This document shows, piece after piece, positions 1-64,000 of a stretch of 64,000 nucleotides of DNA. Position numbers and translations under genes: made by a program. The notes below the pieces were generated by a model, which was not told where the DNA came from, ran no database searches, and saw only the letters and a program-made list of their open reading frames with translations. Source of the stretch: Lentilactobacillus raoultii (GTDB taxonomy: Bacteria > Bacillota > Bacilli > Lactobacillales > Lactobacillaceae); contig NZ_LS422992.1 of NCBI RefSeq assembly GCF_900411375.1, positions 1 to 64,000 on the forward strand, in the 5' to 3' direction. The stretch's first letter is position 1. Each line of letters begins with the position of its first letter.

Positions 1-2
1 AA

Positions 3-182
3 CTTTGTTTTAGCCTACTAAAACAGGCAACAAAGTATGTACCGGTGGCTAGCCGGGAATTGACGCTTGTGGACTATCATATCAACCATAGTAGAGAGCT
101 TATGTCGAGGTGGGATAGGATGAAGCAAGAAAAATCTGGGTATACATTCAGGTATATTTTCAGTAGCAGAAACTTAACATGA
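3..182 (+). CDS. 3' end of an unidentified upstream gene (partial)
   Basis: A reading frame is open from the window edge for 59 codons and ends in TGA at 180-182. That stop overlaps the ATG of the cyclophilin gene as ATGA, a classic translational-coupling arrangement. The visible C-terminus is basic and charged, with the stretch [18 protein letters not shown] followed by [10 protein letters not shown] do not recognise the family. The cyclophilin start has no good Shine-Dalgarno sequence of its own, which supports coupling and so supports this frame being translated. A chance open frame of this length is possible. Confidence 0.45.
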
Positions 183-763
183 CATTACCTCAATTAGATT
201 TAGCAAATGCAAAGGGCCCCAAAGCAACGATTAAGACCAATCACGGGGATATCACCATTCAATTATTTCCCGATCAGGCGCCTAAAACCGTTGAAAACTT
301 CATCGCCCTGGCAAATAAAGGGTATTACGATGGGGTGACCTTTCACCGGGTGATCCCTGATTTCATGATTCAGGGTGGCGACCCAACTGGCACCGGTGCT
401 GGTGGTGACAGTAGTTTTGGCGGCAGCTTTGAAGATGAATTTTCACCCGAATTATTCAACCTAAACGGTGCGTTATCAATGGCAAATGCCGGTCCCAATA
501 CCAATGGCAGTCAGTTCTTTATTGTGACCAATGAACACGTTGATGATGGCATGATTGGCCAAATGAAACAGGCTGGTTATCCGGATGCCATTATTGAAAA
601 GTATCGAGATGGTGGCACACCGTGGTTGGATTTTCGCCACACCGTGTTTGGCCAAGTCGTTGACGGAATGGCGGTTGCTAAAGAAATCAGTCTTGTCAAG
701 CGGGATGCGGCTGACAAGCCGGAGACTCCCGTTGTGATGACGACGGTTGAAATTTCCAAATAA
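179..763 (+). CDS. ppiB: Cyclophilin-type peptidyl-prolyl cis-trans isomerase
   Basis: This 194-aa protein is a cytoplasmic cyclophilin; no signal peptide is present. The fold signature is clear: [19 protein letters not shown] near residues 24-42, the active-site segment [19 protein letters not shown] near 55-73, and [16 protein letters not shown] near 101-116. These carry the catalytic Arg and the Phe/Met/Gln residues of the family. It catalyses isomerisation of Xaa-Pro bonds and assists protein folding. It has a short insertion ([22 protein letters not shown]) usual for the Firmicute PpiB group. The start ATG overlaps the stop of the upstream frame by 4 nt, and a strong terminator follows. 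Confidence 0.93.
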
Positions 764-781
764 TTAAATTAAGTTAAATTA

Positions 782-832
782 AAGGCTCGATGACGATCAA
801 AATTTTTTGATCAGTCATCGGGCCTTAATGTT
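782..832 (+). terminator. Intrinsic terminator after the cyclophilin gene
   Basis: A long hairpin (AAGGCTCGATGACGATCAAAA pairing imperfectly with TTGATCAGTCATCGGGCCTT) is followed by a T-rich tail at 829-836. It ends the cyclophilin transcript before hisC. Confidence 0.85.
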
Positions 833-915
833 TTTTAGTCATGATGCTCTTTAATACTGGCCGGCACTAATTTGGTATATGATGAAGTTAAATAACTCTA
901 AGGACGGTGAACATC

Positions 916-2028
916 ATGGCTAAATTTGATCAGACATTTCGTAAGGAAATCAATTCCGTTGCGCCGTATATTCAGGGTGAGACCGAAGCTGAGGTTGCCC
1001 GACGGTATCATTTGAAGAAAGTGGTTAAATTAGGTTCTAATGAAAATCCATATGGGCCGTATTATCATGCACGCCACGCAATTCTTCGCAGTGTGACGGG
1101 CATCAACCGGTATCCGGAAGATGATTTTCTAGAAGCTAAACAGGTGATTGCCAGCCGGTTTGGTTTAAAAGCGGCCAATGTTGGCTTGGGAAGTGGCGCC
1201 GGTAACATTATCGAAACCATTTCCAAGATGGTGTTGAACGCGGGAGATGAGGTTTTAATTGCGCGCCAATCTTACCGGTTATACCGAGAAGCATCGAAGC
1301 TGATGGGCGCAAAGGTCATCGAAATTCCATTAACGGATGACTATCAATTTGATTTGGCTGCGTTTAAGGCTAAGATAACCGATCGGACTAAATTGATTTG
1401 GCTTTGCAACCCGAACAACCCGACATCAGTGGTCACAGATCCGACAAAGTTGGCCGACTTCATTGCCGGTTTGCCGGATCATGTCTGGGTAGTGGTAGAT
1501 GAAGCTTACGCGGATTTTTCCAATCCCAGTCAATTACCGGACTTATTGCAATTTATTGGCCATAAGCGGCTCATGGTTTTACGGACATTCTCGAAATTTT
1601 ATGGGCTGGCCGGCGCTCGGTTGGGTTATCTGCTGGGTGATTCACAAACCATCGCAGCTTATGACACGGTAACGGAACCGTTTAATTCCAGTCGCTCAGC
1701 TTTGGCCGCCGCAATTGCTTCCTTAAAATATGATCAGGACCAGGCTGCTCGGACGTTAACGCGAATTCAAGGTGATCGTGAAGGCTTAACCGAATCGTTG
1801 GAACTTTTGGGCTTTAAAGTGGCTAAGTCTGAGACCAACTTTGTTTTTGCTAAGTTGCCGGACGGAGCGCCAAACGCAACTGAGTTGACTCAGAAACTGA
1901 TGGCAGCAGGGGTGATTGTTAGAGACGGAACACCATGGGGCTACCCACGGCACATTCGGGTGACCATTGGCAAACATGATGAATTGGAATATTTCCTTCA
2001 AAAATTGACGGCAATCTTGACAGCTTAA
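916..2028 (+). CDS. hisC: Histidinol-phosphate aminotransferase family, PLP-dependent
   Basis: A 370-aa class I/II aminotransferase of the HisC group. The motifs are GSNENPYGP near the N-terminus, LCNPNNPTS around 170, the Asp of VVDEAYADF around 195, and the PLP-binding Lys about residue 227 in TFSKFYGLAGARLGY. It would convert imidazole-acetol phosphate to histidinol phosphate with glutamate. No other his gene lies nearby, so an aromatic-amino-acid or general role is possible. The frame extends to a GTG at 907, but AAGGA at 900-904 sits 11 nt before ATG 916 and only 2 nt before GTG 907, so 916 is chosen. Confidence 0.88.
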   Translation: MAKFDQTFRKEINSVAPYIQGETEAEVARRYHLKKVVKLGSNENPYGPYYHARHAILRSVTGINRYPEDDFLEAKQVIASRFGLKAANVGLGSGAGNIIETISKMVLNAGDEVLIARQSYRLYREASKLMGAKVIEIPLTDDYQFDLAAFKAKITDRTKLIWLCNPNNPTSVVTDPTKLADFIAGLPDHVWVVVDEAYADFSNPSQLPDLLQFIGHKRLMVLRTFSKFYGLAGARLGYLLGDSQTIAAYDTVTEPFNSSRSALAAAIASLKYDQDQAARTLTRIQGDREGLTESLELLGFKVAKSETNFVFAKLPDGAPNATELTQKLMAAGVIVRDGTPWGYPRHIRVTIGKHDELEYFLQKLTAILTA

Positions 2029-2030
2029 GT

Positions 2031-2096
2031 GAAACCGGACTGATGATGAGGCAACCTTTCTTAAGAAAAATTGCCCCACGGTTAGTCCGGTTTTTG
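2031..2096. terminator. Shared bidirectional terminator between hisC and exoA
   Basis: An outer stem AACCGGACT/AGTCCGGTT encloses an inner stem (GGCAA..TTTCTT / AAGAAA..TTGCC). The T tract on the + strand at 2089-2095 and the convergent gene order suggest that it serves hisC and possibly both genes. Confidence 0.75.
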
Positions 2097-2855
2097 TTAG
2101 AGGGGCTCGGTTAGCAGCTCAACTGGGCAATGATCGGAACCAAAAACGTCAGTTAAAATTTTGGCATCCGTTAAGTCGGGTGTTAAGCGTTGGCTGGTGA
2201 TGAAATAATCGATCCGCCAACCAGCATTTCGGTCCCGGGCGTGAAACCGATAGCTCCACCAGGAATAGATGTCGGTCTTATCAGGGTAGAAGTGCCTAAA
2301 TGTGTCGACAAATCCCTGATTTAAAAAGGTGGTAAATGACTGGCGTTCTTCATCGGTAAAACCGGCGTTATGGTGATTGGATTGGGGATTCTTTAAGTCG
2401 ATTTCCTGATGGGCAACGTTTAAATCACCGCAAAGAATGACCGGTTTTTGTTGATCCAATTGAGCGAGATAATGTTGAAAGGCTTGGTCCCAAGCTAGTC
2501 GAAAGTCAAGTCGTTTTAATTTAGCACCGGAGTTTGGCACATAGCTGGTGACAAGGTAAAAGTTTGGGTATTCCAACGTAATGGCGCGCCCTTCGTGATC
2601 AAACTCGGGTGACTGGATCCCGTATTGGACACTAAGTGGTTCGTGCTTGGTAAAAATTGCGGTGCCGGCATACCCCTTTCTTTCAGCGTAATCAAAATAC
2701 TGGTGGTAACCAGGCAGCTGCAAGTCAAGCTGACCGGCCTGCATCTTGGTTTCTTGAATACAGAAGAAATCGGCCGCCAGTTCTTGAAAAGTTTTCGTAA
2801 AATCTTTTTTAACGATTGCCCGTAACCCGTTGACGTTCCAAGAAATAAATTTCAT
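2097..2855 (-). CDS. exoA: Exodeoxyribonuclease III / AP endonuclease
   Basis: A 252-aa member of the ExoIII/APE endonuclease-exonuclease-phosphatase family acting in base-excision repair of abasic sites. The catalytic motifs run in order: ISWNVNGLRA at residues 4-13, IQETKM around 35, CGDLNVAH around 145, the DYFITSQRL segment around 216, and the final GSDHCPVEL containing the catalytic Asp-His. The open frame reaches upstream to 2990, but the extra 45 residues are not family-like. ATG 2855 is preceded by GGATGG at good spacing and gives the usual N-terminus MKFISWNVNG. Confidence 0.95.
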   Translation of the reverse strand: MKFISWNVNGLRAIVKKDFTKTFQELAADFFCIQETKMQAGQLDLQLPGYHQYFDYAERKGYAGTAIFTKHEPLSVQYGIQSPEFDHEGRAITLEYPNFYLVTSYVPNSGAKLKRLDFRLAWDQAFQHYLAQLDQQKPVILCGDLNVAHQEIDLKNPQSNHHNAGFTDEERQSFTTFLNQGFVDTFRHFYPDKTDIYSWWSYRFHARDRNAGWRIDYFITSQRLTPDLTDAKILTDVFGSDHCPVELLTEPL

Positions 2856-2974
2856 AGTTAATTTTGACCATCCTTTAACTTTAATTTTGAGATGCTTCAA
2901 ATCAATTTTACTATAGCAAAAGTCTTGAATGGTTTTTTGGTAGAATATTTTATAAGAAAAATAGGGGAACCAAA

Positions 2975-3016
2975 AAAGAAGCTGAAACAAATTGACTTTG
3001 TCTCAGCTTCTTTTGG
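2975..3016 (-). terminator. Terminator of the MFS/DUF4811 operon
   Basis: Read on the minus strand, an AAGAAGCTGAGACAAA/TTTGTTTCAGCTTCTT hairpin is followed by a T tract. It lies just downstream of the DUF4811 gene and separates it from exoA. Confidence 0.85.
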
Positions 3017-3024
3017 CTAAACCA

Positions 3025-3744
3025 TTATTTTTTTATTGAGCGAATCAGTTTTTGCATCGCTTGTGCCTGGAATTCAGCAGTTGCTTGCTTTTGAAGTTTA
3101 GCTTGCTGTGCTTTAGACATCTTTGGGTTCTTCTTCATGGCCGCCATCACTTGCTTGGTGACAAAAGCTTTTCCCTGAGCCTTTAATTGCGCTTGGTAAG
3201 ACTTGCTCTTGAGTTTCTTTTGAAGTGCTTTGGCTTGATCAGTGGAAAGAACCAACCAATCTTTGTTGACATAAATTTTATTATGTCGTTTAACTAGTTG
3301 ACCGTCTTCACCGGCAATCCCGAACCAAAATTTAGAAGCGCCACTACGATAGCGCCAACGAGTGGTTTGGGTTTCAATTCTTGGTGTCCCACTTTCCGTA
3401 ATGACTTGGTTAGTGGTGTGGTTGACGGTCGTATGCGATTTCTTCTTTGCGTTTTCAGATGTTTGATAAATATAAACTTGATGCTTGTTAGCAGTTCCAA
3501 TTGGCTGATAAAGCAATAGTTTCATTTGCTTTGACGGACTGGCCGAATAGAGGAGATGGTAACTTGCTTTGGTTACTTGTTTCATCCCATAATGATCTTT
3601 ATCATTTTTAATAATAAAGACGGTTGATATGACCATCCCAATGATTGCCAAAATAGTTAGTCCCCAACTAAGTGGTTTGTTCTGAATATAAATAAAACAG
3701 ATGAACGACAGAATGGCGCAAATCCCTAAAACGACTAGGATCAT
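3025..3744 (-). CDS. DUF4811-type membrane protein, partner of MFS pump
   Basis: A 239-aa protein with two hydrophobic segments at the N-terminus (about residues 2-19 and 26-45), then a soluble region rich in Thr/Ser, and a lysine/glutamine-rich C-terminus (KKNPKMSKAQQAKLQKQATAEF). The pattern and context match the DUF4811 family known beside LmrB-like pumps in lactobacilli; this is from recall. Its start overlaps the MFS stop by one base (TAATG), so the two are co-translated. The function is unknown. It is probably anchored in the membrane with the tail outside or inside; topology is not resolved. Confidence 0.75.
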   Translation of the reverse strand: MILVVLGICAILSFICFIYIQNKPLSWGLTILAIIGMVISTVFIIKNDKDHYGMKQVTKASYHLLYSASPSKQMKLLLYQPIGTANKHQVYIYQTSENAKKKSHTTVNHTTNQVITESGTPRIETQTTRWRYRSGASKFWFGIAGEDGQLVKRHNKIYVNKDWLVLSTDQAKALQKKLKSKSYQAQLKAQGKAFVTKQVMAAMKKNPKMSKAQQAKLQKQATAEFQAQAMQKLIRSIKK

Positions 3745-5219
3745 TATTTGTCACCTCCGTTTTTGGCTGTGTAGTCAGCTGATGACGTTCGATTCTTCAT
3801 AAAGAAGGCAGTAACCAACGCCATCAAACAGAAGACGACGGCGACGATAAAGGCAGCGTGATAACCACCCAAAGTTGCATTAAAGAAGTCGTCTTTATAT
3901 TTCAACGGGTTGGTTGTCACTAAATGATGTGCCGGCTTTTCGCTGTTAGTAACGTTTGTTAGGATACTAATTAGAATAGCCGTTCCAACTGAACTGGCAA
4001 CCTGACGCTGCGTGTTATTAACCGCAGTTCCGTGACTTAATAAGTTCATTGGCAAGGAGTTCATTCCAACCGTCGTTGACGGCATCATGGCCATTGAAAT
4101 TCCAAACATTCGGATTGCATAGAAGACCACAATATAAGTAGTGGGCGTATCTTTTGTAATAAAGATAAATGGAATGGATCCCAATGTTAAAAGTGCCATC
4201 CCGATAATTGACAGGTGACGGGCACCATACCGGTCAACGGCCCGACCGGTAATTGGACTCATAATTCCCATCATTAAAGCACCGGCCAGCAAGGTTAGGC
4301 CGGATTCAAAAGCGGACATTCCTTTAACAATCTGAAGATACAGCGGGATCACCATTTCGACTCCGACCATGGCCATCATTGTGACAGAACTCAGAATAGC
4401 GGAGACTAGGAACGGAGTTGATTTATAAACCCGAAATTCCAAGAACGGCTTGTCCATTTTAAGTTGTCGCCAGATAAAGATAGCGATGAAGATCGCACCA
4501 ATAATCAACGTTGAGATCACCTTGGTGCTGCCCCAACCGTCATCACCAACGGACGAGAAGCCGTAGAGCAGGCTACCAAATCCAATGGTGGAAGTGACAA
4601 CCGAAAAGATATCGATGCCGGTCTTCTTGGTTGGCAGAACGTTTTTAACAAACCAGAAACTGCCAAGAATGACGATCAGCAATAATGGTAAGATCATGCC
4701 AAACAAATCTCGCCACGTTGCATTATCAATCACCCATCCGGAAAGCGTTGGGCCAATGGCAGGTGCCAGGCCAATAACGATTCCGGCAAGGCCCATGGCG
4801 GTTCCCCGCTTATCAGGCGGAAAAATTGACAGCATAATGGTCTGAAGCAGTGGCATGGTAACACCGACTCCTAATGCCTGAATGAGACGGCCACCCAATA
4901 GGAAACTAAAGTTAGGCGCCGTATAACATACAACGGTCCCAATGAAGAAAACGACCATTGCCGTCATGTAAAGGGGCTTTGAATTGAACCGGGTACTCAA
5001 CCAGGCACTGATTGGGATCATGATCCCGTTAACCAGTAGGAACCCGGTTGTCAGCCATTGAACGGTTGACGTTGAAACATCAAATGCCTTCATGATAGTG
5101 GGAAAGGCGGTTGACAGAATTGTCTGATTTAAAACCGTACAGAAAGTTCCAATCAGCAGCAACACAATCATCAAGCCGCGATTATAGGCTTTCCCGTTAA
5201 TATCGACCGATTTAGCCAA
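3744..5219 (-). CDS. MFS drug efflux permease, DHA2 (14-TM, LmrB/EmrB-like)
   Basis: A 491-aa integral membrane transporter with about 14 hydrophobic helices. It has the DHA2 hallmarks: TILSTAFPTIMKAFDVSTSTVQW in helix 1, LLGGRLIQALGVGVTMPLLQ, and GLAPAIGPTLSGWVI (antiporter motif C). It is predicted to export drugs or hydrophobic compounds by proton antiport; the substrate is unknown. The start is TTG at 5219, preceded by GAAGG at suitable spacing. It heads a two-gene operon with the DUF4811 gene and is divergent from a MerR regulator with facing promoters at 5281-5339. Confidence 0.9.
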   Translation of the reverse strand: MAKSVDINGKAYNRGLMIVLLLIGTFCTVLNQTILSTAFPTIMKAFDVSTSTVQWLTTGFLLVNGIMIPISAWLSTRFNSKPLYMTAMVVFFIGTVVCYTAPNFSFLLGGRLIQALGVGVTMPLLQTIMLSIFPPDKRGTAMGLAGIVIGLAPAIGPTLSGWVIDNATWRDLFGMILPLLLIVILGSFWFVKNVLPTKKTGIDIFSVVTSTIGFGSLLYGFSSVGDDGWGSTKVISTLIIGAIFIAIFIWRQLKMDKPFLEFRVYKSTPFLVSAILSSVTMMAMVGVEMVIPLYLQIVKGMSAFESGLTLLAGALMMGIMSPITGRAVDRYGARHLSIIGMALLTLGSIPFIFITKDTPTTYIVVFYAIRMFGISMAMMPSTTVGMNSLPMNLLSHGTAVNNTQRQVASSVGTAILISILTNVTNSEKPAHHLVTTNPLKYKDDFFNATLGGYHAAFIVAVVFCLMALVTAFFMKNRTSSADYTAKNGGDK

Positions 5220-5275
5220 AATCTATTACCTTCTTTTCTCTAAAAAATTGTTTTCATCTGAAAAACGATACTTGA

Positions 5276-5339
5276 ATAATATAAGAGCATTTACTCTAAT
5301 TGTCAACTATCTTGACAAAGTTATTTAAAAATATATACT
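5276..5339. promoter_or_regulatory. Back-to-back promoters and operator, MFS/MerR divergon
   Basis: Minus strand: TTGACA at 5306-5301, a 17-bp spacer, then TATATT (5283-5278), driving the pump. Plus strand: TTGACA at 5312-5317, a 16-bp spacer, then TATACT at 5334-5339, driving the MerR gene. The two -35 hexamers form an inverted repeat TGTCAACTATCTTGACA (5301-5317). The pump spacer holds AGAGTAAATGCTCT, an imperfect palindrome where a MerR-type protein could bind. Confidence 0.75.
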
Positions 5340-5448
5340 GAATGTCAGGAAATATGATTACGATATTAAATTGTCTTACAAATAAAATGTTGATTTATCA
5401 ACATTGGAAACCATTACAAAAGCAATTTTTGTGAAACGAGGAATAGAA

Positions 5449-5907
5449 GTGGATAAAGAATTTCAAAAAAAGCTGGCTAAAATTCTTGAAAAGACCGACT
5501 GGCATTTGGGAATTGGTGATGTCGAAAGTGCCACCGGAATCTCCCAAACCAAGTTACGTTATTGGGAGCGCAAGGGCTATATCAAGAGTGCTCAAGGAAA
5601 GGGGCAGAATCGAAAATTTACTTATAGTACCCTGATGAAGGTTTATCAAATGAAAATGTATTTGGATCAAGGGTATACACTAGCTGTGGCGGCGGAAAAA
5701 GCGGAGTCTAAAAATCAAATTATGCGGACTTTGAAGCGGGTGATTTTTGATCGGTATGAAGGTATCGAAACCCTTGAAGGTTGCCCAGCGATTAATTTAG
5801 GCTCACTGGTCGGTGATCCGGATCATTCACTTTATGCAATTGTCCGGAGTGATCACACGGATTTAAAATTATTCCCTAAGCAGCGGGATAATCAAGCCGA
5901 AGTTTAG
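5449..5907 (+). CDS. MerR-family transcriptional regulator
   Basis: A 152-aa regulator with an N-terminal winged-helix HTH of the MerR type: IGDVESATGISQTKLRYWERKGYI at about residues 22-45, then the wing and MKVYQMKMYLDQGYTLAVAAEKA. The C-terminal half (about 90-152) is short and has no recognisable ligand domain or metal-binding cysteine cluster. The frame extends to a TTG at 5404, but GAGGAA at 5438-5443 is 5 nt before GTG 5449, which gives the N-terminus MDKEFQKKLAK. The divergent, promoter-sharing position implies control of the MFS/DUF4811 operon and of itself. Confidence 0.82.
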   Translation: MDKEFQKKLAKILEKTDWHLGIGDVESATGISQTKLRYWERKGYIKSAQGKGQNRKFTYSTLMKVYQMKMYLDQGYTLAVAAEKAESKNQIMRTLKRVIFDRYEGIETLEGCPAINLGSLVGDPDHSLYAIVRSDHTDLKLFPKQRDNQAEV

Positions 5908-5987
5908 GTGACAATGGTCTGCTGGGCCAGAATGAATTCGACGGATGGTTTATGGGATTCATTAGATTTTTAAAATTAACACTTGAT

Positions 5988-6021
5988 TTTTACCCGGGTA
6001 AAAGCGTTAAACTGATACTAT
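5988..6021 (+). promoter_or_regulatory. cfa promoter with a perfect 16-bp palindrome
   Basis: TTTTACCCGGGTAAAA at 5988-6003 is perfectly palindromic. It covers the place where a -35 box would lie upstream of an extended -10 (TGA then TACTAT at 6016-6021). No good -35 hexamer is visible, so this may be an activator or repressor site. Confidence 0.6.
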
Positions 6022-6051
6022 ATTTATTTATAAAATTGTTGGAGGACTCTA

Positions 6052-7236
6052 ATGCTGGAAAAAACTGTTTATAAAGAATTGCTAAGCCACGCCTTTGACA
6101 TTCCGGTTTCGGTAACTTATTGGAATGGCAAGACTGAAACTTATGGCGGCGACAATCCGCAAATTAAGATTGAAATCAAAAAAGACATTCCGTTGAAGGA
6201 AATGACTTCTCAACCAACGTTGGTTTTGGGGGAAGCCTACATGAACGGTGAGATTGAAATTACGGGAAGCATTCAAGAATTAATTGCCTCCGCTTATCGA
6301 AAGGGCGGCAGCTTTTTAACGAACAACCCGTTTTTGAAACACCTGCCAAAGATTTCCCACTCTGAAAAAGAGAGTAAGAAAGATGTGCAAAGTCACTACG
6401 ATATCGGTAATGACTTCTACCGGTTGTGGCTTGATAAAACGATGACCTATTCATGCGCTTATTTCGAGCACGATGACGATACTTTGGAGCAGGCTCAAGT
6501 AAACAAAGTTCGCCATATTTTGCATAAATTAAAGCCGATGCCGGGCAAACGACTACTTGATATTGGTAGTGGTTGGGGCACGCTGATTTTCATGGCGGCC
6601 GAAGAATTTGGCTTGAACGCGACTGGCATTACTCTAAGTAAAGAGCAATACAATTACACGCAACAACAGATAAAAAAACGTGGCCTGGAAGACAAAGTCA
6701 ACGTCTTGTTAACGGACTATCGTGAAGTCAAGGATCAGTTTGATTATGTGACATCTGTCGGGATGTTTGAGCACGTTGGTAAAGAAAATCTTGGCCTTTA
6801 TTTCCAAGATGTTCAGAAGTTCTTAGTACCTGACGGCCGAGCATTGATTCACGGTATTACCGGGCAACATGAAGGTGCTGGGGTTGATCCATTTTTGAAT
6901 AAGTACATTTTCCCAGGTGGTTATATTCCAAACGTTGCTGAAAATCTGACTCATATCATGAATGCCGGTCTTCAGTTAACTGATCTGGAGCCCTTACGTC
7001 GACACTATCAACGAACACTTGAAATGTGGTATGCCAACTACACTAAGGTAATCGATCAGGCTGAAAAGATGTATGGCAAACCGTTTGCCAGAATGTGGTC
7101 GCTATATCTTCAAGGAGCGGCTGCTTCATTTGAGGCTGGTAACATTGATGTTATGCAGTATCTCTTAACCAAGGCCCCAAGTGGAACTGGATTGCCAATG
7201 ACCCGGCAATACGTTTACCAGGCGGATGGCGAATAA
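6052..7236 (+). CDS. cfa: Cyclopropane-fatty-acyl-phospholipid synthase
   Basis: A 394-aa SAM-dependent methyltransferase that adds a methylene bridge to unsaturated acyl chains of membrane lipids, a common acid and stationary-phase response. It shows [17 protein letters not shown] and MTYSCAYF around residues 115-145, the SAM motif [11 protein letters not shown] near 172-182, and [15 protein letters not shown] near 234-248. It has the full family length. The start ATG 6052 follows TTGGAGG with good spacing. It stands alone between a palindromic promoter and a terminator, so it is probably monocistronic. Confidence 0.95.
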
Positions 7237-7250
7237 TTTAATTAAATGAC

Positions 7251-7296
7251 AAAACGGCTGTGATGTTCCGGATGGAATGTCGCAGCCGTTTTTTGC
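7251..7296 (+). terminator. Terminator after cfa
   Basis: The stem AAAACGGCTG/CAGCCGTTTT, with an inner GTTCC/GGAA element, is followed by a T tract. Confidence 0.85.
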
Positions 7297-7336
7297 GATT
7301 TTAATGATGGAGTGTCTCACGTTGGTGCGAGGCACT

Positions 7337-7416
7337 TTGACTTTTTTCTTTCTATGCGGTACGCTTTCAGTATCATTTAATCAAATTTTCATTTTACTTG
7401 TGCGATTCTGCACAGG
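7337..7416 (+). promoter_or_regulatory. Promoter and leader hairpin of the D-2-hydroxyacid dehydrogenase gene
   Basis: TTGACT at 7337-7342, a 17-bp spacer and TACGCT at 7360-7365 form a plausible promoter. An inverted repeat TGTGC-GATTCT-GCACA (7399-7414) lies between it and the gene, possibly an operator or leader hairpin. Confidence 0.45.
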
Positions 7417-7459
7417 TTTAAAACCAGTTAACAGAAATAACACATAGGTGGTGGGCTTC

Positions 7460-8467
7460 TTGAAAAAGATTTTGGCGTACAACATTTTGGAATATGAACG
7501 AGAATTTGTCCTCGAATGGGCAAAGGAGCATCCCGACGTTCAAGTTGATTTTAATGCCATTGAGTTGCACGATGATACGGTGCAGTTGGCAAAGGGTTAC
7601 GACGGGATTGATTATCGGCAGCGCAGCAAGCTTTCCGATGACTCAAAATTATATGAAACACTGCGGGAATATGGGATTCATCAGTTAGCACTTCGATCGG
7701 CCGGGGTGGATTCGTGCAACTTAAAAGCAGCTAAAGAAAATGGGTTAACCATTACCAACGTCCCGTCTTATTCACCAAGAGCCGTAGCTGAAATGACCTT
7801 AACCCATGCGATGAATTTGATTCGCCACATTCCGCAATTTCAAAAACGAATTCGCCAAAATGATTATATCGTCAACGGACTTCGGTCAAAAGAAATTTCC
7901 AACCTCACTGTGGGGATTATCGGCGTGGGTCGAATTGGCAGTACAGTGGCCAAAATTTTTAAGGCATTGGGCGCAAAGCGGGTTCTTGGCAACGACATTA
8001 AAGAAAACGATGAGTTTCGTGATTTAGTTGAATACACGACTAAAGAAGACATTTATCAACATGCCGATTTAATTACCATGCATACCTACATGAGTGACCA
8101 AAATTATCACATGATTGGGCAACCCCAATTTGAGAAAATGAAGAAGACGGCTCTGTTTATTAACTGTTCACGCGGGCCGATTGTTGACACCGATGCGCTG
8201 GTAACGGCCTTGGAAACTGGCCAGATTGCGGGTGCCGGCATCGATGTGATACAGGATGAAACGAAGATCTTTAACCAATCCTTTGTTGGCCAAGATAAGA
8301 TTCCACTACCGGTTTATACTAAATTAATGAACATGGAGAACGTTTTCTTAACGCCGCACGTCGCATTTTATACCGATCATGCGGTTAAGAACATGGTCAA
8401 ACAATCATTAGATGATACATTGATGGAAATTTCCGGGAAAGAAAGTCCCCACCGAGTTCGTGTTTAA
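7460..8467 (+). CDS. D-2-hydroxyacid dehydrogenase, D-lactate dehydrogenase-like
   Basis: A 335-aa NAD-dependent dehydrogenase of the D-isomer family, reducing a 2-keto acid (pyruvate in D-LDH) to the D-hydroxy acid. It shows the Rossmann motif VGIIGVGRIGSTVAKIFKALG around residues 148-168, the catalytic Arg in FINCSRGPIVDTDAL, the Glu in AGIDVIQDE, and the catalytic His in FLTPHVAFYTDHAV. AGGTGG at 7446-7451 is 8 nt before TTG 7460, giving MKKILAYNILEYE, the family N-terminus; the two GTG codons at 7448 and 7451 lie inside the ribosome site. Substrate could also be 2-hydroxyisocaproate-like acids. Confidence 0.88.
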   Translation: MKKILAYNILEYEREFVLEWAKEHPDVQVDFNAIELHDDTVQLAKGYDGIDYRQRSKLSDDSKLYETLREYGIHQLALRSAGVDSCNLKAAKENGLTITNVPSYSPRAVAEMTLTHAMNLIRHIPQFQKRIRQNDYIVNGLRSKEISNLTVGIIGVGRIGSTVAKIFKALGAKRVLGNDIKENDEFRDLVEYTTKEDIYQHADLITMHTYMSDQNYHMIGQPQFEKMKKTALFINCSRGPIVDTDALVTALETGQIAGAGIDVIQDETKIFNQSFVGQDKIPLPVYTKLMNMENVFLTPHVAFYTDHAVKNMVKQSLDDTLMEISGKESPHRVRV

Positions 8468-8480
8468 CATAGATCGTCCA

Positions 8481-8541
8481 TTAAACTAAAGTCCCCAACT
8501 GATTAATTCGAAGTTAACCGGTTGGGGACTTTAGTTTAATT
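8481..8541. terminator. Bidirectional terminator with 19-bp perfect stem
   Basis: TTAAACTAAAGTCCCCAAC at 8481-8499 is perfectly complementary to 8521-8539. It sits between convergent genes and has A/T tracts on both flanks, so it can stop transcription from either side. Confidence 0.9.
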
Positions 8542-8567
8542 GTCAATTCATCAATTTTTTAATACTG

Positions 8568-9065
8568 TTACTTTGAAGTGGCCGTTTTTGATTGAGTGGT
8601 CGGCAATTGTGAGTCTGCCAATGGCTGGTTGGCTGTTGACGACTGAGACTGGGAAGCGTGAGTCATTAATTTCACTTTAGAAGCCGGCACCTGACCGTTA
8701 AAATGGCCTTGCCGATTTTCAAATAAGCCATTATGTAACTTGTTTCGAAGTGTTGTGGCGTCAAATGGATTATCGACAACGTAGTGCTGATAATAATCTT
8801 TACCATGGCTGACAATCACGGTGCCCTTTGGCAGGACCAGTTTCTTTTCAATAATTGATGTGTTATTTTGCTGGTCGTAAAACTTCAAATTACCTTTAAA
8901 TTGTTTTTTGACTTGATAAAACTTATTTCTGACGGTGCCATCGTATTTATCAATTAGCCCTGAACTGGGTGATTTTGAATGAGAGTCGGCACTCGCCATT
9001 AATGAATAGTTGGCAATTCCGATTAATGATCCGAAGATTAATGCAACTAGAAGTAGCCTTTTCAT
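8568..9065 (-). CDS. Small secreted protein of unknown function
   Basis: A 165-aa protein with a clear signal peptide (MKRLLLVALIFGSLIGIANYSLMASA, cleavage probably after ASA or ADS). The mature middle part is basic, with KKQFKGNLKFYDQQNNTSIIEKKLVLPKG around residues 53-81, a possible small beta domain. The last 30 residues are low-complexity Ser/Thr/Gln (SQSQSSTANQPLADSQLPTTQSKTATSK written in part), typical of exported linkers. No LPXTG, lipobox or other anchor is seen. I do not recognise a family. It is a single-gene unit ending at a shared terminator. Confidence 0.7.
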   Translation of the reverse strand: MKRLLLVALIFGSLIGIANYSLMASADSHSKSPSSGLIDKYDGTVRNKFYQVKKQFKGNLKFYDQQNNTSIIEKKLVLPKGTVIVSHGKDYYQHYVVDNPFDATTLRNKLHNGLFENRQGHFNGQVPASKVKLMTHASQSQSSTANQPLADSQLPTTQSKTATSK

Positions 9066-9325
9066 AGAATGTCCCTTCTGTGTAATAATGACTGAAGTTA
9101 AAAATCAATCAAACCTGAATGTTGGTTTAAACCCACTTTATCGTGAAAATCAGTGTTTGTAAACCATTATTCACTAGAGTTGAATCAATAGTAGCTGAGA
9201 TTATCACACAGTTGACACTCTGCACTAAATGGCTAACAATGCAGAAGACTGCAGAATTAGTGAAACAGATTCAGCGAAATTAGTTAAGCGGGGTAATTGT
9301 AATTAATATTATTTTAGAATCGTTA

Positions 9326-9354
9326 TTGTATACTCTTCAAAATTAGTTTAGAAT
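9326..9354 (+). promoter_or_regulatory. Promoter of the peroxiredoxin gene
   Basis: TTGTAT at 9326-9331, a 17-bp spacer and TAGAAT at 9349-9354. The 9066-9388 gap otherwise holds the start region of the divergent secreted protein gene. A weak PerR-like match (TTAGAATCGTTATTG at 9314-9328, 10 of 14 fixed positions) overlaps the -35 box. Confidence 0.6.
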
Positions 9355-9388
9355 AGAACTAGATTAAAAATATTTGGAGGGATTTTGA

Positions 9389-9952
9389 ATGAACTTTATC
9401 GGTAAAGAAATTGAAGATTTTAAGGTAAATGCTTATCAGGACGGGGATGTTAAATCTATTACCAAGCAGGATCTGTTAGGTCACTGGTCAATTGTCTTCT
9501 TCTACCCGGCTGATTTCTCATTTGTCTGCCCAACTGAACTTGGTGATTTAGCCGACAATTACGACGCTTTCAAACAAGCCGGTGCAGAAATTTATTCAGT
9601 TTCCGAAGATACTGAATTTGTCCACCAAGCATGGCACGAAAAGAGTGATGAAGTCGGTAAGGTGGAATATCCAATGGTTGCTGACCCAGCCGGCAAGTTG
9701 GCTCGCTTCTTTGGTGTGTTGGATGAGGAAGCCGGTCAAGCTTATCGGGGTGTCTTTATCATTGACCCTGAAGGTAAAGTTCGTTCTTACACCATTAACG
9801 ATATGGGCATCGGCCGAAATGCTCAGGAAGTTCTGCGGACATTGGAAGCCGCTCAATTTGTCGCTGAACACGGCGATCGCGTTTGCCCAGCCAACTGGAA
9901 ACCAGGTGAAAAGACGTTGAAGCCAGGGACCCAATTAGTTGGTAAAATCTAA
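9389..9952 (+). CDS. ahpC: AhpC-type 2-Cys peroxiredoxin
   Basis: A 187-aa peroxiredoxin that reduces hydrogen peroxide and organic peroxides. The peroxidatic Cys is about residue 47 in FFYPADFSFVCPTELGDL, and the resolving Cys is about 166 in HGDRVCPANWKPGEK, so the protein is a typical 2-Cys AhpC. ATG 9389 follows GGAGGG. The usual reductase partner ahpF is absent here: the gene is followed by a strong hairpin terminator and a toxin-antitoxin module. The reductase must be elsewhere or thioredoxin-based. Confidence 0.95.
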   Translation: MNFIGKEIEDFKVNAYQDGDVKSITKQDLLGHWSIVFFYPADFSFVCPTELGDLADNYDAFKQAGAEIYSVSEDTEFVHQAWHEKSDEVGKVEYPMVADPAGKLARFFGVLDEEAGQAYRGVFIIDPEGKVRSYTINDMGIGRNAQEVLRTLEAAQFVAEHGDRVCPANWKPGEKTLKPGTQLVGKI

Positions 9953-9984
9953 ACCCGCTTTTAACCGGTTGGTTTAAACCATTT

Positions 9985-10036
9985 AAAAAGGCCATGTTAT
10001 TTTTCCGATTATTGGGAGAAATAACATGGCCTTTTT
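9985..10036. terminator. Terminator hairpin after ahpC (copy 1 of a related pair)
   Basis: AAAAAGGCCATGTTATTTTT pairs almost perfectly with AAATAACATGGCCTTTTT. The hairpin closely resembles a second one at 10809-10862 on the far side of the toxin-antitoxin module. Confidence 0.9.
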
Positions 10037-10083
10037 GAAGCTCTAGAAATAAAAATCCTAATAATTTCTTAGTTGGCTTTAGT

Positions 10084-10121
10084 TTGAATAATGTATGTAC
10101 CATATGCTAAAATGTACATAC
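10084..10121 (+). promoter_or_regulatory. Promoter and operator of the toxin-antitoxin module
   Basis: TTGAAT at 10084-10089 and TAAAAT at 10108-10113 are spaced by 18 bp. A perfect inverted repeat, GTATGTAC (10093-10100) and GTACATAC (10114-10121) with a 13-bp centre, straddles the -10 box, as expected for antitoxin autoregulation. Confidence 0.75.
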
Positions 10122-10138
10122 GCGGGGAGGGATGAATC

Positions 10139-10393
10139 ATGATTAATCCTGAAGATTTAAAGCAGGAAGTCTCAATGTTTAAAAATGGTCATTCATATGC
10201 ATTTCGGGTTTCAAAAAAAGATCGAGAATTTCTAAAAGCGGATGAAACCACCAAATTTGAAAAAATTGTTTCTCCTGATGGCAGACAAATTACCTTTCGC
10301 AAAGTTGAACAAAGCCACCCTGATGTTTTAAAAGCGGCCAGCAAATTGTATGATCAGCATGAAGATTTGATGAAACGGTTAGAAAACCTATGA
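10139..10393 (+). CDS. Antitoxin, AbrB/MazE-like, of the Doc module
   Basis: An 84-aa protein whose first half (MFKNGHSYAFRVSKKDREFLKAD, then FEKIVSPDGRQITFRKVE) looks like a swapped-hairpin AbrB/MazE DNA-binding domain. The second half (SHPDVLKAASKLYDQHEDLMKRLENL) is helical and likely binds and masks the toxin. GGGGAGGG precedes ATG 10139. Its stop overlaps the toxin start as ATGA, so the two are translated together. The exact family name is inferred from pattern and partner only. Confidence 0.75.
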   Translation: MINPEDLKQEVSMFKNGHSYAFRVSKKDREFLKADETTKFEKIVSPDGRQITFRKVEQSHPDVLKAASKLYDQHEDLMKRLENL

Positions 10394-10788
10394 ACTATTT
10401 GTCCAAAGAAGATATTATTGCAATTCACCAAATGGTATTGACACGATCTCGTCATCAACTAACCGGAGTTCAATATCCACAAGGGTTGAATCTGGTTGTT
10501 GAGCAACCAAAACAAGTTATTTTTGGCCGTGAATTGTATCCTAATGTCTGGATTAAGGCAGCCTATATTATCCAAAAGATAACCAAAAAACATCTTTTTG
10601 TTGATGGTAATAAACGAACAGCGCTTTTGTCGGGGCTGGCATTTTTAATGGTTAACGGTGAAACACTGGATTTCACGGCTGATGAAGGTGAGAAGTTGAT
10701 TTTGAGTGTTACAAACGGTGACGATACTGAAGAAGTAATGCTGGCACTTGCAGAGTGGTTGAAAGCGCATCGACTGACTGCACGTTAG
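10390..10788 (+). CDS. doc: Doc/Fic-fold toxin (death-on-curing family)
   Basis: A 132-aa Fic-fold protein with the Doc catalytic signature HLFVDGNKRTAL at about residues 74-85 (family pattern HxFx[D/E]xNKR). Doc toxins phosphorylate elongation factor Tu and block translation; AMPylation is the role of related Fic proteins. All motif residues are present, so the toxin appears intact. The size is typical for Doc. It overlaps the antitoxin by 4 nt and ends at a terminator resembling the one before the module. Confidence 0.88.
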   Translation: MNYLSKEDIIAIHQMVLTRSRHQLTGVQYPQGLNLVVEQPKQVIFGRELYPNVWIKAAYIIQKITKKHLFVDGNKRTALLSGLAFLMVNGETLDFTADEGEKLILSVTNGDDTEEVMLALAEWLKAHRLTAR

Positions 10789-10808
10789 CTGAAATCAACA
10801 ATTAAACT

Positions 10809-10862
10809 AAAGGGTCATGTTATTTTTTCGACGATTACCGGGAAAATAATATGACCCCTTTT
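10809..10862. terminator. Terminator hairpin after doc (copy 2 of a related pair)
   Basis: AAAGGGTCATGTTATTTT pairs with AAAATAATATGACCCCTTTT. Sequence and loop (CGA..ATTA..GGG) resemble the 9985-10036 hairpin, with several compensating differences in the stem. Confidence 0.85.
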
Positions 10863-10874
10863 GAGTGGATCGGC

Positions 10875-10937
10875 TTGTGATAGAATTAATTCTATTGGAT
10901 ATAATATGTGACTGATTCACTTGCATACACATGTGAA
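10875..10937 (+). promoter_or_regulatory. Promoter of the TauE exporter with palindromic spacer
   Basis: TTGTGA (10875-10880) and TATAAT (10900-10905) are separated by 19 bp. The spacer contains a perfect palindrome TAGAATTAATTCTA (10881-10894). A second inverted repeat, TTCAC-N12-GTGAA, lies at 10916-10937 just past the likely start site. Confidence 0.6.
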
Positions 10938-11025
10938 TTAATTTTGAAATATTACTTAAAAGAAGGCTGGCGTTAATGCTCGAGATCGATTCTATTAACT
11001 TTCTAACTATTTGGAGGTGGTCTGC

Positions 11026-11760
11026 TTGGCGGTTTTATTGATTTTTCTCGGTTTTCTGATTGGAGCATTCATTATCAGTATGGGTGGTGGTGGTGGTTCC
11101 TTTTATTTAGGGGTTTTAGTTGGGATTGCCCACCTTTCCCCAGCCGGCGCTGCGGCAACCTCATTATTTACCGCCTTACCAGCGTTGGCGGTTGGCACTT
11201 ATAGCCATTATCGAACCGGCAATATGAAATTCAGCTATGGCAACAAGCTATTGATCACGGCGTTACCAGCTACCGTGATTGGCAGTTTAGTTTCAGGGCT
11301 GATTCCGGTGCTTGTTTATAACTGGGTGATTGCGATAATCCTATTTGTTTTGGGCGTTCAAACAATTCGAAAATCATTTGGTAATCGGCGCAAGACTAAC
11401 TTAAAGCCTTGGACCGTTTATTTATTTGGCGCACTCAGTGGGTTGATGGTTGGGGTTGCCGGCTTAAGTGGTGGTGGACCGGTTATGGCCGGCCTATTAC
11501 TGCTTGGGCTGAATATGCCGCAAGCCGCTGCCACTTCGTCGTATGCGCTGATTGCGCTATCGATTGTTGGCTTGGGGTTTCACTTTACGCAGGGAAACAT
11601 TGATTGGCAGGTGGGCTTGTTACTAATGGTCGGTTCGCTTGTTGGGGCAGCAATTATGCCACGCATTCTGGCGAAATTTGATCCGCGTAAGGTTACACTG
11701 ATTCTTCGCCCGGTCATGGGAATTTTGCTGGTTATAATGGCCGTTCGATTCGTTGTTTAA
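11026..11760 (+). CDS. TauE/SafE family sulfite/organic anion exporter
   Basis: A 244-aa membrane protein with about 7-8 helices and the two half-repeats of the TauE/SafE (DUF81) family. The repeats are marked by GGGGGSFYLGVLVGIAHLSPAGAAATSLFTALPA near residues 20-53 and LSGGGPVMAGLLLLGLNMPQAAATSSYALIALS near 145-177. Substrates in the family are sulfite, sulfoacetate or similar anions; the real one is unknown. GGAGGTGG at 11013-11020 is 5 nt before TTG 11026, chosen over the TTG at 11011 that lies inside the ribosome site. It is monocistronic. Confidence 0.85.
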   Translation: MAVLLIFLGFLIGAFIISMGGGGGSFYLGVLVGIAHLSPAGAAATSLFTALPALAVGTYSHYRTGNMKFSYGNKLLITALPATVIGSLVSGLIPVLVYNWVIAIILFVLGVQTIRKSFGNRRKTNLKPWTVYLFGALSGLMVGVAGLSGGGPVMAGLLLLGLNMPQAAATSSYALIALSIVGLGFHFTQGNIDWQVGLLLMVGSLVGAAIMPRILAKFDPRKVTLILRPVMGILLVIMAVRFVV

Positions 11761-11763
11761 AAA

Positions 11764-11809
11764 AGCCTTCCTGCCAAGTAGTGAAACACTTGGTAAGGAG
11801 GCTTATTTT
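11764..11809. terminator. Terminator between TauE and MarR genes
   Basis: GCCTTCCTGCCAAGT and ACTTGGTAAGGAGGC form a stem between the convergent genes. It overlaps the last codons of the MarR gene. Confidence 0.8.
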
Positions 11810-12234
11810 AGTTGATTGGTCATATGGTTGTGCAGCTTTTGGAGTTGGCTAACAAATAAGTCGGCATCTTTGCCAAGCAATTGCTTTAAAGCTTCATCGT
11901 TTTGATCATAAAATTGCCGAATTTGAGTGGCGTATTGACGAGCCTTAGCTGTTAGAACAATTATTTTGAATCGACTATCCTTTTTGGAAGGGGCTCGCAC
12001 AATCAACGATTTCTTTTCCATTAGTTGTAATAGAGCAGTTGCCGAAGATTTTTGGATGTTAAATTCATGCTCGACGTCAGTTTGGTAGAGATCGCGTGTA
12101 GCTTCGTTGCGATATAAAAAATCAATGATACTCATTTGAACCTGGGTGATGCCAAGCTGCTTGGCTTGCCGACTTGAATAACGCTGAAGATCGTTGTCCA
12201 GATTTTTAATTAAAATGCCGATTTGTTCAGACAT
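11803..12234 (-). CDS. MarR-family transcriptional regulator
   Basis: A 143-aa winged-helix regulator with the MarR layout. N-terminal helices carry SRQAKQLGITQVQMSIIDFLYRN; the recognition region is EHEFNIQKSSATALLQLMEKKSLI near residues 52-75; the wing is VRAPSKKDSRFKIIVLT; a C-terminal dimerisation helix follows. GAGGTAA precedes ATG 12234. It is divergent from an MFS efflux gene whose promoter carries an AGTTC-N6-GAACT repeat, so it most likely represses that pump and releases on binding a small ligand. Confidence 0.9.
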   Translation of the reverse strand: MSEQIGILIKNLDNDLQRYSSRQAKQLGITQVQMSIIDFLYRNEATRDLYQTDVEHEFNIQKSSATALLQLMEKKSLIVRAPSKKDSRFKIIVLTAKARQYATQIRQFYDQNDEALKQLLGKDADLFVSQLQKLHNHMTNQLK

Positions 12235-12378
12235 AGGGTTACCTCGATTGTTCCAATTCGAATTAAATGGATTTTATTAAAGTTTAACTGATTTTTGGCT
12301 GGTTGTAAATTGAAAATAATAACCCTTTATTAAGAAGCGAGATGACTAAAAATAAAACCGATTGATGGGATTTGTTAG

Positions 12379-12420
12379 TTGACATTATCCTTAAAAACGC
12401 ATATAGTTCTATATCGAACT
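12379..12420 (+). promoter_or_regulatory. MFS promoter with MarR-type operator
   Basis: TTGACA at 12379-12384, a 17-bp spacer and TATAGT at 12402-12407. The inverted repeat AGTTCTATATCGAACT (12405-12420) overlaps the -10 box. A smaller palindrome, AATTCGAATT at 12255-12264, lies close to the MarR start. Confidence 0.75.
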
Positions 12421-12441
12421 GTAAATGAAAGGAGTTTTTAA

Positions 12442-13824
12442 ATGACTAGAAGCGTCTCCCTAAAATTATACTTATCGATTGTGGCCACTGGCCTGATGGC
12501 TTTCTGTGGGGTCTTGATTGAAACTGCCATGAACGTCACTTTTCCGACGTTGATGAAACAGTTTGGCGTTAATACGGCGACTATCCAGTGGTTGACAACA
12601 GGGTATTTGTTAATCGTCTCAATTTTTGTCCCGATTTCCGGCTTTTTAAAACGGCGATTTACCACTAAACAACTCTTTTTAACAGCTAATCTTACTTTTT
12701 TAATTGGTCTGTTGATTTGTAGCTTTACCAATAATTTTACAATTTTATTGGTTGGTCGGTTGATTCAGGGAGCCGGCACCGGGGTGGCACTCCCCTTGAT
12801 GTTTAACATCATTTTGGAGCAGGCGCCACTTGATAAACTTGGTTTTCTAATGGGCATTGGAACACTGGTGACAGCAATTGCGCCGGCGATTGGGCCAACT
12901 TATGGTGGCTTGCTGGTTGGTTTGGATTGGCACTATATTTTTCGAATCTTATTAGTATTGATTGTAATTTCATTGATTTTGGGCATTGGGTCGATTACTC
13001 AAGTCACTCAGCCTAAGCATGTCAAGCTTGATTTTTCGTCATGGCTTTTAATTGCAATCTTCTTTGCCGGCGCTATTTTGGCTTTTAACCAATTAGCAAG
13101 TTCGATAACAATGGCTTTGGCTTATGGTGTGATTGGCGTGGCCGGTCTCATTTTGTTTATTTTTCGGACAAAGCACACGTCAAATGCACTCGTTAATCTG
13201 GGTGTGTTTAAAAGCCAACCGTTTACGCTTCACCTAACCGGCTTTTTGATTATGCAAATCATTAATGTTGGGGCCGCCTTTGTGTTGCCAAATTACTTGC
13301 AATTGGTCAACCGGGTAAGTTCGCTTGAAGCTGGGATACTATTATTACCGGGAGCCGCTATTGGGGCCGCTTTGGCGCCGGTTAGTGGTAAACTTTACGA
13401 TGCATTAGGTCCAAGCAAACCAATTAAGCTGGGATTGACGATTCAATTGATCGGGGTCGTTTTACTTTTGGTAACAGCTTTAACGGCGAATACTTGGATT
13501 GTGTTGACCGGCTATGTATTTGTGATGCTTGGGACCGGATTTGCGATGGGCAATATCATGACAAACGGCTTGGCACAAATTTCTAAAGCTCAAAGTATTG
13601 ATGGAAATGCAGTCTTTAATACGCTGCAACAATTTTCTGGCGCGCTGGGAACAGCCATCATTTCACTAATCATGTCATTGGCTCAGGTAGCGACAAACGA
13701 AGTTCATTCAACGGCTGTGGGTGCCCAACATGACTTTCTGTTGTTGGTAATTCTTGAACTCTTGGCGATTTTAATGCTATTGGTTGGATTACGACGCGGC
13801 CAATCAAAAAAGACCACCGATTAA
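12442..13824 (+). CDS. MFS multidrug efflux permease, DHA2-like
   Basis: A 460-aa membrane transporter of about 14 helices. Helix-1 region ETAMNVTFPTLMKQFGVN and TIQWLTTGYLL match DHA2 exporters; motif A-like RLIQGAGTGVALPL and motif C-like VTAIAPAIGPTYGGLLVG follow. It differs clearly from the pump at 3744-5219, though both belong to the same class. ATG 12442 follows AAAGGAG. Likely job: export of toxic compounds under MarR control. A small hairpin CACCGA/TCGGTG spans the stop codon and is the only terminator candidate. Confidence 0.88.
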   Translation: MTRSVSLKLYLSIVATGLMAFCGVLIETAMNVTFPTLMKQFGVNTATIQWLTTGYLLIVSIFVPISGFLKRRFTTKQLFLTANLTFLIGLLICSFTNNFTILLVGRLIQGAGTGVALPLMFNIILEQAPLDKLGFLMGIGTLVTAIAPAIGPTYGGLLVGLDWHYIFRILLVLIVISLILGIGSITQVTQPKHVKLDFSSWLLIAIFFAGAILAFNQLASSITMALAYGVIGVAGLILFIFRTKHTSNALVNLGVFKSQPFTLHLTGFLIMQIINVGAAFVLPNYLQLVNRVSSLEAGILLLPGAAIGAALAPVSGKLYDALGPSKPIKLGLTIQLIGVVLLLVTALTANTWIVLTGYVFVMLGTGFAMGNIMTNGLAQISKAQSIDGNAVFNTLQQFSGALGTAIISLIMSLAQVATNEVHSTAVGAQHDFLLLVILELLAILMLLVGLRRGQSKKTTD

Positions 13825-13841
13825 ATTCTCGGTGATCAAAT

Positions 13842-14612
13842 TCAAATTAAGTGATAGTGGCGCAAACCCTCTAAAACACCATGATCACTTTTGGCAACGT
13901 AACTGGCCCGTTGCTTAAGCCGATGACTAGCCTGCTTCATTGAGATACTATAGTCGGCCAGGTTGAACATGCTTAAGTCGTTATTTTGGTCACCAAAAGC
14001 ATAAACGTCAATTTCCGGATGGCCAATTAACCGTTTAATTTTAGTGATCCCTTGAGCTTTGGAGATTTCAAGCGGCATGACGTCAACGGCATCCGGGGCG
14101 TATCGAAGAATGCTCAGCTGATTGTGGAAAGCAGTCTGGTAGAGTGCTTCCTTGGCTTGCTCAATGTATAAATTAAGGAAGTTCACCGGTGCGTGTTGAA
14201 AGAAAGTGGGGTCAACAAAAGTATCTAATAAATGATTTCGCGCAATGTGTCGACTGGTTAGGGGATTCAAACCGCTGACGGCGAATCCCTGCTGATTAAA
14301 AAAGCCGACATCATCATGGTGCTCGCTGGCAAATTGAATGACGGCTTGAATCTTTTCAATTGGGAATTGGTAGTTTTGAATGGTTTGATCTTTGTAAACG
14401 ATGTAGCACCCATTAGCCAAAATGTACGTGTGAAGATCCAACAAAGTCAATAAATCAGTGATTTCGTAATAACTTCGACCAGTTGCGATCACTGGCAGGA
14501 TATGGTTGGCCTTTAGTTGTTTGATAGCTTGAAGGGTAGTCGATGAAATTTGAAGTGGCCCCGCATCACACAGGGTGCCGTCCAAATCAAAGACTGTGAT
14601 GGCGTTGATCAT
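13842..14612 (-). CDS. Cof-type HAD-IIB sugar phosphatase
   Basis: A 256-aa haloacid-dehalogenase hydrolase. Motif I is VFDLDGTLCDA at residues 6-16, motif II ATGRSYYEI near 44-52, a Cof cap domain occupies the middle, and motifs III/IV are KIKRLIG and YAFGDQNNDLSMF near 195-220. Such enzymes dephosphorylate sugar phosphates, FMN or pyridoxal phosphate; the substrate cannot be read. The frame extends to 14705, but AAGGAGG lies just before ATG 14612, giving MINAITVFDLDG, the family start. Confidence 0.9.
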   Translation of the reverse strand: MINAITVFDLDGTLCDAGPLQISSTTLQAIKQLKANHILPVIATGRSYYEITDLLTLLDLHTYILANGCYIVYKDQTIQNYQFPIEKIQAVIQFASEHHDDVGFFNQQGFAVSGLNPLTSRHIARNHLLDTFVDPTFFQHAPVNFLNLYIEQAKEALYQTAFHNQLSILRYAPDAVDVMPLEISKAQGITKIKRLIGHPEIDVYAFGDQNNDLSMFNLADYSISMKQASHRLKQRASYVAKSDHGVLEGLRHYHLI

Positions 14613-14638
14613 GGCAACCTCCTTAAAATGACAAAATG

Positions 14639-14693
14639 AACGATCCGAACTTGAAAGCGAAAAGTGCTGTGCCTTCATTCGGATCGTTTTTTT
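14639..14693. terminator. Hairpin between the NAD(P)-binding and HAD genes
   Basis: AACGATCCGAA (14639-14649) pairs with TTCGGATCGTT (14678-14688) and is followed by seven T on the + strand. No + strand gene precedes it. For the minus-strand genes it sits after the 14739-15380 gene and in the leader of the HAD gene, so it may be a terminator or an attenuator-like hairpin. Confidence 0.55.
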
Positions 14694-14738
14694 GATTAAC
14701 GTCATTGTATGTGAGAATTAGCCGATTGGCAAGCTAAT

Positions 14739-15380
14739 TTAATAAAATGATGGTTTATCAAAGTTGGTGTTTGGTTCGTTAACACCTAAACTCTTTCGGG
14801 CGTATTTACCTGAATCATCCTTTAGAATATTAACGATTAACTTGGCAACCGCTTGACGGCTAACCTCGGTTCCACCAAATGGTTCTCCGCTTTGCGTCAA
14901 CTCATAATCGGTATTTTGGTCATCATCGAAAAGCCAAGCCAAACGAAGTTGAGTATAGTCCAAATCGGATTTCTTAAGAACGGCAGCTGTTTTCTTCCGG
15001 CGTTCAATGGAGCTGGCAATCATGGCGTTGTTCCATTGGCCAAACTTACCCTTGACTTCATCTTCAACGCCTAGAACAGTTGCGGCAATGATTTTTTTAA
15101 CGCCAATCGCGTCCATTTGAGAAACAATGTTTTCAACGGCCTTTAAGTCACGCATTTCATCCAGATAGACAGCATCAACGCCATCTAATGCGGTGTCTAA
15201 TGCACGTTTATCATTGAAATCACCATCAATGACTTCCTCACGACTCGGATCGGTGACTTTGATGCGTTTGGACGCGTTACGGGCAAACAGTTTCAATTTG
15301 TAATCGGTTTGTTTTAGTAGCTCAACAATCAGGTATCTGGAAATTTGACCAGCTGCTCCAAGAATTAAAATGGTTTTCAC
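14739..15380 (-). CDS. NAD(P)-binding Rossmann protein, NmrA/SDR-a-like
   Basis: A 213-aa protein beginning with the nucleotide-binding motif ILGAAGQISRYLIVELL, followed by FARNASKRI, the pattern of atypical short-chain dehydrogenases (NmrA/YwnB-like). The segment AVYLDEMRDLKAVENIVSQM and KKIIAATVLGVED fit the family. The real substrate is unknown; some relatives only sense NAD(P) redox state. GGAGG is 7 nt before GTG 15380, which removes the six extra residues of the longest frame. Confidence 0.8.
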   Translation of the reverse strand: MKTILILGAAGQISRYLIVELLKQTDYKLKLFARNASKRIKVTDPSREEVIDGDFNDKRALDTALDGVDAVYLDEMRDLKAVENIVSQMDAIGVKKIIAATVLGVEDEVKGKFGQWNNAMIASSIERRKKTAAVLKKSDLDYTQLRLAWLFDDDQNTDYELTQSGEPFGGTEVSRQAVAKLIVNILKDDSGKYARKSLGVNEPNTNFDKPSFY

Positions 15381-15531
15381 AAGAATTCCTCCAATCATGA
15401 ATTGAATTTTTTGTTATCACAGCTTCACTATACCGCAAATGTGGTGTGATAGCGAAGGTGTCAACTAACTTGCTGGCTTATAAGTTGTTAACAACTCAAA
15501 TATAACTATTTAGAATAATTATTGTTTAACG

Positions 15532-15560
15532 TTGAATAGCTGAGAAAGTGAAGCTACAAT
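15532..15560 (+). promoter_or_regulatory. Promoter of the DUF5776 surface protein gene
   Basis: TTGAAT at 15532-15537, a 17-bp spacer and TACAAT at 15555-15560, about 54 bp before the start codon. Confidence 0.6.
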
Positions 15561-15613
15561 GTAGGCAGAATGGTTGACGTTATATAACAATGTTTGGATG
15601 GGGGTATTAGAAA

Positions 15614-18130
15614 ATGGAAGATTCAAAAAAGATTAATTATAGTTTACATACCGTGTATCAAACGGGCTTGGCAATAACCGGTGTTATGCTGTTTAGTTTT
15701 TCATTGGGGATGGTACAGCCTAATTCTGTCAAAGGAGCTTCTTCTTCACAGATCGCCAGCTCTCTTCAAAAAAGTAGTAGTGCTTCGACCAAGGATGTAA
15801 ATAGTCCAGTCTCGACAATAAATTCAGGGGATTTGGATCAGGCTGATTCTCAGAACTCTTTAGATTCTAATTTATCAACGGATAAAAATAAGCCTACCGT
15901 AACAGAAAATAATAATTGGCTCCATTTTTCTTTTACTTTTGATCGAAAAGATGGGACTGATACCCCCTTTATTAAAAAAGGTGATCAATTTAAAGTTCAA
16001 TTCAGCGATATAAGTGGGATTCAATTTAGTGATTTTCGGTACACTGCTTCAGAGGTTGAACCGCCAACAGTTGACCTAAGTGGATTATTCGATTTTAAGA
16101 AAGAGGGTAATACTTTAACGGTCACAGCGACTCAGGATATGAAGGCCGTCAAACGGGTAGTGTTGGGACTAGATGGCAGAACCCAATCAACTTCTACTGA
16201 CAATGCAGTGACCGCAACAAGTTCGTTTGATGGTCAAATGGTTAAAACTAACCCTCAAAACTATTATTTTAAAAATAGTAAGTCTTCTAATAATCCAGTT
16301 GCCCAAAATACTGACATTGCGATTTTTGGACACTATACTGGTGGTGCATTACACTCCACACGTGATAATAACCCTAGCTATTCTGATAATTTTTGGGCAA
16401 ATGATTCAGGCAATAAGCTTTATTTTTGGCATAGTCAAAACGCAATGGTTGCCTATGCACAACTTTCTTTGCCCTATGATAATAAAATTCGCCCTACTAA
16501 AGTTAAAGACTGGAAAATTGAATTAGTAAATGATCAAAAACACGAATTATTAAGTAGAAATGCACGGGTTGAAATTGCACCGAATGATAAGCCAAACGAT
16601 TATCCATTTGACATGATGGGATCTGGTAATCACCCGAACTACACTTATCAGTTGATTCAGGACGCAGATGGGAAATCGCTTGATTTTAGTTCTTCTAATC
16701 TTCCTCCAAGAAATGGCAACTCACCTTCAGATCCTCAACCTACAATTAACATTACTTTTTACATTGATACTGAAAAGGATCCGCAGACTGGTCCAAGCGA
16801 TACAATTCATTTAAGAACCTCATGTTTAACTGATAGAGGATCAATTGAGCCAAAAGACTATACATTATCTTACATTCCAAATGGACAATATGGGTTTTCA
16901 CCATTATTCACTGCGAAAGATGATCAAGTTGATCTATCAACAGCTGTAGGTAAAAGCTTTCCTGGCACTTTAAATGATTTACTGAAAATGGATTCCAATA
17001 CCATAAAGAATGATTTTGTTAAGGCTGGAAGCGCCGGGGATTATGACGATCCAGATGGAAGTAATTATAGTTACAAAATAGTGAGTGTCGAGCCGTCCAC
17101 TAGTGGTACTTCGTCTGTTTACGAAAAGAAGAATGGTAATTCGTACAATGTCGAAATTGAAGCGACTAAAAATTCTGGTGGTGAGTATAGCAGAGGAAAT
17201 ACAATTTTAAGAAATGCGACGTTGACGTTTACTGGTAGTAGTTCCGGTGGCGGTGGCAGCACCCCGGTTACCCCGGTCAATCCAGTCAACCCGGTAACGC
17301 CTGATACACCATCTAGTTCAAGCTCGAGTTCAAGTTCCAGCACCAGTTCTAGTTCGAGCTCATCAGTTGCTTCATCGTCCTCAAGTGTGTCAACACCTAG
17401 TGAACCTTCTGAACGACCGACGTTTCCGGATTACGTTGCCAAGAAAGGGATGGCTGTTTACTCACTTAAGAAGATCGGTCTTTACAGCAGGAAAAACTTC
17501 TCGACAAAGGCTCGCAAAGCTTGGTATTCACGCAAGCCACGAGTTTATCGGCCAATGTTTGTTGTTACCGGCTATGCCCGTTCCTCGGTTGGTCACTTAC
17601 GCTACAAAGTCCGTGACGTCAACCACCTGACCAAGAACCGCAACAAGAAGGGCTATATTACCGCCAACTGGAAGTACGTTCGCCCTGTTTATTATGCGAA
17701 GAAGCACTCAACAGTCACCATGATTAATCCACGCGGGGTTAACGCATATAAAAAGGTTAATTTGACCAACGAAGTGAAGCACTACAAACAGGGAACTGTT
17801 CTAAAAGTTGCCAAAGCTGTGCACTATCATTTAACGACGCGTTATATTTTGCCAAATGGTCGATACATTACAGCAAATCGAAAGTTGGTTAAGATGGGCC
17901 GCCACCATTTTCCAAAGTATGTTCGAGCTCGGAGTGCCCTTAACCGTTATAGCGACGTCAACCTTAACAAACGGAATCATCATTACTCTAAACGCAGTCA
18001 CAAATTATTTAAAGTTTATGGGTTTGATTACTCACACGCTAACAGCGTTTCTGATTTGGGTGCTTTGCGTTATCGGGTTGCCCATGGTTACATTTCTGGG
18101 AATTCTCGACTGGTTAGAGTCATTCGGTAA
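15614..18130 (+). CDS. Secreted surface protein: Ser linker plus three DUF5776 repeats
   Basis: An 838-aa exported protein. A long signal peptide (hydrophobic LAITGVMLFSFSLGM about residues 20-34, cleavage near KGA-SSS) is followed by a Ser/Thr/Asn-rich region to about 90. A large unrecognised domain (about 95-545) contains many Asp/Asn/Tyr residues. A GGGGS-(TPVNPV)n-polySer linker spans about 548-597. The C-terminal 240 residues are very basic and hold three degenerate repeats rich in Tyr/Lys/Arg/His (near 605-690, 698-765, 770-838), matching DUF5776 units of lactobacilli. There is no LPXTG; the basic repeats probably bind the cell wall. The N-terminal domain may be a ligand-binding or adhesive head. 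It is single-gene with its own promoter and terminator. Confidence 0.8.
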   Translation: MEDSKKINYSLHTVYQTGLAITGVMLFSFSLGMVQPNSVKGASSSQIASSLQKSSSASTKDVNSPVSTINSGDLDQADSQNSLDSNLSTDKNKPTVTENNNWLHFSFTFDRKDGTDTPFIKKGDQFKVQFSDISGIQFSDFRYTASEVEPPTVDLSGLFDFKKEGNTLTVTATQDMKAVKRVVLGLDGRTQSTSTDNAVTATSSFDGQMVKTNPQNYYFKNSKSSNNPVAQNTDIAIFGHYTGGALHSTRDNNPSYSDNFWANDSGNKLYFWHSQNAMVAYAQLSLPYDNKIRPTKVKDWKIELVNDQKHELLSRNARVEIAPNDKPNDYPFDMMGSGNHPNYTYQLIQDADGKSLDFSSSNLPPRNGNSPSDPQPTINITFYIDTEKDPQTGPSDTIHLRTSCLTDRGSIEPKDYTLSYIPNGQYGFSPLFTAKDDQVDLSTAVGKSFPGTLNDLLKMDSNTIKNDFVKAGSAGDYDDPDGSNYSYKIVSVEPSTSGTSSVYEKKNGNSYNVEIEATKNSGGEYSRGNTILRNATLTFTGSSSGGGGSTPVTPVNPVNPVTPDTPSSSSSSSSSSTSSSSSSSVASSSSSVSTPSEPSERPTFPDYVAKKGMAVYSLKKIGLYSRKNFSTKARKAWYSRKPRVYRPMFVVTGYARSSVGHLRYKVRDVNHLTKNRNKKGYITANWKYVRPVYYAKKHSTVTMINPRGVNAYKKVNLTNEVKHYKQGTVLKVAKAVHYHLTTRYILPNGRYITANRKLVKMGRHHFPKYVRARSALNRYSDVNLNKRNHHYSKRSHKLFKVYGFDYSHANSVSDLGALRYRVAHGYISGNSRLVRVIR

Positions 18131-18158
18131 GTGTTTGAATAATTAAATTTAGGATAGC

Positions 18159-18201
18159 AAAGCACGTCAACGATTTTTTGGAATCGTTGACGTGCTTTTT
18201 G
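18159..18201. terminator. Bidirectional terminator after the surface protein
   Basis: AAAGCACGTCAACGAT (18159-18174) is perfectly complementary to 18183-18198 and is flanked by A and T tracts, between convergent genes. Confidence 0.9.
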
Positions 18202-18249
18202 CAAATTGTTCAGGATTACTTTTTCGCTTTTCTTGAGTCAATACCGCTA

Positions 18250-19434
18250 TTATCTAAACAAATAATCCAACGTTGCCGCTCCGGCAGCCTTTGCCGCAAT
18301 CAGTAAGCAGCGTTCGTCCATCATAAAGTTGGGGCTGTGGTGGGGATGAGTTTGACCATCGTTGATATCACACCCGACATACAGAAAGACGCTTGGCCGT
18401 TTCAGTGCAAAATAAGCAAAATCTTCCGAAGGATCCTGAGCACCAAAGTCGGTCACCTGGGTGATTTCTGGGATCTTGGCTGATTTAATGGCATCCACGG
18501 TTTGCGTGGTGAAGCTCGGATCATTGTAGAGGACCGGCGTGTCGGTAATCAGTTGATAATCGGCCTTAACACCAAAGGTTGTTTCAATGCCTTTAATGAT
18601 TTGTTTGATTTGCTGGTGAATGACTTTTCGGGTGCTTTCTTTCATAATTCGAATATCGCCCTTGAGTGTGACGGCTTCCTTAATGACGTTGTAGGTGCCA
18701 GCCCCGTCAAAGGAGCCGACGGTGATGCTGGCATGATCTGCCGGTTCGATTCGACGTGACACAATCGTTTGGAGTGCTGTGACAAAATAACTGCCAGCCA
18801 CAATTGCATCGTTGGACAGTTGCGGCATGGAAGCATGACCGCCCTTTCCCGTGAAGGTGACGGTAAAATTTGATCGGCCAGTTTGGCTGTTACCCAGATG
18901 ATAGCCGATAGCACCAAGCGGCATGGTTGACATCACGTGAATCCCAATGACGTTGTCCACGTTATCCAGGGCGCCATCTTCAATCATTGATTTGGCCCCA
19001 CCGGGATAGACTTCTTCTGCTGGCTGGTGAATGATCCGGACAGATCCTTTAAGCTGATCTTTAAGTGCAATTAGATTTTTGGCCAGCACCATCATATAGG
19101 CAGTGTGACCATCATGACCACAAGCATGCATCACGCCTGGATTTTGCGATTTAAATGGCAAATTGTTATCTTCTTGAATGGCCAGTGCATCAAAATCGGC
19201 TCGTAAAGCCAATTTTGGACCGGGATGACCACTATCGATATCGACCAGAATCCCATACCCATCGCCGCAATCACGGACTGGGTAGTTTAGATTTTGATAG
19301 AATCTTTTGATGTAGGCGTGGGTTTCCTTCTCTTTAAAAGAGACTTCCGGATGTTCGTGAAGGTGACGCCGAATCTGAATCATTTCATCTTCGGATTGAG
19401 AGAGGCGCTGCATTAATTCCTGTTCTAAAGTCAT
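18250..19434 (-). CDS. M20 family amidohydrolase (N-acyl amino acid/hippurate type)
   Basis: A 394-aa cytoplasmic metallohydrolase. It shows RRHLHEHPEVSFKE near residues 22-35, the metal-binding LRADFDALAIQED and MHACGHDGHTAYMM near 77-117, HQPAEEVYPGGAKSMIEDGAL near 135-155, and the GKGGHASMP dimerisation signature near 196-204. It would release a free amino acid from an N-acyl or small amide conjugate. AGGAGG precedes ATG 19434. It lies 18 nt downstream of a split ThrE-type exporter and probably shares its transcript, which suggests release and export of an amino acid. Confidence 0.88.
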   Translation of the reverse strand: MTLEQELMQRLSQSEDEMIQIRRHLHEHPEVSFKEKETHAYIKRFYQNLNYPVRDCGDGYGILVDIDSGHPGPKLALRADFDALAIQEDNNLPFKSQNPGVMHACGHDGHTAYMMVLAKNLIALKDQLKGSVRIIHQPAEEVYPGGAKSMIEDGALDNVDNVIGIHVMSTMPLGAIGYHLGNSQTGRSNFTVTFTGKGGHASMPQLSNDAIVAGSYFVTALQTIVSRRIEPADHASITVGSFDGAGTYNVIKEAVTLKGDIRIMKESTRKVIHQQIKQIIKGIETTFGVKADYQLITDTPVLYNDPSFTTQTVDAIKSAKIPEITQVTDFGAQDPSEDFAYFALKRPSVFLYVGCDINDGQTHPHHSPNFMMDERCLLIAAKAAGAATLDYLFR

Positions 19435-19452
19435 GTTGTTCCTCCTGATAGG

Positions 19453-19914
19453 TTAATTTGATCGTTGCTGAGCTTGGATCAGTTTGATTAATAAGGGTTT
19501 AATTCGATAAAAGATCACTTCTGCGACCACAAAGCCAACGGCCAAGGCAATCGCAATTGTCAGTGTGTTAAATAAGTAGGTGGTAGTTTGGGATTCCCGC
19601 CCTAAAGTGAAACTACGCATCCCTAAGTATAGAATTCCCCCTGGCACCAATGACACCAAGCTGGGAACGTAGATGATATTCACGGGAACCTTGAATAGGA
19701 CGGCTGAAATGTTTCCCAAGATGCCAATAACGATGGCCGCAAAAAAATTGGGCAAAATTAACCCGTGATCAACTTGCAGTACCAAGTAGTAAACGGTCCA
19801 AGCAACTGAACCAGTGATGCCAGCGGGTAACAGTGAGCGTCTGGGAATGTTGGTGATGAGGCCAAAGCCGACGGTTGAAGCTAAACTCACCACAAATTCA
19901 ATTAAGACTCTCAT
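19453..19914 (-). CDS. ThrE-type exporter, C-terminal subunit (DUF3815)
   Basis: A 153-aa membrane protein with about four to five helices, equivalent to the C-terminal half of actinobacterial ThrE. It has GFGLITNIPRRSLLPAGITGSVAW near residues 17-40 and the conserved PSLVSLVPGGILYLGMRSF near 83-101. It overlaps the end of the upstream DUF1212 subunit by 4 nt, so the two are translated together. Together the pair should export threonine, serine or similar amino acids by proton-motive force. A homologous pair is at 43060-44352. Confidence 0.85.
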   Translation of the reverse strand: MRVLIEFVVSLASTVGFGLITNIPRRSLLPAGITGSVAWTVYYLVLQVDHGLILPNFFAAIVIGILGNISAVLFKVPVNIIYVPSLVSLVPGGILYLGMRSFTLGRESQTTTYLFNTLTIAIALAVGFVVAEVIFYRIKPLLIKLIQAQQRSN

Positions 19915-20696
19915 ATTGGCCCACCTCCCAGCCAGCCAAATAAGAGCTGAGACAGTGAAGTGCCAATGACCACACCGGCACCAATTGAGCCGGCGATGAT
20001 CACGGCGTCAACGGCTCGAACGACGCCAGAAATGGTGTTGCGATCAATAATTTCACGAAACGAATTGGTAATCGCCACGCCGGGCACCAATGGCATCAAC
20101 GCACTAACGATCATATTGCCGGCACTGCTGCCAAGTCCCGATAATTGAAGAAACGCTGCTAAAAAGCCGACGACAAAGCCACCGCAGCCTGCTGCGACGT
20201 ATGGCGTCTTAATGTGTTGACTGGCCAATACCGAAGCCAAATAGCCAAAAATGCCGATAAAAAAAGCATACCCCAAGTCTAACCAGGTTGCTTTGAATAG
20301 CAACATGGGGGCTACCGAAACAAAACCGGCGCCGATAATTTTTAACGGCCAATTGAAATCAATCACCTTTCGATTAATTTTATCTACAGCTTTTTTTAAC
20401 TCGTTAAAGCTGATTTGGCCACGTACAAATTTTCGGGAAACGGTATTAATTTCGTCAACCTTTTGTAAATTCCAATCCCCTAATCGGACTTTCACCAAGT
20501 GGGTGCGGGATTGGTTATTGGTGCCGACAAACAGTGCGGTGATTGTAGCATGACAAGCGATATCGTAGTGGGCCGCCTGACCAATGTATTCAACCGTACT
20601 TTCCACCCGGGAAGTTTCGGCACCACTGGTTAGCAAGATTTTACCCACTTTACCACAAAGTGAAATGAGTTCGTCTTCAGTAACTGAATTTTCCAT
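19911..20696 (-). CDS. ThrE-type exporter, N-terminal subunit (DUF1212)
   Basis: A 261-aa protein. The soluble N-terminal region carries LTSGAETSRVESTVEYIG near residues 21-38, a DUF1212 hallmark, and about five membrane helices follow, with MIVSALMPLVPGVAITNSFREII near 197-219. The longest frame starts at a TTG (20717), but that codon overlaps the ribosome site; TTGAGG lies about 9 nt before ATG 20696, giving MENSVTEDEL. Forms an exporter with the DUF3815 subunit; the downstream amidohydrolase suggests the cargo may be the amino acid it releases. A TATAAT box lies at 20738-20733 on the minus strand. Confidence 0.85.
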   Translation of the reverse strand: MENSVTEDELISLCGKVGKILLTSGAETSRVESTVEYIGQAAHYDIACHATITALFVGTNNQSRTHLVKVRLGDWNLQKVDEINTVSRKFVRGQISFNELKKAVDKINRKVIDFNWPLKIIGAGFVSVAPMLLFKATWLDLGYAFFIGIFGYLASVLASQHIKTPYVAAGCGGFVVGFLAAFLQLSGLGSSAGNMIVSALMPLVPGVAITNSFREIIDRNTISGVVRAVDAVIIAGSIGAGVVIGTSLSQLLFGWLGGGPI

Positions 20697-20876
20697 TTGT
20701 ATAATCCTCAATCTCAATTAATGTCTATCAGTATTATAGGCGTTAAATGGATTTTTTGGGAACAAAATTTGTGGAAGTCGTTGATGCGTGATCGTGGCAG
20801 TGATAGAAAAATGTTATTAACGTTTGGGGATTTGCCTCAATTTAAGGCCTTTAAGGGTTAATTTGGTCATGATGGC

Positions 20877-20916
20877 CACCTCTCTTGGCGGCATTTTATC
20901 GGTAAAATGAGAGGTT
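20877..20916. other. Bulged inverted repeat upstream of the Met T-box
   Basis: ACCTCT and AGAGGT enclose CATTTTA-TCGG-TAAAATG, a 7-bp perfect inner stem with an eight-base bulge. There is no T tract. The rest of 20740-20989 shows no gene. Confidence 0.4.
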
Positions 20917-20989
20917 ACAGAAATTAATAGTAGCGCGCTATCAACGCCGTTCATTTTGTCGCTAACTTTCAAAAAACTTCTGAATTTGA

Positions 20990-21018
20990 TTGACAATCTG
21001 AATTAACGATGATAAAGT
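20990..21018 (+). promoter_or_regulatory. Promoter of the met operon
   Basis: TTGACA at 20990-20995, a 17-bp spacer and TAAAGT at 21013-21018, just before the T-box leader. Confidence 0.7.
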
Positions 21019-21039
21019 TAGTGACAATTATTAAAGATT

Positions 21040-21390
21040 TATTAGACGTTGACGAGAAGAGTAGCGTTAAAGTGAGTGTAACAGAGAGCCCTGTTTGGTG
21101 AGAGAGGCAACTCACAATAGCGTGAAGATGAGCTCTGAGTCAGATGACCGGTCTAAACGGCTGGGGCATCCGGTAGCAACCGATATATTGCGGGGTATAT
21201 TCAGATGTGTGACTAATACATTGATCGGATTAACGACCTGATTGCTTAATGAGGCCGGATATGTGATCTTTTATTACTTTTATGCGAATGTACCTGCCGA
21301 GGTTGCTATTGTGAAGTAGCAACGAATCAAGGGTGGTAACACGAAAATTCGTCCTGTAGTTGAAATCAACTATGGGGCGAATTTTTTTGG
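21040..21390 (+). promoter_or_regulatory. T-box riboswitch, methionine type
   Basis: The leader carries a T-box core GGGTGGTAACACG at 21331-21343, a variant of the usual GGTGGTACCGCG. A competing intrinsic terminator follows (AAAATTCGTCCTGTAGTTGA pairing with TCAACTATGGGGCGAATTTTT, about 21343-21388). Upstream Stem I includes GCGTGAAGATGAGCTC near 21120, where ATG is the likely specifier codon. Uncharged tRNA-Met would stabilise the antiterminator and turn on metA-metY. The specifier is read by eye, not folded. Confidence 0.85.
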
Positions 21391-21467
21391 TTACAATTCT
21401 TAGGCTGGCTCAGTAGATGGTTTAAAGATGTGAGTGTTGTTTTGGATAATCTTGGGAGTTGATGGTT

Positions 21468-22343
21468 ATGGTAGTAAATGCAGTCAACGGTTTTCTCCAC
21501 GCCGAAAAACAGTGGACCAATCAAAAATTAAATCAACCGGTGTCAATCTTAGTTTTAAATTTAATGCCGACCAGAAAAGAAACTGAATTTCAATTTTTAA
21601 CCGCATTCGATCATTTGGACTCGGATGTTGAAATGACCTTTATGTATCCATATACGCACCATTTTAAGGGAACCTCGCGACAGGCAATTGAAACCGATTA
21701 TGTCTGTTTGAATCAAATTGCGGATCGCTACTATGATGGCTTGATCATTACCGGTTCACCAGTGGAGAAACTGCCGTTTAACCAAGTTGACTATTGGGAT
21801 GAACTTCAGCAAATCGTCCAATGGGGCCATACCCACGTCAAACAGCAGCTGCATGAATGCTGGGCTGCCCAGGCCGGTCTTTACTTGGATTACGGCATTC
21901 AAAAGCGCATACTGCCAAGTAAACTTTTCGGGATTTTCACGGCGGTTAGAGTTGATCATGAATCACCGTTGGCCCGAGGCTTTGGTGCCGGGGGACTTCT
22001 CCGGATGCCACAATCCCGACATACCGAGATTGTGTTAGATGAAAACCACTTGCCTGGCGATCTAAAAGTCATTGCGACAGCCCCGCAGTCCGGGCCGATC
22101 GTACTGTCATCAAACACCTATCAAACAACCTATGTGACTGGGCATCCCGAATACCGGGAAAAGACACTGGCTAATGAATACTACCGGGACCGATCCAAGA
22201 ATTTGCCAATTCAGCTTCCTGTTAATTATTTTAAGGATCCGGTTGCGGGCACCGTGGCCTATTCTTGGCAGGATGCCAGTCAAAAACTTTATGAAAATTG
22301 GACACATTTATTAGCAGATAAGAAAGTAGGAATTTCATTATGA
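21468..22343 (+). CDS. metA: Homoserine O-acetyltransferase, MetA family
   Basis: A 291-aa MetA-family acyltransferase activating homoserine for methionine synthesis. Motifs: [14 protein letters not shown] near residues 23-36, [16 protein letters not shown] near 95-110, the catalytic Cys about 131 in [10 protein letters not shown], and VTGHPEY with the catalytic His near 221. The residue after TGSPV is Glu (about 100); at the matching place Glu marks acetyl-CoA users and Gly (as in E. coli) succinyl-CoA users, so acetyl transfer is predicted. GGGAG at 21454-21458 is 9 nt before ATG 21468. The stop overlaps metY by 4 nt. Confidence 0.92.
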
Positions 22344-23659
22344 CAGAAGAAAACAATGAGTTACATTTTGAAACATTACAGGTTCATGCAGGGCAAACCG
22401 TTGACGAAACGGGTTCACGGGCTGTACCGATTTATCAGACGACATCTTATGTGTTTGATAGTCCGGAACAGGCTGCCGGTCGGTTTGGATTGACTGATCC
22501 AGGTAATATTTATACCCGGTTGACCAACCCAACAACCGACGTGGTGGATAAGCGGGTAGCCGCTCTTGAAAACGGGACGGCCGGCGTCACCCTGGCAACC
22601 GGTTCAGCTGCGATTACGGCGGCTATTTTAAACGTTGCCGGTAAGGGGGATGAAATTGTTTCTGCCAGCACCCTTTATGGTGGGACGTTCAATCTCTTTA
22701 ACGTGACACTGCCAAAATTGGGAATTAAAACGCACTTTGTTGATCCGGATGATCCGGCCAACTTTGAAGCACCAATTAATGAGCACACAAAAGCACTTTA
22801 CCTTGAAAGTATTGGTAACCCTGGCATTAATTTGGTTGATTTTGAAGCAGTTGCTGAAATCGCCCATAAACACGGCATCATTTTAATCGTTGATAATACC
22901 TTTGGCACACCGTACCTGGTTCGCCCATTGGATCACGGTGCTGATGTCGTCGTTCACTCAGCCACTAAGTTTATTGGGGGTCACGGCACAACAATGGGCG
23001 GCGTGATTGTCGAAAATGGTAAATTTGATTGGAAGGCTAGCGGCCGTTATCCAGGCTTTACAGAACCCAATGCTCAATATAATGGTTTGGTATTTGCTGA
23101 TCTGGGTGGTGGTGCCTTTACCACCAAGGTACGAGCAGAATCCTTACGTGACCTCGGGGCAACCATCAGTCCATTTAATTCCTTCTTACTGCTCCAAGGA
23201 CTTGAATCCCTATCACTACGGGTTGAACGACACGTGGAGAATACCAAGAAGATTGTTAACTTCCTGCACAATCATCCAAAAGTGGCTTGGATTAACTATC
23301 CAGGCTTACCAGACAGTAAGTACCACACTTTGGCAGAGAAGTACTTCCCAAAGGGGGTTGGCTCAATCTTTACCCTTGGCTTAAAGGGTGGCGAAAAAGC
23401 CGGCAAGCAGTTAATCGAAAATCTAAAACTGTTCTCATTACTGGCTAACGTGGCGGATGCCAAGTCGTTAATTATCCATCCGGCTTCGACAACTCATGCG
23501 CAGTTGAACGAGGAGGAATTGAAAGAAGCGGGCATTACCCCAGATCTGATTCGGGTATCAGTGGGTGTTGAAAATGCAGACGATTTAATTGCTGATCTAA
23601 GCCAGGCACTTGATAAGATTCCGGTTGAAGAAGATCAAAAAGTGGCTGAATCTGACTAA
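22340..23659 (+). CDS. metY: O-acetylhomoserine sulfhydrylase
   Basis: A 439-aa PLP enzyme of the Cys/Met metabolism family. Motifs: [27 protein letters not shown] at the N-terminus, [20 protein letters not shown] near 55-75, [20 protein letters not shown] near 186-205, and the PLP-binding Lys about 210 in [16 protein letters not shown]. The long insertion ([21 protein letters not shown]) is typical of MetY rather than cystathionine enzymes. It makes homocysteine directly from O-acetylhomoserine and sulfide, matching the acetyl-type MetA upstream. A methionine synthase gene is not in the window. Confidence 0.92.
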
Positions 23660-23842
23660 TCATTAATTGAGATTACTTGAATTAAACGCGTAACGGGTGG
23701 TTAAATAGCCACTCGTTATTTTTATACATAATACCATTTTAATATTCAATTATTTCATAGCGGATCGGATTGACTCGGACTCGTTCGCACTGTGGAGACG
23801 TCCAGGGCTTATTGAATAAAATTATCATTTAAATAAAAATAA

Positions 23843-23925
23843 TGAATATTTCAAAAAGGTATTGCATTTTGTCTCACGAAGATGTAATCTATTCACAATT
23901 CATTAATATTCACGAAATGTGAATA
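23843..23925 (+). promoter_or_regulatory. arg promoter with ArgR-like operators
   Basis: TTGCAT (23862-23867), a 17-bp spacer and TAATCT (23885-23890) form the promoter. A perfect repeat TATTCAC-GAAAT-GTGAATA (23907-23925) lies just after the start site. A second ARG-box-like TGAATATTTCA is at 23843-23853 upstream of the -35. ATTCA-type half sites also occur at 23891-23903. Arginine-dependent repression by ArgR is inferred. Confidence 0.75.
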
Positions 23926-23941
23926 ACTCAGAGGCGATTGA

Positions 23942-24970
23942 ATGCAAGCAGCATTAGTTGGCGTAACGGGTTACGCCGGAATGATCCTTTACCAGTTGTT
24001 AAAGGGCCATCCCAATGTTAAAAAAATTCATCTTTATGATCACAAATTAACTGAATCGGCGCCGTTATCGACGGTGGCACCAGTATTTAAATCTGAATCC
24101 AAACCAGTTTTCCCGTACGATCCCCAACAAATTATGACGGATAATGACGTTGTTTTCTTTGCGACGTCAGCGGGGGTCACATCTAAATTGAGTCAACCTT
24201 ATTTGGCAAATGGATTTCCGGTGATTGACCTTTCCGGTGACATGCGGTTAAACGATGCTGGTGATTATCAAAAGTGGTACCACAAGCCGGCAGCACCGGA
24301 AAATTTGATGCGACAAGCGCAATATGGTTTGGCAGAGTTCGAATCTGCAAGAGGACAGACATACGTTGCCAACCCAGGCTGTTATGCCACAGCAACGCTA
24401 TTGGGGCTGGCACCACTGGTTCAACAACATCTAATTGCAGTTGACAGTATTGTGGTTGATGCCAAATCAGGGACTTCCGGTGCTGGCAAGAAGCTATCAA
24501 CGACAACACATTTTACCGAGGCTAATGATAATCTTCAAATTTATAAGCCCAACCAGCATCAGCATATTCCAGAAATCGTTCAAGAGCTCAAAAATTGGGA
24601 TCCAACGATTTCAACGATCCAATTTATGACGACCTTGTTGCCGATTACCCGAGGAATTATGAGCACTATTTATGCTCGTCTTAATCACGGCGTGGATCAG
24701 GCAACAATTTTAAAAGCTTACCATGACACTTATGACGATCAACCCTTTGTTCACGTCACGGATACCGACCTGCCGACAATCAAGCAGGTGATCGGGACTA
24801 ACAATTGTGACATTGGGCTAGCTGTTAATTCACAGACCGGTTTTGTGATGGTGGCCAGCGTGATTGACAACATGTTAAAGGGTGCGGCCGGGCAGGCGGT
24901 TCAAAATTTGAATCAATTATTTAATTATGAGCCAACGGCCGGACTGGATCTTCAGCCAACCTTAATTTAA
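23942..24970 (+). CDS. argC: N-acetyl-gamma-glutamyl-phosphate reductase
   Basis: A 342-aa NADPH-dependent reductase, third step of arginine synthesis from glutamate. It shows the N-terminal binding motif LVGVTGYAGMILYQLL at residues 4-19, the catalytic Cys about 147 in VANPGCYATATLLGL, and SGTSGAGKK near 176-184. It has the full family length. ATG 23942 follows GAGG. First gene of argCJBD. Confidence 0.95.
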   Translation: MQAALVGVTGYAGMILYQLLKGHPNVKKIHLYDHKLTESAPLSTVAPVFKSESKPVFPYDPQQIMTDNDVVFFATSAGVTSKLSQPYLANGFPVIDLSGDMRLNDAGDYQKWYHKPAAPENLMRQAQYGLAEFESARGQTYVANPGCYATATLLGLAPLVQQHLIAVDSIVVDAKSGTSGAGKKLSTTTHFTEANDNLQIYKPNQHQHIPEIVQELKNWDPTISTIQFMTTLLPITRGIMSTIYARLNHGVDQATILKAYHDTYDDQPFVHVTDTDLPTIKQVIGTNNCDIGLAVNSQTGFVMVASVIDNMLKGAAGQAVQNLNQLFNYEPTAGLDLQPTLI

Positions 24971-25002
24971 GTAAAATTAGCATTTGAGAGGAAGCGGTTT
25001 TA

Positions 25003-26211
25003 ATGCAGTTAACGAGTGAGGATTCGATTGAAATCAGCACATTTCAGTGGCCGACAGGTTTTTATGCCGATGCCGGCCACGTTGGCCTAAAGAAAACGGA
25101 TGATGATCTTGGCTGGTTAGTTTCAAAAGTGCCTGCCGCAGCAGCGGGCGTTTACACGACTAATCAATTCCAAGCGGCTCCAACGGCACTGACCAAGGAA
25201 ACGATTAATCTGGCACATCAATTACAAGCGATCGTGATGAACAGCGGCAATGCTAATTCCTGTACCGGGGTTCAGGGCATCCATGATGCAGCTGCCATGC
25301 AACAGGCGACTGCTGAAAAGTTGGGCATTGCGCCAAATTTGGTTGGGGTCGCTTCGACTGGTGTCATTGGCGAACAGCTGCCGTTTAACCAAATTAATCA
25401 GGGAATTACGAAGCTGGGACTAACGAAAACAGCAAGTGTGACCAAAGCGGTATTAACCACTGACACTCACGCTAAGACGATTACCGTACAATGTCTGATT
25501 GATGATCAACCAGTCACTCTGACCGGTTTTTGCAAAGGCTCCGGGATGATTCATCCCAATATGGCGACTATGCTGGGCTTTGTCACGACTGATGCCAAGA
25601 TTGCGGGAGAACAGTTGCAAACGTTATTAAGTCAAACCGTTAACCAAACCTTTAACCAAATTACCGTTGATGGCGATACCTCAACCAACGATATGGTTGT
25701 CGTGATGGCAAATGGTCAGGCCGGCAATCAGGCGCTAACACCGACACACGAAGACTACCCAACTTTTGTTAAAGCCTTTAAATTAGTATTGAGTCATTTG
25801 GCTAAAGAGATTGCCGGTGACGGTGAAGGAGCCTCAAAATTAGTCGAGGTCAATGTGTCCGGTGGTTACAACGAGTTGGAAGCACAACAGGTGGCTAAGG
25901 CAATTGTCGGGTCCAACCTGGTTAAAGCGATGATTTTCGGCAATGATGCCAACTGGGGCAGGGTCATGCAGGCAATCGGTCAGACAACGGCGCATGTTGA
26001 TTTAAATGGGGTTAGCGTTTGGATTAACGGCATTCAGATGGTTAAAGACAGTTTGGCTGTGACTTATCATGAGGCAGCGGTTACCAAAACACTGGCTCAA
26101 AAAACAGTTACTATCGATGTCGATCTGAATGCTGGTAAATCAACCGGCACAGCCTGGGGGTGTGATTTGACCTATCAATACGTTCAAATTAACGCCTCAT
26201 ATCGAAGTTAG
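25003..26211 (+). CDS. argJ: Glutamate N-acetyltransferase / amino-acid acetyltransferase
   Basis: A 402-aa ornithine acetyltransferase. It recycles the acetyl group from N-acetylornithine to glutamate, so ornithine is released without a separate deacetylase. The self-cleavage site is the Thr about residue 189 in GMIHPNMATMLGF, dividing alpha and beta chains. ITVDGDTSTNDMVVVMANG and VGSNLVKAMIFGNDANWGR are family signatures. Whether it also makes acetylglutamate from acetyl-CoA cannot be read; no argA is in the window, which favours the bifunctional form. Confidence 0.95.
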   Translation: MQLTSEDSIEISTFQWPTGFYADAGHVGLKKTDDDLGWLVSKVPAAAAGVYTTNQFQAAPTALTKETINLAHQLQAIVMNSGNANSCTGVQGIHDAAAMQQATAEKLGIAPNLVGVASTGVIGEQLPFNQINQGITKLGLTKTASVTKAVLTTDTHAKTITVQCLIDDQPVTLTGFCKGSGMIHPNMATMLGFVTTDAKIAGEQLQTLLSQTVNQTFNQITVDGDTSTNDMVVVMANGQAGNQALTPTHEDYPTFVKAFKLVLSHLAKEIAGDGEGASKLVEVNVSGGYNELEAQQVAKAIVGSNLVKAMIFGNDANWGRVMQAIGQTTAHVDLNGVSVWINGIQMVKDSLAVTYHEAAVTKTLAQKTVTIDVDLNAGKSTGTAWGCDLTYQYVQINASYRS

Positions 26212-26222
26212 GAGGGATGAGT

Positions 26223-26972
26223 TTGAGTCAGACAATTGTTATTAAGATTGGTGGGCATGCTGCCACTGAGCTGTCACCGGCTTTTTTTAGCCAACTGCAC
26301 GTTTGGCACGCAGCTGGTAAGCAAATTTTAATTGTTCATGGCGGTGGTCCCCAGATCTCTTCCTGGAGTAAGAAACTGGGGTTGACGGTTAAAAAGATTA
26401 ACGGTATTCGGGTAACCGATCCGGAAACGTTAAAAGTGACGCAGGCAGTTTTGCTGGGACTGGTTCAGCCGATGTTATGCCAAAAGGTCACGGCGGCCGG
26501 CTTGTCTGCTTTGGGACTGAATGCGACCGGCCAACCAGTGATTTATGGCGACTATTTAAATCAAAAATTGTTTGGTGAGGTCGGCCAATTGACTAAGATC
26601 AATTGCGATTACATATCGGCGGTCCTTAAGCATCACATTGGGATTGTCGCTCCTTTAGCGGTTGATCCGGAAGGTCACGAATTAAACGTTAACGGTGACG
26701 TTGCGGCAGCCGGCATTGCCCGCCGATTGAACGCAGATGAATTTATTTTATTGACGGATGTTCCGGGAGTCATGGTGAAAGATCATGTGCTTTCACGGTT
26801 ATCGAAACAAAAAGCGGCTAAAATGTTTGAACGAAAATTAATTACCGAGGGCATGCAGCCAAAACTGCAGGCGGCCTTTGATGCCCTTCAAAACGGTGTT
26901 AAAAGGGTCACGATTACGAATGAATTGCAAAACGCCGGAACAAAGCTGTTTAATCAGCAATTGGTCGGTTAG
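26223..26972 (+). CDS. argB: Acetylglutamate kinase
   Basis: A 249-aa amino-acid kinase that phosphorylates N-acetylglutamate. Motifs: VIKIGGHAA at residues 5-13, VHGGGPQIS near 37-45, LNVNGDVAAAGIA near 158-170, and the nucleotide-site EFILLTDVPGVM near 176-187. GGAGGG at 26211-26216 lies directly before an ATG (26217), too close, but 6 nt before TTG 26223, which is therefore chosen. It has 11 nt to argJ, so it is co-transcribed. Confidence 0.93.
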   Translation: MSQTIVIKIGGHAATELSPAFFSQLHVWHAAGKQILIVHGGGPQISSWSKKLGLTVKKINGIRVTDPETLKVTQAVLLGLVQPMLCQKVTAAGLSALGLNATGQPVIYGDYLNQKLFGEVGQLTKINCDYISAVLKHHIGIVAPLAVDPEGHELNVNGDVAAAGIARRLNADEFILLTDVPGVMVKDHVLSRLSKQKAAKMFERKLITEGMQPKLQAAFDALQNGVKRVTITNELQNAGTKLFNQQLVG

Positions 26973-26988
26973 AAAGGATAAATGAATA

Positions 26989-28161
26989 ATGACAACAATG
27001 ACGCATATATTTCCAACTTATCAACAATTTCCCATGGAACTGGTTTCCGGGCACGATTGGTACTTAGTTGATCAAGCTGGCCATGACTATTTGGATTTTA
27101 CCAGTGGCATCGGTGTTTGCAGCTTTGGCTACAGCAATGATCAGATTCAAACCAATGTGGTGGCACAGCTTGGCAAAGTTTGGCATACATCAAACCTTTA
27201 TCCAAGCCAGCTTCAGGATCAAGTAGCTGACTTATTGGCACCTCAAGGGATGTTGGCGTTTTTCTGTAATTCAGGAACCGAAGCCAATGAAGCCGCGTTC
27301 AAACTGGCACGTAAATACACCGGTAAAGCTAAAATCCTGGCCTTTAAAAATGGCTTTCATGGGCGGACATTTGGCTCGATGTCGTTGACTGGGAATCCAG
27401 CCATTCAAACCGGGTTTACGCCGCTAGTGCCGGGTGTCGAGTTTGCGCCCTATAATGAAACGGCTGCATTGGATCAGATTAATGATGAATTGGCGGCCGT
27501 TATTCTTGAAGTGATCCAAGGAGAAGGCGGCGTTATTCCTGCTGATGTCGACTGGCTTCAAGCGGTTGCCAAAAAGTGTCACGACCAAGGTGTTCTGTTG
27601 ATCATTGATGAGGTTCAGACCGGCATTGGCCGAACCGGAACTAAATTTGCCTATCAGCAATTCAATGTTGAACCCGATATCATCACGTGTGCCAAAGCAC
27701 TTGGCAATGGGTTGCCGATTGGTGCAATGCTGGGCAAAAAGGAATTGGCAGTTGCTTTTGGCCCCGGTTCACACGGCACAACTTTTGGTGGCAATAAAAT
27801 TGCGCTGGCGGCTGCTAAGGGCGTTCTGCAACAGTTGACACCGGCATTTTTAAAAACGGTGCAGGCTAAGAGTCACACGCTATTGGCAGCGTTAAATAAA
27901 CAGGTAGCCGATTTGCCAATTGTTACCCAAATTACCGGTTTAGGATTCATGATTGGGATTCATTTAACACCAAGTGTGAAAGTCGCCCATGTCATTGCAC
28001 ATTTGCAGCAGCAGAGATTGCTGACCCTATCGGCAGAACACAACACGTTGCGGTTATTACCGCCTCTGGTGATGAGTGAGTCGGACTTATTAGCCGGGGT
28101 TCAGTTGATTCAAACAGAATTGCAGCAGCAAGCCGCCTCAGTTGACTCATTAGTTAACTAA
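26989..28161 (+). CDS. argD: Acetylornithine aminotransferase
   Basis: A 390-aa class III PLP aminotransferase converting N-acetylglutamate semialdehyde to N-acetylornithine. Motifs: FTSGIGVCSFGYS, FFCNSGTEANEAAFKLARKYTG near 90-111, FHGRTFGSMSLTG, the Asp of LLIIDEVQTGIGRTG near 203-217, and the PLP Lys about 236 in TCAKALGNGLPIG. AAAGGA precedes ATG 26989. It is the last gene of argCJBD. No argF, argG or argH follows, so later steps must be elsewhere. Confidence 0.94.
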   Translation: MTTMTHIFPTYQQFPMELVSGHDWYLVDQAGHDYLDFTSGIGVCSFGYSNDQIQTNVVAQLGKVWHTSNLYPSQLQDQVADLLAPQGMLAFFCNSGTEANEAAFKLARKYTGKAKILAFKNGFHGRTFGSMSLTGNPAIQTGFTPLVPGVEFAPYNETAALDQINDELAAVILEVIQGEGGVIPADVDWLQAVAKKCHDQGVLLIIDEVQTGIGRTGTKFAYQQFNVEPDIITCAKALGNGLPIGAMLGKKELAVAFGPGSHGTTFGGNKIALAAAKGVLQQLTPAFLKTVQAKSHTLLAALNKQVADLPIVTQITGLGFMIGIHLTPSVKVAHVIAHLQQQRLLTLSAEHNTLRLLPPLVMSESDLLAGVQLIQTELQQQAASVDSLVN

Positions 28162-28184
28162 GTTTGCTTAACAACAATTAATAA

Positions 28185-28230
28185 CAAAAAACGGTGCTTC
28201 AGTGATTGGCTGAGAGCATCGTTTTTTAAT
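28185..28230 (+). terminator. Terminator of the arg operon
   Basis: A hairpin around ACGGTGCTTCAG and CTGAGAGCATCGT is followed by a T tract at 28221-28226. The A tract on the left may let it also serve the minus-strand gene. Confidence 0.8.
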
Positions 28231-28239
28231 TTTATGAAG

Positions 28240-28569
28240 TTAGTCGGTGTATTTAACAGCAGTGCCATAGGCGGCGACTGATTGCATGTCTGCGCCAATT
28301 GAACCGGAGTCAAATCGCATCATAACAACAGCGTCCGCACCGAGTTTTTGAGCGTTTTCGCGTAATCTTTGAACGGAGACTTCGCGGGCTTCATCCAACA
28401 TTTTGGTGTAGTCTTTGATTTCACCGCCGACGATATTTTTCAGACTGGCACCAATATTTCGCACAACGTTTTTCGATTGGGTTGTCAGACCGAAAACTTC
28501 GCCGATGACTTCGTATTCTTTTCCGGGGATGTGTTCAGTGGTGGTGATGATAAAATTTTTGTCACTCAT
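28240..28569 (-). CDS. UPF0145/YbjQ-like heavy-metal-binding-domain protein
   Basis: A 109-aa cytoplasmic protein of the YbjQ (DUF74) family. It carries [21 protein letters not shown] at the N-terminus, the central [24 protein letters not shown], and [15 protein letters not shown] near 77-91, all family signatures. These proteins form pentameric rings; their function is not known. GGAGG precedes ATG 28569. Upstream (28590-28618) lies a motif nearly identical to one before the NADH oxidase gene. Confidence 0.88.
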
Positions 28570-28659
28570 AGTAGGGCGCCTCCAAGTTAGTCTTTGAAAA
28601 TGATCTCAACCGATCATCCTAATGCCATTATACTGTGTTTGGCGTTTTGGATGGGCAGA

Positions 28660-30036
28660 TTAATTCAAAGGGGTGCTGGATTTTAGAATTTCGGCCGGCC
28701 ATAACATTAATTGATAGCCATAGCCTTGCTGATCGAAGGTTAAACTTTCGCATTCCCGTTTGGAAGTAAAGGCCATGTAATGCATATCGTTGGGAGTAAA
28801 ACTGCCGTCGCGGACTGCCTGAGTGGGAATCGAAGTTAAAATATCATCCGTCACGTAATAGAGCCGGTCGTTGGCGGGATTGTAGCTGACGCCCTGGTTA
28901 GGTGAGCCGCCACGGTTCTTAAAGTAAGTGGGGGCTGCCTGAAATTGAACATCGTGTTGATCCATGCGACCGTAGAAGAACATGTAACCAAGACCGTTTT
29001 TTCGACCCCAGTAGGCATTGCCCTGTTTATCAAAGGTCAGTGTGTGTAGCTGGAGATTGCCTGAATCACCATGATACATTTTAAAGTTATATTGGCGCAA
29101 CGGTTTTAGCGTGTCGGTTGTCATTTCCAAAACATTGTTGGATTGATCCCGGTTCTTTAAATCGGTCAGGGTATTATCTTCAACGATGTAAAGGTGTTTG
29201 TTTTGGGGATTAAATGACAGTGTTTGGCCGTGGCCGATATCAACCTGAGGACTTAGCTGAGCAGCTTGCGCAACTGCGGCGTATTTAAACAGGTCGGGAT
29301 TCTGTTGTTTAATTTGTTTAATTTGGGCTTGGTCATGACCAATTTGGGTTTCAAGAGCCGACAACTTCGTTCGCGTGCCTTTGGTCTTATTAGTTTTAGA
29401 TTGCAGCTGGTTAACTTGGGCTGTGGCTTGCTTCAAATCCTTTTGAGGAGCTTTTAGTTGTTCATAAGCATCTTCATATTGCTGATTATGGGTGACGCCT
29501 TCATCCGTGTAAGGATTAAAGTAATTAAACGCGTTCCAAACAATCATGGGATCGGAACCAGCCCCTAATTTGTTCAGTTCTGCCAAATTATATTTTACGA
29601 TGACGCCCAAATTGGTATCACTACCGTTGGATTCAATAAAATAAATATTACCGGAATCGTCTAAAGTCACACTCTGGAAATTGCCATGTTGATAATTGGT
29701 CACGTTAAAGCCGTCGGGTAAGTATAACTTGGTCTGCAGCGAGGTTTGTTGGGTGCTATCCGGGGTAGTGTTGTAGGATTCGACTGTTCCCGGGTGATCG
29801 GCATCGATTGTTCGTTCGTTATACTTTCGATCCATGTTGCCCTTAGGCGTCTGATTGTCAACTACATTCAGTTCCTTTTGAGTGTAGTCTTTTAAGACGT
29901 TTCCCGCGTTAACTTGGGGAATTTGATTCGCCGGATCGGGTGCATCGAGAACATCGGCTGAGATCGACTGGGTAAAAAAGATCAGACTGATAAATGAAGC
30001 AAGTAGGAGTATGGTTGACTTCAAATGAGTTTTCAT
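28660..30036 (-). CDS. Secreted protein, beta-propeller-like with helical insertion
   Basis: A 458-aa protein with a signal peptide (MKTHLKSTILLLASFISLIFF, cleavage near SADV). From about residue 115 it has spaced repeats of the form VTLDDSGNIYFIES, LSFNPQNKHLYIVED, LTFDKQGNAYWGRK, VSYNPANDRLYYVTD and LTFDQQGYGYQLM, resembling blades of an NHL/YncE-type propeller. Residues about 186-250 form a long Gln/Lys-rich helical or coiled-coil insertion. No wall anchor is seen. The family is not recognised with certainty. It is 35 nt downstream of another secreted gene, so the two form an operon. Confidence 0.7.
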   Translation of the reverse strand: MKTHLKSTILLLASFISLIFFTQSISADVLDAPDPANQIPQVNAGNVLKDYTQKELNVVDNQTPKGNMDRKYNERTIDADHPGTVESYNTTPDSTQQTSLQTKLYLPDGFNVTNYQHGNFQSVTLDDSGNIYFIESNGSDTNLGVIVKYNLAELNKLGAGSDPMIVWNAFNYFNPYTDEGVTHNQQYEDAYEQLKAPQKDLKQATAQVNQLQSKTNKTKGTRTKLSALETQIGHDQAQIKQIKQQNPDLFKYAAVAQAAQLSPQVDIGHGQTLSFNPQNKHLYIVEDNTLTDLKNRDQSNNVLEMTTDTLKPLRQYNFKMYHGDSGNLQLHTLTFDKQGNAYWGRKNGLGYMFFYGRMDQHDVQFQAAPTYFKNRGGSPNQGVSYNPANDRLYYVTDDILTSIPTQAVRDGSFTPNDMHYMAFTSKRECESLTFDQQGYGYQLMLWPAEILKSSTPLN

Positions 30037-30071
30037 TAATGATTCATCCCTTCAATATGACACATCTTAAC

Positions 30072-31709
30072 TTACTGATTAGTGGTTGTTTGATGGTTAC
30101 CATCAGTTGCCGTGACGTCAAGGTTGACCGCTTGACCAAATTTGGCCGCACCAAGCGTCGTGATTGCTGAATCGTTTAAGCTGTGGTTGGCTAATTCATA
30201 GCCGGTTCCGTCCAGCGCTGCGTTTGCTTGACCAGTAATCGCCGTCTTATCTTCAGCTTTGAGTGACCACTGATCACCGGATTGAATACCTAAATCTGAA
30301 CCCTTTGGTGCCGGGTCATCGCTATCAGTATTAGTGTAGTCAATCGAGGTCACCGTTTTTTTAGTAGCTGGATCAACAAAGTTAATTCTGACGGCATTGT
30401 TGGCGATCGTGTCAGTTTTGGTAGTTGTTTTTAGATAAACGCGACTGCCAAAAGTTGTCGCTGCCAACTGGTTGATTTGCGATGGTGAAAGGGACTTTAA
30501 AGAATAACCACTTGATTTTAGCGCGGTTTTAGCGTTATCAAGAATGGCACTCTGATCATCAGCGGAGAGTTGAGAATCTGATCCGAGAGCTTGACCCGTA
30601 GCCGCACCGGCTTTAGTGTAATTAAAACTCCCAATAACAGCATCAGCTGGATTAACGATATTAATTTGGATGGCGTTGTTTGGAACCGGATCCGCCGGTT
30701 GGACGGTCAATGACGTTTTACCACCAAAGGTTGCTTCAGCTAAATAGCCGGTTTGGCTGGTCGAAAGGGCCTCCAAAGAATAGTTGGTATCTTTTAGGGC
30801 ATCACGGACCGCATCTTGAATCTTCTGCTGGTCAGAAGCCCCTAATAACCAGACGAGGGTCCCGTCGTTTGAATAGGAACTGCCAAGTGTTTGGCCGGCT
30901 TTGACGCCATCTTTTTGATAATCGATGGTCTTGACCAACTGACCGCTACTGTTAACCAGATCGATTCGGACGGCAGTACTCGAAATGGGTGATTCAGCTT
31001 GGGATAAGCCTTTATAAAGGATCCACCCGTTAATTTTGCTGGCACTGGGATCGGTACTAGTGACGTGCACCCAAGTATCACCCTCACGAGTTCTTGTGCC
31101 CATTTGATCGACCTTAAGCGGTGTTTGACGGTAGGCAACGGCATCGCCAACGGTTTGTTCGGCACCGTCAACCGTATTCATTGGAGCCGTATATGTAACA
31201 CTTTTACCATCGTTACTTAAACCCGGTGCTGCGATGTTGAATGTGTATTTAGTCAGGTTACTTGGTAACGGGATAGTTTTAAAGGTTTTGAAGGGTTCAA
31301 GACCACCGGCAAACTTGCCAGCGTGATGACCTCCGTATATCCAACCGCGATACTGACCGCTAAAAGAAGCGATCTTGTAATAAACTTGATTGTGGTTGGT
31401 AGTTACCTGACGATAGGCGACAAAGTTATCAGCTGAAGAATCTGATTTAGCGAGTGCTTTTAGCGCCACTTTACTGACGACCTCTTGCGCCCCTTTTTTA
31501 AAAGCCGGTTTTGTGTAGAGAGGAACCGTCCCGGTGAAAGTAACATTGCGCTTTTGCGGCTGACTGGTTAATTTTTGATCACTTTTAATCTGTTGATCAG
31601 CGTGCGCAGAGGTAGCTTGGGAAGTGGTGAGCAGATAACTGCCGGAAAAAAGCCCCACGGTTATCAAACTGAGAATGAGCGGGGAATGCCATTTAAATTT
31701 AGTTAACAT
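30072..31709 (-). CDS. Secreted protein with three ~95-aa C-terminal repeats
   Basis: A 545-aa exported protein with a signal peptide (hydrophobic LILSLITVGLFSGSYLL, cleavage near AHA-DQ). The region 50-230 holds two segments resembling GW/SH3-like modules (VPLYTKPAFKKG..YYKIASFSGQYRGWIYGG and PLKVDQMGTR..TWVHVTSTD..INGWILYKG). Three repeats follow at about 246-345, 346-438 and 439-532, each starting AVRI(D/N)xVxxxx and ending (A/T)TFGxxxxL. These may be MucBP-like or another extracellular fold; unsure. GGAGG precedes ATG 31709. It heads an operon with the propeller-like protein and is probably wall-associated. Confidence 0.7.
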   Translation of the reverse strand: MLTKFKWHSPLILSLITVGLFSGSYLLTTSQATSAHADQQIKSDQKLTSQPQKRNVTFTGTVPLYTKPAFKKGAQEVVSKVALKALAKSDSSADNFVAYRQVTTNHNQVYYKIASFSGQYRGWIYGGHHAGKFAGGLEPFKTFKTIPLPSNLTKYTFNIAAPGLSNDGKSVTYTAPMNTVDGAEQTVGDAVAYRQTPLKVDQMGTRTREGDTWVHVTSTDPSASKINGWILYKGLSQAESPISSTAVRIDLVNSSGQLVKTIDYQKDGVKAGQTLGSSYSNDGTLVWLLGASDQQKIQDAVRDALKDTNYSLEALSTSQTGYLAEATFGGKTSLTVQPADPVPNNAIQINIVNPADAVIGSFNYTKAGAATGQALGSDSQLSADDQSAILDNAKTALKSSGYSLKSLSPSQINQLAATTFGSRVYLKTTTKTDTIANNAVRINFVDPATKKTVTSIDYTNTDSDDPAPKGSDLGIQSGDQWSLKAEDKTAITGQANAALDGTGYELANHSLNDSAITTLGAAKFGQAVNLDVTATDGNHQTTTNQ

Positions 31710-31834
31710 ACATAAACCTCCAAATAATTTCTATTACTACTAAACACATTTTGATCATACCGTGAAATTGGCTGAAATTATCGAAATTGACGAAACTTTT
31801 ACAGGGCATTTACTGAGATTTTACAAAAAATAAA

Positions 31835-31857
31835 CCGCTTCTCTAACTGAGAAGCGG
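31835..31857 (-). terminator. Terminator after the NADH oxidase gene
   Basis: CCGCTTCTC-TAACT-GAGAAGCGG is a perfect 9-bp hairpin; on the minus strand it is followed by TTTATTTTTTG. The 31710-32028 gap otherwise shows only A/T-rich sequence, including a palindromic TATATTATAATATA near 31916-31930. Confidence 0.8.
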
Positions 31858-32028
31858 CAAGTGCACTTGTGAGACGCCTCAATGTGGTTTAGAAGATCGT
31901 CATCACTATGCAAGTTATATTATAATATAGTGGTTTGAATTTGACAAAGAAAGTAGTAGGGGACAGTTAAATTTTTGACCACGTCGAACTCGGAAAATCA
32001 CTAGTTTTTGAGGAAGCCATCAGTTGAT

Positions 32029-33390
32029 TTAGGCTTGGACGGGGGGTTCTTTAGTTGCAGCAAGTTGCTTCTGGGCAGCCTGGCCGAGCAGGTTTAAGTA
32101 ATTAAATGGCCGGTCAAACTGTGGCTGAAATAACATGTCCACCATGGCCAAGTCGTCAATGGTGTTTTGATTCTGAATGCAGACGGAAAGAACGTTGGCC
32201 GATTGAGAAACATCATGGGAACTCATTAAGGCGCCACCCAAGATTTGCCGATTTTCCGGATTGTAAACCAAGCTCATCAGGACCGGTTCCGTGGTTGGCA
32301 TGAATTCTGGTCGATAATTATCCGTCATCGTCACCGCTTGGGCATTGATCCCCTGTTGTTTGGCCGCTGCCATGGTTAAACCGGTTGAGACAATGGTTCG
32401 ATTGTAAAGCTTCAAGCCTGAAGAAGATTGGGTCCCCATGTATTTGACTGTTGGGTTCTCAATGTTTTTACCAACTAGGATTCCCTGACGGACGGCGTTG
32501 GTTGCCAGTGGAATATAAGCTAATTTATGAGTCGGATTATAGTGGACAGCAACACTATCACCGGCTGCGTAAATGTTGGGGTCGGAAGTTTGCATATACT
32601 CGTTGGTTATTAGAGCACCATTTTCGAGCATGTCCAATTTACCCTTGAACAGCGTCGTGTTTGGCTTAAAGCCGACACACATAATGACCAGGTCAGTTTC
32701 ATAATGGCCTTTAGTGGTTGTGATAGTCACAGTATCTTTGCCGGAAATCTTGGTTACCTGCTGATTCAAAGCCAAGGTAACGCCGTGAGCTTGATAATCG
32801 TGTTCAACGGTATCGGTAAATTTGCGGTCAAAGTATTTGCTCATTACTCGCTCAGCGCCGTCAATTAACGTGACATCATGGCCGGTCAGGCTGTAAGCCT
32901 CGGCTAACTCAGCTCCAATATAGCCGGCACCGACAACGGTAATTCGCTTTTTAGCAGGTGCCGTCTGGAAAAGTTCCTGAGCATGGTTCCAGTTTTTGCA
33001 AAGATAGACGTTCGGATTATCAATCCCATCAATTGGTGGAATAATTGGCCAAGAACCGGTCGTAGCCACCAATTTATCGTAAGTATCTGTAAATTGTTTG
33101 TTTTGCGACAAATCGGTTACTGTGAGGGTCTTATTTGTCGGATCAACATTGATCACGTCATGATTCATTCTAACGTCGGCGCCCAACTGTTTAAGTTCTT
33201 CCGGATTGGAATAGAATAGGCCTTGCGGGTCCTTAACCTGCTGACCAAGATATAGTGCAATTCCGCACGAAAGAAAGGAAATATTATCATTTTTTTCATA
33301 AACGGTAACTTGAGCGTCAGGGTGTTCTGATAGAATAGTCTTCACAGCGAAGGTCCCAGCGTGGGTACAACCGATAACAGCAATTTTCAT
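32029..33390 (-). CDS. nox: FAD-dependent NADH oxidase (Nox, water-forming type)
   Basis: A 453-aa flavoprotein of the Nox/NADH peroxidase/CoA-disulfide reductase group. It begins with an FAD-binding strand (MKIAVIGCTHAGTFAV), has the redox-active Cys at residue 42 in ISFLSCGIALYLG, the NADH-binding GAGYIGAELAEAYSLTG near 155-171, and the second FAD motif IYAAGDSVAV near 270-279. It regenerates NAD+ by reducing oxygen, in this group usually to water. A consensus cre site lies upstream at 33457-33471. It is a single-gene unit. Confidence 0.9.
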   Translation of the reverse strand: MKIAVIGCTHAGTFAVKTILSEHPDAQVTVYEKNDNISFLSCGIALYLGQQVKDPQGLFYSNPEELKQLGADVRMNHDVINVDPTNKTLTVTDLSQNKQFTDTYDKLVATTGSWPIIPPIDGIDNPNVYLCKNWNHAQELFQTAPAKKRITVVGAGYIGAELAEAYSLTGHDVTLIDGAERVMSKYFDRKFTDTVEHDYQAHGVTLALNQQVTKISGKDTVTITTTKGHYETDLVIMCVGFKPNTTLFKGKLDMLENGALITNEYMQTSDPNIYAAGDSVAVHYNPTHKLAYIPLATNAVRQGILVGKNIENPTVKYMGTQSSSGLKLYNRTIVSTGLTMAAAKQQGINAQAVTMTDNYRPEFMPTTEPVLMSLVYNPENRQILGGALMSSHDVSQSANVLSVCIQNQNTIDDLAMVDMLFQPQFDRPFNYLNLLGQAAQKQLAATKEPPVQA

Positions 33391-33456
33391 TAAAAGATCT
33401 CCTTTGACAAATAAAATAATTCACAAACTAATTTGATGCCCTTATTTTTGCAGACT

Positions 33457-33472
33457 TTGAAAACGATGTCAA
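33457..33472 (-). promoter_or_regulatory. cre site (CcpA) upstream of nox
   Basis: TTGAAAACGATGTCA matches every fixed position of the CcpA consensus WTGNAANCGNWNNCA. On the minus strand it overlaps a TTGACA (33472-33467) that could be the nox -35 box, so repression by sugar is likely. The -10 is not clear. Confidence 0.65.
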
Positions 33473-33660
33473 CCGATTATTTACGATGAAATTAAATTTT
33501 GCACACTTTAAAATTGGTTAACCCTTGATTGCCAAGCGATTCGCTGATTCAATAAAATATTATTTATTTTGATAAATATCATTCCTGATTATTATAAAAA
33601 TATATAATGAGCGATTAAAATCAGGACATTTGTTGAAAAAATTGATTTATCACACTGCAA

Positions 33661-33689
33661 CATGATTTTTTCATTGTGACGTGTATAAT
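33661..33689 (+). promoter_or_regulatory. Promoter of the RluA-type gene
   Basis: A TATAAT at 33684-33689 lies 55 bp before the start codon; the -35 region (CATGAT) is weak. The 33391-33744 gap is very A/T-rich and otherwise holds the nox control region. Confidence 0.5.
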
Positions 33690-33744
33690 TTTTGTGAGAG
33701 CAGGTTACTATTCATGTAAGATCTAAAGAGAAAAGAGGATTGCT

Positions 33745-34620
33745 GTGAAATTTACGTGGCAAAAGCAACAAACGGATCCCAAGACAATTAAGAAATTTTT
33801 GAAGCTGCATGGCATCAGTCATCGAATGTATAAAGAAATTAAGACGGCTGGGCAAATTTTAGTGAATCATCAGCCAAGCCAACCAGAAGAATTACTAAAG
33901 GATGGCGATCAGGTGACGGTTGTGTTACCAACGGAAACCAGTGATCCAAATGTGGCAGTCAGTGAGCAGCCAATCAAAGTCGTTTATGAGGATGATAACT
34001 GGCTGGTGGTTGATAAAGAAGCCGGCTTGACGGTTGTACCGGGACCAGCTAATCGCAAAGATACCTTAGTTAATCGGGTGAAGGGATACTTGAAACGTCA
34101 GGGGGCCGTTGATCTGGTACCACATATTATTACCCGCTTGGATCGGTTTACCAGTGGATTGGTGTTGGTTGCCAAGCATCGGCTGGCCAACAGTTTGGCA
34201 AATGACTTATTGGCCAAGAAACAAATTGATAAACGTTATCTGGCGATTGTCAGTGGGACCGGTTTGCCAAGTCACGGCCGTATCCAGAAACCAATTGCCA
34301 AAGATCCAAATGGGTTTGGCCAAATAATCTCAGAGGCTGGTCGGCTTGCGGATACCGAATACTGGGTTAGGCAGCAATTGACTGATCGAACATTAGTCGC
34401 CGTTGTCCTGCATACAGGCAGAACTCATCAAATCCGGGTTCACTTTGCGTCAATTGGCCATCCCCTGTTGGGTGATCACCTTTATCATGGCCCAATGAAC
34501 TTGGGCATTAATCGTCAAGCACTTCACGCGGCAATGTTAGGTTTTGAAGATCCGTTTTCTCATCAGGAAATTAAGCTTGAACTCCCGATGCCAGGGGATA
34601 TGAAGACTGTCTTAGATTAA
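33745..34620 (+). CDS. RluA-family pseudouridine synthase
   Basis: A 291-aa RNA-modifying enzyme. An S4-like N-terminal region (FLKLHGISHRMYKEIKTAGQILVNHQPSQPEELLKDGDQV) precedes the catalytic domain VVYEDDNWLVVDKEAGLTVVPG. The catalytic Asp is about residue 133 in ITRLDRFTSGLVL, followed by GRTHQIRVHFASIGHPLLGDHLY near 228-250. It isomerises uridine in rRNA or tRNA; the target site cannot be inferred. GTG 33745 is preceded by GAGG at 5-6 nt. Confidence 0.9.
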   Translation: MKFTWQKQQTDPKTIKKFLKLHGISHRMYKEIKTAGQILVNHQPSQPEELLKDGDQVTVVLPTETSDPNVAVSEQPIKVVYEDDNWLVVDKEAGLTVVPGPANRKDTLVNRVKGYLKRQGAVDLVPHIITRLDRFTSGLVLVAKHRLANSLANDLLAKKQIDKRYLAIVSGTGLPSHGRIQKPIAKDPNGFGQIISEAGRLADTEYWVRQQLTDRTLVAVVLHTGRTHQIRVHFASIGHPLLGDHLYHGPMNLGINRQALHAAMLGFEDPFSHQEIKLELPMPGDMKTVLD

Positions 34621-34721
34621 AAATTAACTCATCTTGTTCATCACGTAACGTTGTTAGACCAGTGGTTTGGCAGTTTGGCTGAATTAAACATGAGAATTCA
34701 CTAAAATCGTAGGCGTCATGG

Positions 34722-34750
34722 TTGAAGTTTCCCTACCTTCACGTTATGAT
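34722..34750 (+). promoter_or_regulatory. Promoter of the 57-aa gene
   Basis: TTGAAG at 34722-34727, a 17-bp spacer and TATGAT at 34745-34750, 31 bp before the ATG. Confidence 0.65.
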
Positions 34751-34781
34751 AACGGTATCAAATTAAGGAGGAGACTAAGAT

Positions 34782-34955
34782 ATGTCTACCGAAGAGACCG
34801 ATCAGACGGTCAAAAAAATTATTGCAGAATTAGAAAATAACGTTTCCGTGCTTTCGTGGCTAAAGGAAAATCAAAATGATGAGCAGGCTCAAAAGCACAT
34901 CAAAGCCATTAAGGATGCGTTATCCAAAGCAAAGTCTGATTTGATTAAGGCATAG
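34782..34955 (+). CDS. Small acidic helical protein, 57 aa, unknown
   Basis: A short gene with a full set of signals: promoter at 34722-34750, Shine-Dalgarno AAGGAGGAGA at 34765-34774, ATG 34782 and TAG at 34953-34955. The product begins MSTEETDQTVKKIIAELENN and ends KAKSDLIKA. It is charged and predicted helical, with a single Trp about residue 26. There is no membrane segment. I do not recognise it. It stands alone; a weak hairpin (AGGTGAAGG / CCTTCATCT) follows at about 34959-34993. Confidence 0.7.
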   Translation: MSTEETDQTVKKIIAELENNVSVLSWLKENQNDEQAQKHIKAIKDALSKAKSDLIKA

Positions 34956-35108
34956 GCTGAGGTGAAGGTCGCAAGTTTTGGCCCTTCATCTAAATCAAGT
35001 CGATGATCGTGCAGATAAAAGCTATCTTCACTGAAGCCGGTCAATTGATAGTGTTCTGTTTTGGTTAGGCACTCCTTTTCGACTGGTAATTAAAGTAAAC
35101 GATGATAG

Positions 35109-35145
35109 ACGTCTTACTGATATAATATTAGGTAAGGCGTTTTTT
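35109..35145 (+). terminator. Hairpin with T tract before the DUF1003 gene
   Basis: ACGTCTTAC (35109-35117) pairs with GTAAGGCGT (35132-35140) with one G-T pair, followed by a T tract. The loop contains TATAATA, so a promoter function is an alternative. Confidence 0.55.
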
Positions 35146-35189
35146 GTGTTAATTTAGAATTAAAAACTGATGACCAGGGGGGATTCTAC

Positions 35190-35999
35190 ATGACAACCGA
35201 ACAAACAGCAATTTGTTTTATCGATCACCAACGACACATGGTGATTGATGGCCGGTATCTAAAAGATTTGGAGCCGGCAACCAGGAATTTAATCAAGAGT
35301 GACTATCCATCAGCAAAGGTCACGGATTTCATTTGTGATCACGATCTCTTGAAATATCAGTTGATGCGCGTTGACGGCATGGTGAGATCGGATGTTAAAC
35401 AGACTCGAAAAATTAATCGGCGGCTGACTCGAGCTATGCAGAGTGATGACTATGAAATCGTTGATGTTAACAAAAATTTGGAAAAAACACTGACATTTGG
35501 CCAAAAGGTCTCTGATGCCGTAGCCCGGTTTGGTGGTAGTTGGGGATTCATTGGCGTGTTTACGTTTATTTTGATTGCATGGATGTTTGTAAATGGGGCC
35601 GGTCTTTTTGGTATTCGATTCGATCCGTTTCCATTTATTTTGCTCAATCTGGGTCTAAGCTGTATTGCGGCCATTCAAGCACCCATCATCATGATGAGTC
35701 AAAATCGAGCCGCCGATCGCGATCGGATGAATTCGGAAAACGATTATCACGTTAATTTAAAGTCCGAACATGAGTTGCGGATTTTGCATGCAAAATTGGA
35801 TAATCTGACCCAAAATCAGTTACCACATACACTGGAGATTCAAAAATTGGAAATTGAAATTTTAGGCCAGATTCGAAATGAATTAGATGAGCTTCATCGA
35901 GATCAACCTGCTACATTTTCAAATTCACATAAAAATGATGAAAAAGATGAAAAACCGGTTACACAAAGTTCAGCTAAAGATTCAGAAAAATCAAATTAA
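35190..35999 (+). CDS. DUF1003 membrane protein
   Basis: A 269-aa protein. The DUF1003 core is present: KVSDAVARFGGSWGFIGVFTFILIAWMFVN near residues 107-136 is helix one, and DPFPFILLNLGLSCIAAIQAPIIMMSQNRAADRDR near 147-181 is helix two. A charged cytoplasmic region follows (ENDYHVNLKSEHELRILHAKLDNL), ending in a Lys/Asp/Ser-rich tail. Function is unknown. An N-terminal 90 residues (CFIDHQRHMVIDGRYL) is common to the longer members. It stands alone behind GGGGGG-type Shine-Dalgarno sequence. Confidence 0.85.
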   Translation: MTTEQTAICFIDHQRHMVIDGRYLKDLEPATRNLIKSDYPSAKVTDFICDHDLLKYQLMRVDGMVRSDVKQTRKINRRLTRAMQSDDYEIVDVNKNLEKTLTFGQKVSDAVARFGGSWGFIGVFTFILIAWMFVNGAGLFGIRFDPFPFILLNLGLSCIAAIQAPIIMMSQNRAADRDRMNSENDYHVNLKSEHELRILHAKLDNLTQNQLPHTLEIQKLEIEILGQIRNELDELHRDQPATFSNSHKNDEKDEKPVTQSSAKDSEKSN

Positions 36000-36077
36000 A
36001 TATGAGAAATCAATTAGCTGAATGCCGACTTTAAAGGGTAGATTGGTGAAAAGCCAACTTGCTTTGATTCAGTCACT

Positions 36078-36111
36078 TTGACAAAAAAATTCGAATTATG
36101 TAAGATATAAT
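36078..36111 (+). promoter_or_regulatory. Promoter of the GNAT gene
   Basis: TTGACA at 36078-36083 is 17 bp from TAAGAT (36101-36106), which overlaps a better hexamer TATAAT (36106-36111) at 22 bp. Which one is used is unclear. Confidence 0.55.
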
Positions 36112-36164
36112 GTAACAATGTGAAAAGTTTCAATGAAAACGCACTGACATCTAGGAGGATTTTT

Positions 36165-36755
36165 TTGATAACCGTAAGAGAAGCACAGCAGGATGATGCG
36201 GGCCAGATAGCACCGCTCATTGATATTATTTTTGATGAAATGCAACTTGATGAATTAGAAGACGTTCCCGGACCCGGACTCGCGAAGGTCATCACCAGGG
36301 CTTATCAGACGAAGACGTACCTTTCTGATAAAGCATCCACGGTGGTGGCCGAGGCCGATGGTCAAGTTGTTGGGGTGGTCTTTGGTTATCCCAGCGAAAA
36401 TGAGGACGACATTAACAAGGTGCTAATTAATTTATCAAAGCAAAGTGCCGATTTTAAACAACCCTATATTCCCGATTCTGAGACCAATACTGATGAATGG
36501 TATTTGGATTCGATTGCTGTTGACCCTGATTATCAGGGCCACGGTATTGGCAGCAAATTACTGGCGGCCGTTCCTCGAATGGCGTTAAATGATGGTAAGT
36601 CTGTCATTGGGTTGAATGTTGATTTGGAAAATCCCGATGCCGAAAAACTATATACTAGAAAAGGATTCCAAACGGTCGGTTCACAAATGATTGGTGATCA
36701 TTGGTATCATCACATGCAAAAGCCGGCTAAGGATCCAAGTTTAATTTCGATTTAA
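36165..36755 (+). CDS. GNAT-family N-acetyltransferase
   Basis: A 196-aa acetyltransferase with the acetyl-CoA binding motif VDPDYQGHGIGSKLLAAVP near residues 123-141, and the following GLNVDLENPDAEKLYTRKGFQ near 149-169. Substrate unknown (small molecule or protein amine). The longest frame starts at a GTG (36120), but AGGAGG at 36153-36158 is 6 nt before TTG 36165, giving MITVREAQQDDAGQI, the normal GNAT start. Confidence 0.87.
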   Translation: MITVREAQQDDAGQIAPLIDIIFDEMQLDELEDVPGPGLAKVITRAYQTKTYLSDKASTVVAEADGQVVGVVFGYPSENEDDINKVLINLSKQSADFKQPYIPDSETNTDEWYLDSIAVDPDYQGHGIGSKLLAAVPRMALNDGKSVIGLNVDLENPDAEKLYTRKGFQTVGSQMIGDHWYHHMQKPAKDPSLISI

Positions 36756-36816
36756 ACTTATTAAACCTATTTTGAAATTTGGGCAGCTGAGATGGCTGCT
36801 CTTTTTTAAAATAAGT

Positions 36817-36889
36817 TGTCATATATAGTTGACATCATTTGGCAAAGTGATAATATTAGAAATGTAAAAAATGTCATGTATAAATGACA
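36817..36889 (+). promoter_or_regulatory. XRE/DUF3278 promoter with tandem operators
   Basis: TTGACA (36829-36834), a 16-bp spacer and an extended -10 TGATAATAT (TAATAT 36851-36856). Two repeats of the form TGTCA-N8-TGACA flank it: 36817-36834 over the -35 box and 36872-36889 downstream of the start site. Their spacing of 55 bp is about five helical turns. Confidence 0.8.
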
Positions 36890-36937
36890 TTTGCTAAAAG
36901 AGCAATGTTGAAGCTTGTATAAGGAGGGTCTTAATTT

Positions 36938-37141
36938 GTGAATCGAGTAAGGGAGTACCGCAAACGTCAAAAGTTATCGCAGTTTAGCCTGGCAGAAAAG
37001 GTTGGTGTTGCCAGGCAGACCATTAACTTAATTGAAAATGATAAATATAACCCGTCACTAAATTTATGTATTGGAATTGCTAAAATTTTAGGAACGGATT
37101 TGAACACGTTATTTTGGGAGGATGAGCATGATGAAGGATAA
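36938..37141 (+). CDS. XRE-family (Cro/CI-like) regulator
   Basis: A 67-aa single-domain HTH protein: REYRKRQKLSQFSLAEKVGVARQTINLIENDKYNPSLNLCIGIAKILGTDLNTLF, of which the recognition helix is around VARQTINLIEND. This is the short, YozG/Cro-like class. GTG 36938 follows AAGGAGGG. Its 3' end overlaps the next gene, a membrane DUF3278 protein, by about 14 nt. Two TGTCA-N8-TGACA operators in front imply autoregulation of the pair. Confidence 0.9.
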   Translation: MNRVREYRKRQKLSQFSLAEKVGVARQTINLIENDKYNPSLNLCIGIAKILGTDLNTLFWEDEHDEG

Positions 37142-37664
37142 AGAAACAATTAGTACGAAGTTAATTAAGCATTTTTATGGAATTGCTGGCCCATTGGATG
37201 AGCACGCACGACAGGAAGTAAATCGGATTGGTAATAATGCTTATTTGATGTTACTAGGGTACGTATCACTCTCAACCTTGGTTGCTTGTTTTTTGGCAAT
37301 CCGACAGCCAATAACTGCTTTCGAATTTTTAATTGCCAGCAATCTGTTTGTTCCGATTGTTTTAATTAATAGTTATGTCGGGATTTCAGTTTACCGACTT
37401 CATTTAGTTGATCGTGAAGTATCTGTTCAAAATTATGGTAAATCGATTCAAAAAAGCATCATTCGAGCAATTGGACGTGCAGTTTATTTTGGAATCACGA
37501 TGTTTATATTTATGGGGGTTGTTGACTGGTTAGTTGATGGGACAAAGTTGATTAACTTTTTTACTTCAGGTAATAAGGTCATTAAGTATGCATTTATTGG
37601 GATTTTATATGGTGGCTTAATGCTAATTTATGATATCCGGCGGACCAAAAAATATCATGAATGA
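37128..37664 (+). CDS. DUF3278-like membrane protein paired with XRE regulator
   Basis: About 178 aa with four hydrophobic segments (near residues 38-58, 62-84, 119-143, 150-167). The N-terminal TKLIKHFYGIAGPLDEHARQEVNRIGNNAY resembles DUF3278 proteins of lactobacilli, recalled rather than searched. GGGAGG at 37116-37121 allows ATG 37128 (6 nt) or 37131 (9 nt); the ATG at 37122 touches the ribosome site. It is translationally coupled to the XRE gene. Function unknown; it could be the effector or the sensor of the pair. Confidence 0.72.
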   Translation: MMKDKETISTKLIKHFYGIAGPLDEHARQEVNRIGNNAYLMLLGYVSLSTLVACFLAIRQPITAFEFLIASNLFVPIVLINSYVGISVYRLHLVDREVSVQNYGKSIQKSIIRAIGRAVYFGITMFIFMGVVDWLVDGTKLINFFTSGNKVIKYAFIGILYGGLMLIYDIRRTKKYHE

Positions 37665-37772
37665 GTAGTGTTGCTTTATCAACGCATTTCGTGGTGATGG
37701 CCAGTACTGAACTTGAACAGCCGCAACTTCTGGTCTATACTTGATAGACTCATATCGAAAGGAAGGCTTGCC

Positions 37773-40055
37773 ATGTCTGAAAAGGATCTTTTCGCTGACG
37801 GTGAAATTACGGTTCACGGCGCTCGGCAAAATAATTTGAAGGGACTTGATTTGCGAATCCCTAAAAAGCGAACCACGGTTTTTGTTGGGCTTTCCGGTGC
37901 CGGCAAATCGTCGCTGGTTTTTGACACGATTGCGGCTCAGTCACGTCGAGAACTTAATGAAACTTTTCCGAGTTTTACCCAGCAGTACTTGCCAAAATAT
38001 GGTCAACCCGCTGTTCAGTCAATCGATCATTTACCGGTCGCAATTGTGATTGAACAGAAAAAGATTGGGCAGAATGCCCGTTCAACGGTTGCAACATATA
38101 CTGGAATTTATTCATTGTTGCGACTGCTTTTTTCACGAATCGGCAAGCCATTTATTGGCTATTCTGATACCTTTTCATTCAATATGCCACAGGGTATGTG
38201 TCAGACTTGTCAGGGATTGGGATACGTTGACGAAATTGATGAATCGGCACTGGTTGATAAAAACAAGTCGCTCAATCAAGGGGCCATTACCTTTGTCAGC
38301 TTTGGTGTGAATACTTGGCGTTGGCGGCGTTATGCAGACAGCGGTCTTTTTGACAACGATAAGCCTCTAAAGGATTATTCGCCAAAGGAATGGGAATTGT
38401 TAATGCATGCGCCTCAGCAGCAATTACATCATGCACCGGCGGCTTGGCATAAGACCGCGTTATATGAAGGAATTGTTCCGAGAATTCGTCGGTCAATTTT
38501 ACATAAGGCCGAAGCTAAACATCACCGTGCTGAAATTGCCAAAGTGGTGACTCATAAAGCCTGTCCTGATTGTCACGGTACCCGATTAAATGCTCGGGTT
38601 CGATCCAATCACATCAATGGTCAAAACATTGCGGACGTTTGTGCAATGACCTTGGCGGAGGTCGTTCGATTTCTGGCGGCTATTAAAGTCCCGTTGGCGG
38701 CATCAATTATTCGGGAATTAACAACAATGCTGAACTCGTTGATTAACATTGGGCTGGGGTATCTATCGCTAAATCGGGGTACCAATAGTCTTTCCGGCGG
38801 TGAAGCCCAACGAATCAAAATTGCTAAATACTTAAATAGCTCACTGACGGATCTGGTCTACATTTTGGATGAGCCAAGTGTTGGGTTACATCCCCACGAT
38901 ATTCGATTGGTCAAACAAGCCCTTCGACAGTTACAAGCTAGAGGAAATACGGTCTTAATTGTCGAACACAACCCGTTGATGATGAGTGGCGCCGATTATG
39001 CCGTTGAAATTGGTCCGGTTGCCGGAAACGGTGGCGGCCAAATTACGTTTGAAGGATCGTTTGATGCCTTACTCAAGTCCGATACACTGACCGGCCGGTT
39101 CTTACGGCAACCTTATCAATTTAAGACACCGCGAAAAACTGCTCAGGGATTTCTTGAACGCCGGCACATTCAAGAAAACAATTTAAAAGATGTCACGGTT
39201 AAAATACCGCTGGGTGTGATGACGGTCTTCACCGGAGTTGCCGGTTCCGGTAAGAGTTCGCTGGCACGGTCACTAATGAATTCAATTGAGACGCCGATCA
39301 TCAATTTGAATCAACGGGCGGCAAGCGTTAATTTGCGTTCAACCCCGTTGACCTACTTGGGAATTTTTGATAAAATTCGTCAGCGGTTTGCAAAAGCCAA
39401 TCATGTTTCCAGTAGTCTTTTCAGTTACAATGGGAAAGGTGCCTGCCCGACGTGTAAGGGCAAGGGCGTCACGATCACCAATATGGCCTTTATGGATCCG
39501 GTTGTGCAAACCTGTGAGGCCTGTCACGGTCGCCGATATAGTCCTGAAGCGCTGGCTTACCGATATCTCGGTAAAACGATTGCGGACGTCTTGGAAATGA
39601 GTGTGGATCAGGCCAGTAAATTATTTGCCAATGATGACGCAATTGGGCCTCGCATTCATGATCTGCAGCGAGTTGGTTTGGGTTATCTCAAATTGAATCA
39701 GTCGCTGACCACTTTATCTGGTGGTGAATTGCAACGACTTTCGTTGGCAACTCAGTTAAACGGCCAGGGGAATTTAATCTTTTTGGATGAACCGACTGCC
39801 GGGTTGCACATGCAGGATATTCAGCAACTCTTACGCCTATTCAATGAGTTGGTTGATCAAGGAAATACCTTAATTTTGATTGAACATAATTTGACCGTTA
39901 TGACACAGGCGGACTGGTTGGTTGATGTTGGCCCGGATGCCGGCCGCTACGGTGGTCAAATTCTGTATCAGGGACTGCCAACCGGTATTTTAAATCAGCG
40001 GGCTTCTTACACCGGCGTTGCGTTAAAACGGGTTTTGGCTGGCCATGCCAAGTAG
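37773..40055 (+). CDS. UvrA-like ABC ATPase (class II UvrA / drug-resistance type)
   Basis: A 760-aa soluble protein with two ABC ATPase halves. Walker A1 is GLSGAGKSSL near residues 39-48, signature 1 LSGGEAQRIKIA near 339, Walker B1 VYILDEPSVGLHPHD; Walker A2 GVAGSGKSSL near 488, signature 2 LSGGELQRLSLA near 650, Walker B2 LIFLDEPTAGLHMQD. Zinc-module cysteines are kept (CQTCQGLGY, CPDCHGTRL, CPTCKGKGV, CEACHGRRY). It is shorter than housekeeping UvrA (about 940 aa), consistent with the UvrA2/DrrC-like class lacking the UvrB-interacting region. No uvrB is adjacent. The longest frame starts at 37713, but GGAAGG before ATG 37773 fixes the start. Confidence 0.87.
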   Translation: MSEKDLFADGEITVHGARQNNLKGLDLRIPKKRTTVFVGLSGAGKSSLVFDTIAAQSRRELNETFPSFTQQYLPKYGQPAVQSIDHLPVAIVIEQKKIGQNARSTVATYTGIYSLLRLLFSRIGKPFIGYSDTFSFNMPQGMCQTCQGLGYVDEIDESALVDKNKSLNQGAITFVSFGVNTWRWRRYADSGLFDNDKPLKDYSPKEWELLMHAPQQQLHHAPAAWHKTALYEGIVPRIRRSILHKAEAKHHRAEIAKVVTHKACPDCHGTRLNARVRSNHINGQNIADVCAMTLAEVVRFLAAIKVPLAASIIRELTTMLNSLINIGLGYLSLNRGTNSLSGGEAQRIKIAKYLNSSLTDLVYILDEPSVGLHPHDIRLVKQALRQLQARGNTVLIVEHNPLMMSGADYAVEIGPVAGNGGGQITFEGSFDALLKSDTLTGRFLRQPYQFKTPRKTAQGFLERRHIQENNLKDVTVKIPLGVMTVFTGVAGSGKSSLARSLMNSIETPIINLNQRAASVNLRSTPLTYLGIFDKIRQRFAKANHVSSSLFSYNGKGACPTCKGKGVTITNMAFMDPVVQTCEACHGRRYSPEALAYRYLGKTIADVLEMSVDQASKLFANDDAIGPRIHDLQRVGLGYLKLNQSLTTLSGGELQRLSLATQLNGQGNLIFLDEPTAGLHMQDIQQLLRLFNELVDQGNTLILIEHNLTVMTQADWLVDVGPDAGRYGGQILYQGLPTGILNQRASYTGVALKRVLAGHAK

Positions 40056-40075
40056 AAGAATGGAGATTGATTAGC

Positions 40076-40219
40076 GTGAAAAAGAATACGGCCAATACAA
40101 TTATCAGTGTTGCAGCAATTGCGGCCAACACGGCCATCGTGATTATTTCTGCCGCTCTGCTATCCGAGCGAACAGTAGATGGCAAACACCACCGTCATCA
40201 CCACCACCACAGCCGTTAA
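40076..40219 (+). CDS. Putative 47-aa membrane peptide with His-rich tail
   Basis: A short frame follows 20 nt after the UvrA-like gene: GTG 40076 to TAA 40217-40219. GGAG at 40062-40065 is 10 nt upstream. The product has a basic start (MKKNTANT), a hydrophobic Ala/Ile stretch of about 20 residues forming one membrane helix, and the C-terminus KHHRHHHHHSR. The histidine cluster could bind Zn, Ni or Co ions. Not recognised. Coding status is uncertain, as it rests on size, position and composition. Confidence 0.5.
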   Translation: MKKNTANTIISVAAIAANTAIVIISAALLSERTVDGKHHRHHHHHSR

Positions 40220-40243
40220 TACGGCGCGAAAAGAGGAAAGCAA

Positions 40244-40642
40244 ATGAAAGATAATATTAAATTAGGCGACCCGGTTTTTGACAAAATGTTATTTGTTCTT
40301 GATCGGCCGGTCACTGAAGAAAATCATCGTGACTATCGCTTCGAAAATGAAGAATTACTTCAGATCAGTGATGGCATTTGGGCGATGCCGGCCTACATGA
40401 AGGAAAATGACGAATTCAGTTTATTTTTCATCATTACGCAGATCGATGATGGCCAAACGGTTTTGGCCTTTTCAACCGGTGAAAAAGCTGGGGAGGATTT
40501 TTCACTAAGCAATCCGATTGTGACAGGCAAAGGGCTTAATTTGTTAATGGCGCACGATCAGGATCGAGCGGCTTCAATTTTACATTTTATTAATCAAATC
40601 TCCAAAGCGGCTGAAGGTAACTGGCGCATGGTCGAAGACTAG
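40244..40642 (+). CDS. Conserved-looking hypothetical protein, 132 aa
   Basis: ATG 40244 has a good Shine-Dalgarno GAGGAAAG. The product is acidic and soluble, with an alpha/beta appearance: MLFVLDRPVTEENHRDYRF, then FSLFFIITQIDDGQTVLAFSTGEKAG near residues 62-88, and a C-terminal helical part with GKGLNLLMAHDQDRAASILHFINQI. It vaguely resembles SseB-like domains, but I cannot support that. It follows the His-tailed peptide by 24 nt and may be in the UvrA-like operon. Confidence 0.65.
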   Translation: MKDNIKLGDPVFDKMLFVLDRPVTEENHRDYRFENEELLQISDGIWAMPAYMKENDEFSLFFIITQIDDGQTVLAFSTGEKAGEDFSLSNPIVTGKGLNLLMAHDQDRAASILHFINQISKAAEGNWRMVED

Positions 40643-40773
40643 GTAATCGCACGGGTTGAGTTAAGCAGACTGGTTCATTTAAAAACGGAGTTTACCGGGT
40701 GATTCGAAACCGGTTGCAATTATCGAAAAACCTGTTAAACTAGTCTTAAATTTTGAAATTCTCGAGGTAAGTT

Positions 40774-40995
40774 ATGAAACTTTCATTAGCTGATGCCGCA
40801 AAACAATTTAACGTGACGCCTGATGTAATTGCTGATTATATTGCTGAAGGATTGGTTCCGAGCAAGACAGCTTTAGCTGAAGGGATGACGTTGGACGATC
40901 GTGACCGCTACTGGGTAGAGATGGTCCATTGTTTTATTGAAAACGGCTCTTCAATTCAAGAAATTAAGCAACTCATGAAGCATTGTCAACTTTAA
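40774..40995 (+). CDS. Small MerR-like HTH protein
   Basis: A 73-aa protein, MKLSLADAAKQFNVTPDVIADYIAEGLVP followed by DRDRYWVEMVHCFIENGSSIQEIKQLMKHC. This is the HTH part of a MerR-type regulator without a ligand domain. Its start is preceded by CGAGGTAAGTT. It may bind DNA as a dimer. It stands just upstream of the structured RNA at 41.07 kb, but no clear link is visible. Confidence 0.7.
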   Translation: MKLSLADAAKQFNVTPDVIADYIAEGLVPSKTALAEGMTLDDRDRYWVEMVHCFIENGSSIQEIKQLMKHCQL

Positions 40996-41031
40996 GTAAT
41001 TGGTTTAAGGCAATTTGATTAAACAAAACAA

Positions 41032-41060
41032 TTGTCTAATCCCTGAAACGATGATATTCT
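41032..41060 (+). promoter_or_regulatory. Promoter of the 6S-like RNA
   Basis: TTGTCT at 41032-41037, a 17-bp spacer and TATTCT at 41055-41060. Position +1 at seven bases downstream falls exactly on the first G of the closing stem (41067). Confidence 0.7.
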
Positions 41061-41066
41061 GAATTT

Positions 41067-41262
41067 GGGGAAGTCGACATTCTTTTTTGTCGTTAATTAG
41101 ATTCTCGTTTGTATTGGATGTTAGATTACGCAGGTAAGATGACAACAAAGAGTTCCATCGTGCGATTAAGCACTTTGAGTATCCAATAGTAAAATTGGAT
41201 CAGTCTTCGGGTATAAACGATTTAAGATTTAGTTAAAACCAACGAGGATGTCGATCTTCCCC
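41067..41262 (+). ncRNA. ssrS: Structured RNA, candidate 6S RNA
   Basis: About 196 nt without a gene. The ends close on each other: GGGGAAG-TCGACAT at 41067-41080 pairs with ATGTCGA-T-CTTCCCC at 41248-41262. Further in, AATTAGATT pairs with GATTTAGTT, and CGTTTGTA with TATAAACG. A central bubble carries on its 3' strand a perfect hairpin ATCCAAT-AGTAAA-ATTGGAT, and the tip holds CAAAG/CTTTG and GTGC/GCAC stems. A rod of this length with a central bubble and 3'-strand hairpin is the hallmark of 6S RNA, which binds housekeeping RNA polymerase. Alternative: an unknown riboswitch for the downstream CDF gene. Confidence 0.6.
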
Positions 41263-41268
41263 AGATGG

Positions 41269-41300
41269 CCGCTGATGGGTGTTTCCTGTCAGCGGTTTTT
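41269..41300 (+). terminator. Terminator after the 6S-like RNA
   Basis: CCGCTGA and TCAGCGG form a 7-bp stem followed by TTTTT at 41296-41300, seven nt after the closing stem of the RNA. Confidence 0.8.
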
Positions 41301-41341
41301 GTATACCTAAAAATATTGTTTTGAAGGATGGAATTTTTGAG

Positions 41342-41353
41342 TGACAAATGTCA
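41342..41353. promoter_or_regulatory. Palindrome upstream of the CDF gene
   Basis: TGACA-AA-TGTCA is a perfect 12-bp palindrome 34 bp before the preferred ATG at 41388. It could be a metalloregulator operator. If translation starts at the earlier TTG (41337) it would be inside the coding region. Confidence 0.4.
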
Positions 41354-41387
41354 TAATAAAAGACATAGATTGGAGTGGTTGATTAAA

Positions 41388-42299
41388 ATGCAGGGAGATA
41401 ATCACAGTCATGATGTTTTAAGCGGTGGCCGGTTTTTCTTGGTGACCGTTTTGAATATTTTTATCACGATTGCTGAATTTGTTGGGGGTGTGCTGTCCGG
41501 AAGTTTATCATTAATTTCCGATGCTTTTCATAACTTGGGGGATTCGTTTTCAATTGCCTTTAGTTATGTTGCCCATCGAATCAGCAAAAAGCGGCAAAAC
41601 AAACGGAATACGTTTGGCTACAAGCGGGCTGAAATCATTGCCGCCTTTTTAAATTCAATTGCGTTGTGTTTGATTTGTATTTTTTTGATTATTGAAGCAA
41701 TTAAGCGGTTCTCGCATCCGGAGTCAATTAACGGCAATTTAATGTTGGCGGTTGCGGTCATCGGCCTGATCGCTAATTTTGCATCGGCTTTTATGTTGAA
41801 CGCCGGCTCAAAGCATAACTTGAACATGCGGGCAACTTATTTGCATATTTTGAGTGATGCACTGTCATCGGTTGCCATTATCATTGGCGGTGTATTAATT
41901 GATTTATTCGGCTGGGTTTTGATTGACCCGCTGGTAACGATTTTAGTAGCGGTGTATATTTTTTATGAATCGGTACCGATTATTCGGCAAACCTGTCGGA
42001 TTTTAATGCAGGGGGCGCCGGCAATCGATTATCCGGCAATCAAGCAGGACTTGTTGAAAATTGATGGTGTTTTTGGCGTCCATCATGTGCACGCCTGGTC
42101 AATTGACGAGCATAATGTTATTTTTTCGGCACATGTTAATTTACATGATATGAAAATCAGTCAAGCTCAACACATTTACACAGAGATTGACGAACTGATG
42201 GAAAATAAGTATCATATGTGTCATGTCACCATTCAGGCTGAGACGACTCGTGGTGAGAATGAAGACATGATTTATGATCGGGGAAACGACATTCCCTAA
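41388..42299 (+). CDS. Cation diffusion facilitator (CzcD/ZnT-like metal exporter)
   Basis: About 303 aa with six membrane helices. The family metal sites are visible: SLISDAFHNLGDSFSIAFSYVAHR (His/Asp site in helix 2) and LHILSDALSSVAIIIGGVLIDLFG (helix 5). A C-terminal cytoplasmic domain carries VFGVHHVHAWSID and MCHVTIQAE. It exports Zn, Mn, Co or similar by proton antiport. The frame also allows ATG 41328 or TTG 41337 (AAGGA 8 nt before). ATG 41388, with GGAG 12 nt before, gives the usual His-containing N-terminus MQGDNHSHD and leaves room for a promoter; the start stays uncertain. It is followed after 40 nt by a DtxR/MntR-type regulator. Confidence 0.88.
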   Translation: MQGDNHSHDVLSGGRFFLVTVLNIFITIAEFVGGVLSGSLSLISDAFHNLGDSFSIAFSYVAHRISKKRQNKRNTFGYKRAEIIAAFLNSIALCLICIFLIIEAIKRFSHPESINGNLMLAVAVIGLIANFASAFMLNAGSKHNLNMRATYLHILSDALSSVAIIIGGVLIDLFGWVLIDPLVTILVAVYIFYESVPIIRQTCRILMQGAPAIDYPAIKQDLLKIDGVFGVHHVHAWSIDEHNVIFSAHVNLHDMKISQAQHIYTEIDELMENKYHMCHVTIQAETTRGENEDMIYDRGNDIP

Positions 42300-42339
42300 C
42301 TTTGTCATTTGAAGAATGTATATAGGAGATATCAATTTA

Positions 42340-42987
42340 ATGACACCGATGAAAGAAGACTATTTAAAAATTATTTTTGAACTTGGTGGTGCAAATAAAC
42401 TAGTCAGTAACAAACAAATTGCGATTAGTTTGGATATTGCAGCCGGCTCGGTGACGGAAATGGTGAATAAAATGGTCGATGAAAAGTTGGTTACCCACAA
42501 GCCGTACTCAGGGGTTCAATTAACTAAGACCGGAACCCGTTATGCTGAAGAATTGGTTCGAAAGCATAGAATTTGGGAAACTTTTTTGATTAATGTGTTG
42601 CATTTCGACTTGCCGGATGTTCACCGTGAAGCTGAACAACTGGAGCATGTGACCAGTGATAAAATGATTGATCATTTGGATGATTTCCTTGGACATCCTA
42701 AAAAATGTCCGCATGGTGGTGTTATTCCGGATAAAGACGGCCATTACGAGAAAGACCACGATAAATTGTTGATGAACGCTAAAGACGGTGAAGAGGTTGT
42801 GGTTAATCGATTTATTGATAATCATGATTTATTAACTTTACTGGGAGACATTAAATTGGATCTCGGGGATCGCTTAAAGATTATTTCACATGATCCATTT
42901 GAAGGATCTGTAGTGGTCCAAAATTTGACGGACCATAAGCAGCTGACGATTGGCTATAAGACTGCCCACTATGTGTTTGTGAAGTAA
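42340..42987 (+). CDS. DtxR/MntR-family metalloregulator
   Basis: A 215-aa regulator. An N-terminal winged helix (MKEDYLKIIFELGGANKLVSNKQIAISLDIAAGSVTEMVNKM) is followed by the dimerisation/metal domain with HRIWETFLINVLHFD, REAEQLEHVTSDKMIDHLDDFLGHPKKCPHGGVIPD, containing the His/Glu/Cys ligands of the family. The C-terminal SH3-like (FeoA) domain spans about 145-215. AGGAG is 11 nt before ATG 42340; the frame upstream to 42316 lacks a site. It senses Mn or Fe and probably controls metal transport genes. Unlike many lactobacilli it is paired with an exporter, not an NRAMP importer. Confidence 0.87.
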   Translation: MTPMKEDYLKIIFELGGANKLVSNKQIAISLDIAAGSVTEMVNKMVDEKLVTHKPYSGVQLTKTGTRYAEELVRKHRIWETFLINVLHFDLPDVHREAEQLEHVTSDKMIDHLDDFLGHPKKCPHGGVIPDKDGHYEKDHDKLLMNAKDGEEVVVNRFIDNHDLLTLLGDIKLDLGDRLKIISHDPFEGSVVVQNLTDHKQLTIGYKTAHYVFVK

Positions 42988-43059
42988 TTTAAGAAAGTTT
43001 TTTGAAAAATAGCTAACAAGGGGACGCAATCAGTCTGTCTATGACGGGGTGTGGTTTTT

Positions 43060-43839
43060 ATGGATGAAAAGCAGCGCCAGTATGAACAAAAACGCCAGTA
43101 TGATCAATTGGTTTTGGACACGTGCATTTTAGCTGGAACGATTATGATTGAATCCGGTTCGGAAATGACCCGGGTGAACAATACGATTTTAAGAATTGCC
43201 CATAATGCCGGGTTAGCCAAAGCCCGGGTCTACGTTACCGTAACGGGGATCATCATGTCCGGTGGCGTGGCTGACGTGGGGGCTCAAGTTGGTGCGATTG
43301 ACAAACGCTCATTTGATTTGGAGAAAGTTGCCAAAGTTAATGAATTATCACGGCGCTTTGAAGCAAAACAAATTGATATGACTGATTTTTATGATCAGCT
43401 GGTCCACATTGATGACATTGTGGGCACCTTCCCCCTGTGGGTGCAAGAAATTGGTGCCGGCTTGGTAAGTGGCGCCTTGGTTGTGGTCTTTCGAAACAAT
43501 TTGGCAGATTTTTGGATTACCTGCTTGGTTGGTATGGTCGGTTGGGCGATTCTCTATTTTTTAAATATCTATGTTCAAATCCGCTTTTTGAGTGAATTTT
43601 TAGCGGCGGCCGGAGTGGCTGCTTTGGCTATTTTGTCGGTCCAATTAGGATTTGGTAGTCGAGCCGATGATATTATTGTTGGGGCGATGATGCCACTGGT
43701 ACCTGGTATTCCGTTAACTAATGCGGTACGGGATGCCTTGTCCGGCAATCTGATCAGTGGTCCGGCACGTGGTATCGAAGCACTCATCAGTGCCTGTGCC
43801 CTTGGCTTTGGCGTGGCAATTGCCTTGCATTTTATGTAA
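43060..43839 (+). CDS. ThrE-type exporter, N-terminal subunit (DUF1212), second copy
   Basis: A 259-aa paralogue of the protein at 19911-20696. The soluble part has AGTIMIESGSEMTRVNNTILRIA near residues 25-47, then about five helices ending with IIVGAMMPLVPGIPLTNAVRDAL near 205-227. GTG 43051 lies inside GGGGTGTGG, so ATG 43060 is the better start. Forms a unit with the DUF3815 subunit 30 nt downstream. Sequence differs markedly from the first copy, so the two pairs probably differ in cargo. Confidence 0.87.
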   Translation: MDEKQRQYEQKRQYDQLVLDTCILAGTIMIESGSEMTRVNNTILRIAHNAGLAKARVYVTVTGIIMSGGVADVGAQVGAIDKRSFDLEKVAKVNELSRRFEAKQIDMTDFYDQLVHIDDIVGTFPLWVQEIGAGLVSGALVVVFRNNLADFWITCLVGMVGWAILYFLNIYVQIRFLSEFLAAAGVAALAILSVQLGFGSRADDIIVGAMMPLVPGIPLTNAVRDALSGNLISGPARGIEALISACALGFGVAIALHFM

Positions 43840-43869
43840 CGAAGGAGTCGTTGAGATGAGGTTAAGCAA

Positions 43870-44352
43870 ATGAATTCGGTGACCTTTTTTATCATAAAAT
43901 GCCTTTGCGTTTACCTTTCCGGCATTGGGTTTGGCTTGATTGTAAACTTGCCGCATAAAGCCCTGAATATCGCTGGTTTTAACGCATTGCTCGGTTGGCT
44001 GGTCTATGACGTCATTATTAACACTTGGGGTGGCTTGGGATCAGCCAACTTCTTTGGCGGCTTATGTATTGGCGTGATGTCAGTTTTGATTGCCCGCTGG
44101 AAAAAGATGCCCAGTATTTTGTTTGATGTACCGGGGTTGGTGCCGTTGGTGCCTGGCGGGCAAGCTTATAACGCCATTAAGAGTTTTGCAATGGGAAGCT
44201 ATCAGTCTGCCTTCAACTATTTGTCGCAGGTGGTTTGGATTGCCGGTTCGATTGCGCTTGGGTTTATTGTGGCAGAATTGGTAAATAAGGTCCGCTTACG
44301 AGTCGAACGAGATTTAAGAAAGTTAAGACGCAAACGATTGAAAAAGTTTTGA
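43870..44352 (+). CDS. ThrE-type exporter, C-terminal subunit (DUF3815), second copy
   Basis: A 160-aa membrane protein with four or five helices. The family segments are GIGFGLIVNLPHKALNIAGFNALLGW near residues 16-41 and FDVPGLVPLVPGGQAYNAIKSFAMG near 83-107, matching its paralogue at 19453-19914. A basic C-terminus (RLRVERDLRKLRRKRLKKF) faces the cytoplasm. GAGG precedes ATG 43870. With the DUF1212 subunit it should export small amino acids. Confidence 0.87.
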   Translation: MNSVTFFIIKCLCVYLSGIGFGLIVNLPHKALNIAGFNALLGWLVYDVIINTWGGLGSANFFGGLCIGVMSVLIARWKKMPSILFDVPGLVPLVPGGQAYNAIKSFAMGSYQSAFNYLSQVVWIAGSIALGFIVAELVNKVRLRVERDLRKLRRKRLKKF

Positions 44353-44425
44353 GGTAATCAGCTGTTGGCTTTTAGACTTTAATTAATTTAACTTTTAGAA
44401 AACAAAAATCGAATTTTATAAATAA

Positions 44426-44458
44426 GTCGACACCCTTTTAAAGGATGCCGGCTTTTTT
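44426..44458 (+). terminator. Terminator after the second ThrE pair
   Basis: GTCGACACCCTTT pairs with AAAGGATGCCGGC with two mismatches, followed by TTTTTT at 44453-44458. Confidence 0.8.
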
Positions 44459-44491
44459 CTGTCTTCTTTACCAATTACTGAACCAGTGGGG

Positions 44492-44553
44492 TTGACAATG
44501 CTCAGGGAATCAATTACTATGTTTATGAAATTATATTATACGTCGTATAGTAT
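44492..44553 (+). promoter_or_regulatory. Promoter and PadR operator
   Basis: TTGACA (44492-44497), a 17-bp spacer and TACTAT (44515-44520). Downstream, TATACG-T-CGTATA (44537-44549) is a perfect palindrome inside a longer repeat, ATATTATACG/CGTATAGTAT with one mismatch (44533-44553). It lies right after the predicted start site and fits autorepression. Confidence 0.75.
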
Positions 44554-44568
44554 TGTAGAGGTGACAAT

Positions 44569-44886
44569 ATGGCGATTCAAATCAGTTCGGAACTGTTGGA
44601 TGGGTGTGTCTTGGGGTTATTGATGCACGATGATTACTATGGCTATGCACTGACCCAGAAAGTGCAGGGATCAATTTCCGTGTCGGAATCGACCATGTAT
44701 CCGGTTCTTCGAAGATTGAAGAAAAATCAACTATTAACGACTTACGATGAGCCTTACCAGGGCCAAAACCGCCGTTATTATCGGATTACCGCAGAAGGAA
44801 AACGCCAATTCAAGGTTATCCAAGAGGAGTGGCGGGATTTTAAGAATAAAGTTGATAAATTGTTAGGGGGTGAGAGCCATGAATGA
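44569..44886 (+). CDS. PadR-family transcriptional regulator
   Basis: A 105-aa winged-helix protein: LLDGCVLGLLMHDDYYGYALTQKVQGSISVSESTMYPVLRRLKKNQLLTTYD is the PadR HTH with its Tyr-Gly-Tyr and Tyr-Pro-Val marks, followed by the wing NRRYYRITAEGKRQFKVI and a short dimerisation helix. This is the short PadR-s2 class, usually sitting with DUF1700 and DUF4097 genes. GAGGTGAC precedes ATG 44569. It should repress its own operon, via the palindrome at 44533-44553. Confidence 0.93.
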   Translation: MAIQISSELLDGCVLGLLMHDDYYGYALTQKVQGSISVSESTMYPVLRRLKKNQLLTTYDEPYQGQNRRYYRITAEGKRQFKVIQEEWRDFKNKVDKLLGGESHE

Positions 44887-45511
44887 TTATATTGAAGAAT
44901 TAAAGGCCCTGTTGGCGCAGTTGGGTCCGGAAGAAAGAAATGATGTGCTTGATTTCTATACGGAATATCTCCAAGACGGCAAATTTGTGACCTATAACGA
45001 CTGTGTGAGAGAGTTGGGAACACCAAGACAATTGGCACGTAAGGTTTTGGCAGATTATTCCATTAAAAATTTAAACGCCACTGCGCAAACAGGCAGTCGA
45101 GTACATAAACCCAAAGAAGATGTTAAAACAATCTGGTTGATTGTCTTGGCCGTCTTGTCAACGCCGATTACAATTCCGTTGGCGATTGTCGCAATTGCCG
45201 TTTTTAGTGCAGTCATTGTAGCGGCTGGTGGGCTAATGGTCGCCATGATCAGCGTATTTTTTGCGGTGATCCTGAGCGGTTTGGTGGCAATTGGCACTGG
45301 CTTAGGGGTTGTAGGTGGCCATTTTTGGGTCGGCGTCTTCTATCTGGGTGCCGGGCTGTTTGCGGTTGGCCTGATTATGCTACTGTCACCGGCTCTGAAG
45401 GGGACGATTGATGGCATCATTCATGGTTTCACCCTTTTTTCCAAGTGGATGTATGACAAATTAGTCACTAAGAATCGCGCCGAGAAGCACGGAGGGAGAC
45501 AGCAAAAATGA
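44879..45511 (+). CDS. DUF1700 membrane protein (HAAS-type domain)
   Basis: A 210-aa protein. The N-terminal helical domain, MNDYIEELKALLAQLGPEERNDVLDFYTEYLQDG through RELGTPRQLARKVLADY (residues 1-62), is the HAAS/DUF1700 domain that pairs with PadR regulators. Four membrane segments follow between about 83 and 185. It overlaps the padR end by 8 nt (GGGGGTGAG before ATG 44879) and its stop overlaps the next gene by 4 nt. It is likely involved in cell-envelope stress sensing with DUF4097; the role is not proven. Confidence 0.87.
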   Translation: MNDYIEELKALLAQLGPEERNDVLDFYTEYLQDGKFVTYNDCVRELGTPRQLARKVLADYSIKNLNATAQTGSRVHKPKEDVKTIWLIVLAVLSTPITIPLAIVAIAVFSAVIVAAGGLMVAMISVFFAVILSGLVAIGTGLGVVGGHFWVGVFYLGAGLFAVGLIMLLSPALKGTIDGIIHGFTLFSKWMYDKLVTKNRAEKHGGRQQK

Positions 45512-46458
45512 AAAAAACAATCATTATTGGGCTGATAACGATGACAATCGGATTGGTGATGACCGTGATCGCATTGGGGCATTCGGGACTCCAGAGTGTT
45601 TATTGGGGTCGGCACGGATTTAAAGTTGCTGAGAATCAATCAAGTCGAACTTTGAAAACTTATCAAAGAGAATTTAGTGGTAATATCAGTCAGATTAGTT
45701 TTTCGGCTGACAATCAGGTTGAAATCAGAAGCGGTCAAGTGGCCAAGCCTCAGATTTCTTATATTTCAGGCACTAAAATGAAAAAAGACGGTGAAAAGTT
45801 GACGATCAATGCACCAATTCATCGCCATCATTCCTGGGTTGGGTTTGATATCAACAACGATGGTGATGATAATGGAAACATCGTTGTAACTTTGCCAAAA
45901 AAGAATCGGCTGACTCAAATTGATGGCCAAAACCAGGATGAGACGACAATTAATCATTTGTCACTCAAAACGATTCAAATTAATGGTGATACGGATCTTG
46001 ATATGACGGATGTGACGGTGCAAACCAAGCTGGCACTGAGAAGTATGGGTGGCGATACCAGTTTTAACAATGTTAATGCGCCAAGTATTTCAAGTGATAC
46101 CAGTGATGGTGATATTGATTTGCGTAATTGTCATTTTAAAACGGGGGCTAGTGATCTCTCAACCGATGATGGTGATATTTCGGTGGCTGGCAGCCATTTT
46201 GAACGGGTTTCGATGCATTCGGATGACGGTGACATTTCCTTTAGAGGTAATCAAATTTTAAAGGCATTGTCGGCCAGTACCGAAGACGGTGACATTGATG
46301 GCCAGGTTCCGGATCGGAAACGGGCCGAAGTGACGACGCATGTTGATGATGATCCAGCTTCAATCTTTGGCCATCAGCGGTCGACTTGGAATAAAGGCAA
46401 AGGGTCATTGGTCACCTATGAGCTTTCAACTGACGACGGTGACATTACGGTGGAATAA
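45508..46458 (+). CDS. DUF4097 beta-strand repeat protein (LiaG-like)
   Basis: A 316-aa protein with one N-terminal membrane helix (IIIGLITMTIGLVMTVIALG), then an extracytoplasmic beta-helix-like domain. The repeats are marked by a DGDI motif: DTSDGDIDLRN, STDDGDISVAG, SDDGDISFRG, STEDGDIDGQ and a final STDDGDITVE, spaced roughly 20-30 residues. It is the third gene of the PadR-DUF1700-DUF4097 operon, overlapping the previous stop (ATGA). Relatives act near LiaFSR-type envelope stress systems; binding partner unknown. Confidence 0.87.
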   Translation: MKKTIIIGLITMTIGLVMTVIALGHSGLQSVYWGRHGFKVAENQSSRTLKTYQREFSGNISQISFSADNQVEIRSGQVAKPQISYISGTKMKKDGEKLTINAPIHRHHSWVGFDINNDGDDNGNIVVTLPKKNRLTQIDGQNQDETTINHLSLKTIQINGDTDLDMTDVTVQTKLALRSMGGDTSFNNVNAPSISSDTSDGDIDLRNCHFKTGASDLSTDDGDISVAGSHFERVSMHSDDGDISFRGNQILKALSASTEDGDIDGQVPDRKRAEVTTHVDDDPASIFGHQRSTWNKGKGSLVTYELSTDDGDITVE

Positions 46459-46608
46459 GCCTTTCTCAGTTGGCAATTCACCGATTGCCAAGAGACGTCT
46501 GATGGATTGGTTTTTAAAGATTTGGAAAGTTTAGCATTGATAAAAAACGGGGTGGATGAATGTGATATACTCAAAAACGAGACTTATTCGTAGAGAGGAT
46601 TGTTAAAG

Positions 46609-47301
46609 ATGTTTGGGAACGACGAAGGTTATATGATGATTGATCGGGATGTGAATCGGGCATTCAAGCTGCTTGTCAGCACAATCATCACTCTGTTATT
46701 ATCAATTTCGGTCGCATTTAATTTTGACTATTTGCAATTTTTAGATTCGATATTTACGACCGCTATTCAGGGAAAAGAACCAAGTGAAATGATGGAAAAA
46801 TTTTATACGGGACTTTCCTTTTTTGCGAGTCCCCCGATGGACATTTTATGGGTATTTGTCATCGCCTTTTTTCTATGGGGATTTAAGTATAAAGTTCCAG
46901 CGCTTTGGGCACTCTTTACGTTAGGCGGTGGTGATGTGGTCGGCTTTGTTGTCAAACATCTGGTCAAACGCCATCGGCCACCACTTCACTTGGGTGTTGA
47001 TAACGGTTATAGTTATCCAAGTGGGCATGTCATGGGAATCTTTTTGATTGTGGCGATTTTGTGGATTGCCGTCATCCCATTAATTAAGCAACTTTCTGTG
47101 CGGTGTCTGTTGCGGGTGCTAATGGGTATTGGGTTGATTTTAGTCATGTTTTCAAGAATTTACCTCAATGCTCATTACCCAACCGATACGCTGGGCGCTT
47201 GCTTGGTTGGCTATAGTTGGTTGCTGATTTCGGAAATGTTTTACGTCAAATTTGCCCCACAAATTGCACGATTCCGGTTTGTCGTGAATACTAAAGTATA
47301 G
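46609..47301 (+). CDS. PAP2-family membrane phosphatase
   Basis: A 230-aa integral membrane enzyme with about six helices. The three PAP2 motifs are KHLVKRHRPPLH near residues 118-129, SYPSGHVMG near 140-148, and SRIYLNAHYPTDTLGACLVGY near 181-201, so the catalytic residues are complete. It dephosphorylates undecaprenyl pyrophosphate, phosphatidate or similar lipids. ATG 46609 has GAGG about 11 nt before; the TTG at 46600 is too close. An extended -10 (TGA-TATACT, 46566-46571) is the only promoter signal. Confidence 0.9.
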   Translation: MFGNDEGYMMIDRDVNRAFKLLVSTIITLLLSISVAFNFDYLQFLDSIFTTAIQGKEPSEMMEKFYTGLSFFASPPMDILWVFVIAFFLWGFKYKVPALWALFTLGGGDVVGFVVKHLVKRHRPPLHLGVDNGYSYPSGHVMGIFLIVAILWIAVIPLIKQLSVRCLLRVLMGIGLILVMFSRIYLNAHYPTDTLGACLVGYSWLLISEMFYVKFAPQIARFRFVVNTKV

Positions 47302-47374
47302 TGACAACGTTGCTGGTAAAAGGATGTCAAGTTGATTGTTGAGACCTGGATGGTAATTTGGAGGAGTCTGTGAA

Positions 47375-47893
47375 GTGGCGATTTATACCAAACGATTAAT
47401 GATCCGCGCACTGTCCGTTGCTGATGACTACGCTGCATATGCGGCTTTAACGGCCTTACCGGAGGTCTCAGCTGGTGCAGGATTTGATTTGATCAGTAAT
47501 CCTCGAATGATGCCCAGTGCGTTAAAGCGGCAATTGAGATCGCCTGGGTCGTACGGCCTTTTTAAAGACGATGAGTTGATCGGGGCAATTCTGCTGTTTG
47601 AACGGATTGGCCAAAGCGGCCAGGCAAGTGAGCAGCATGCTGAAATCAGTTATTTTTTGGCACCGAGTGCTTGGCACTGTGGCTACATGGTAGAAGCTTT
47701 AATGGCGTTGATTGAGGAATTACAACAGCGTCAAGTAATTAAAACGATTGTGGCAGAAGCTTTTTCAGATAATCAGGCTTCTATTAATTTGTTAAAACGC
47801 TTAGGTTTTTCGTTTGTGACCGAACTTCGTGATCCAATTATTGGCAGGCAGAAAGTAGTTTATGAATTGGTGTTGTCACCTATATGCGGTTAG
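47375..47893 (+). CDS. GNAT acetyltransferase, RimJ/RimL-like
   Basis: A 172-aa acetyltransferase. It starts YTKRLMIRALSVADDYAAYAALT, shows EISYFLAPSAWHCGYMVEALMALIEEL near residues 89-115 (acetyl-CoA site, with a Trp-His-Cys-Gly-Tyr variant of the usual Gln-Gly-Tyr-Gly), and VAEAFSDNQASINLLKRLGFSFV near 127-149. RimL-type members acetylate ribosomal proteins or small amines. GTG 47375 follows GGAGGAG with 8 nt. Confidence 0.85.
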   Translation: MAIYTKRLMIRALSVADDYAAYAALTALPEVSAGAGFDLISNPRMMPSALKRQLRSPGSYGLFKDDELIGAILLFERIGQSGQASEQHAEISYFLAPSAWHCGYMVEALMALIEELQQRQVIKTIVAEAFSDNQASINLLKRLGFSFVTELRDPIIGRQKVVYELVLSPICG

Positions 47894-47953
47894 TGGTCAG
47901 CTTTGGATAAGCCGGCTTTCACCGGAGTCGGGATTGACCTACACGCGTGGTTG

Positions 47954-47982
47954 TTGTCATCCCGATTAATTTGAGTTACAAT
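47954..47982 (+). promoter_or_regulatory. Promoter of the lysine riboswitch-permease unit
   Basis: TTGTCA at 47954-47959, a 17-bp spacer and TACAAT at 47977-47982. Confidence 0.7.
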
Positions 47983-48026
47983 GCATATTGTTAAAAAGTA
48001 AATAATTAGACTAATCAATGTATTCG

Positions 48027-48249
48027 AGTAGAGGCGCATTCATTAAGAGTATATTTCAGGAACTTGAAAAGAAGTCATGACTGAAGTAAAAAGGGATGAG
48101 TGCCGAAATGAGCGGTTACTTTTCTGGCCGTTTGTTGGGACTTAATTTAACAAATTAAGGACTGTCGTAGTTTTGATACTACGGAGAGCTATCAAGATGT
48201 TGAAAAACACTTATCGTCTCTTTCAGTATATTTGAAGGGGACTTTTTTT
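48027..48249 (+). promoter_or_regulatory. Lysine riboswitch (L-box) with terminator
   Basis: The L-box core is readable: AGTAGAGGCGC at 48028-48038, AAGAGTA, AAAGGGATGAGTGCCGAA near 48090-48108, a TTGGGACTT-type segment, and GGACTGTCG..TACGGAGAGCTATC near 48152-48193 that closes the five-helix junction. A terminator stem GTCTCTTTCA (48216-48225) / TGAAGGGGAC (48233-48242) with seven T follows. Lysine binding should favour the terminator and switch off the permease. Confidence 0.88.
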
Positions 48250-48293
48250 GTAGTCTGATATGAATCTTAAACTGAGAGGCGAGGTTTTGAATA

Positions 48294-49781
48294 ATGGATG
48301 AAAATGAAAATGGCGGCGGCAATATTGGCCAGGTGAAACGGGGACTCAAGGCGCGACACGTTTCGATGATTGCGCTGGGCGGCTGTATTGGAACTGGACT
48401 ATTTGTTGCCAGTGGATCGGCAATTTCAAAGGCTGGGCCACTGGGTGCTTTGACGGCCTATTTCTTTATGGGAATGATGGTTTATTTTCTTATGACCAGT
48501 TTAGGAGAAATGGCCACTAACATGCCAATTTCTGGCTCGTTTGCGGCTTACTCGGCTAAGTATGTTGACCCGGCACTGGGCTTTGCGATGGGATGGAACT
48601 ATTGGTTTAACTGGGCAATTACGGTGGCAGTTGATATTAGCACGGCTGCTTTGGTAATGGCGTTTTGGCTGCCAAACGTTCCCCAATGGATTTGGAGTGC
48701 AATTGCGTTGGTCATTATTCTAGCGATCAACGCGATGTCGGTGCGAGCGTTTGGTGAAACTGAATTTTGGATGTCATTAATTAAAGTAGTAACCATCATT
48801 ATTTTCTTGGCGGTCGGCTGCTTAACCATTTTTGGGATTATGGGTGGCCACTTTATTGGACTGCGGAACTTTTCAGTCAAACAAGCGCCATTTGTTGGTG
48901 GTTTTCCGGCTATCCTGAGCGTTTTTGTCGTGGCCGGCTTTTCATTTCAAGGAACCGAGCTGGTAGGAATTACAGCTGGTGAATCTCAGGATCCGCAGCA
49001 CAGTGTGCCAAAGGCAATTAATGAGGTCTTCTGGCGAATTATTTTGTTCTACATTCTAACAATTTTCGTGATTGCAGCCATTATTCCTTATACCAGTCAC
49101 TCACTGTTGGGATCGAGTACGACCGACATTGCCATTAGTCCATTCACACTTGTCTTTCAACGAGCAGGGTTGGCAGCTGCTGCCAGTGTCATGAACGCTG
49201 TGATTTTAACGTCGGTCATTTCGTCGGCTAATTCGGGGATGTATGCGTCGACTCGGATGCTTTATTCTCTGTCTAATAGTGGCTATGCGCCGAGGACTTT
49301 TGGCAAAACGGCTCCAAATGGCATTCCATATTACTCATTGATTGCAACGACAGTGGTCTCTCTTCTGACATTTATTTCAAGTATTGCCGGCCCGAAAATT
49401 TATATGTGGCTGGTTGCGGCTTCCGGACTAACGGGTTTCATTGCCTGGTTCGGGATTGCCATTTCACATTACCGGTTTAGACGGGCATTTATTAAACAGG
49501 GACATGATCTTAAAGAATTGAAGTACCATGCAAAGTTATTTCCGTTTGGACCGTTACTGTGTTTGGTTCTATGTATTTTGGTGATTGTCGGTCAGAACCC
49601 AAGTGCCTTTATGCACTTTGATTGGCAACAAATTCTAGTCACTTACATTAGCGTACCGCTGGTATTGATTCTGTACTTTGCTTATAAGTGGAAAAAACAT
49701 ACGAAAATTATTCCACTTGAAAAGATTGACGTTTCCCCTTCCCATGAAGAAGAAAATCTTTCAAAATTAAACAATAAATGA
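48294..49781 (+). CDS. lysP: Amino-acid permease, lysine-specific (LysP-like)
   Basis: A 495-aa APC-superfamily transporter with 12 helices. It has VKRGLKARHVSMIALGGCIGTGLFVASGSAISKAGPLGAL near residues 15-54 and SFQGTELVGITAGESQDPQHSVPKAINEVFWRI near 218-250, the AAT-family pattern of LysP. The charged C-terminus ends with KLNNK. Lysine as the substrate is inferred from the L-box riboswitch in front. GCGAGG precedes ATG 48294. Confidence 0.9.
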   Translation: MDENENGGGNIGQVKRGLKARHVSMIALGGCIGTGLFVASGSAISKAGPLGALTAYFFMGMMVYFLMTSLGEMATNMPISGSFAAYSAKYVDPALGFAMGWNYWFNWAITVAVDISTAALVMAFWLPNVPQWIWSAIALVIILAINAMSVRAFGETEFWMSLIKVVTIIIFLAVGCLTIFGIMGGHFIGLRNFSVKQAPFVGGFPAILSVFVVAGFSFQGTELVGITAGESQDPQHSVPKAINEVFWRIILFYILTIFVIAAIIPYTSHSLLGSSTTDIAISPFTLVFQRAGLAAAASVMNAVILTSVISSANSGMYASTRMLYSLSNSGYAPRTFGKTAPNGIPYYSLIATTVVSLLTFISSIAGPKIYMWLVAASGLTGFIAWFGIAISHYRFRRAFIKQGHDLKELKYHAKLFPFGPLLCLVLCILVIVGQNPSAFMHFDWQQILVTYISVPLVLILYFAYKWKKHTKIIPLEKIDVSPSHEEENLSKLNNK

Positions 49782-49834
49782 GTTTGTTTTCAGCGATTGG
49801 GCTACTTTTTACAAGAGCAGTTTAATCGCTTTTA

Positions 49835-49864
49835 TTGTACATAACAACAGCATAGCGTTATAAT
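49835..49864 (+). promoter_or_regulatory. Promoter of the LacD-type gene
   Basis: TTGTAC at 49835-49840, an 18-bp spacer and TATAAT at 49859-49864. Confidence 0.65.
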
Positions 49865-49914
49865 GCCTAAGTGGAACCTATTAATTGGTCTATTAAAAAT
49901 ATGAGGTGAAATGT

Positions 49915-50961
49915 ATGGCAAAAAAACATCTTTCAAAAGGTAAATATCAAAGAATGTTGAAATTAACCAATGATGAGGGGAAAATCGATGCATTGGCGTT
50001 AGATCAACGTGGATCGCTTGTTAAAATGATGAAAACGGCTTCCGAAAAATATGGAAAGCTTTTCAGTATGAAAATGATTTATGAATTTAAGGAAACCGTT
50101 TCAAAAATTTTGAGTCCACTTAGTTCAGCAATTCTTTTAGATGAACAAATGGGCTTTAAAGGCATTGAAGCTAAGGCTGACAAGACCGGGCTAATTATGT
50201 CTTATGAGAAGACCGGGTATGATGCTAACGAACCTGGCCGCTTGCCTAGCTTGATTCCTGATCAATCCGCACAAATTATGGTTTCCAGAGGAGCTGATGC
50301 TTTAAAAGTATTGCTCTATTTTAATCCGGATGATCCGGATGAAATTAATAATCAGAAAAAGGCTTTTGCACAACGGTATGGAACTGAAGGCTTGGCAGCT
50401 GAAACACCCACATTTTTTGAAATTGTGACTTACGATGATCGTTATGATAGTAAGTCCTTAGAGTTTGCCAAAGAAAAGCCGGATTTTGTGTTACGGGCAA
50501 TGAAGGAATTTACACAGGATAAGTATCACATTGATGTTTTGAAGATGGAGGTCCCATTTAACCCAACTTATATTGAGGGATGGGATAAGTCTGTCAGTGA
50601 ATCGGCTTATACGGAAGATCAAGCCAAAACTTACTTAAAGCAATTGAGTGATGAAGCAACCCGGCCGTTTATTTTTCTAAGTGCTGGTGTTCCAACTCCT
50701 ATTTTCCAGCGGGAGTTAAAACTTGCCGGCAGTGCAGGAGCTAAATTTAACGGTGTTTTAAGTGGCCGAGCAACCTGGATTGAAGGCGTTGATATCTTTG
50801 TTCGTGATGGCAAGGATGGCTTGGTTGACTGGCTGAAACATAAAGGAACCCAGAATGTAAAAGACTTGACCAAGATTTTATCGGCAAATGCCACGCCATG
50901 GTTTGATGCATATGGCGGTCGAGATAATATTGAAGTGGTTGATATTTCTGACTTAAAATAA
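49915..50961 (+). CDS. lacD: Tagatose-1,6-bisphosphate aldolase family (LacD)
   Basis: A 348-aa class I aldolase of the LacD family. Features include IDALALDQRGSLVKMM near residues 25-40, SSAILLDEQMGFKGIEA near 67-83, ADALKVLLYFNPDDPDEINNQK with the Schiff-base Lys region near 120-141, and the C-terminal PFIFLSAGVPTPIFQRELKLAGSAGAKFNGVLSGRATW. It cleaves tagatose 1,6-bisphosphate to triose phosphates; members also accept fructose 1,6-bisphosphate. GAGGTGAA precedes ATG 49915. No lacABC or galactose uptake genes are nearby, so the role may differ from galactose use. Confidence 0.88.
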   Translation: MAKKHLSKGKYQRMLKLTNDEGKIDALALDQRGSLVKMMKTASEKYGKLFSMKMIYEFKETVSKILSPLSSAILLDEQMGFKGIEAKADKTGLIMSYEKTGYDANEPGRLPSLIPDQSAQIMVSRGADALKVLLYFNPDDPDEINNQKKAFAQRYGTEGLAAETPTFFEIVTYDDRYDSKSLEFAKEKPDFVLRAMKEFTQDKYHIDVLKMEVPFNPTYIEGWDKSVSESAYTEDQAKTYLKQLSDEATRPFIFLSAGVPTPIFQRELKLAGSAGAKFNGVLSGRATWIEGVDIFVRDGKDGLVDWLKHKGTQNVKDLTKILSANATPWFDAYGGRDNIEVVDISDLK

Positions 50962-50975
50962 TTTATTACTAGATG

Positions 50976-51004
50976 TTGCACCCATTATTTGGAACTAGTA
51001 CAAT
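50976..51004 (+). promoter_or_regulatory. Promoter of the deoxynucleoside kinase gene
   Basis: TTGCAC at 50976-50981, a 17-bp spacer and TACAAT at 50999-51004. Confidence 0.6.
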
Positions 51005-51042
51005 ATATTGTGCTGTCATTAATCAAATAAGGGGATTTATAA

Positions 51043-51681
51043 ATGCTTGTTTTAGCTGGAACGATTGGTGCAGGGAAAACCTCATTAACTCAGATGTTGT
51101 CGAAGCATTTGGGGACCCCTGCCTATTACGAATCTGTTGACAATAATCAGATTTTGCCGCTGTTTTATCAAAACCCGAAAAAATATGCTTTCTTGTTACA
51201 AATCGATTTCTTGAATCGACGAATGGCTGATATCAAACGAGCTTGGCAAAATGATGAAAGTATTTTGGATCGGTCGATCTTTGAAGATTCATTACTTTTC
51301 CATTTAAATGCTGACCTGGGCAGAGCTACTGAAACCGAAGTTGAAATTTATGATTCACTTCTTCAAAATATGATGCAGGAGTTACCACAAAGTCATCACA
51401 GCAAAAATCCAGATCTGTTGATTCATATTGACATTTCCTTTGAGACGATGTTGAAACGAATTAAAAAGCGTGGCCGACCGTACGAGCAAATTGAAAATGA
51501 TCCTGGCTTGTACCAATACTATCAGGACTTGAATCAACGTTACCAGACTTGGTATCAAGATTACGACAAATCTGCCAAAATTCAGATCAATGGTGACCAA
51601 TTTGATTTTGTCGAAAGGGACACTGACAGACAGGCCGTGTTTCAGATGATTGATCAAAAAATTAATCAGTTGGCAATTTGA
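51043..51681 (+). CDS. Deoxynucleoside kinase (dGK/dAK type)
   Basis: A 212-aa P-loop kinase of the dNK family used by lactobacilli in nucleotide salvage. It shows the Walker A motif AGTIGAGKTSL at residues 5-15, ESVDNNQILPLFY near 31-43, the DRS motif ILDRSIFEDSLLF near 76-88, and the lid KRIKKRGRPYEQ near 143-154. The exact deoxynucleoside cannot be read. Lactobacilli often carry two adjacent copies; only one is here. It ends 40 nt before the seryl-tRNA synthetase leader. Confidence 0.88.
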   Translation: MLVLAGTIGAGKTSLTQMLSKHLGTPAYYESVDNNQILPLFYQNPKKYAFLLQIDFLNRRMADIKRAWQNDESILDRSIFEDSLLFHLNADLGRATETEVEIYDSLLQNMMQELPQSHHSKNPDLLIHIDISFETMLKRIKKRGRPYEQIENDPGLYQYYQDLNQRYQTWYQDYDKSAKIQINGDQFDFVERDTDRQAVFQMIDQKINQLAI

Positions 51682-51685
51682 CGGC

Positions 51686-51714
51686 TTGTGATTTGAAGGT
51701 GAATTCGTTATAAT
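51686..51714 (+). promoter_or_regulatory. Promoter of the serS T-box leader
   Basis: TTGTGA at 51686-51691, a 17-bp spacer and TATAAT at 51709-51714. Confidence 0.75.
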
Positions 51715-51720
51715 CGAAAG

Positions 51721-51992
51721 GTGAGTGAAGCAGGATGGTTCAATACCGAGAGTGTTGCGGCTTGAATCGATTGTTTTAAGAAGAAATTAAAGCGTTTTGT
51801 GTCTATTAAGTAGATTTCAGAGAGACAATGGTCGGTGTGAATTGTCATCGAAAATTCCAGCACAAGTAAACGGGCGGGTAATGCCGCACGGATGTATGCC
51901 GTTACCATACGTTGAGAGCTTGGAAAACCAAGAACTTGGGTGGTACCGCGAAAAAAGGATCCTTCGTCCCAGTGACGAGGGGTCCTTTTTTG
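51721..51992 (+). promoter_or_regulatory. T-box riboswitch, serine type
   Basis: The T-box sequence AACTTGGGTGGTACCGCG at 51933-51950 is canonical, followed by a perfect terminator (AAAAAAGGATCCTTCGTC..GACGAGGGGTCCTTTTTT region, 51951-51990). The likely specifier codon is TCC in GAAAATTCCAGCAC near 51850. Uncharged tRNA-Ser should promote antitermination of serS. Confidence 0.93.
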
Positions 51993-52045
51993 TGGGTTGG
52001 CAAAGTGTCACCCCATTAACCATAAGCGGAAAGGGAGATTAAAAG

Positions 52046-53329
52046 ATGCTTGATATCAAAAAGATTCGAAAAGATCCGGATTATATAAAAGAAAAATTGG
52101 CAACTCGCGGAATCAAGGGCGAAATGATTGATCAATTACTGGCCTTGGATGCCAAAAGACGTGAATTGATTGTTAAGTCGGAATCTCTGAAAGCTACCCG
52201 AAATGAGGTTTCCGATAAAATTTCTCAACTGAAGCGTCAAAAAGAAGATGCTTCAGAGGCCATTGCCGAAATGAAAAAGACTGGCCAAACCATTAAAGAA
52301 TTGGATGAACAGTTGCGCCAGATTGAGAAAAAGGAAGATGATTTGGCGGCTCATTTACCAAATATTCCTGCAGATGACGTGCCGGTTTCTCTAACTGAAG
52401 AAGGAGCTGTTGAGCTTCGACGAATTGGTCAAATTCCAACCTTCAGCTTTAAACCGAAACATCACTGGGATATCGGCGAAAATTTGGGGATTTTGGATTT
52501 TGAACGGGCTGCGAAGGTTTCTGGCAGTCGATTTGTTTATTATATTGGCGACGGCGCACTTCTTGAACGGGCAGTCTACAATTTTTATTTGGACCAAAAT
52601 ACGGCTGCCGGCTACCAAGAAGTTATTCCACCATATATGGTAAATGATGCTTCAATGTACGGAACCGGCCAATTTCCGAAGTTTTTGGAGAATAAAGCCG
52701 GCTATGAGATTACCGGAACGGATCTTACAATGATCCCAACCGCTGAGGTGCCACTAGTAAATTATTATCGAAATGAAGTGATCCCAGAAGAAAAATTACC
52801 GGTTTCCTTTACAGCGCTATCACCTGCCTTTCGTTCAGAAGCAGGAAGTGCCGGTCGGGATACAAAAGGTTTAATTCGCTTGCACCAATTCAACAAGGTT
52901 GAAATGGTAAAGTTTACGAAACCGGAAGATTCGTGGAACGCACTTGAACAGATTACCCATCAAGCTGAAGACAACTTGAAGAAGCTTGGATTGGCCTATC
53001 ATGTGATCACACTGACCACCAGTGATATGAGCTTTACTGCTGCCATGACCCATGATTTAGAGGTTTGGTTCCCAGCACAGAATAAGTATCGGGAAATTTC
53101 CAGCTGTTCGAATACAACCGATTTTCAAGCACGTCGATCGCATATTCAATATCGGGATCAAGATGGCAAACTACATTATGTCCACACATTAAATGGCTCT
53201 GGATTGGCAGTTGGTCGGACTGTTGCTGCGATTTTGGAAAATTATCAAAATGAAGATGGCACGGTAACGATTCCGGAAGTCCTACGCCCATACATGCACG
53301 GTAAAACTAAAATCGAAAAACAACAATAA
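52046..53329 (+). CDS. serS: Seryl-tRNA synthetase
   Basis: A 427-aa class II synthetase charging tRNA-Ser. An N-terminal coiled-coil arm (about residues 28-105, e.g. [25 protein letters not shown]) grips the tRNA. The core has motif 2 [28 protein letters not shown] near 258-285 and motif 3 [20 protein letters not shown] near 383-402. It has the full family length. AAAGGGAG precedes ATG 52046. It is controlled by the T-box just upstream. Confidence 0.97.
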
Positions 53330-53575
53330 AAATAAATTAATCAAAAAATGAGTGGTCCTTTTCGCGTATATATTATATGTAGGCTGAGAAAGGGTTAACT
53401 TTGGTTAACGATTTCCGGACTACGGATTAATTACATCGAGATCCCCCTCTCATTGTGATTAGTTTTTGGATACCCCCAATTCTCGAAATGTGGATTAATA
53501 GTCATTATTCCATTGGAGAGAGTCATTAAGGTTGGAACTTGGTCATGGTTCCAGCCTCTTTTTTATGGATCAATT
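53330..53575 (+). other. Gene-free stretch after serS: 3' UTR or small RNA
   Basis: No gene is visible for about 200 nt. The only terminator is a 10-bp stem AGGTTGGAAC/GTTCCAGCCT (53529-53557) with six T. Inside are a double GTTAAC repeat (53394-53409) and a TATATT/TATTAT box (53368-53377). The 5' AGGCTG (53381-53386) can also pair with CAGCCT in the terminator. It is either the serS tail or a short independent RNA. Confidence 0.4.
53529..53564 (+). terminator. Terminator downstream of serS
   Basis: AGGTTGGAAC (53529-53538) pairs with GTTCCAGCCT (53548-53557), followed by a T tract at 53559-53564. Confidence 0.8.
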
Positions 53576-53934
53576 GAAGCTGTTACATGAGAGGCGACCG
53601 TTGGATAATCAAAAGTGTCAAAAAGAAAAGCTTGGCGGCTAAAAAGGGGGAAGGCTACTAAACATCTAGAGGATTTGTCTGATGAGAGATTGGGCAAGTT
53701 TAAGCAGCCAACGTGCAAAAAAATCCAAAAAAAGTTGAAATTTTTCTGGTAATGACTAGGATAATACGCTATAATATTTCTTGTCGGAATTTGATCGATA
53801 CTTTTGAAACCTAAGTGAACAGCTGATAAAATTTAAAATTATATCTTGACTTTCGTTGAGAGTAAATGGTAAAATTTAATAGTTGTTTTGATGAGATGAC
53901 TACCAATAACAGATGGATTCATGATTGATTTCAT
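53576..53934. other. Gene-free region with tRNA promoter
   Basis: No supported gene is seen. The tRNA cluster promoter is TTGACT (53846-53851), an 18-bp spacer and TAAAAT (53870-53875). Another isolated TATAAT occurs at 53770-53775 without a convincing -35 box. Confidence 0.6.
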
Positions 53935-54007
53935 GGAGGATTAGCTCAGCTGGGAGAGCATCTGCCTTACAAGCAGGAGGTCACAGGTTCGATCCCTGTA
54001 TCCTCCA
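53935..54007 (+). tRNA. tRNA-Val (anticodon TAC)
   Basis: Full cloverleaf: acceptor GGAGGAT/ATCCTCC, anticodon loop CTTACAA, T-arm with GGTTCGATCC. The 3' CCA is not encoded. First of eight tRNAs. Confidence 0.95.
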
Positions 54008-54009
54008 TT

Positions 54010-54082
54010 GAGCCGTTAGCTCAGTTGGTAGAGCATCTGACTTTTAATCAGAGGGTCGGCAGTTCGAGACTGCCACGGCTCA
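54010..54082 (+). tRNA. tRNA-Lys (anticodon TTT)
   Basis: Acceptor GAGCCGT/ACGGCTC; anticodon loop CTTTTAA; T-arm AGTTCGAGACT. Only 2 nt separate it from tRNA-Val. Confidence 0.95.
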
Positions 54083-54100
54083 TTGCCAGTTTTAAACAAT

Positions 54101-54182
54101 GCGGGCGTGGCGGAACTGGCAGACGCGCTAGATTTAGGTTCTAGTGTCTTATGACGTGGGGGTTCGAATCCCTTCGCCCGCA
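54101..54182 (+). tRNA. tRNA-Leu (anticodon TAG)
   Basis: 82 nt with the long variable arm of class II tRNAs; acceptor GCGGGCG/CGCCCGC; anticodon stem CTAGA/TCTAG with loop TTTAGGT. Confidence 0.95.
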
Positions 54183-54200
54183 TAGAACCGTATATAATAT

Positions 54201-54274
54201 GCCGACTTAGCTCAGTTGGTTAGAGCGCTTCACTAGTAATGAAGAGGTCGGGCGTTCGAATCGTCTAGTCGGCA
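54201..54274 (+). tRNA. tRNA-Thr (anticodon AGT)
   Basis: Acceptor GCCGACT/AGTCGGC; anticodon stem CTTCA/TGAAG with loop CTAGTAA. Confidence 0.93.
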
Positions 54275-54278
54275 TTTT

Positions 54279-54350
54279 GCGGAAGTAGTTCAGTGGTAGA
54301 ACATCACCTTGCCATGGTGGGGGTCGCGGGTTCGAATCCCGTCTTCCGCT
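54279..54350 (+). tRNA. tRNA-Gly (anticodon GCC)
   Basis: Acceptor GCGGAAG/CTTCCGC; anticodon stem TCACC/GGTGG with loop TTGCCAT; T-arm CGGGTTCGAATCCCG. Confidence 0.95.
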
Positions 54351-54418
54351 TCCTCGAGAAGCTTTTGTTTGGCGTTATCGGGATACCTAATTGCCTTACT
54401 AAATTGAATATTAATTAT

Positions 54419-54492
54419 GCACCCATAGCGCAACTGGATAGAGTGTCTGACTACGAATCAGAAGGTTGTAGGTTCGACTCCTACTGGGTGCA
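54419..54492 (+). tRNA. tRNA-Arg (anticodon ACG)
   Basis: Acceptor GCACCCA/TGGGTGC; anticodon stem TCTGA/TCAGA with loop CTACGAA, A34 expected to become inosine. Confidence 0.94.
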
Positions 54493-54527
54493 TTTTTTAC
54501 TGTCGTGGATTTGGCAGTTGGCAATTT

Positions 54528-54601
54528 CGGGAAGTAGCTCAGCTTGGTAGAGCACCTGGTTTGGGACCAGGGGGTCGCAGGTTCGAATCCTGTCTTCCCG
54601 A
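54528..54601 (+). tRNA. tRNA-Pro (anticodon TGG)
   Basis: Acceptor CGGGAAG/CTTCCCG; anticodon stem CCTGG/CCAGG with loop TTTGGGA. Confidence 0.95.
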
Positions 54602-54666
54602 CTATTTGGCCTATTATATAAATGTATGGTAGTATGTGATGGATTAATTAAATATTTTTTGATTAT

Positions 54667-54740
54667 CGGGAAATAGCTCAGCTTGGTAGAGCACTACGTT
54701 CGGGACGTAGGGGTCGCAAGTTCAAATCTTGTTTTCCCGA
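54667..54740 (+). tRNA. tRNA-Pro (anticodon CGG)
   Basis: Acceptor CGGGAAA/TTTCCCG; anticodon stem CTACG/CGTAG with loop TTCGGGA. It resembles the preceding tRNA-Pro and is followed by eight or more T. Confidence 0.92.
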
Positions 54741-54898
54741 TTTTTTTTGTCGACATTTTAACGATTTATGACTTGAATTTTTGACATTCCTATATATAAT
54801 GGGCTGAAAGAAACTGATAATAAGACGTGGTTATTTGGTCAATTTGAGGTAACAATTAATCTCATTTCGTTTTTAAAAAGCTGTTTGAAACCTTTTCT

Positions 54899-54946
54899 TT
54901 GCATTTTCTGGCTTTATTCGTATAATTAAAGTCAATATTAGTCAAA
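54899..54946 (+). promoter_or_regulatory. ctsR-clpC promoter with CtsR operator
   Basis: TTGCAT (54899-54904), a 16-bp spacer and TATAAT (54921-54926). Immediately after is a CtsR heptad repeat, AGTCAAT-ATT-AGTCAAA (54930-54946), one base off the GTCAAA-N3-GTCAAA consensus, so the operon is autoregulated. Confidence 0.85.
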
Positions 54947-54961
54947 GAATTGGGTGAGAGC

Positions 54962-55429
54962 ATGGCCGACGAAAATATTTCTGATTTAATTGAACGGTAC
55001 TTAAAAGAGATACTCGCCGATAACGAACAGGTTAAAATTCGCCGATCGGAAATCGCTGGATTATTTGACGTTGTTCCGTCGCAGATTAATTATGTAATTA
55101 ACACACGTTTTACGATTCAAAATGGGTATATTGTTGAAAGTAAAAGGGGTGGTGGCGGCTACATTAGAATAGAGAAAGTTCATTTATTAGATGACATTGA
55201 CGTGCTGAATTCATTAATTGAGGCAATTGGTAATAAATTGTCGAAAAGAGATAGTGAAACAATCGTCCAAACGTTATATAATAATGACTTAATTAATCGT
55301 CGCGAGGTAAGTATTATTTTAGCAGCGATTGACAAAGATGCAATTGACCTTAACAATAGTGATTTAACTGATATCTTGAGAGCTAATATCATGATATCAA
55401 TATTAAATCGTTTGCGTTATGAACGATAG
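54962..55429 (+). CDS. ctsR: CtsR, class III heat-shock repressor
   Basis: A 155-aa repressor: an N-terminal HTH with EIAGLFDVVPSQINYVINTRFTIQNGYIVESKRGGGGYIRI near residues 30-72, where the Gly-rich wing (RGGGGYIRI) is the thermosensor and DNA contact, then a helical C-terminal domain. No mcsA/mcsB genes follow, as usual in lactobacilli. The start ATG 54962 follows GTGAGAG. It represses clp genes through the operator at 54930-54946. Confidence 0.95.
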   Translation: MADENISDLIERYLKEILADNEQVKIRRSEIAGLFDVVPSQINYVINTRFTIQNGYIVESKRGGGGYIRIEKVHLLDDIDVLNSLIEAIGNKLSKRDSETIVQTLYNNDLINRREVSIILAAIDKDAIDLNNSDLTDILRANIMISILNRLRYER

Positions 55430-55444
55430 AAAGCGAGGGTATCT

Positions 55445-57943
55445 ATGAATAATTTATTCACTCCAAGCGCTAAGAACGTTTTAACCATTGCTCAAGAACA
55501 GGCAAAGAAATTTAAGCACCAAGCAATTGGTACTGAGCACCTGTTACTAGGTCTACTGATTGAAACCAATGGAATCGCATATAAAGCCCTTCAACAGTTT
55601 TCAGTAACTGCCGAAGACATTACAGAAGAAGTAGAACGCTTTGCCGGGTATGGTAATTTAAAGGATCTTAGCAGTAACGATTATTTACCATACTCTCCTA
55701 AAGCCAAGGAAGTATTGGCACAAGCAGGCGAGTTTGCCAAAAAGAATGGTGTGCCAAAGGTTGGAACAGAGCATATTCTGCTTTCATTGTTAACCGATGA
55801 GACAATTCTCTCCTCAAGAATCTTAATTAATTTAGGTCTTGACTTGTCACAAATTCGAAAAGTGACATTGAGAAAAATGGGAATCAGCGGTGGTTCAATG
55901 GCAACTAATATGTCATCAAAGCAACGCGGCGGTGCTCGACCATCCAAGCAAAAAGATAGTAAAACACCAACCATTGATTCGCTGGCTCGTGACCTCACTG
56001 AAATGGCGCGGGAGAATCGGCTGGACCCAACAATTGGTCGTGATTTGGAAGTTAAGCGAGTTGTTCAAATTCTTGCTCGGCGAACTAAAAATAATCCAGT
56101 TTTAATTGGCGAACCTGGTGTTGGTAAAACAGCCATTGCGGAAGGTCTCGCGGAACGAATTGTGAACGGCGATGTGCCGGGAGATATGGCAAATAAGCGG
56201 CTGATGATGCTTGATATGGGATCATTGGTTGCCGGCACCAAATACCGTGGTGAATTTGAAGATCGGCTTAAAAAGGTGATTGAAGAGATTTACCAAGATG
56301 GTAATATCATTCTATTTATTGATGAGTTACACACGTTAATCGGTGCTGGTGGTGCTGAAGGTGCAATTGATGCTTCCAACATTTTAAAGCCGGCATTGGC
56401 ACGTGGCGAACTCCAGTTGATTGGGGCAACCACTCTGGATGAATATCAAAAATATATTGAATCAGATGCCGCTTTGGAACGTCGATTTGCCAAAGTAATG
56501 GTTGACGAACCAACAACGGATGAAACTATTCAGATTTTAAAGGGCTTACGGCCGAAGTACGAGCAACATCACCACGTTGAGATTACGGATGAAGCCATTG
56601 AAACTGCAGTTAGTCTTTCGAATCGGTATATTAGTGACCGCTTCCTTCCTGATAAAGCAATTGATCTGATGGATGAAGCAGCTGCCAAGGTTCGAATTGA
56701 TCACTTACAGAACTCTGAAGTGGTAGATGATCATAAGAAGCTGTCGGAACTTTTGGATCAGTTGAATGAAGCGTTGGTTGCTCAGGATTATGCTAAAGCT
56801 TCCAAGCTTCGTAAATCAGCTAACCAATTACAGGATGAGTTAGCTAAGCAGGATGAAACGCCTGATGATTCTTCACAAACTCATTATCCAGTTAAGGAAA
56901 CCAGCCAGGATGTGGCACAGATTGTGGCTGAATGGACTGGCATTCCGGTCACTCGTTTGAGCAAGTCTGAAGCTGATCGATTGGTTAACCTGGAAGCAGT
57001 CCTTCATAAGCGGGTTGTCGGCCAGGAAGAAGCAATTTCAGCAGTTTCCCGTTCAATTCGGCGAGCACGAAGCGGCTTAAAGGATCCAAATCGGCCAATC
57101 GGGTCATTTATGTTCCTTGGACCGACCGGTGTTGGAAAAACGGAATTAGCTAAGGCTGTTGCAGAGGCTGTCTTTGGATCAGAAGAAGATATGATCCGAG
57201 TCGACATGAGCGAGTACATGGAGAAATATTCAACCAGTCGTTTGATTGGATCCGCTCCCGGTTATGTTGGCTACGATGAGGGTGGTCAGTTAACAGAAAA
57301 AGTTCGTCAAAAACCGTATTCAGTTGTTTTGTTTGATGAAGTTGAAAAAGCTCATCCAGATGTTTTCAACTTGTTACTGCAGGTACTCGATGATGGGTAC
57401 TTAACAGATGCCAAGGGTCGTAAGATCGATTTCCGAAATACGGTTATCATCATGACATCGAACTTGGGCGCAACAACTTTGCGAGACAAGAAAACGGTTG
57501 GCTTCGGTCAAGAAGATACTAAGGAAGATTACGCTGCCATGAAGGATACAATTAAGGCAGCCCTTAAGCAGCGATTCCGTCCAGAATTCTTGAACCGGAT
57601 TGATGAAGTCGTTGTCTTCCACTCACTAACCAAGGCTGAACTTGATCAAATTGTTAAGTTAATGACTAAGCCGGTTATTAAACGAATTCATGATCAGGGA
57701 ATTGACATTAAGGTCACCAAGACAGCGATTGGGATTATTTCCAAAGTTGGTTTTGATCCGCAATATGGTGCTCGGCCAATTCGTCGGGCAATTCAAACCC
57801 AACTTGAGGATAACTTGAGTGCTAAATTGCTGGCTAAAGAAATTGTCCCTGGTGATTCGGTCACCGTTGGTGGGCGGAATAACCAAATTACAATTTCAGT
57901 TAAAAAACCAAATCGACAAACGTTGGTTAACAATAAAAAATAA
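55445..57943 (+). CDS. clpC: ATP-dependent Clp protease ATPase subunit ClpC
   Basis: An 832-aa HSP100 unfoldase. Two Clp-N repeats span residues 1-145; AAA module 1 has Walker [10 protein letters not shown] near 221-229; a middle UVR-type coiled segment ([35 protein letters not shown]) lies near 432-466; AAA module 2 has GPTGVGKTE near 559-567 with [15 protein letters not shown]. The ClpP-binding VGF tripeptide is seen in KTVGFGQ near 686-692. It feeds unfolded proteins to ClpP. It is co-transcribed with ctsR, 15 nt apart. Confidence 0.97.
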
Positions 57944-58064
57944 ATGACGATTCTCAAGACTTTTATTTGACAATCAATGGATTAGTTGGTATAGTCTTAA
58001 TTGTATTTGTTGTGAATCGAAATGGTCGATGCGATCTATTGTCCGGATTGACCTTCATAAAAAA

Positions 58065-58100
58065 CCAAAAGCAAGTTGAGCTTGTTTTTGGATTTTTTTT
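58065..58100 (+). terminator. Terminator after clpC
   Basis: CCAAAAGCAAG pairs with CTTGTTTTTGG around a 5-nt loop and is followed by eight T. It separates ctsR-clpC from rpoB. Confidence 0.88.
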
Positions 58101-58177
58101 GCCAAAAATCAGGTTAAAAGGGCAATTGTAATCAAAATGTAACATTTCGACTCAGGAATTTTGGAGAGGTGAAAAAC

Positions 58178-61100
58178 TTGGCAGGACACTTAGTTAAATA
58201 TGGAAAACACCGTACCCGACGAAGTTATGCACGGATTAAAGAAGTGCTTGATCTCCCAAACCTTATTGAAATCCAGACTAATTCTTACAACTGGTTTTTA
58301 AAAGAAGGCCTTCGCGAAACGTTTGACGGTATTATGCCGATTGATGATTTTCAGGGAAAGCTTTCGTTAGAGTTTGTGGACTATCAGTTATTGGAACCGA
58401 AGTATACGGTTGATGAAGCGCGTGAACATGAAGCAAATTATTCAGCACCACTTCATATTACGTTGAAGTTAACCAATCATGAAACTGGCGAAATTAAAAC
58501 CCAGGATGTTTTCTTTGGTGATTTTCCGTTAATGACTGATCAAGGGACGTTTATCATTAACGGTGCTGAACGAGTAATTGTCTCACAATTAGTTCGTTCG
58601 CCCGGCGTTTACTATCATGAAGATACAGATAAAAACGGCCGGATTTCCTATGGAACAACTGTAATCCCTAATCGAGGAGCCTGGCTTGAATTTGAAACCG
58701 ACTCAAAGGACATCGCGTACGTTCGAATTGATCGAACGAGAAAAATTCCACTGACTGAATTGGTCAGAGCACTTGGTTTCGGTAGTGACGATGAGATTAC
58801 TGAAATCTTAGGTCATAGCGACAGTCTTGAATTAACACTTGAAAAGGATGTTCATAAAGACACCGATGATTCACGAGTTGAAGAATCGTTGAAGGATATT
58901 TATGAAAGATTGCGGCCAGGTGAACCTAAAACTGCTGATTCATCAAGGAGCTTGCTAACGGCTCGTTTCTTTGATCCGAAGCGGTATGATATGGCACCGG
59001 TTGGTCGTTACAAGACCAACAAAAAATTGAGCTTAAAGAACCGTCTTTTGGGATTAACATTAGCTGAAACGCTTGCTGATCCTGAAACGGGTGAAGTGAT
59101 CGTTCAGAAGGATACAGTCGTTACTAAGGATGTTATGAAGAAATTGGCACCTTACCTCGACCAAAAGGACTTTAAGGCTTACACGTTCAATCCTTCTGAT
59201 GAAGCGGTTGTCACTGAACCGATGACTGTTCAAATTATTAAAGTTTATTCAGCCAACGACCCAGAAAAAGTCGTGCCGTTGATTGGCAATGACAATATTC
59301 CACTTGAATTCAAGCACATTACGCCTGCTGATATCATTGCATCGATGAATTACTTCTTTAACTTACAAGAAGGCATTGGTTCAACCGATGATATTGACCA
59401 TTTGGGTAATCGGCGAATTCGCTCAGTTGGTGAGTTACTGCAAAACCAATTCCGAATCGGCTTATCAAGAATGGAACGGGTTGTTCGTGAAAGAATGTCA
59501 ATCCAAGACACTTCCACGGTAACACCACAACAATTAATCAATATTCGACCAGTGGTTGCTTCGATTAAGGAATTCTTTGGGTCATCACAACTGTCACAAT
59601 TTATGGATCAGACCAACCCACTTGGTGAACTGACTCATAAGCGTCGGTTGTCCGCTCTTGGACCTGGTGGATTAACACGTGATCGTGCCGGATATGAAGT
59701 TCGGGATGTTCACTATACCCACTATGGCCGGATGTGTCCGATCGAAACGCCTGAAGGTCCTAACATCGGGTTGATTAACAGTCTGTCAAGTTATGCCCGG
59801 GTTAATAAGTATGGCTTCATTGAAACACCTTATCGCCGGGTTGATTGGACTACTCACAAAGTAACGGATCGAATTGATTACCTGACAGCTGACGAAGAAG
59901 ATAATTTCGTTATTGCTCAGGCCAACTCACCATTAAATGATGATGGTTCGTTTGTTAATGATGTGGTAATGGCTCGTCATAAATCCAATAACATTGAAAT
60001 TAGTATTGATAAAGTTGATTATATGGATGTTTCACCTAAACAAGTTGTTGCGGTTGCCACAGCATGTATTCCATTCTTGGAAAATGATGACTCCAACCGA
60101 GCCTTGATGGGTGCTAACATGCAGCGTCAGGCGGTTCCATTGATTAATCCGCATGCGCCACTTGTGGGAACTGGAATTGAATATAAAGCTGCTCACGATT
60201 CTGGCGTCGCACTAATCTGCAAATTTGCTGGAACGGTTGAATACGTTGATGCACGTGAAATTCGAATCCGTCGGGACGATGGCACACTTGATAAGTATAA
60301 GTTGATGAAATTCCGCCGTTCAAATGGTGGCAAGAACTACAATCAACGTCCAATTGTCCGTGTCGGTGATCATGTTGATCCCGATGAAGTCTTGGCTGAC
60401 GGTCCATCCATGGAGGGTGGCGAATTAGCATTAGGCCAAAATCCAATTGTTGCTTTCATGACTTGGCAAGGATATAACTTTGAAGATGCCATTGCCATTA
60501 GTGAACGATTGGTTAAAGACGATGTCTACACGTCGATTCATATCGAAGAATATGAATCAGAAACTCGTGATACTAAATTAGGCCCTGAAGAAATGACTCG
60601 GGAAATTCCAAATGTCGGTGAAGATGCTTTAAAGAATCTTGACGACAGCGGGACAATCCGAATTGGGGCTGAAGTTCACGATGGCGACATTTTAGTTGGT
60701 AAAGTAACGCCTAAGGGAGTCACTGAGTTGTCCGCCGAAGAACGATTACTGCATGCGATCTTTGGTGAAAAGTCACGTGAAGTTCGTGATACTTCATTGC
60801 GAGTACCACACGGTGGCGGCGGCATTATTCAAGACGTCAAGGTCTTTACCCGAGAAAATGGCGACGAATTATCACCTGGTGTCAACAAGATGGTTCGAGT
60901 TTACATTGCACAGAAGCGTAAGATTCAGGTTGGTGACAAAATGTCCGGCCGTCATGGTAACAAAGGAACGGTTTCCGTTGTGATTCCTGAAGAGGATATG
61001 CCATTTCTGCCAGACGGAACACCAGTTGACATTATGCTAAGTCCAATGGGTGTGCCATCACGGATGAACATTGGTCAGGTTTTGGAACTGCATTTGGGCA

Positions 61101-61792
61101 TGGCTGCCAGAAAACTTGGCATCCACGTTGCGTCACCTGTTTTTGATGGTGCAACTGATAAAGACATTTGGAATGCTGTTAAGGAAGCCGGCATGCCTAA
61201 GGATGGTAAATACATTCTTTACGATGGCCGGACAGGTGAACCATTTGACAAACCGATCGCAGTTGGCGTGATGCATTATCTGAAATTGGCCCACATGGTT
61301 GATGATAAGATTCATGCACGTTCAATTGGACCGTACTCACTAGTTACGCAACAACCACTTGGTGGTAAAGCACAATTTGGTGGTCAGCGTTTTGGTGAAA
61401 TGGAAGTTTGGGCACTGGAAGCTTATGGTGCTGCTTACACCCTGCAAGAAATCTTGACTTACAAGTCAGATGATGTTGTCGGACGGGTTAAGACCTACGA
61501 AGCAATTGTAAAGGGTGAGCCAATTCCAAAACCGGGAGTTCCGGAATCATTCCGAGTACTGGTTAAGGAATTGCAATCACTGGGTCTTGATATGAAAGTT
61601 CTTGACAGTAGCCATAAGGAAATCGAACTTCGGGATCTTGATGACGACGATGATGTCGTCAACGTTGATGCCTTGAGCAAGATGAGTGAAAAGAAGAATC
61701 AGCAAAAGGCAGATGCAGAAGAAAGTTCTGATAAAAAAGAAGCAGCTGATCAGCCAACCAAGTCAACCAATGTAAAGAATAGTAATGACTAA
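58178..61792 (+). CDS. rpoB: DNA-directed RNA polymerase beta subunit
   Basis: A 1204-aa catalytic subunit of RNA polymerase. The protrusion and lobe open with [12 protein letters not shown]; the rifampicin region includes [32 protein letters not shown] near residues 467-498; the [12 protein letters not shown] motif near 920 is part of the active centre. The C-terminus has an acidic Asp/Glu tail after the clamp-anchoring part. GGAGAGG at 58162-58168 fits TTG 58178 ([16 protein letters not shown]), while the GTG at 58169 touches it. Confidence 0.98.
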
Positions 61793-61810
61793 TCATGGGA
61801 GGTCAAACTA

Positions 61811-64000
61811 GTGGTCGATGTTAATAAATTCGAAAGTATGCAAATTGGGCTAGCCTCTCCCGACAAAATTCGTAGCTGGTCATATGGCGAAGTTAAAAAG
61901 CCAGAGACGATCAACTATCGAACATTAAAGCCAGAAAAAGATGGCTTGTTCGATGAACGAATTTTTGGTCCAACCAAAGACTGGGAATGTGCTTGTGGGA
62001 AATACAAGCGTATTCGTTATAAGGGAATTGTTTGTGATCGATGTGGTGTTGAAGTTACCCGTTCGAAGGTTCGTCGTGAGCGAATGGGTCACATTGAACT
62101 CGCAGCTCCGGTAACCCATATTTGGTACTTTAAAGGTATCCCAAGCCGAATGGGACTTGTTCTTGATATGAGCCCTCGGGCACTGGAAGAAATTATCTAC
62201 TTTGCTTCATACGTGGTTACTGATTCTGGTAACACGCCGTTGGAAAAGAAGCAGTTACTTTCAGAACGCGAATATCGTGAGAAGAAGACTGAGTATGGCC
62301 CACGATTTGAAGCTCAGATTGGTGCTGAAGCAATTAAAACGTTGTTAAACGACGTTGATGTTAATAAAGAAGTCACTGAGTTAAAAGATGAGTTGAAGAA
62401 CGCAACTGGCCAAAAGCGAACTCGTGCGGTTCGACGGTTGGATATCTTGGAAGCATTTGTTCAGTCGGGCAATAAGCTTTCTTGGATGGTTCTTGATACG
62501 ATTCCAGTGATTCCACCTGATCTACGACCAATGGTTCAATTAGAGGGTGGGCGGTTTGCCACCTCTGATTTGAATGATTTGTATCGACGGGTGATTAACC
62601 GTAATAACCGATTAAAACGATTACTCGATTTAAATGCACCGGGAATTATCGTTCAAAACGAAAAACGAATGCTTCAAGAAGCCGTTGATGCATTAATTGA
62701 CAATGGCCGACGTGGCCGACCAGTTGCCGGCCCAGGTAACCGACCACTCAAATCCTTGTCGCATATGCTTAAAGGAAAGCAGGGCCGTTTCCGTCAAAAC
62801 TTACTTGGTAAGCGAGTTGACTATTCTGGCCGTTCTGTTATTGATGTGGGTCCAAGCTTAAAGATGAACCAAATGGGATTGCCTGTTCCGATGGCAATGG
62901 AATTGTTTAAACCATTTATCATGAAGGAATTGGTTGGTCGCAAACTGGCTTCCAATATTAAGAATGCCAAGCGAAAAATTGAACGCCAAGATGACGATGT
63001 CTTTAGCGTTCTTGAAGATGTTATCAAGGAGCATCCGGTTTTGCTAAACCGAGCCCCAACACTTCACCGTTTGGGAATTCAAGCTTTTGAACCGGTTTTG
63101 GTAAGTGGTAAATCAATGCGGCTTCACCCGTTAGTATGTGAAGCTTACAATGCCGATTTTGATGGTGACCAAATGGCAATTCACGTGCCGTTGTCTGATG
63201 AAGCTCAGGCTGAATCACGGCTGCTCATGTTAGCTGCCGGTCATATTTTGGCACCTAAAGATGGTAAGCCAGTGGTAACACCGTCTCAAGATATGGTTAT
63301 TGGAAATTATTACCTGACGATGGAAGAAAAAGGTCGTGAAGGTGAAGGAATGATCTTCAATTCACCTGATGAAGTTGGCCTGGCTTTTCGAAACGGGATC
63401 GTTCATTGGCACACCCGAATTGGGATTAAAGCATCTTCATATCCTGACAAATCATTTACCAAAGAACAATTAGGCAAGATTTTGATTACTTCTGTTGGTA
63501 AAGTGATTTTTAACCGAATTCTGCCAAAAGATTTTCCATATATTAATGAACCAACTGAAACTAATATTAATGGATTCTTAGATGATAAGTACTTCCTTGA
63601 ACCTGGCGAAGATATTCATGAACATCTTCAAAATGCTGAGTTGGTACCGCCATTTAAGAAGGGCTTCCTTAGTGATATCATTGCTCAAGTCTATAAGATC
63701 TATAAGGTGACGGAGACGTCTCTCTTCTTGGACCGAATGAAGGATTTGGGATATGATGAGTCAACGAAATCCGGTTTAACCGTGGGAATTTCTGATATTA
63801 CTGAACTTCCTGATAAGCAGAAAATCATTGACGAAGCGCATAAGAAAGTTGAAATGGTCACCAAGCAATTCCGTCGTGGATTAATTACTGATCATGAACG
63901 ATATGAACGGGTTATTGGTATTTGGAACGACGCCAAGGACGACATTCAGAAGCGATTGATGGAAGCTCAGGATCCACAAAATCCAATCTACATGATGAGT
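61811..64000 (+). CDS. rpoC: DNA-directed RNA polymerase beta' subunit (partial, 5' part)
   Basis: The first 730 codons of RpoC, continuing beyond the window. A zinc-binding cluster [22 protein letters not shown] is near residues 60-81; the catalytic motif [11 protein letters not shown], with the three Asp that hold the active-site Mg, is near 446-456; [22 protein letters not shown] is near 330-351. The start is GTG 61811 (MVDVNKFES), with GGGAGGT at 61797-61803. It is 18 nt after rpoB in the usual operon. Confidence 0.97.

Follow-up and report, generated by a model that had tools for sequence, protein, structure and literature searches.

6S RNA is held to occur in nearly all bacteria. The locus studied here, in a 64,000-nucleotide stretch of Lentilactobacillus raoultii DNA (the window), poses the question of whether an unannotated RNA gene that looks like 6S in outline, and that adjoins a metal-exporter gene, encodes a 6S RNA, a riboswitch or something else. 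An earlier note on this DNA had matched the RNA to 6S while pointing out the riboswitch-like layout. We find that the RNA is structured and non-coding, matches no Rfam family and is encoded by a stand-alone gene present once per genome, a description that the sequences support in both Lentilactobacillus and Secundilactobacillus. As judged by sequence and covariance models, the RNA is not a 6S family member as tested. Our best reading is a new family of trans-acting RNAs. Within it, the leading single mechanism is binding to RNA polymerase, as known for 6S and Ms1; it is unproven, and we give it a probability of roughly 40%.

Results

Anatomy of the RNA gene

The RNA gene, its parts and its two flanking genes all lie on the + strand of the window. 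The putative promoter (41032–41060) combines a −35 element, TTGTCT (41032–41037), a 17-nt spacer and an extended −10 element, TGATATTCT, with TATTCT at 41055–41060 and the upstream TG at 41052–41053. It is placed to start transcription at the G at 41067, exactly as the earlier note had predicted. Because the promoter matches only 8 of 12 consensus bases, it is missing from the list of a simple promoter scan with a threshold of 9, and its support comes from conservation rather than score: the layout TTG-N17-TGnTAnnCT precedes the RNA start in 24/24 Lentilactobacillus copies. The RNA body (~196 nt; 41067–41262) takes its 5′ end from the promoter and its 3′ end from the point where the closing stem ends. 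An intrinsic terminator follows at 41267–41301, and its 13-pair stem–loop (41267–41297), also anticipated by the note, is the one terminator-like site found by the scan. A terminator is recognised by script in 23/24 Lentilactobacillus copies, 19–38 bases past the end of the covariance model R1 described below; the one copy missed by the script has a long stem and a T run by eye. In Secundilactobacillus, for which nine copies were folded once and six in another set that partly comprised the same copies, there is a promoter-like −10 element and a terminator-like hairpin with a T run 3′ of the closing stem. We regard this anatomy as very nearly certain. An Rfam search at E ≤ 10 over 501 bases around the RNA returned three chance matches to other families and none to the 6S model RF00013.

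Several other features of the window can be recorded. Rfam models match a RAGATH-18 RNA at 66–131 (58.2 bits, cut-off 44.9) and a lysine riboswitch at 48021–48199 (121.8 bits), and eight tRNA genes cluster at 53934–54741. A 780-residue open reading frame at 37713–40055 presumably encodes a UvrA-type excinuclease ABC ATPase, judging from its translation. A 132-residue protein encoded at 40244–40642, with no Pfam match at E ≤ 0.001, occurs near this place in many relatives.

Predicted structure and covariation

The segment 41067–41262 folds at −69.7 kcal/mol, compared with −40.2 ± 4.0 for 200 dinucleotide shuffles, none of which is as stable (z = −7.42). Body and terminator together give z = −9.0; in the predicted fold, the terminator forms a hairpin of its own and leaves the pairing of the body intact. 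The outer closing stem has its 5′ strand at 41067–41086 and its partner at about 41243–41262, and the paired ends proposed earlier (41067–41080 with 41248–41262) pair in this fold. Two inner rod helices, with 5′ strands TTAATTAGATT and TCGTTTGTAT (41093–41114) and partners at 41226–41236 and 41211–41220, are part of the consensus structure. Above them stand hairpin H1 (TGTTA…TGACA; 41119–41144), hairpin H2 (GTGC…GCAC; 41160–41173), a TTTGAGT linker that is near-invariant in an alignment of 28 copies (41174–41180) and hairpin H3 (ATCCAAT-AGTAAA-ATTGGAT; 41181–41200), which is followed by a conserved CAG. Of the irregular rod with a central bubble described in the earlier note, the rod is there, and the bubble is modelled as a junction of several hairpins and not as a clear open bulge.

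Changes that preserve pairing are common. Among 16 close relatives, compensatory changes occur in 14/54 predicted pairs, and the 15 distinct rows contain 54 doubly changed cells, against 18.2 ± 4.6 in shuffles; sliding the structures by 1–3 columns in this alignment leaves 36–46% of cells paired. The close-relative signal sits in the two outer helices, where 9/11 consensus pairs show both-sided changes, and in H3. In one inner helix just one pair is changed on both sides, and the remaining helices show one-sided variation or none. The inner rod helices are largely invariant in sequence and are therefore weakly tested by covariation, and so is H1, which shows one-sided changes only and varies outside the main Lentilactobacillus group. 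In an alignment of both genera (28/30 copies, with two near-copies left out; 27 distinct), 51 cells are doubly changed, compared with 15.0 ± 4.7 in shuffles. Across these copies, H3, the 3′-strand hairpin singled out in the note, has both-sided changes in 7/7 pairs and 99.5% of cells paired. H2, which belongs to the core common to Secundilactobacillus, has 100% of cells paired and both-sided change in 1/4 pairs (U-A to C-G in 7/27 distinct rows). An extra helix under H3, formed by UUGAGU with the strand after CAG and paired in 83% of cells, is tentative.

Distribution and the conserved core

BLASTN finds the RNA in 16/24 Lentilactobacillus genomes, and covariance model R1, built from those 16 copies, has exactly one match in each of the 24/24 Lentilactobacillus genomes when run against 397 genomes of the family. 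Elsewhere among the 397 there are three weak R1 matches, all in Secundilactobacillus. A search of 35 loci with R1 added three further named Secundilactobacillus loci and gave no match at the Apilactobacillus and Limosilactobacillus CDF loci. A second model, R3, describes an 84-position core and scores 59–96 bits in 24/24 Lentilactobacillus genomes, 50–77 bits in 13 Secundilactobacillus genomes and 31–32 bits in two more. Because these last two copies share the neighbourhood of the others, between a MerR-type gene and an acetyltransferase-like gene plus CDF gene, we count 15 Secundilactobacillus genomes, a number of carriers found and not a fraction of the genus. The S. angelensis locus, which spans only ~1040 bases before the CDF gene, matches neither R1 nor R3. 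At E ≤ 0.1, R3 matches 98/397 genomes in 23 genera, comprising the 24 Lentilactobacillus genomes, the 15 Secundilactobacillus genomes and 59 others. All of the 59 score at most 25.9 bits, and we take them as noise because scores of up to 22.3 bits also occur at second, unrelated sites of Lentilactobacillus genomes (19.8 bits in the window's own genome); the best-scoring of the 59, which is the one we examined, lies inside a coding gene. The family-wide covariance scans used stricter filters, with which weak matches are lost.

Sequence conservation between the two genera lies in the small core and not in the rod. This pattern, together with the presence of canonical 6S beside the RNA in Secundilactobacillus (see below), is consistent with a trans-acting RNA of another kind, in which the H2-UUUGAGU-H3-CAG core and the adjacent stretch would base-pair with mRNAs or contact some non-polymerase regulatory protein, and the rod would be a stabilising scaffold. 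Against this reading, a rod with a closing stem at the RNA start is predicted in both genera. In Secundilactobacillus, it is mainly the core that carries the R1 and R3 scores, and the rod is judged from single-sequence folds. We give such a role slightly less than an even chance, spread over all non-polymerase modes, none of which has specific support. In the Secundilactobacillus copies, the 3′ strand also has an extra AU-rich hairpin ahead of the closing stem, which does not appear in the Lentilactobacillus folds.

Relationship to 6S RNA

In describing an unannotated, stand-alone, rod-shaped RNA with a 6S-like outline, the earlier note was right. The RNA is a rod within the 160–200 nt range with a long closing stem, its own promoter and its own terminator, and H3 corresponds to the hairpin that 6S has in its central region on the 3′ strand. 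The assignment to 6S itself fails. The Rfam check that the note had called for gives no RF00013 match at E ≤ 10 around the RNA and none in the window's own genome; none of 24 Lentilactobacillus genomes and none of 11 relatives' loci of the RNA has a match at E ≤ 1. The same search is positive in 47/121 family genomes and in 5/14 named controls, including Lactococcus lactis and Bacillus subtilis. We also built R2, a lineage-specific model of lactic-acid-bacteria 6S, from 28 of 30 fetched canonical 6S sequences, leaving out two near-copies; its structure is thin (16 pairs), which makes it mostly a sequence profile. R2 scores 146–151 bits on three held-out Secundilactobacillus 6S sequences and at E ≤ 10 matches none of 13 loci from the family of the window RNA.

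Model folds also differ in the head of the molecule. There the RNA appears to have three short hairpins where 6S has an open 5′ bulge and a long apical arm, and in the consensus fold the place of that arm is taken by the 4-bp hairpin H2. Head hairpins give a median of four loops in the RNA versus three in canonical 6S, and the longest unpaired run in the 5′ half has a median of 6.5 nt in 24 copies versus 9 nt in 28 canonical 6S sequences, with overlapping ranges. 6S binds SigA–RNA polymerase and serves as the template of pRNAs; we recognise no pRNA template or polymerase contact in the RNA. Its genomic place is not the 6S site between rarA and uspA but next to a CDF gene.

R2 finds canonical 6S in all 15 Secundilactobacillus genomes that carry the RNA, and RF00013 also finds it in seven of them, four over the cut-off. 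Coexistence of the two means that the RNA cannot simply be a moved 6S. A 6S of Lentilactobacillus that has relocated and diverged, or an ancient 6S paralogue, would explain the length, the rod, the promoter and terminator and the 3′-strand hairpin, as well as a genus otherwise without 6S. The failure of both models argues against 6S membership, and relocation is contradicted by Secundilactobacillus, where homologs of the RNA occupy the equivalent position near CDF in genomes with a canonical 6S as well. We consider 6S membership improbable, and it would take the form of an ancient paralogue (a 6S-2). Lacto-usp RNA has itself been suggested as a possible 6S. We also rejected identity with this RNA, which is absent from five sampled Lentilactobacillus genomes and gives no match at the window RNA.

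Apparent loss of canonical 6S from Lentilactobacillus

In lactic acid bacteria, the 6S gene lies between rarA and uspA (PMC8414754). With rarA in view at 31/33 canonical 6S loci, the rarA–uspA distance could be measured at 29/33 (two lack rarA and two lack uspA in view) and is 577–842 nt, compared with 357–544 nt in 23 Lentilactobacillus genomes. These 23 genomes account for 24 rarA loci, one genome being represented twice; the 24th genome showed only the other rarA. The rarA–uspA interval lacks about 300 nt in 23/23 Lentilactobacillus genomes examined, and in each of them the small gene that elsewhere lies beyond 6S starts between −10 and +30 nt relative to the rarA stop. The 544 nt of the window's genome results from extra sequence 3′ of this small gene. 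A 6S hidden in the 232-nt gap before uspA in that genome was considered and rejected, as the gap forms no rod with paired ends and relatives lack most of it. Two rarA-type genes are present in 15/24 Lentilactobacillus genomes, including the window's; a comparison of the two, where made, shows the 6S-type neighbourhood at just one.

Across the family, R2 matches 276/397 genomes and 29/40 genera, with none in Lentilactobacillus, where the best score over 24 genomes is 16.1 bits and the best matches fall at scattered places. For the 11/40 genera without an R2 match, we make no claim that 6S is absent. On the combined evidence of models and gene order, canonical 6S seems to have been lost from Lentilactobacillus, and a very diverged 6S elsewhere in these genomes is possible. 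The earlier note had held that a missing covariance hit combined with unconserved arms, or a better 6S gene elsewhere in the genome, would speak against 6S. The findings divide: there is no covariance hit, yet the arms are strongly conserved, and neither 6S model finds a 6S elsewhere in the window's genome, likely because 6S was deleted from the genus.

A 2021 survey reported 6S in over 91% of lactic-acid-bacteria genomes, requiring for a call either a strong model hit or closeness to rarA/uspA, and took a missing 6S as an assembly gap where relatives had one; its main text, in the available part, does not mention buchneri, hilgardii, kisonensis or kefiri (PMC8414754). The open-access literature, in a search that largely misses subscription journals, yielded no report on 6S RNA in Lentilactobacillus. 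On the whole basis of that search, both the RNA and the loss of 6S appear to be undescribed.

Genomic context of the RNA gene

The CDF cation-efflux gene (41388–42299; Pfam Cation_efflux, E = 1.4e-47) is a neighbour and not part of the RNA gene; the nearest hits of its protein among named genomes are in Lentilactobacillus hilgardii (88%), farraginis (86%) and parafarraginis (84%). Upstream lies a gene for a 73-residue MerR-type HTH protein (40774–40995; Pfam MerR_1, E = 9.7e-10), which is often but not always the neighbour. The CDF gene begins <450 bases past the RNA core in 19/24 Lentilactobacillus genomes, including the window. In the other 5/24 it is 1000–1331 bases away, with a same-strand gene of 190–222 codons between; the five intervening genes begin much alike, and we take their product to be an oxidoreductase. 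In 14/14 scorable Secundilactobacillus loci (1 of 15 ends before the CDF gene), the distance is 967–1745 bases and an acetyltransferase-like gene intervenes, on the opposite strand in two. A script placed the intervening gene at 11/19 of these loci, and at the remaining eight, all from Secundilactobacillus, it is seen from synteny. The changing downstream gene means that the RNA is no simple leader of the CDF gene, as the layout had suggested, and points to action in trans. The upstream neighbour also differs among genomes.

A metal-sensing riboswitch or transcription attenuator of the exporter would fit the 19/24 Lentilactobacillus genomes in which the RNA lies directly upstream of the CDF gene with a terminator between them. 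We consider it very unlikely, given the gene that intervenes in 5/24 Lentilactobacillus and 14/14 scorable Secundilactobacillus loci and a terminator that is predicted to form independently of the body. Moreover, known Rfam riboswitch models have no match at the RNA, in keeping with the earlier statement that yybP-ykoY and NiCo signatures are lacking. The two exclusive folds proposed in the note, through TTGGAT of the 5′ strand and ATCCAA of H3, are possible in the window; the exact 6-base partner is present in only 2/24 Lentilactobacillus copies, the window's included, and by this comparison the alternative pairing is no conserved switch.

The least credible reading, an artefact of a chance inverted repeat or of conservation imposed by a protein on either strand, could appeal to stop-free runs that reach 67 codons on the antisense strand of some copies, but its probability is negligible: the stability of the fold speaks against it, pair-preserving changes far above shuffles and slid controls refute it, and a conserved protein is ruled out by gap lengths (in alignment A2, 69/77 internal gaps have a length that three does not divide) and by longest stop-free stretches that vary from 20 to 55 codons in sense and from 29 to 67 in antisense among 30 copies.

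Discussion

We infer that the RNA is expressed, acts in trans and has a protein partner, which is most likely RNA polymerase, the partner of 6S and Ms1. In this mechanism, the long closing stem beginning at +1 could serve as a duplex grip, and the H2–H3 core could be the recognition part. When Lentilactobacillus lost 6S, the RNA, which in Secundilactobacillus still accompanies 6S, would have continued or assumed the global control of transcription. The outline of the RNA and the loss of 6S from the genus speak for polymerase binding; its different head and its presence beside 6S in Secundilactobacillus speak against it. Because Secundilactobacillus has both RNAs together, the RNA probably did not arise as a replacement for 6S.

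A more specific scenario is that Lentilactobacillus replaced 6S with a non-homologous, 6S-shaped, polymerase-binding RNA, with Secundilactobacillus as an intermediate state in which both coexist. We regard this scenario as rather unlikely. If it is true, Ms1 and CoRP would be joined by a third non-6S class of abundant RNAs that bind polymerase, to our knowledge the first of the known classes outside Actinobacteria. There is precedent for clades that lack 6S and have another polymerase-binding RNA, namely Ms1 (PMC4191392, PMC9130861) and CoRP (PMC11077062). The available part of the CoRP study proposes that each species has one abundant type of polymerase-associated RNA, whatever its origin (PMC11077062). 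Two polymerase-binding RNAs per genome would sit badly with this proposal as described there. More broadly, a genus with 6S cleanly excised and a rod-shaped RNA of a different family throughout amounts to a natural experiment, and Lentilactobacillus offers a test of the one-type-per-species proposal (PMC11077062).

Among known systems, the lactic-acid-bacteria form of 6S (ssrS, RF00013) is the closest in outline, sharing a rod of ~190 nt, a closing stem at the transcript end, a promoter and terminator of its own and the 3′-strand hairpin of the central region. In contrast, the window RNA has no covariance or sequence match to 6S, another genomic place and a three-hairpin head, and it coexists with true 6S in Secundilactobacillus. 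The yybP-ykoY and NiCo metal riboswitches resemble it in their place before a metal exporter in some genomes; they differ in having no Rfam match at the RNA, whose linkage to an exporter is absent in some relatives. Lacto-usp RNA (RF01710) is likewise a Lactobacillus-specific structured RNA but occurs in 4/121 family genomes and in 0/5 Lentilactobacillus genomes of the sample. CoRP of Corynebacterium is also genus-restricted, in a clade where no 6S was found, but is ~500 nt long, has a tRNA neighbourhood and has been shown to bind RNA polymerase, as reported in the available part of PMC11077062. Ms1 of Actinobacteria, whose hallmarks are binding to the RNA polymerase core and abundance in stationary phase and which we compare by description only, is a structured RNA of 6S-like outline from a clade without 6S (PMC9130861, as available); polymerase binding has been shown for Ms1 and is a proposal for the window RNA.
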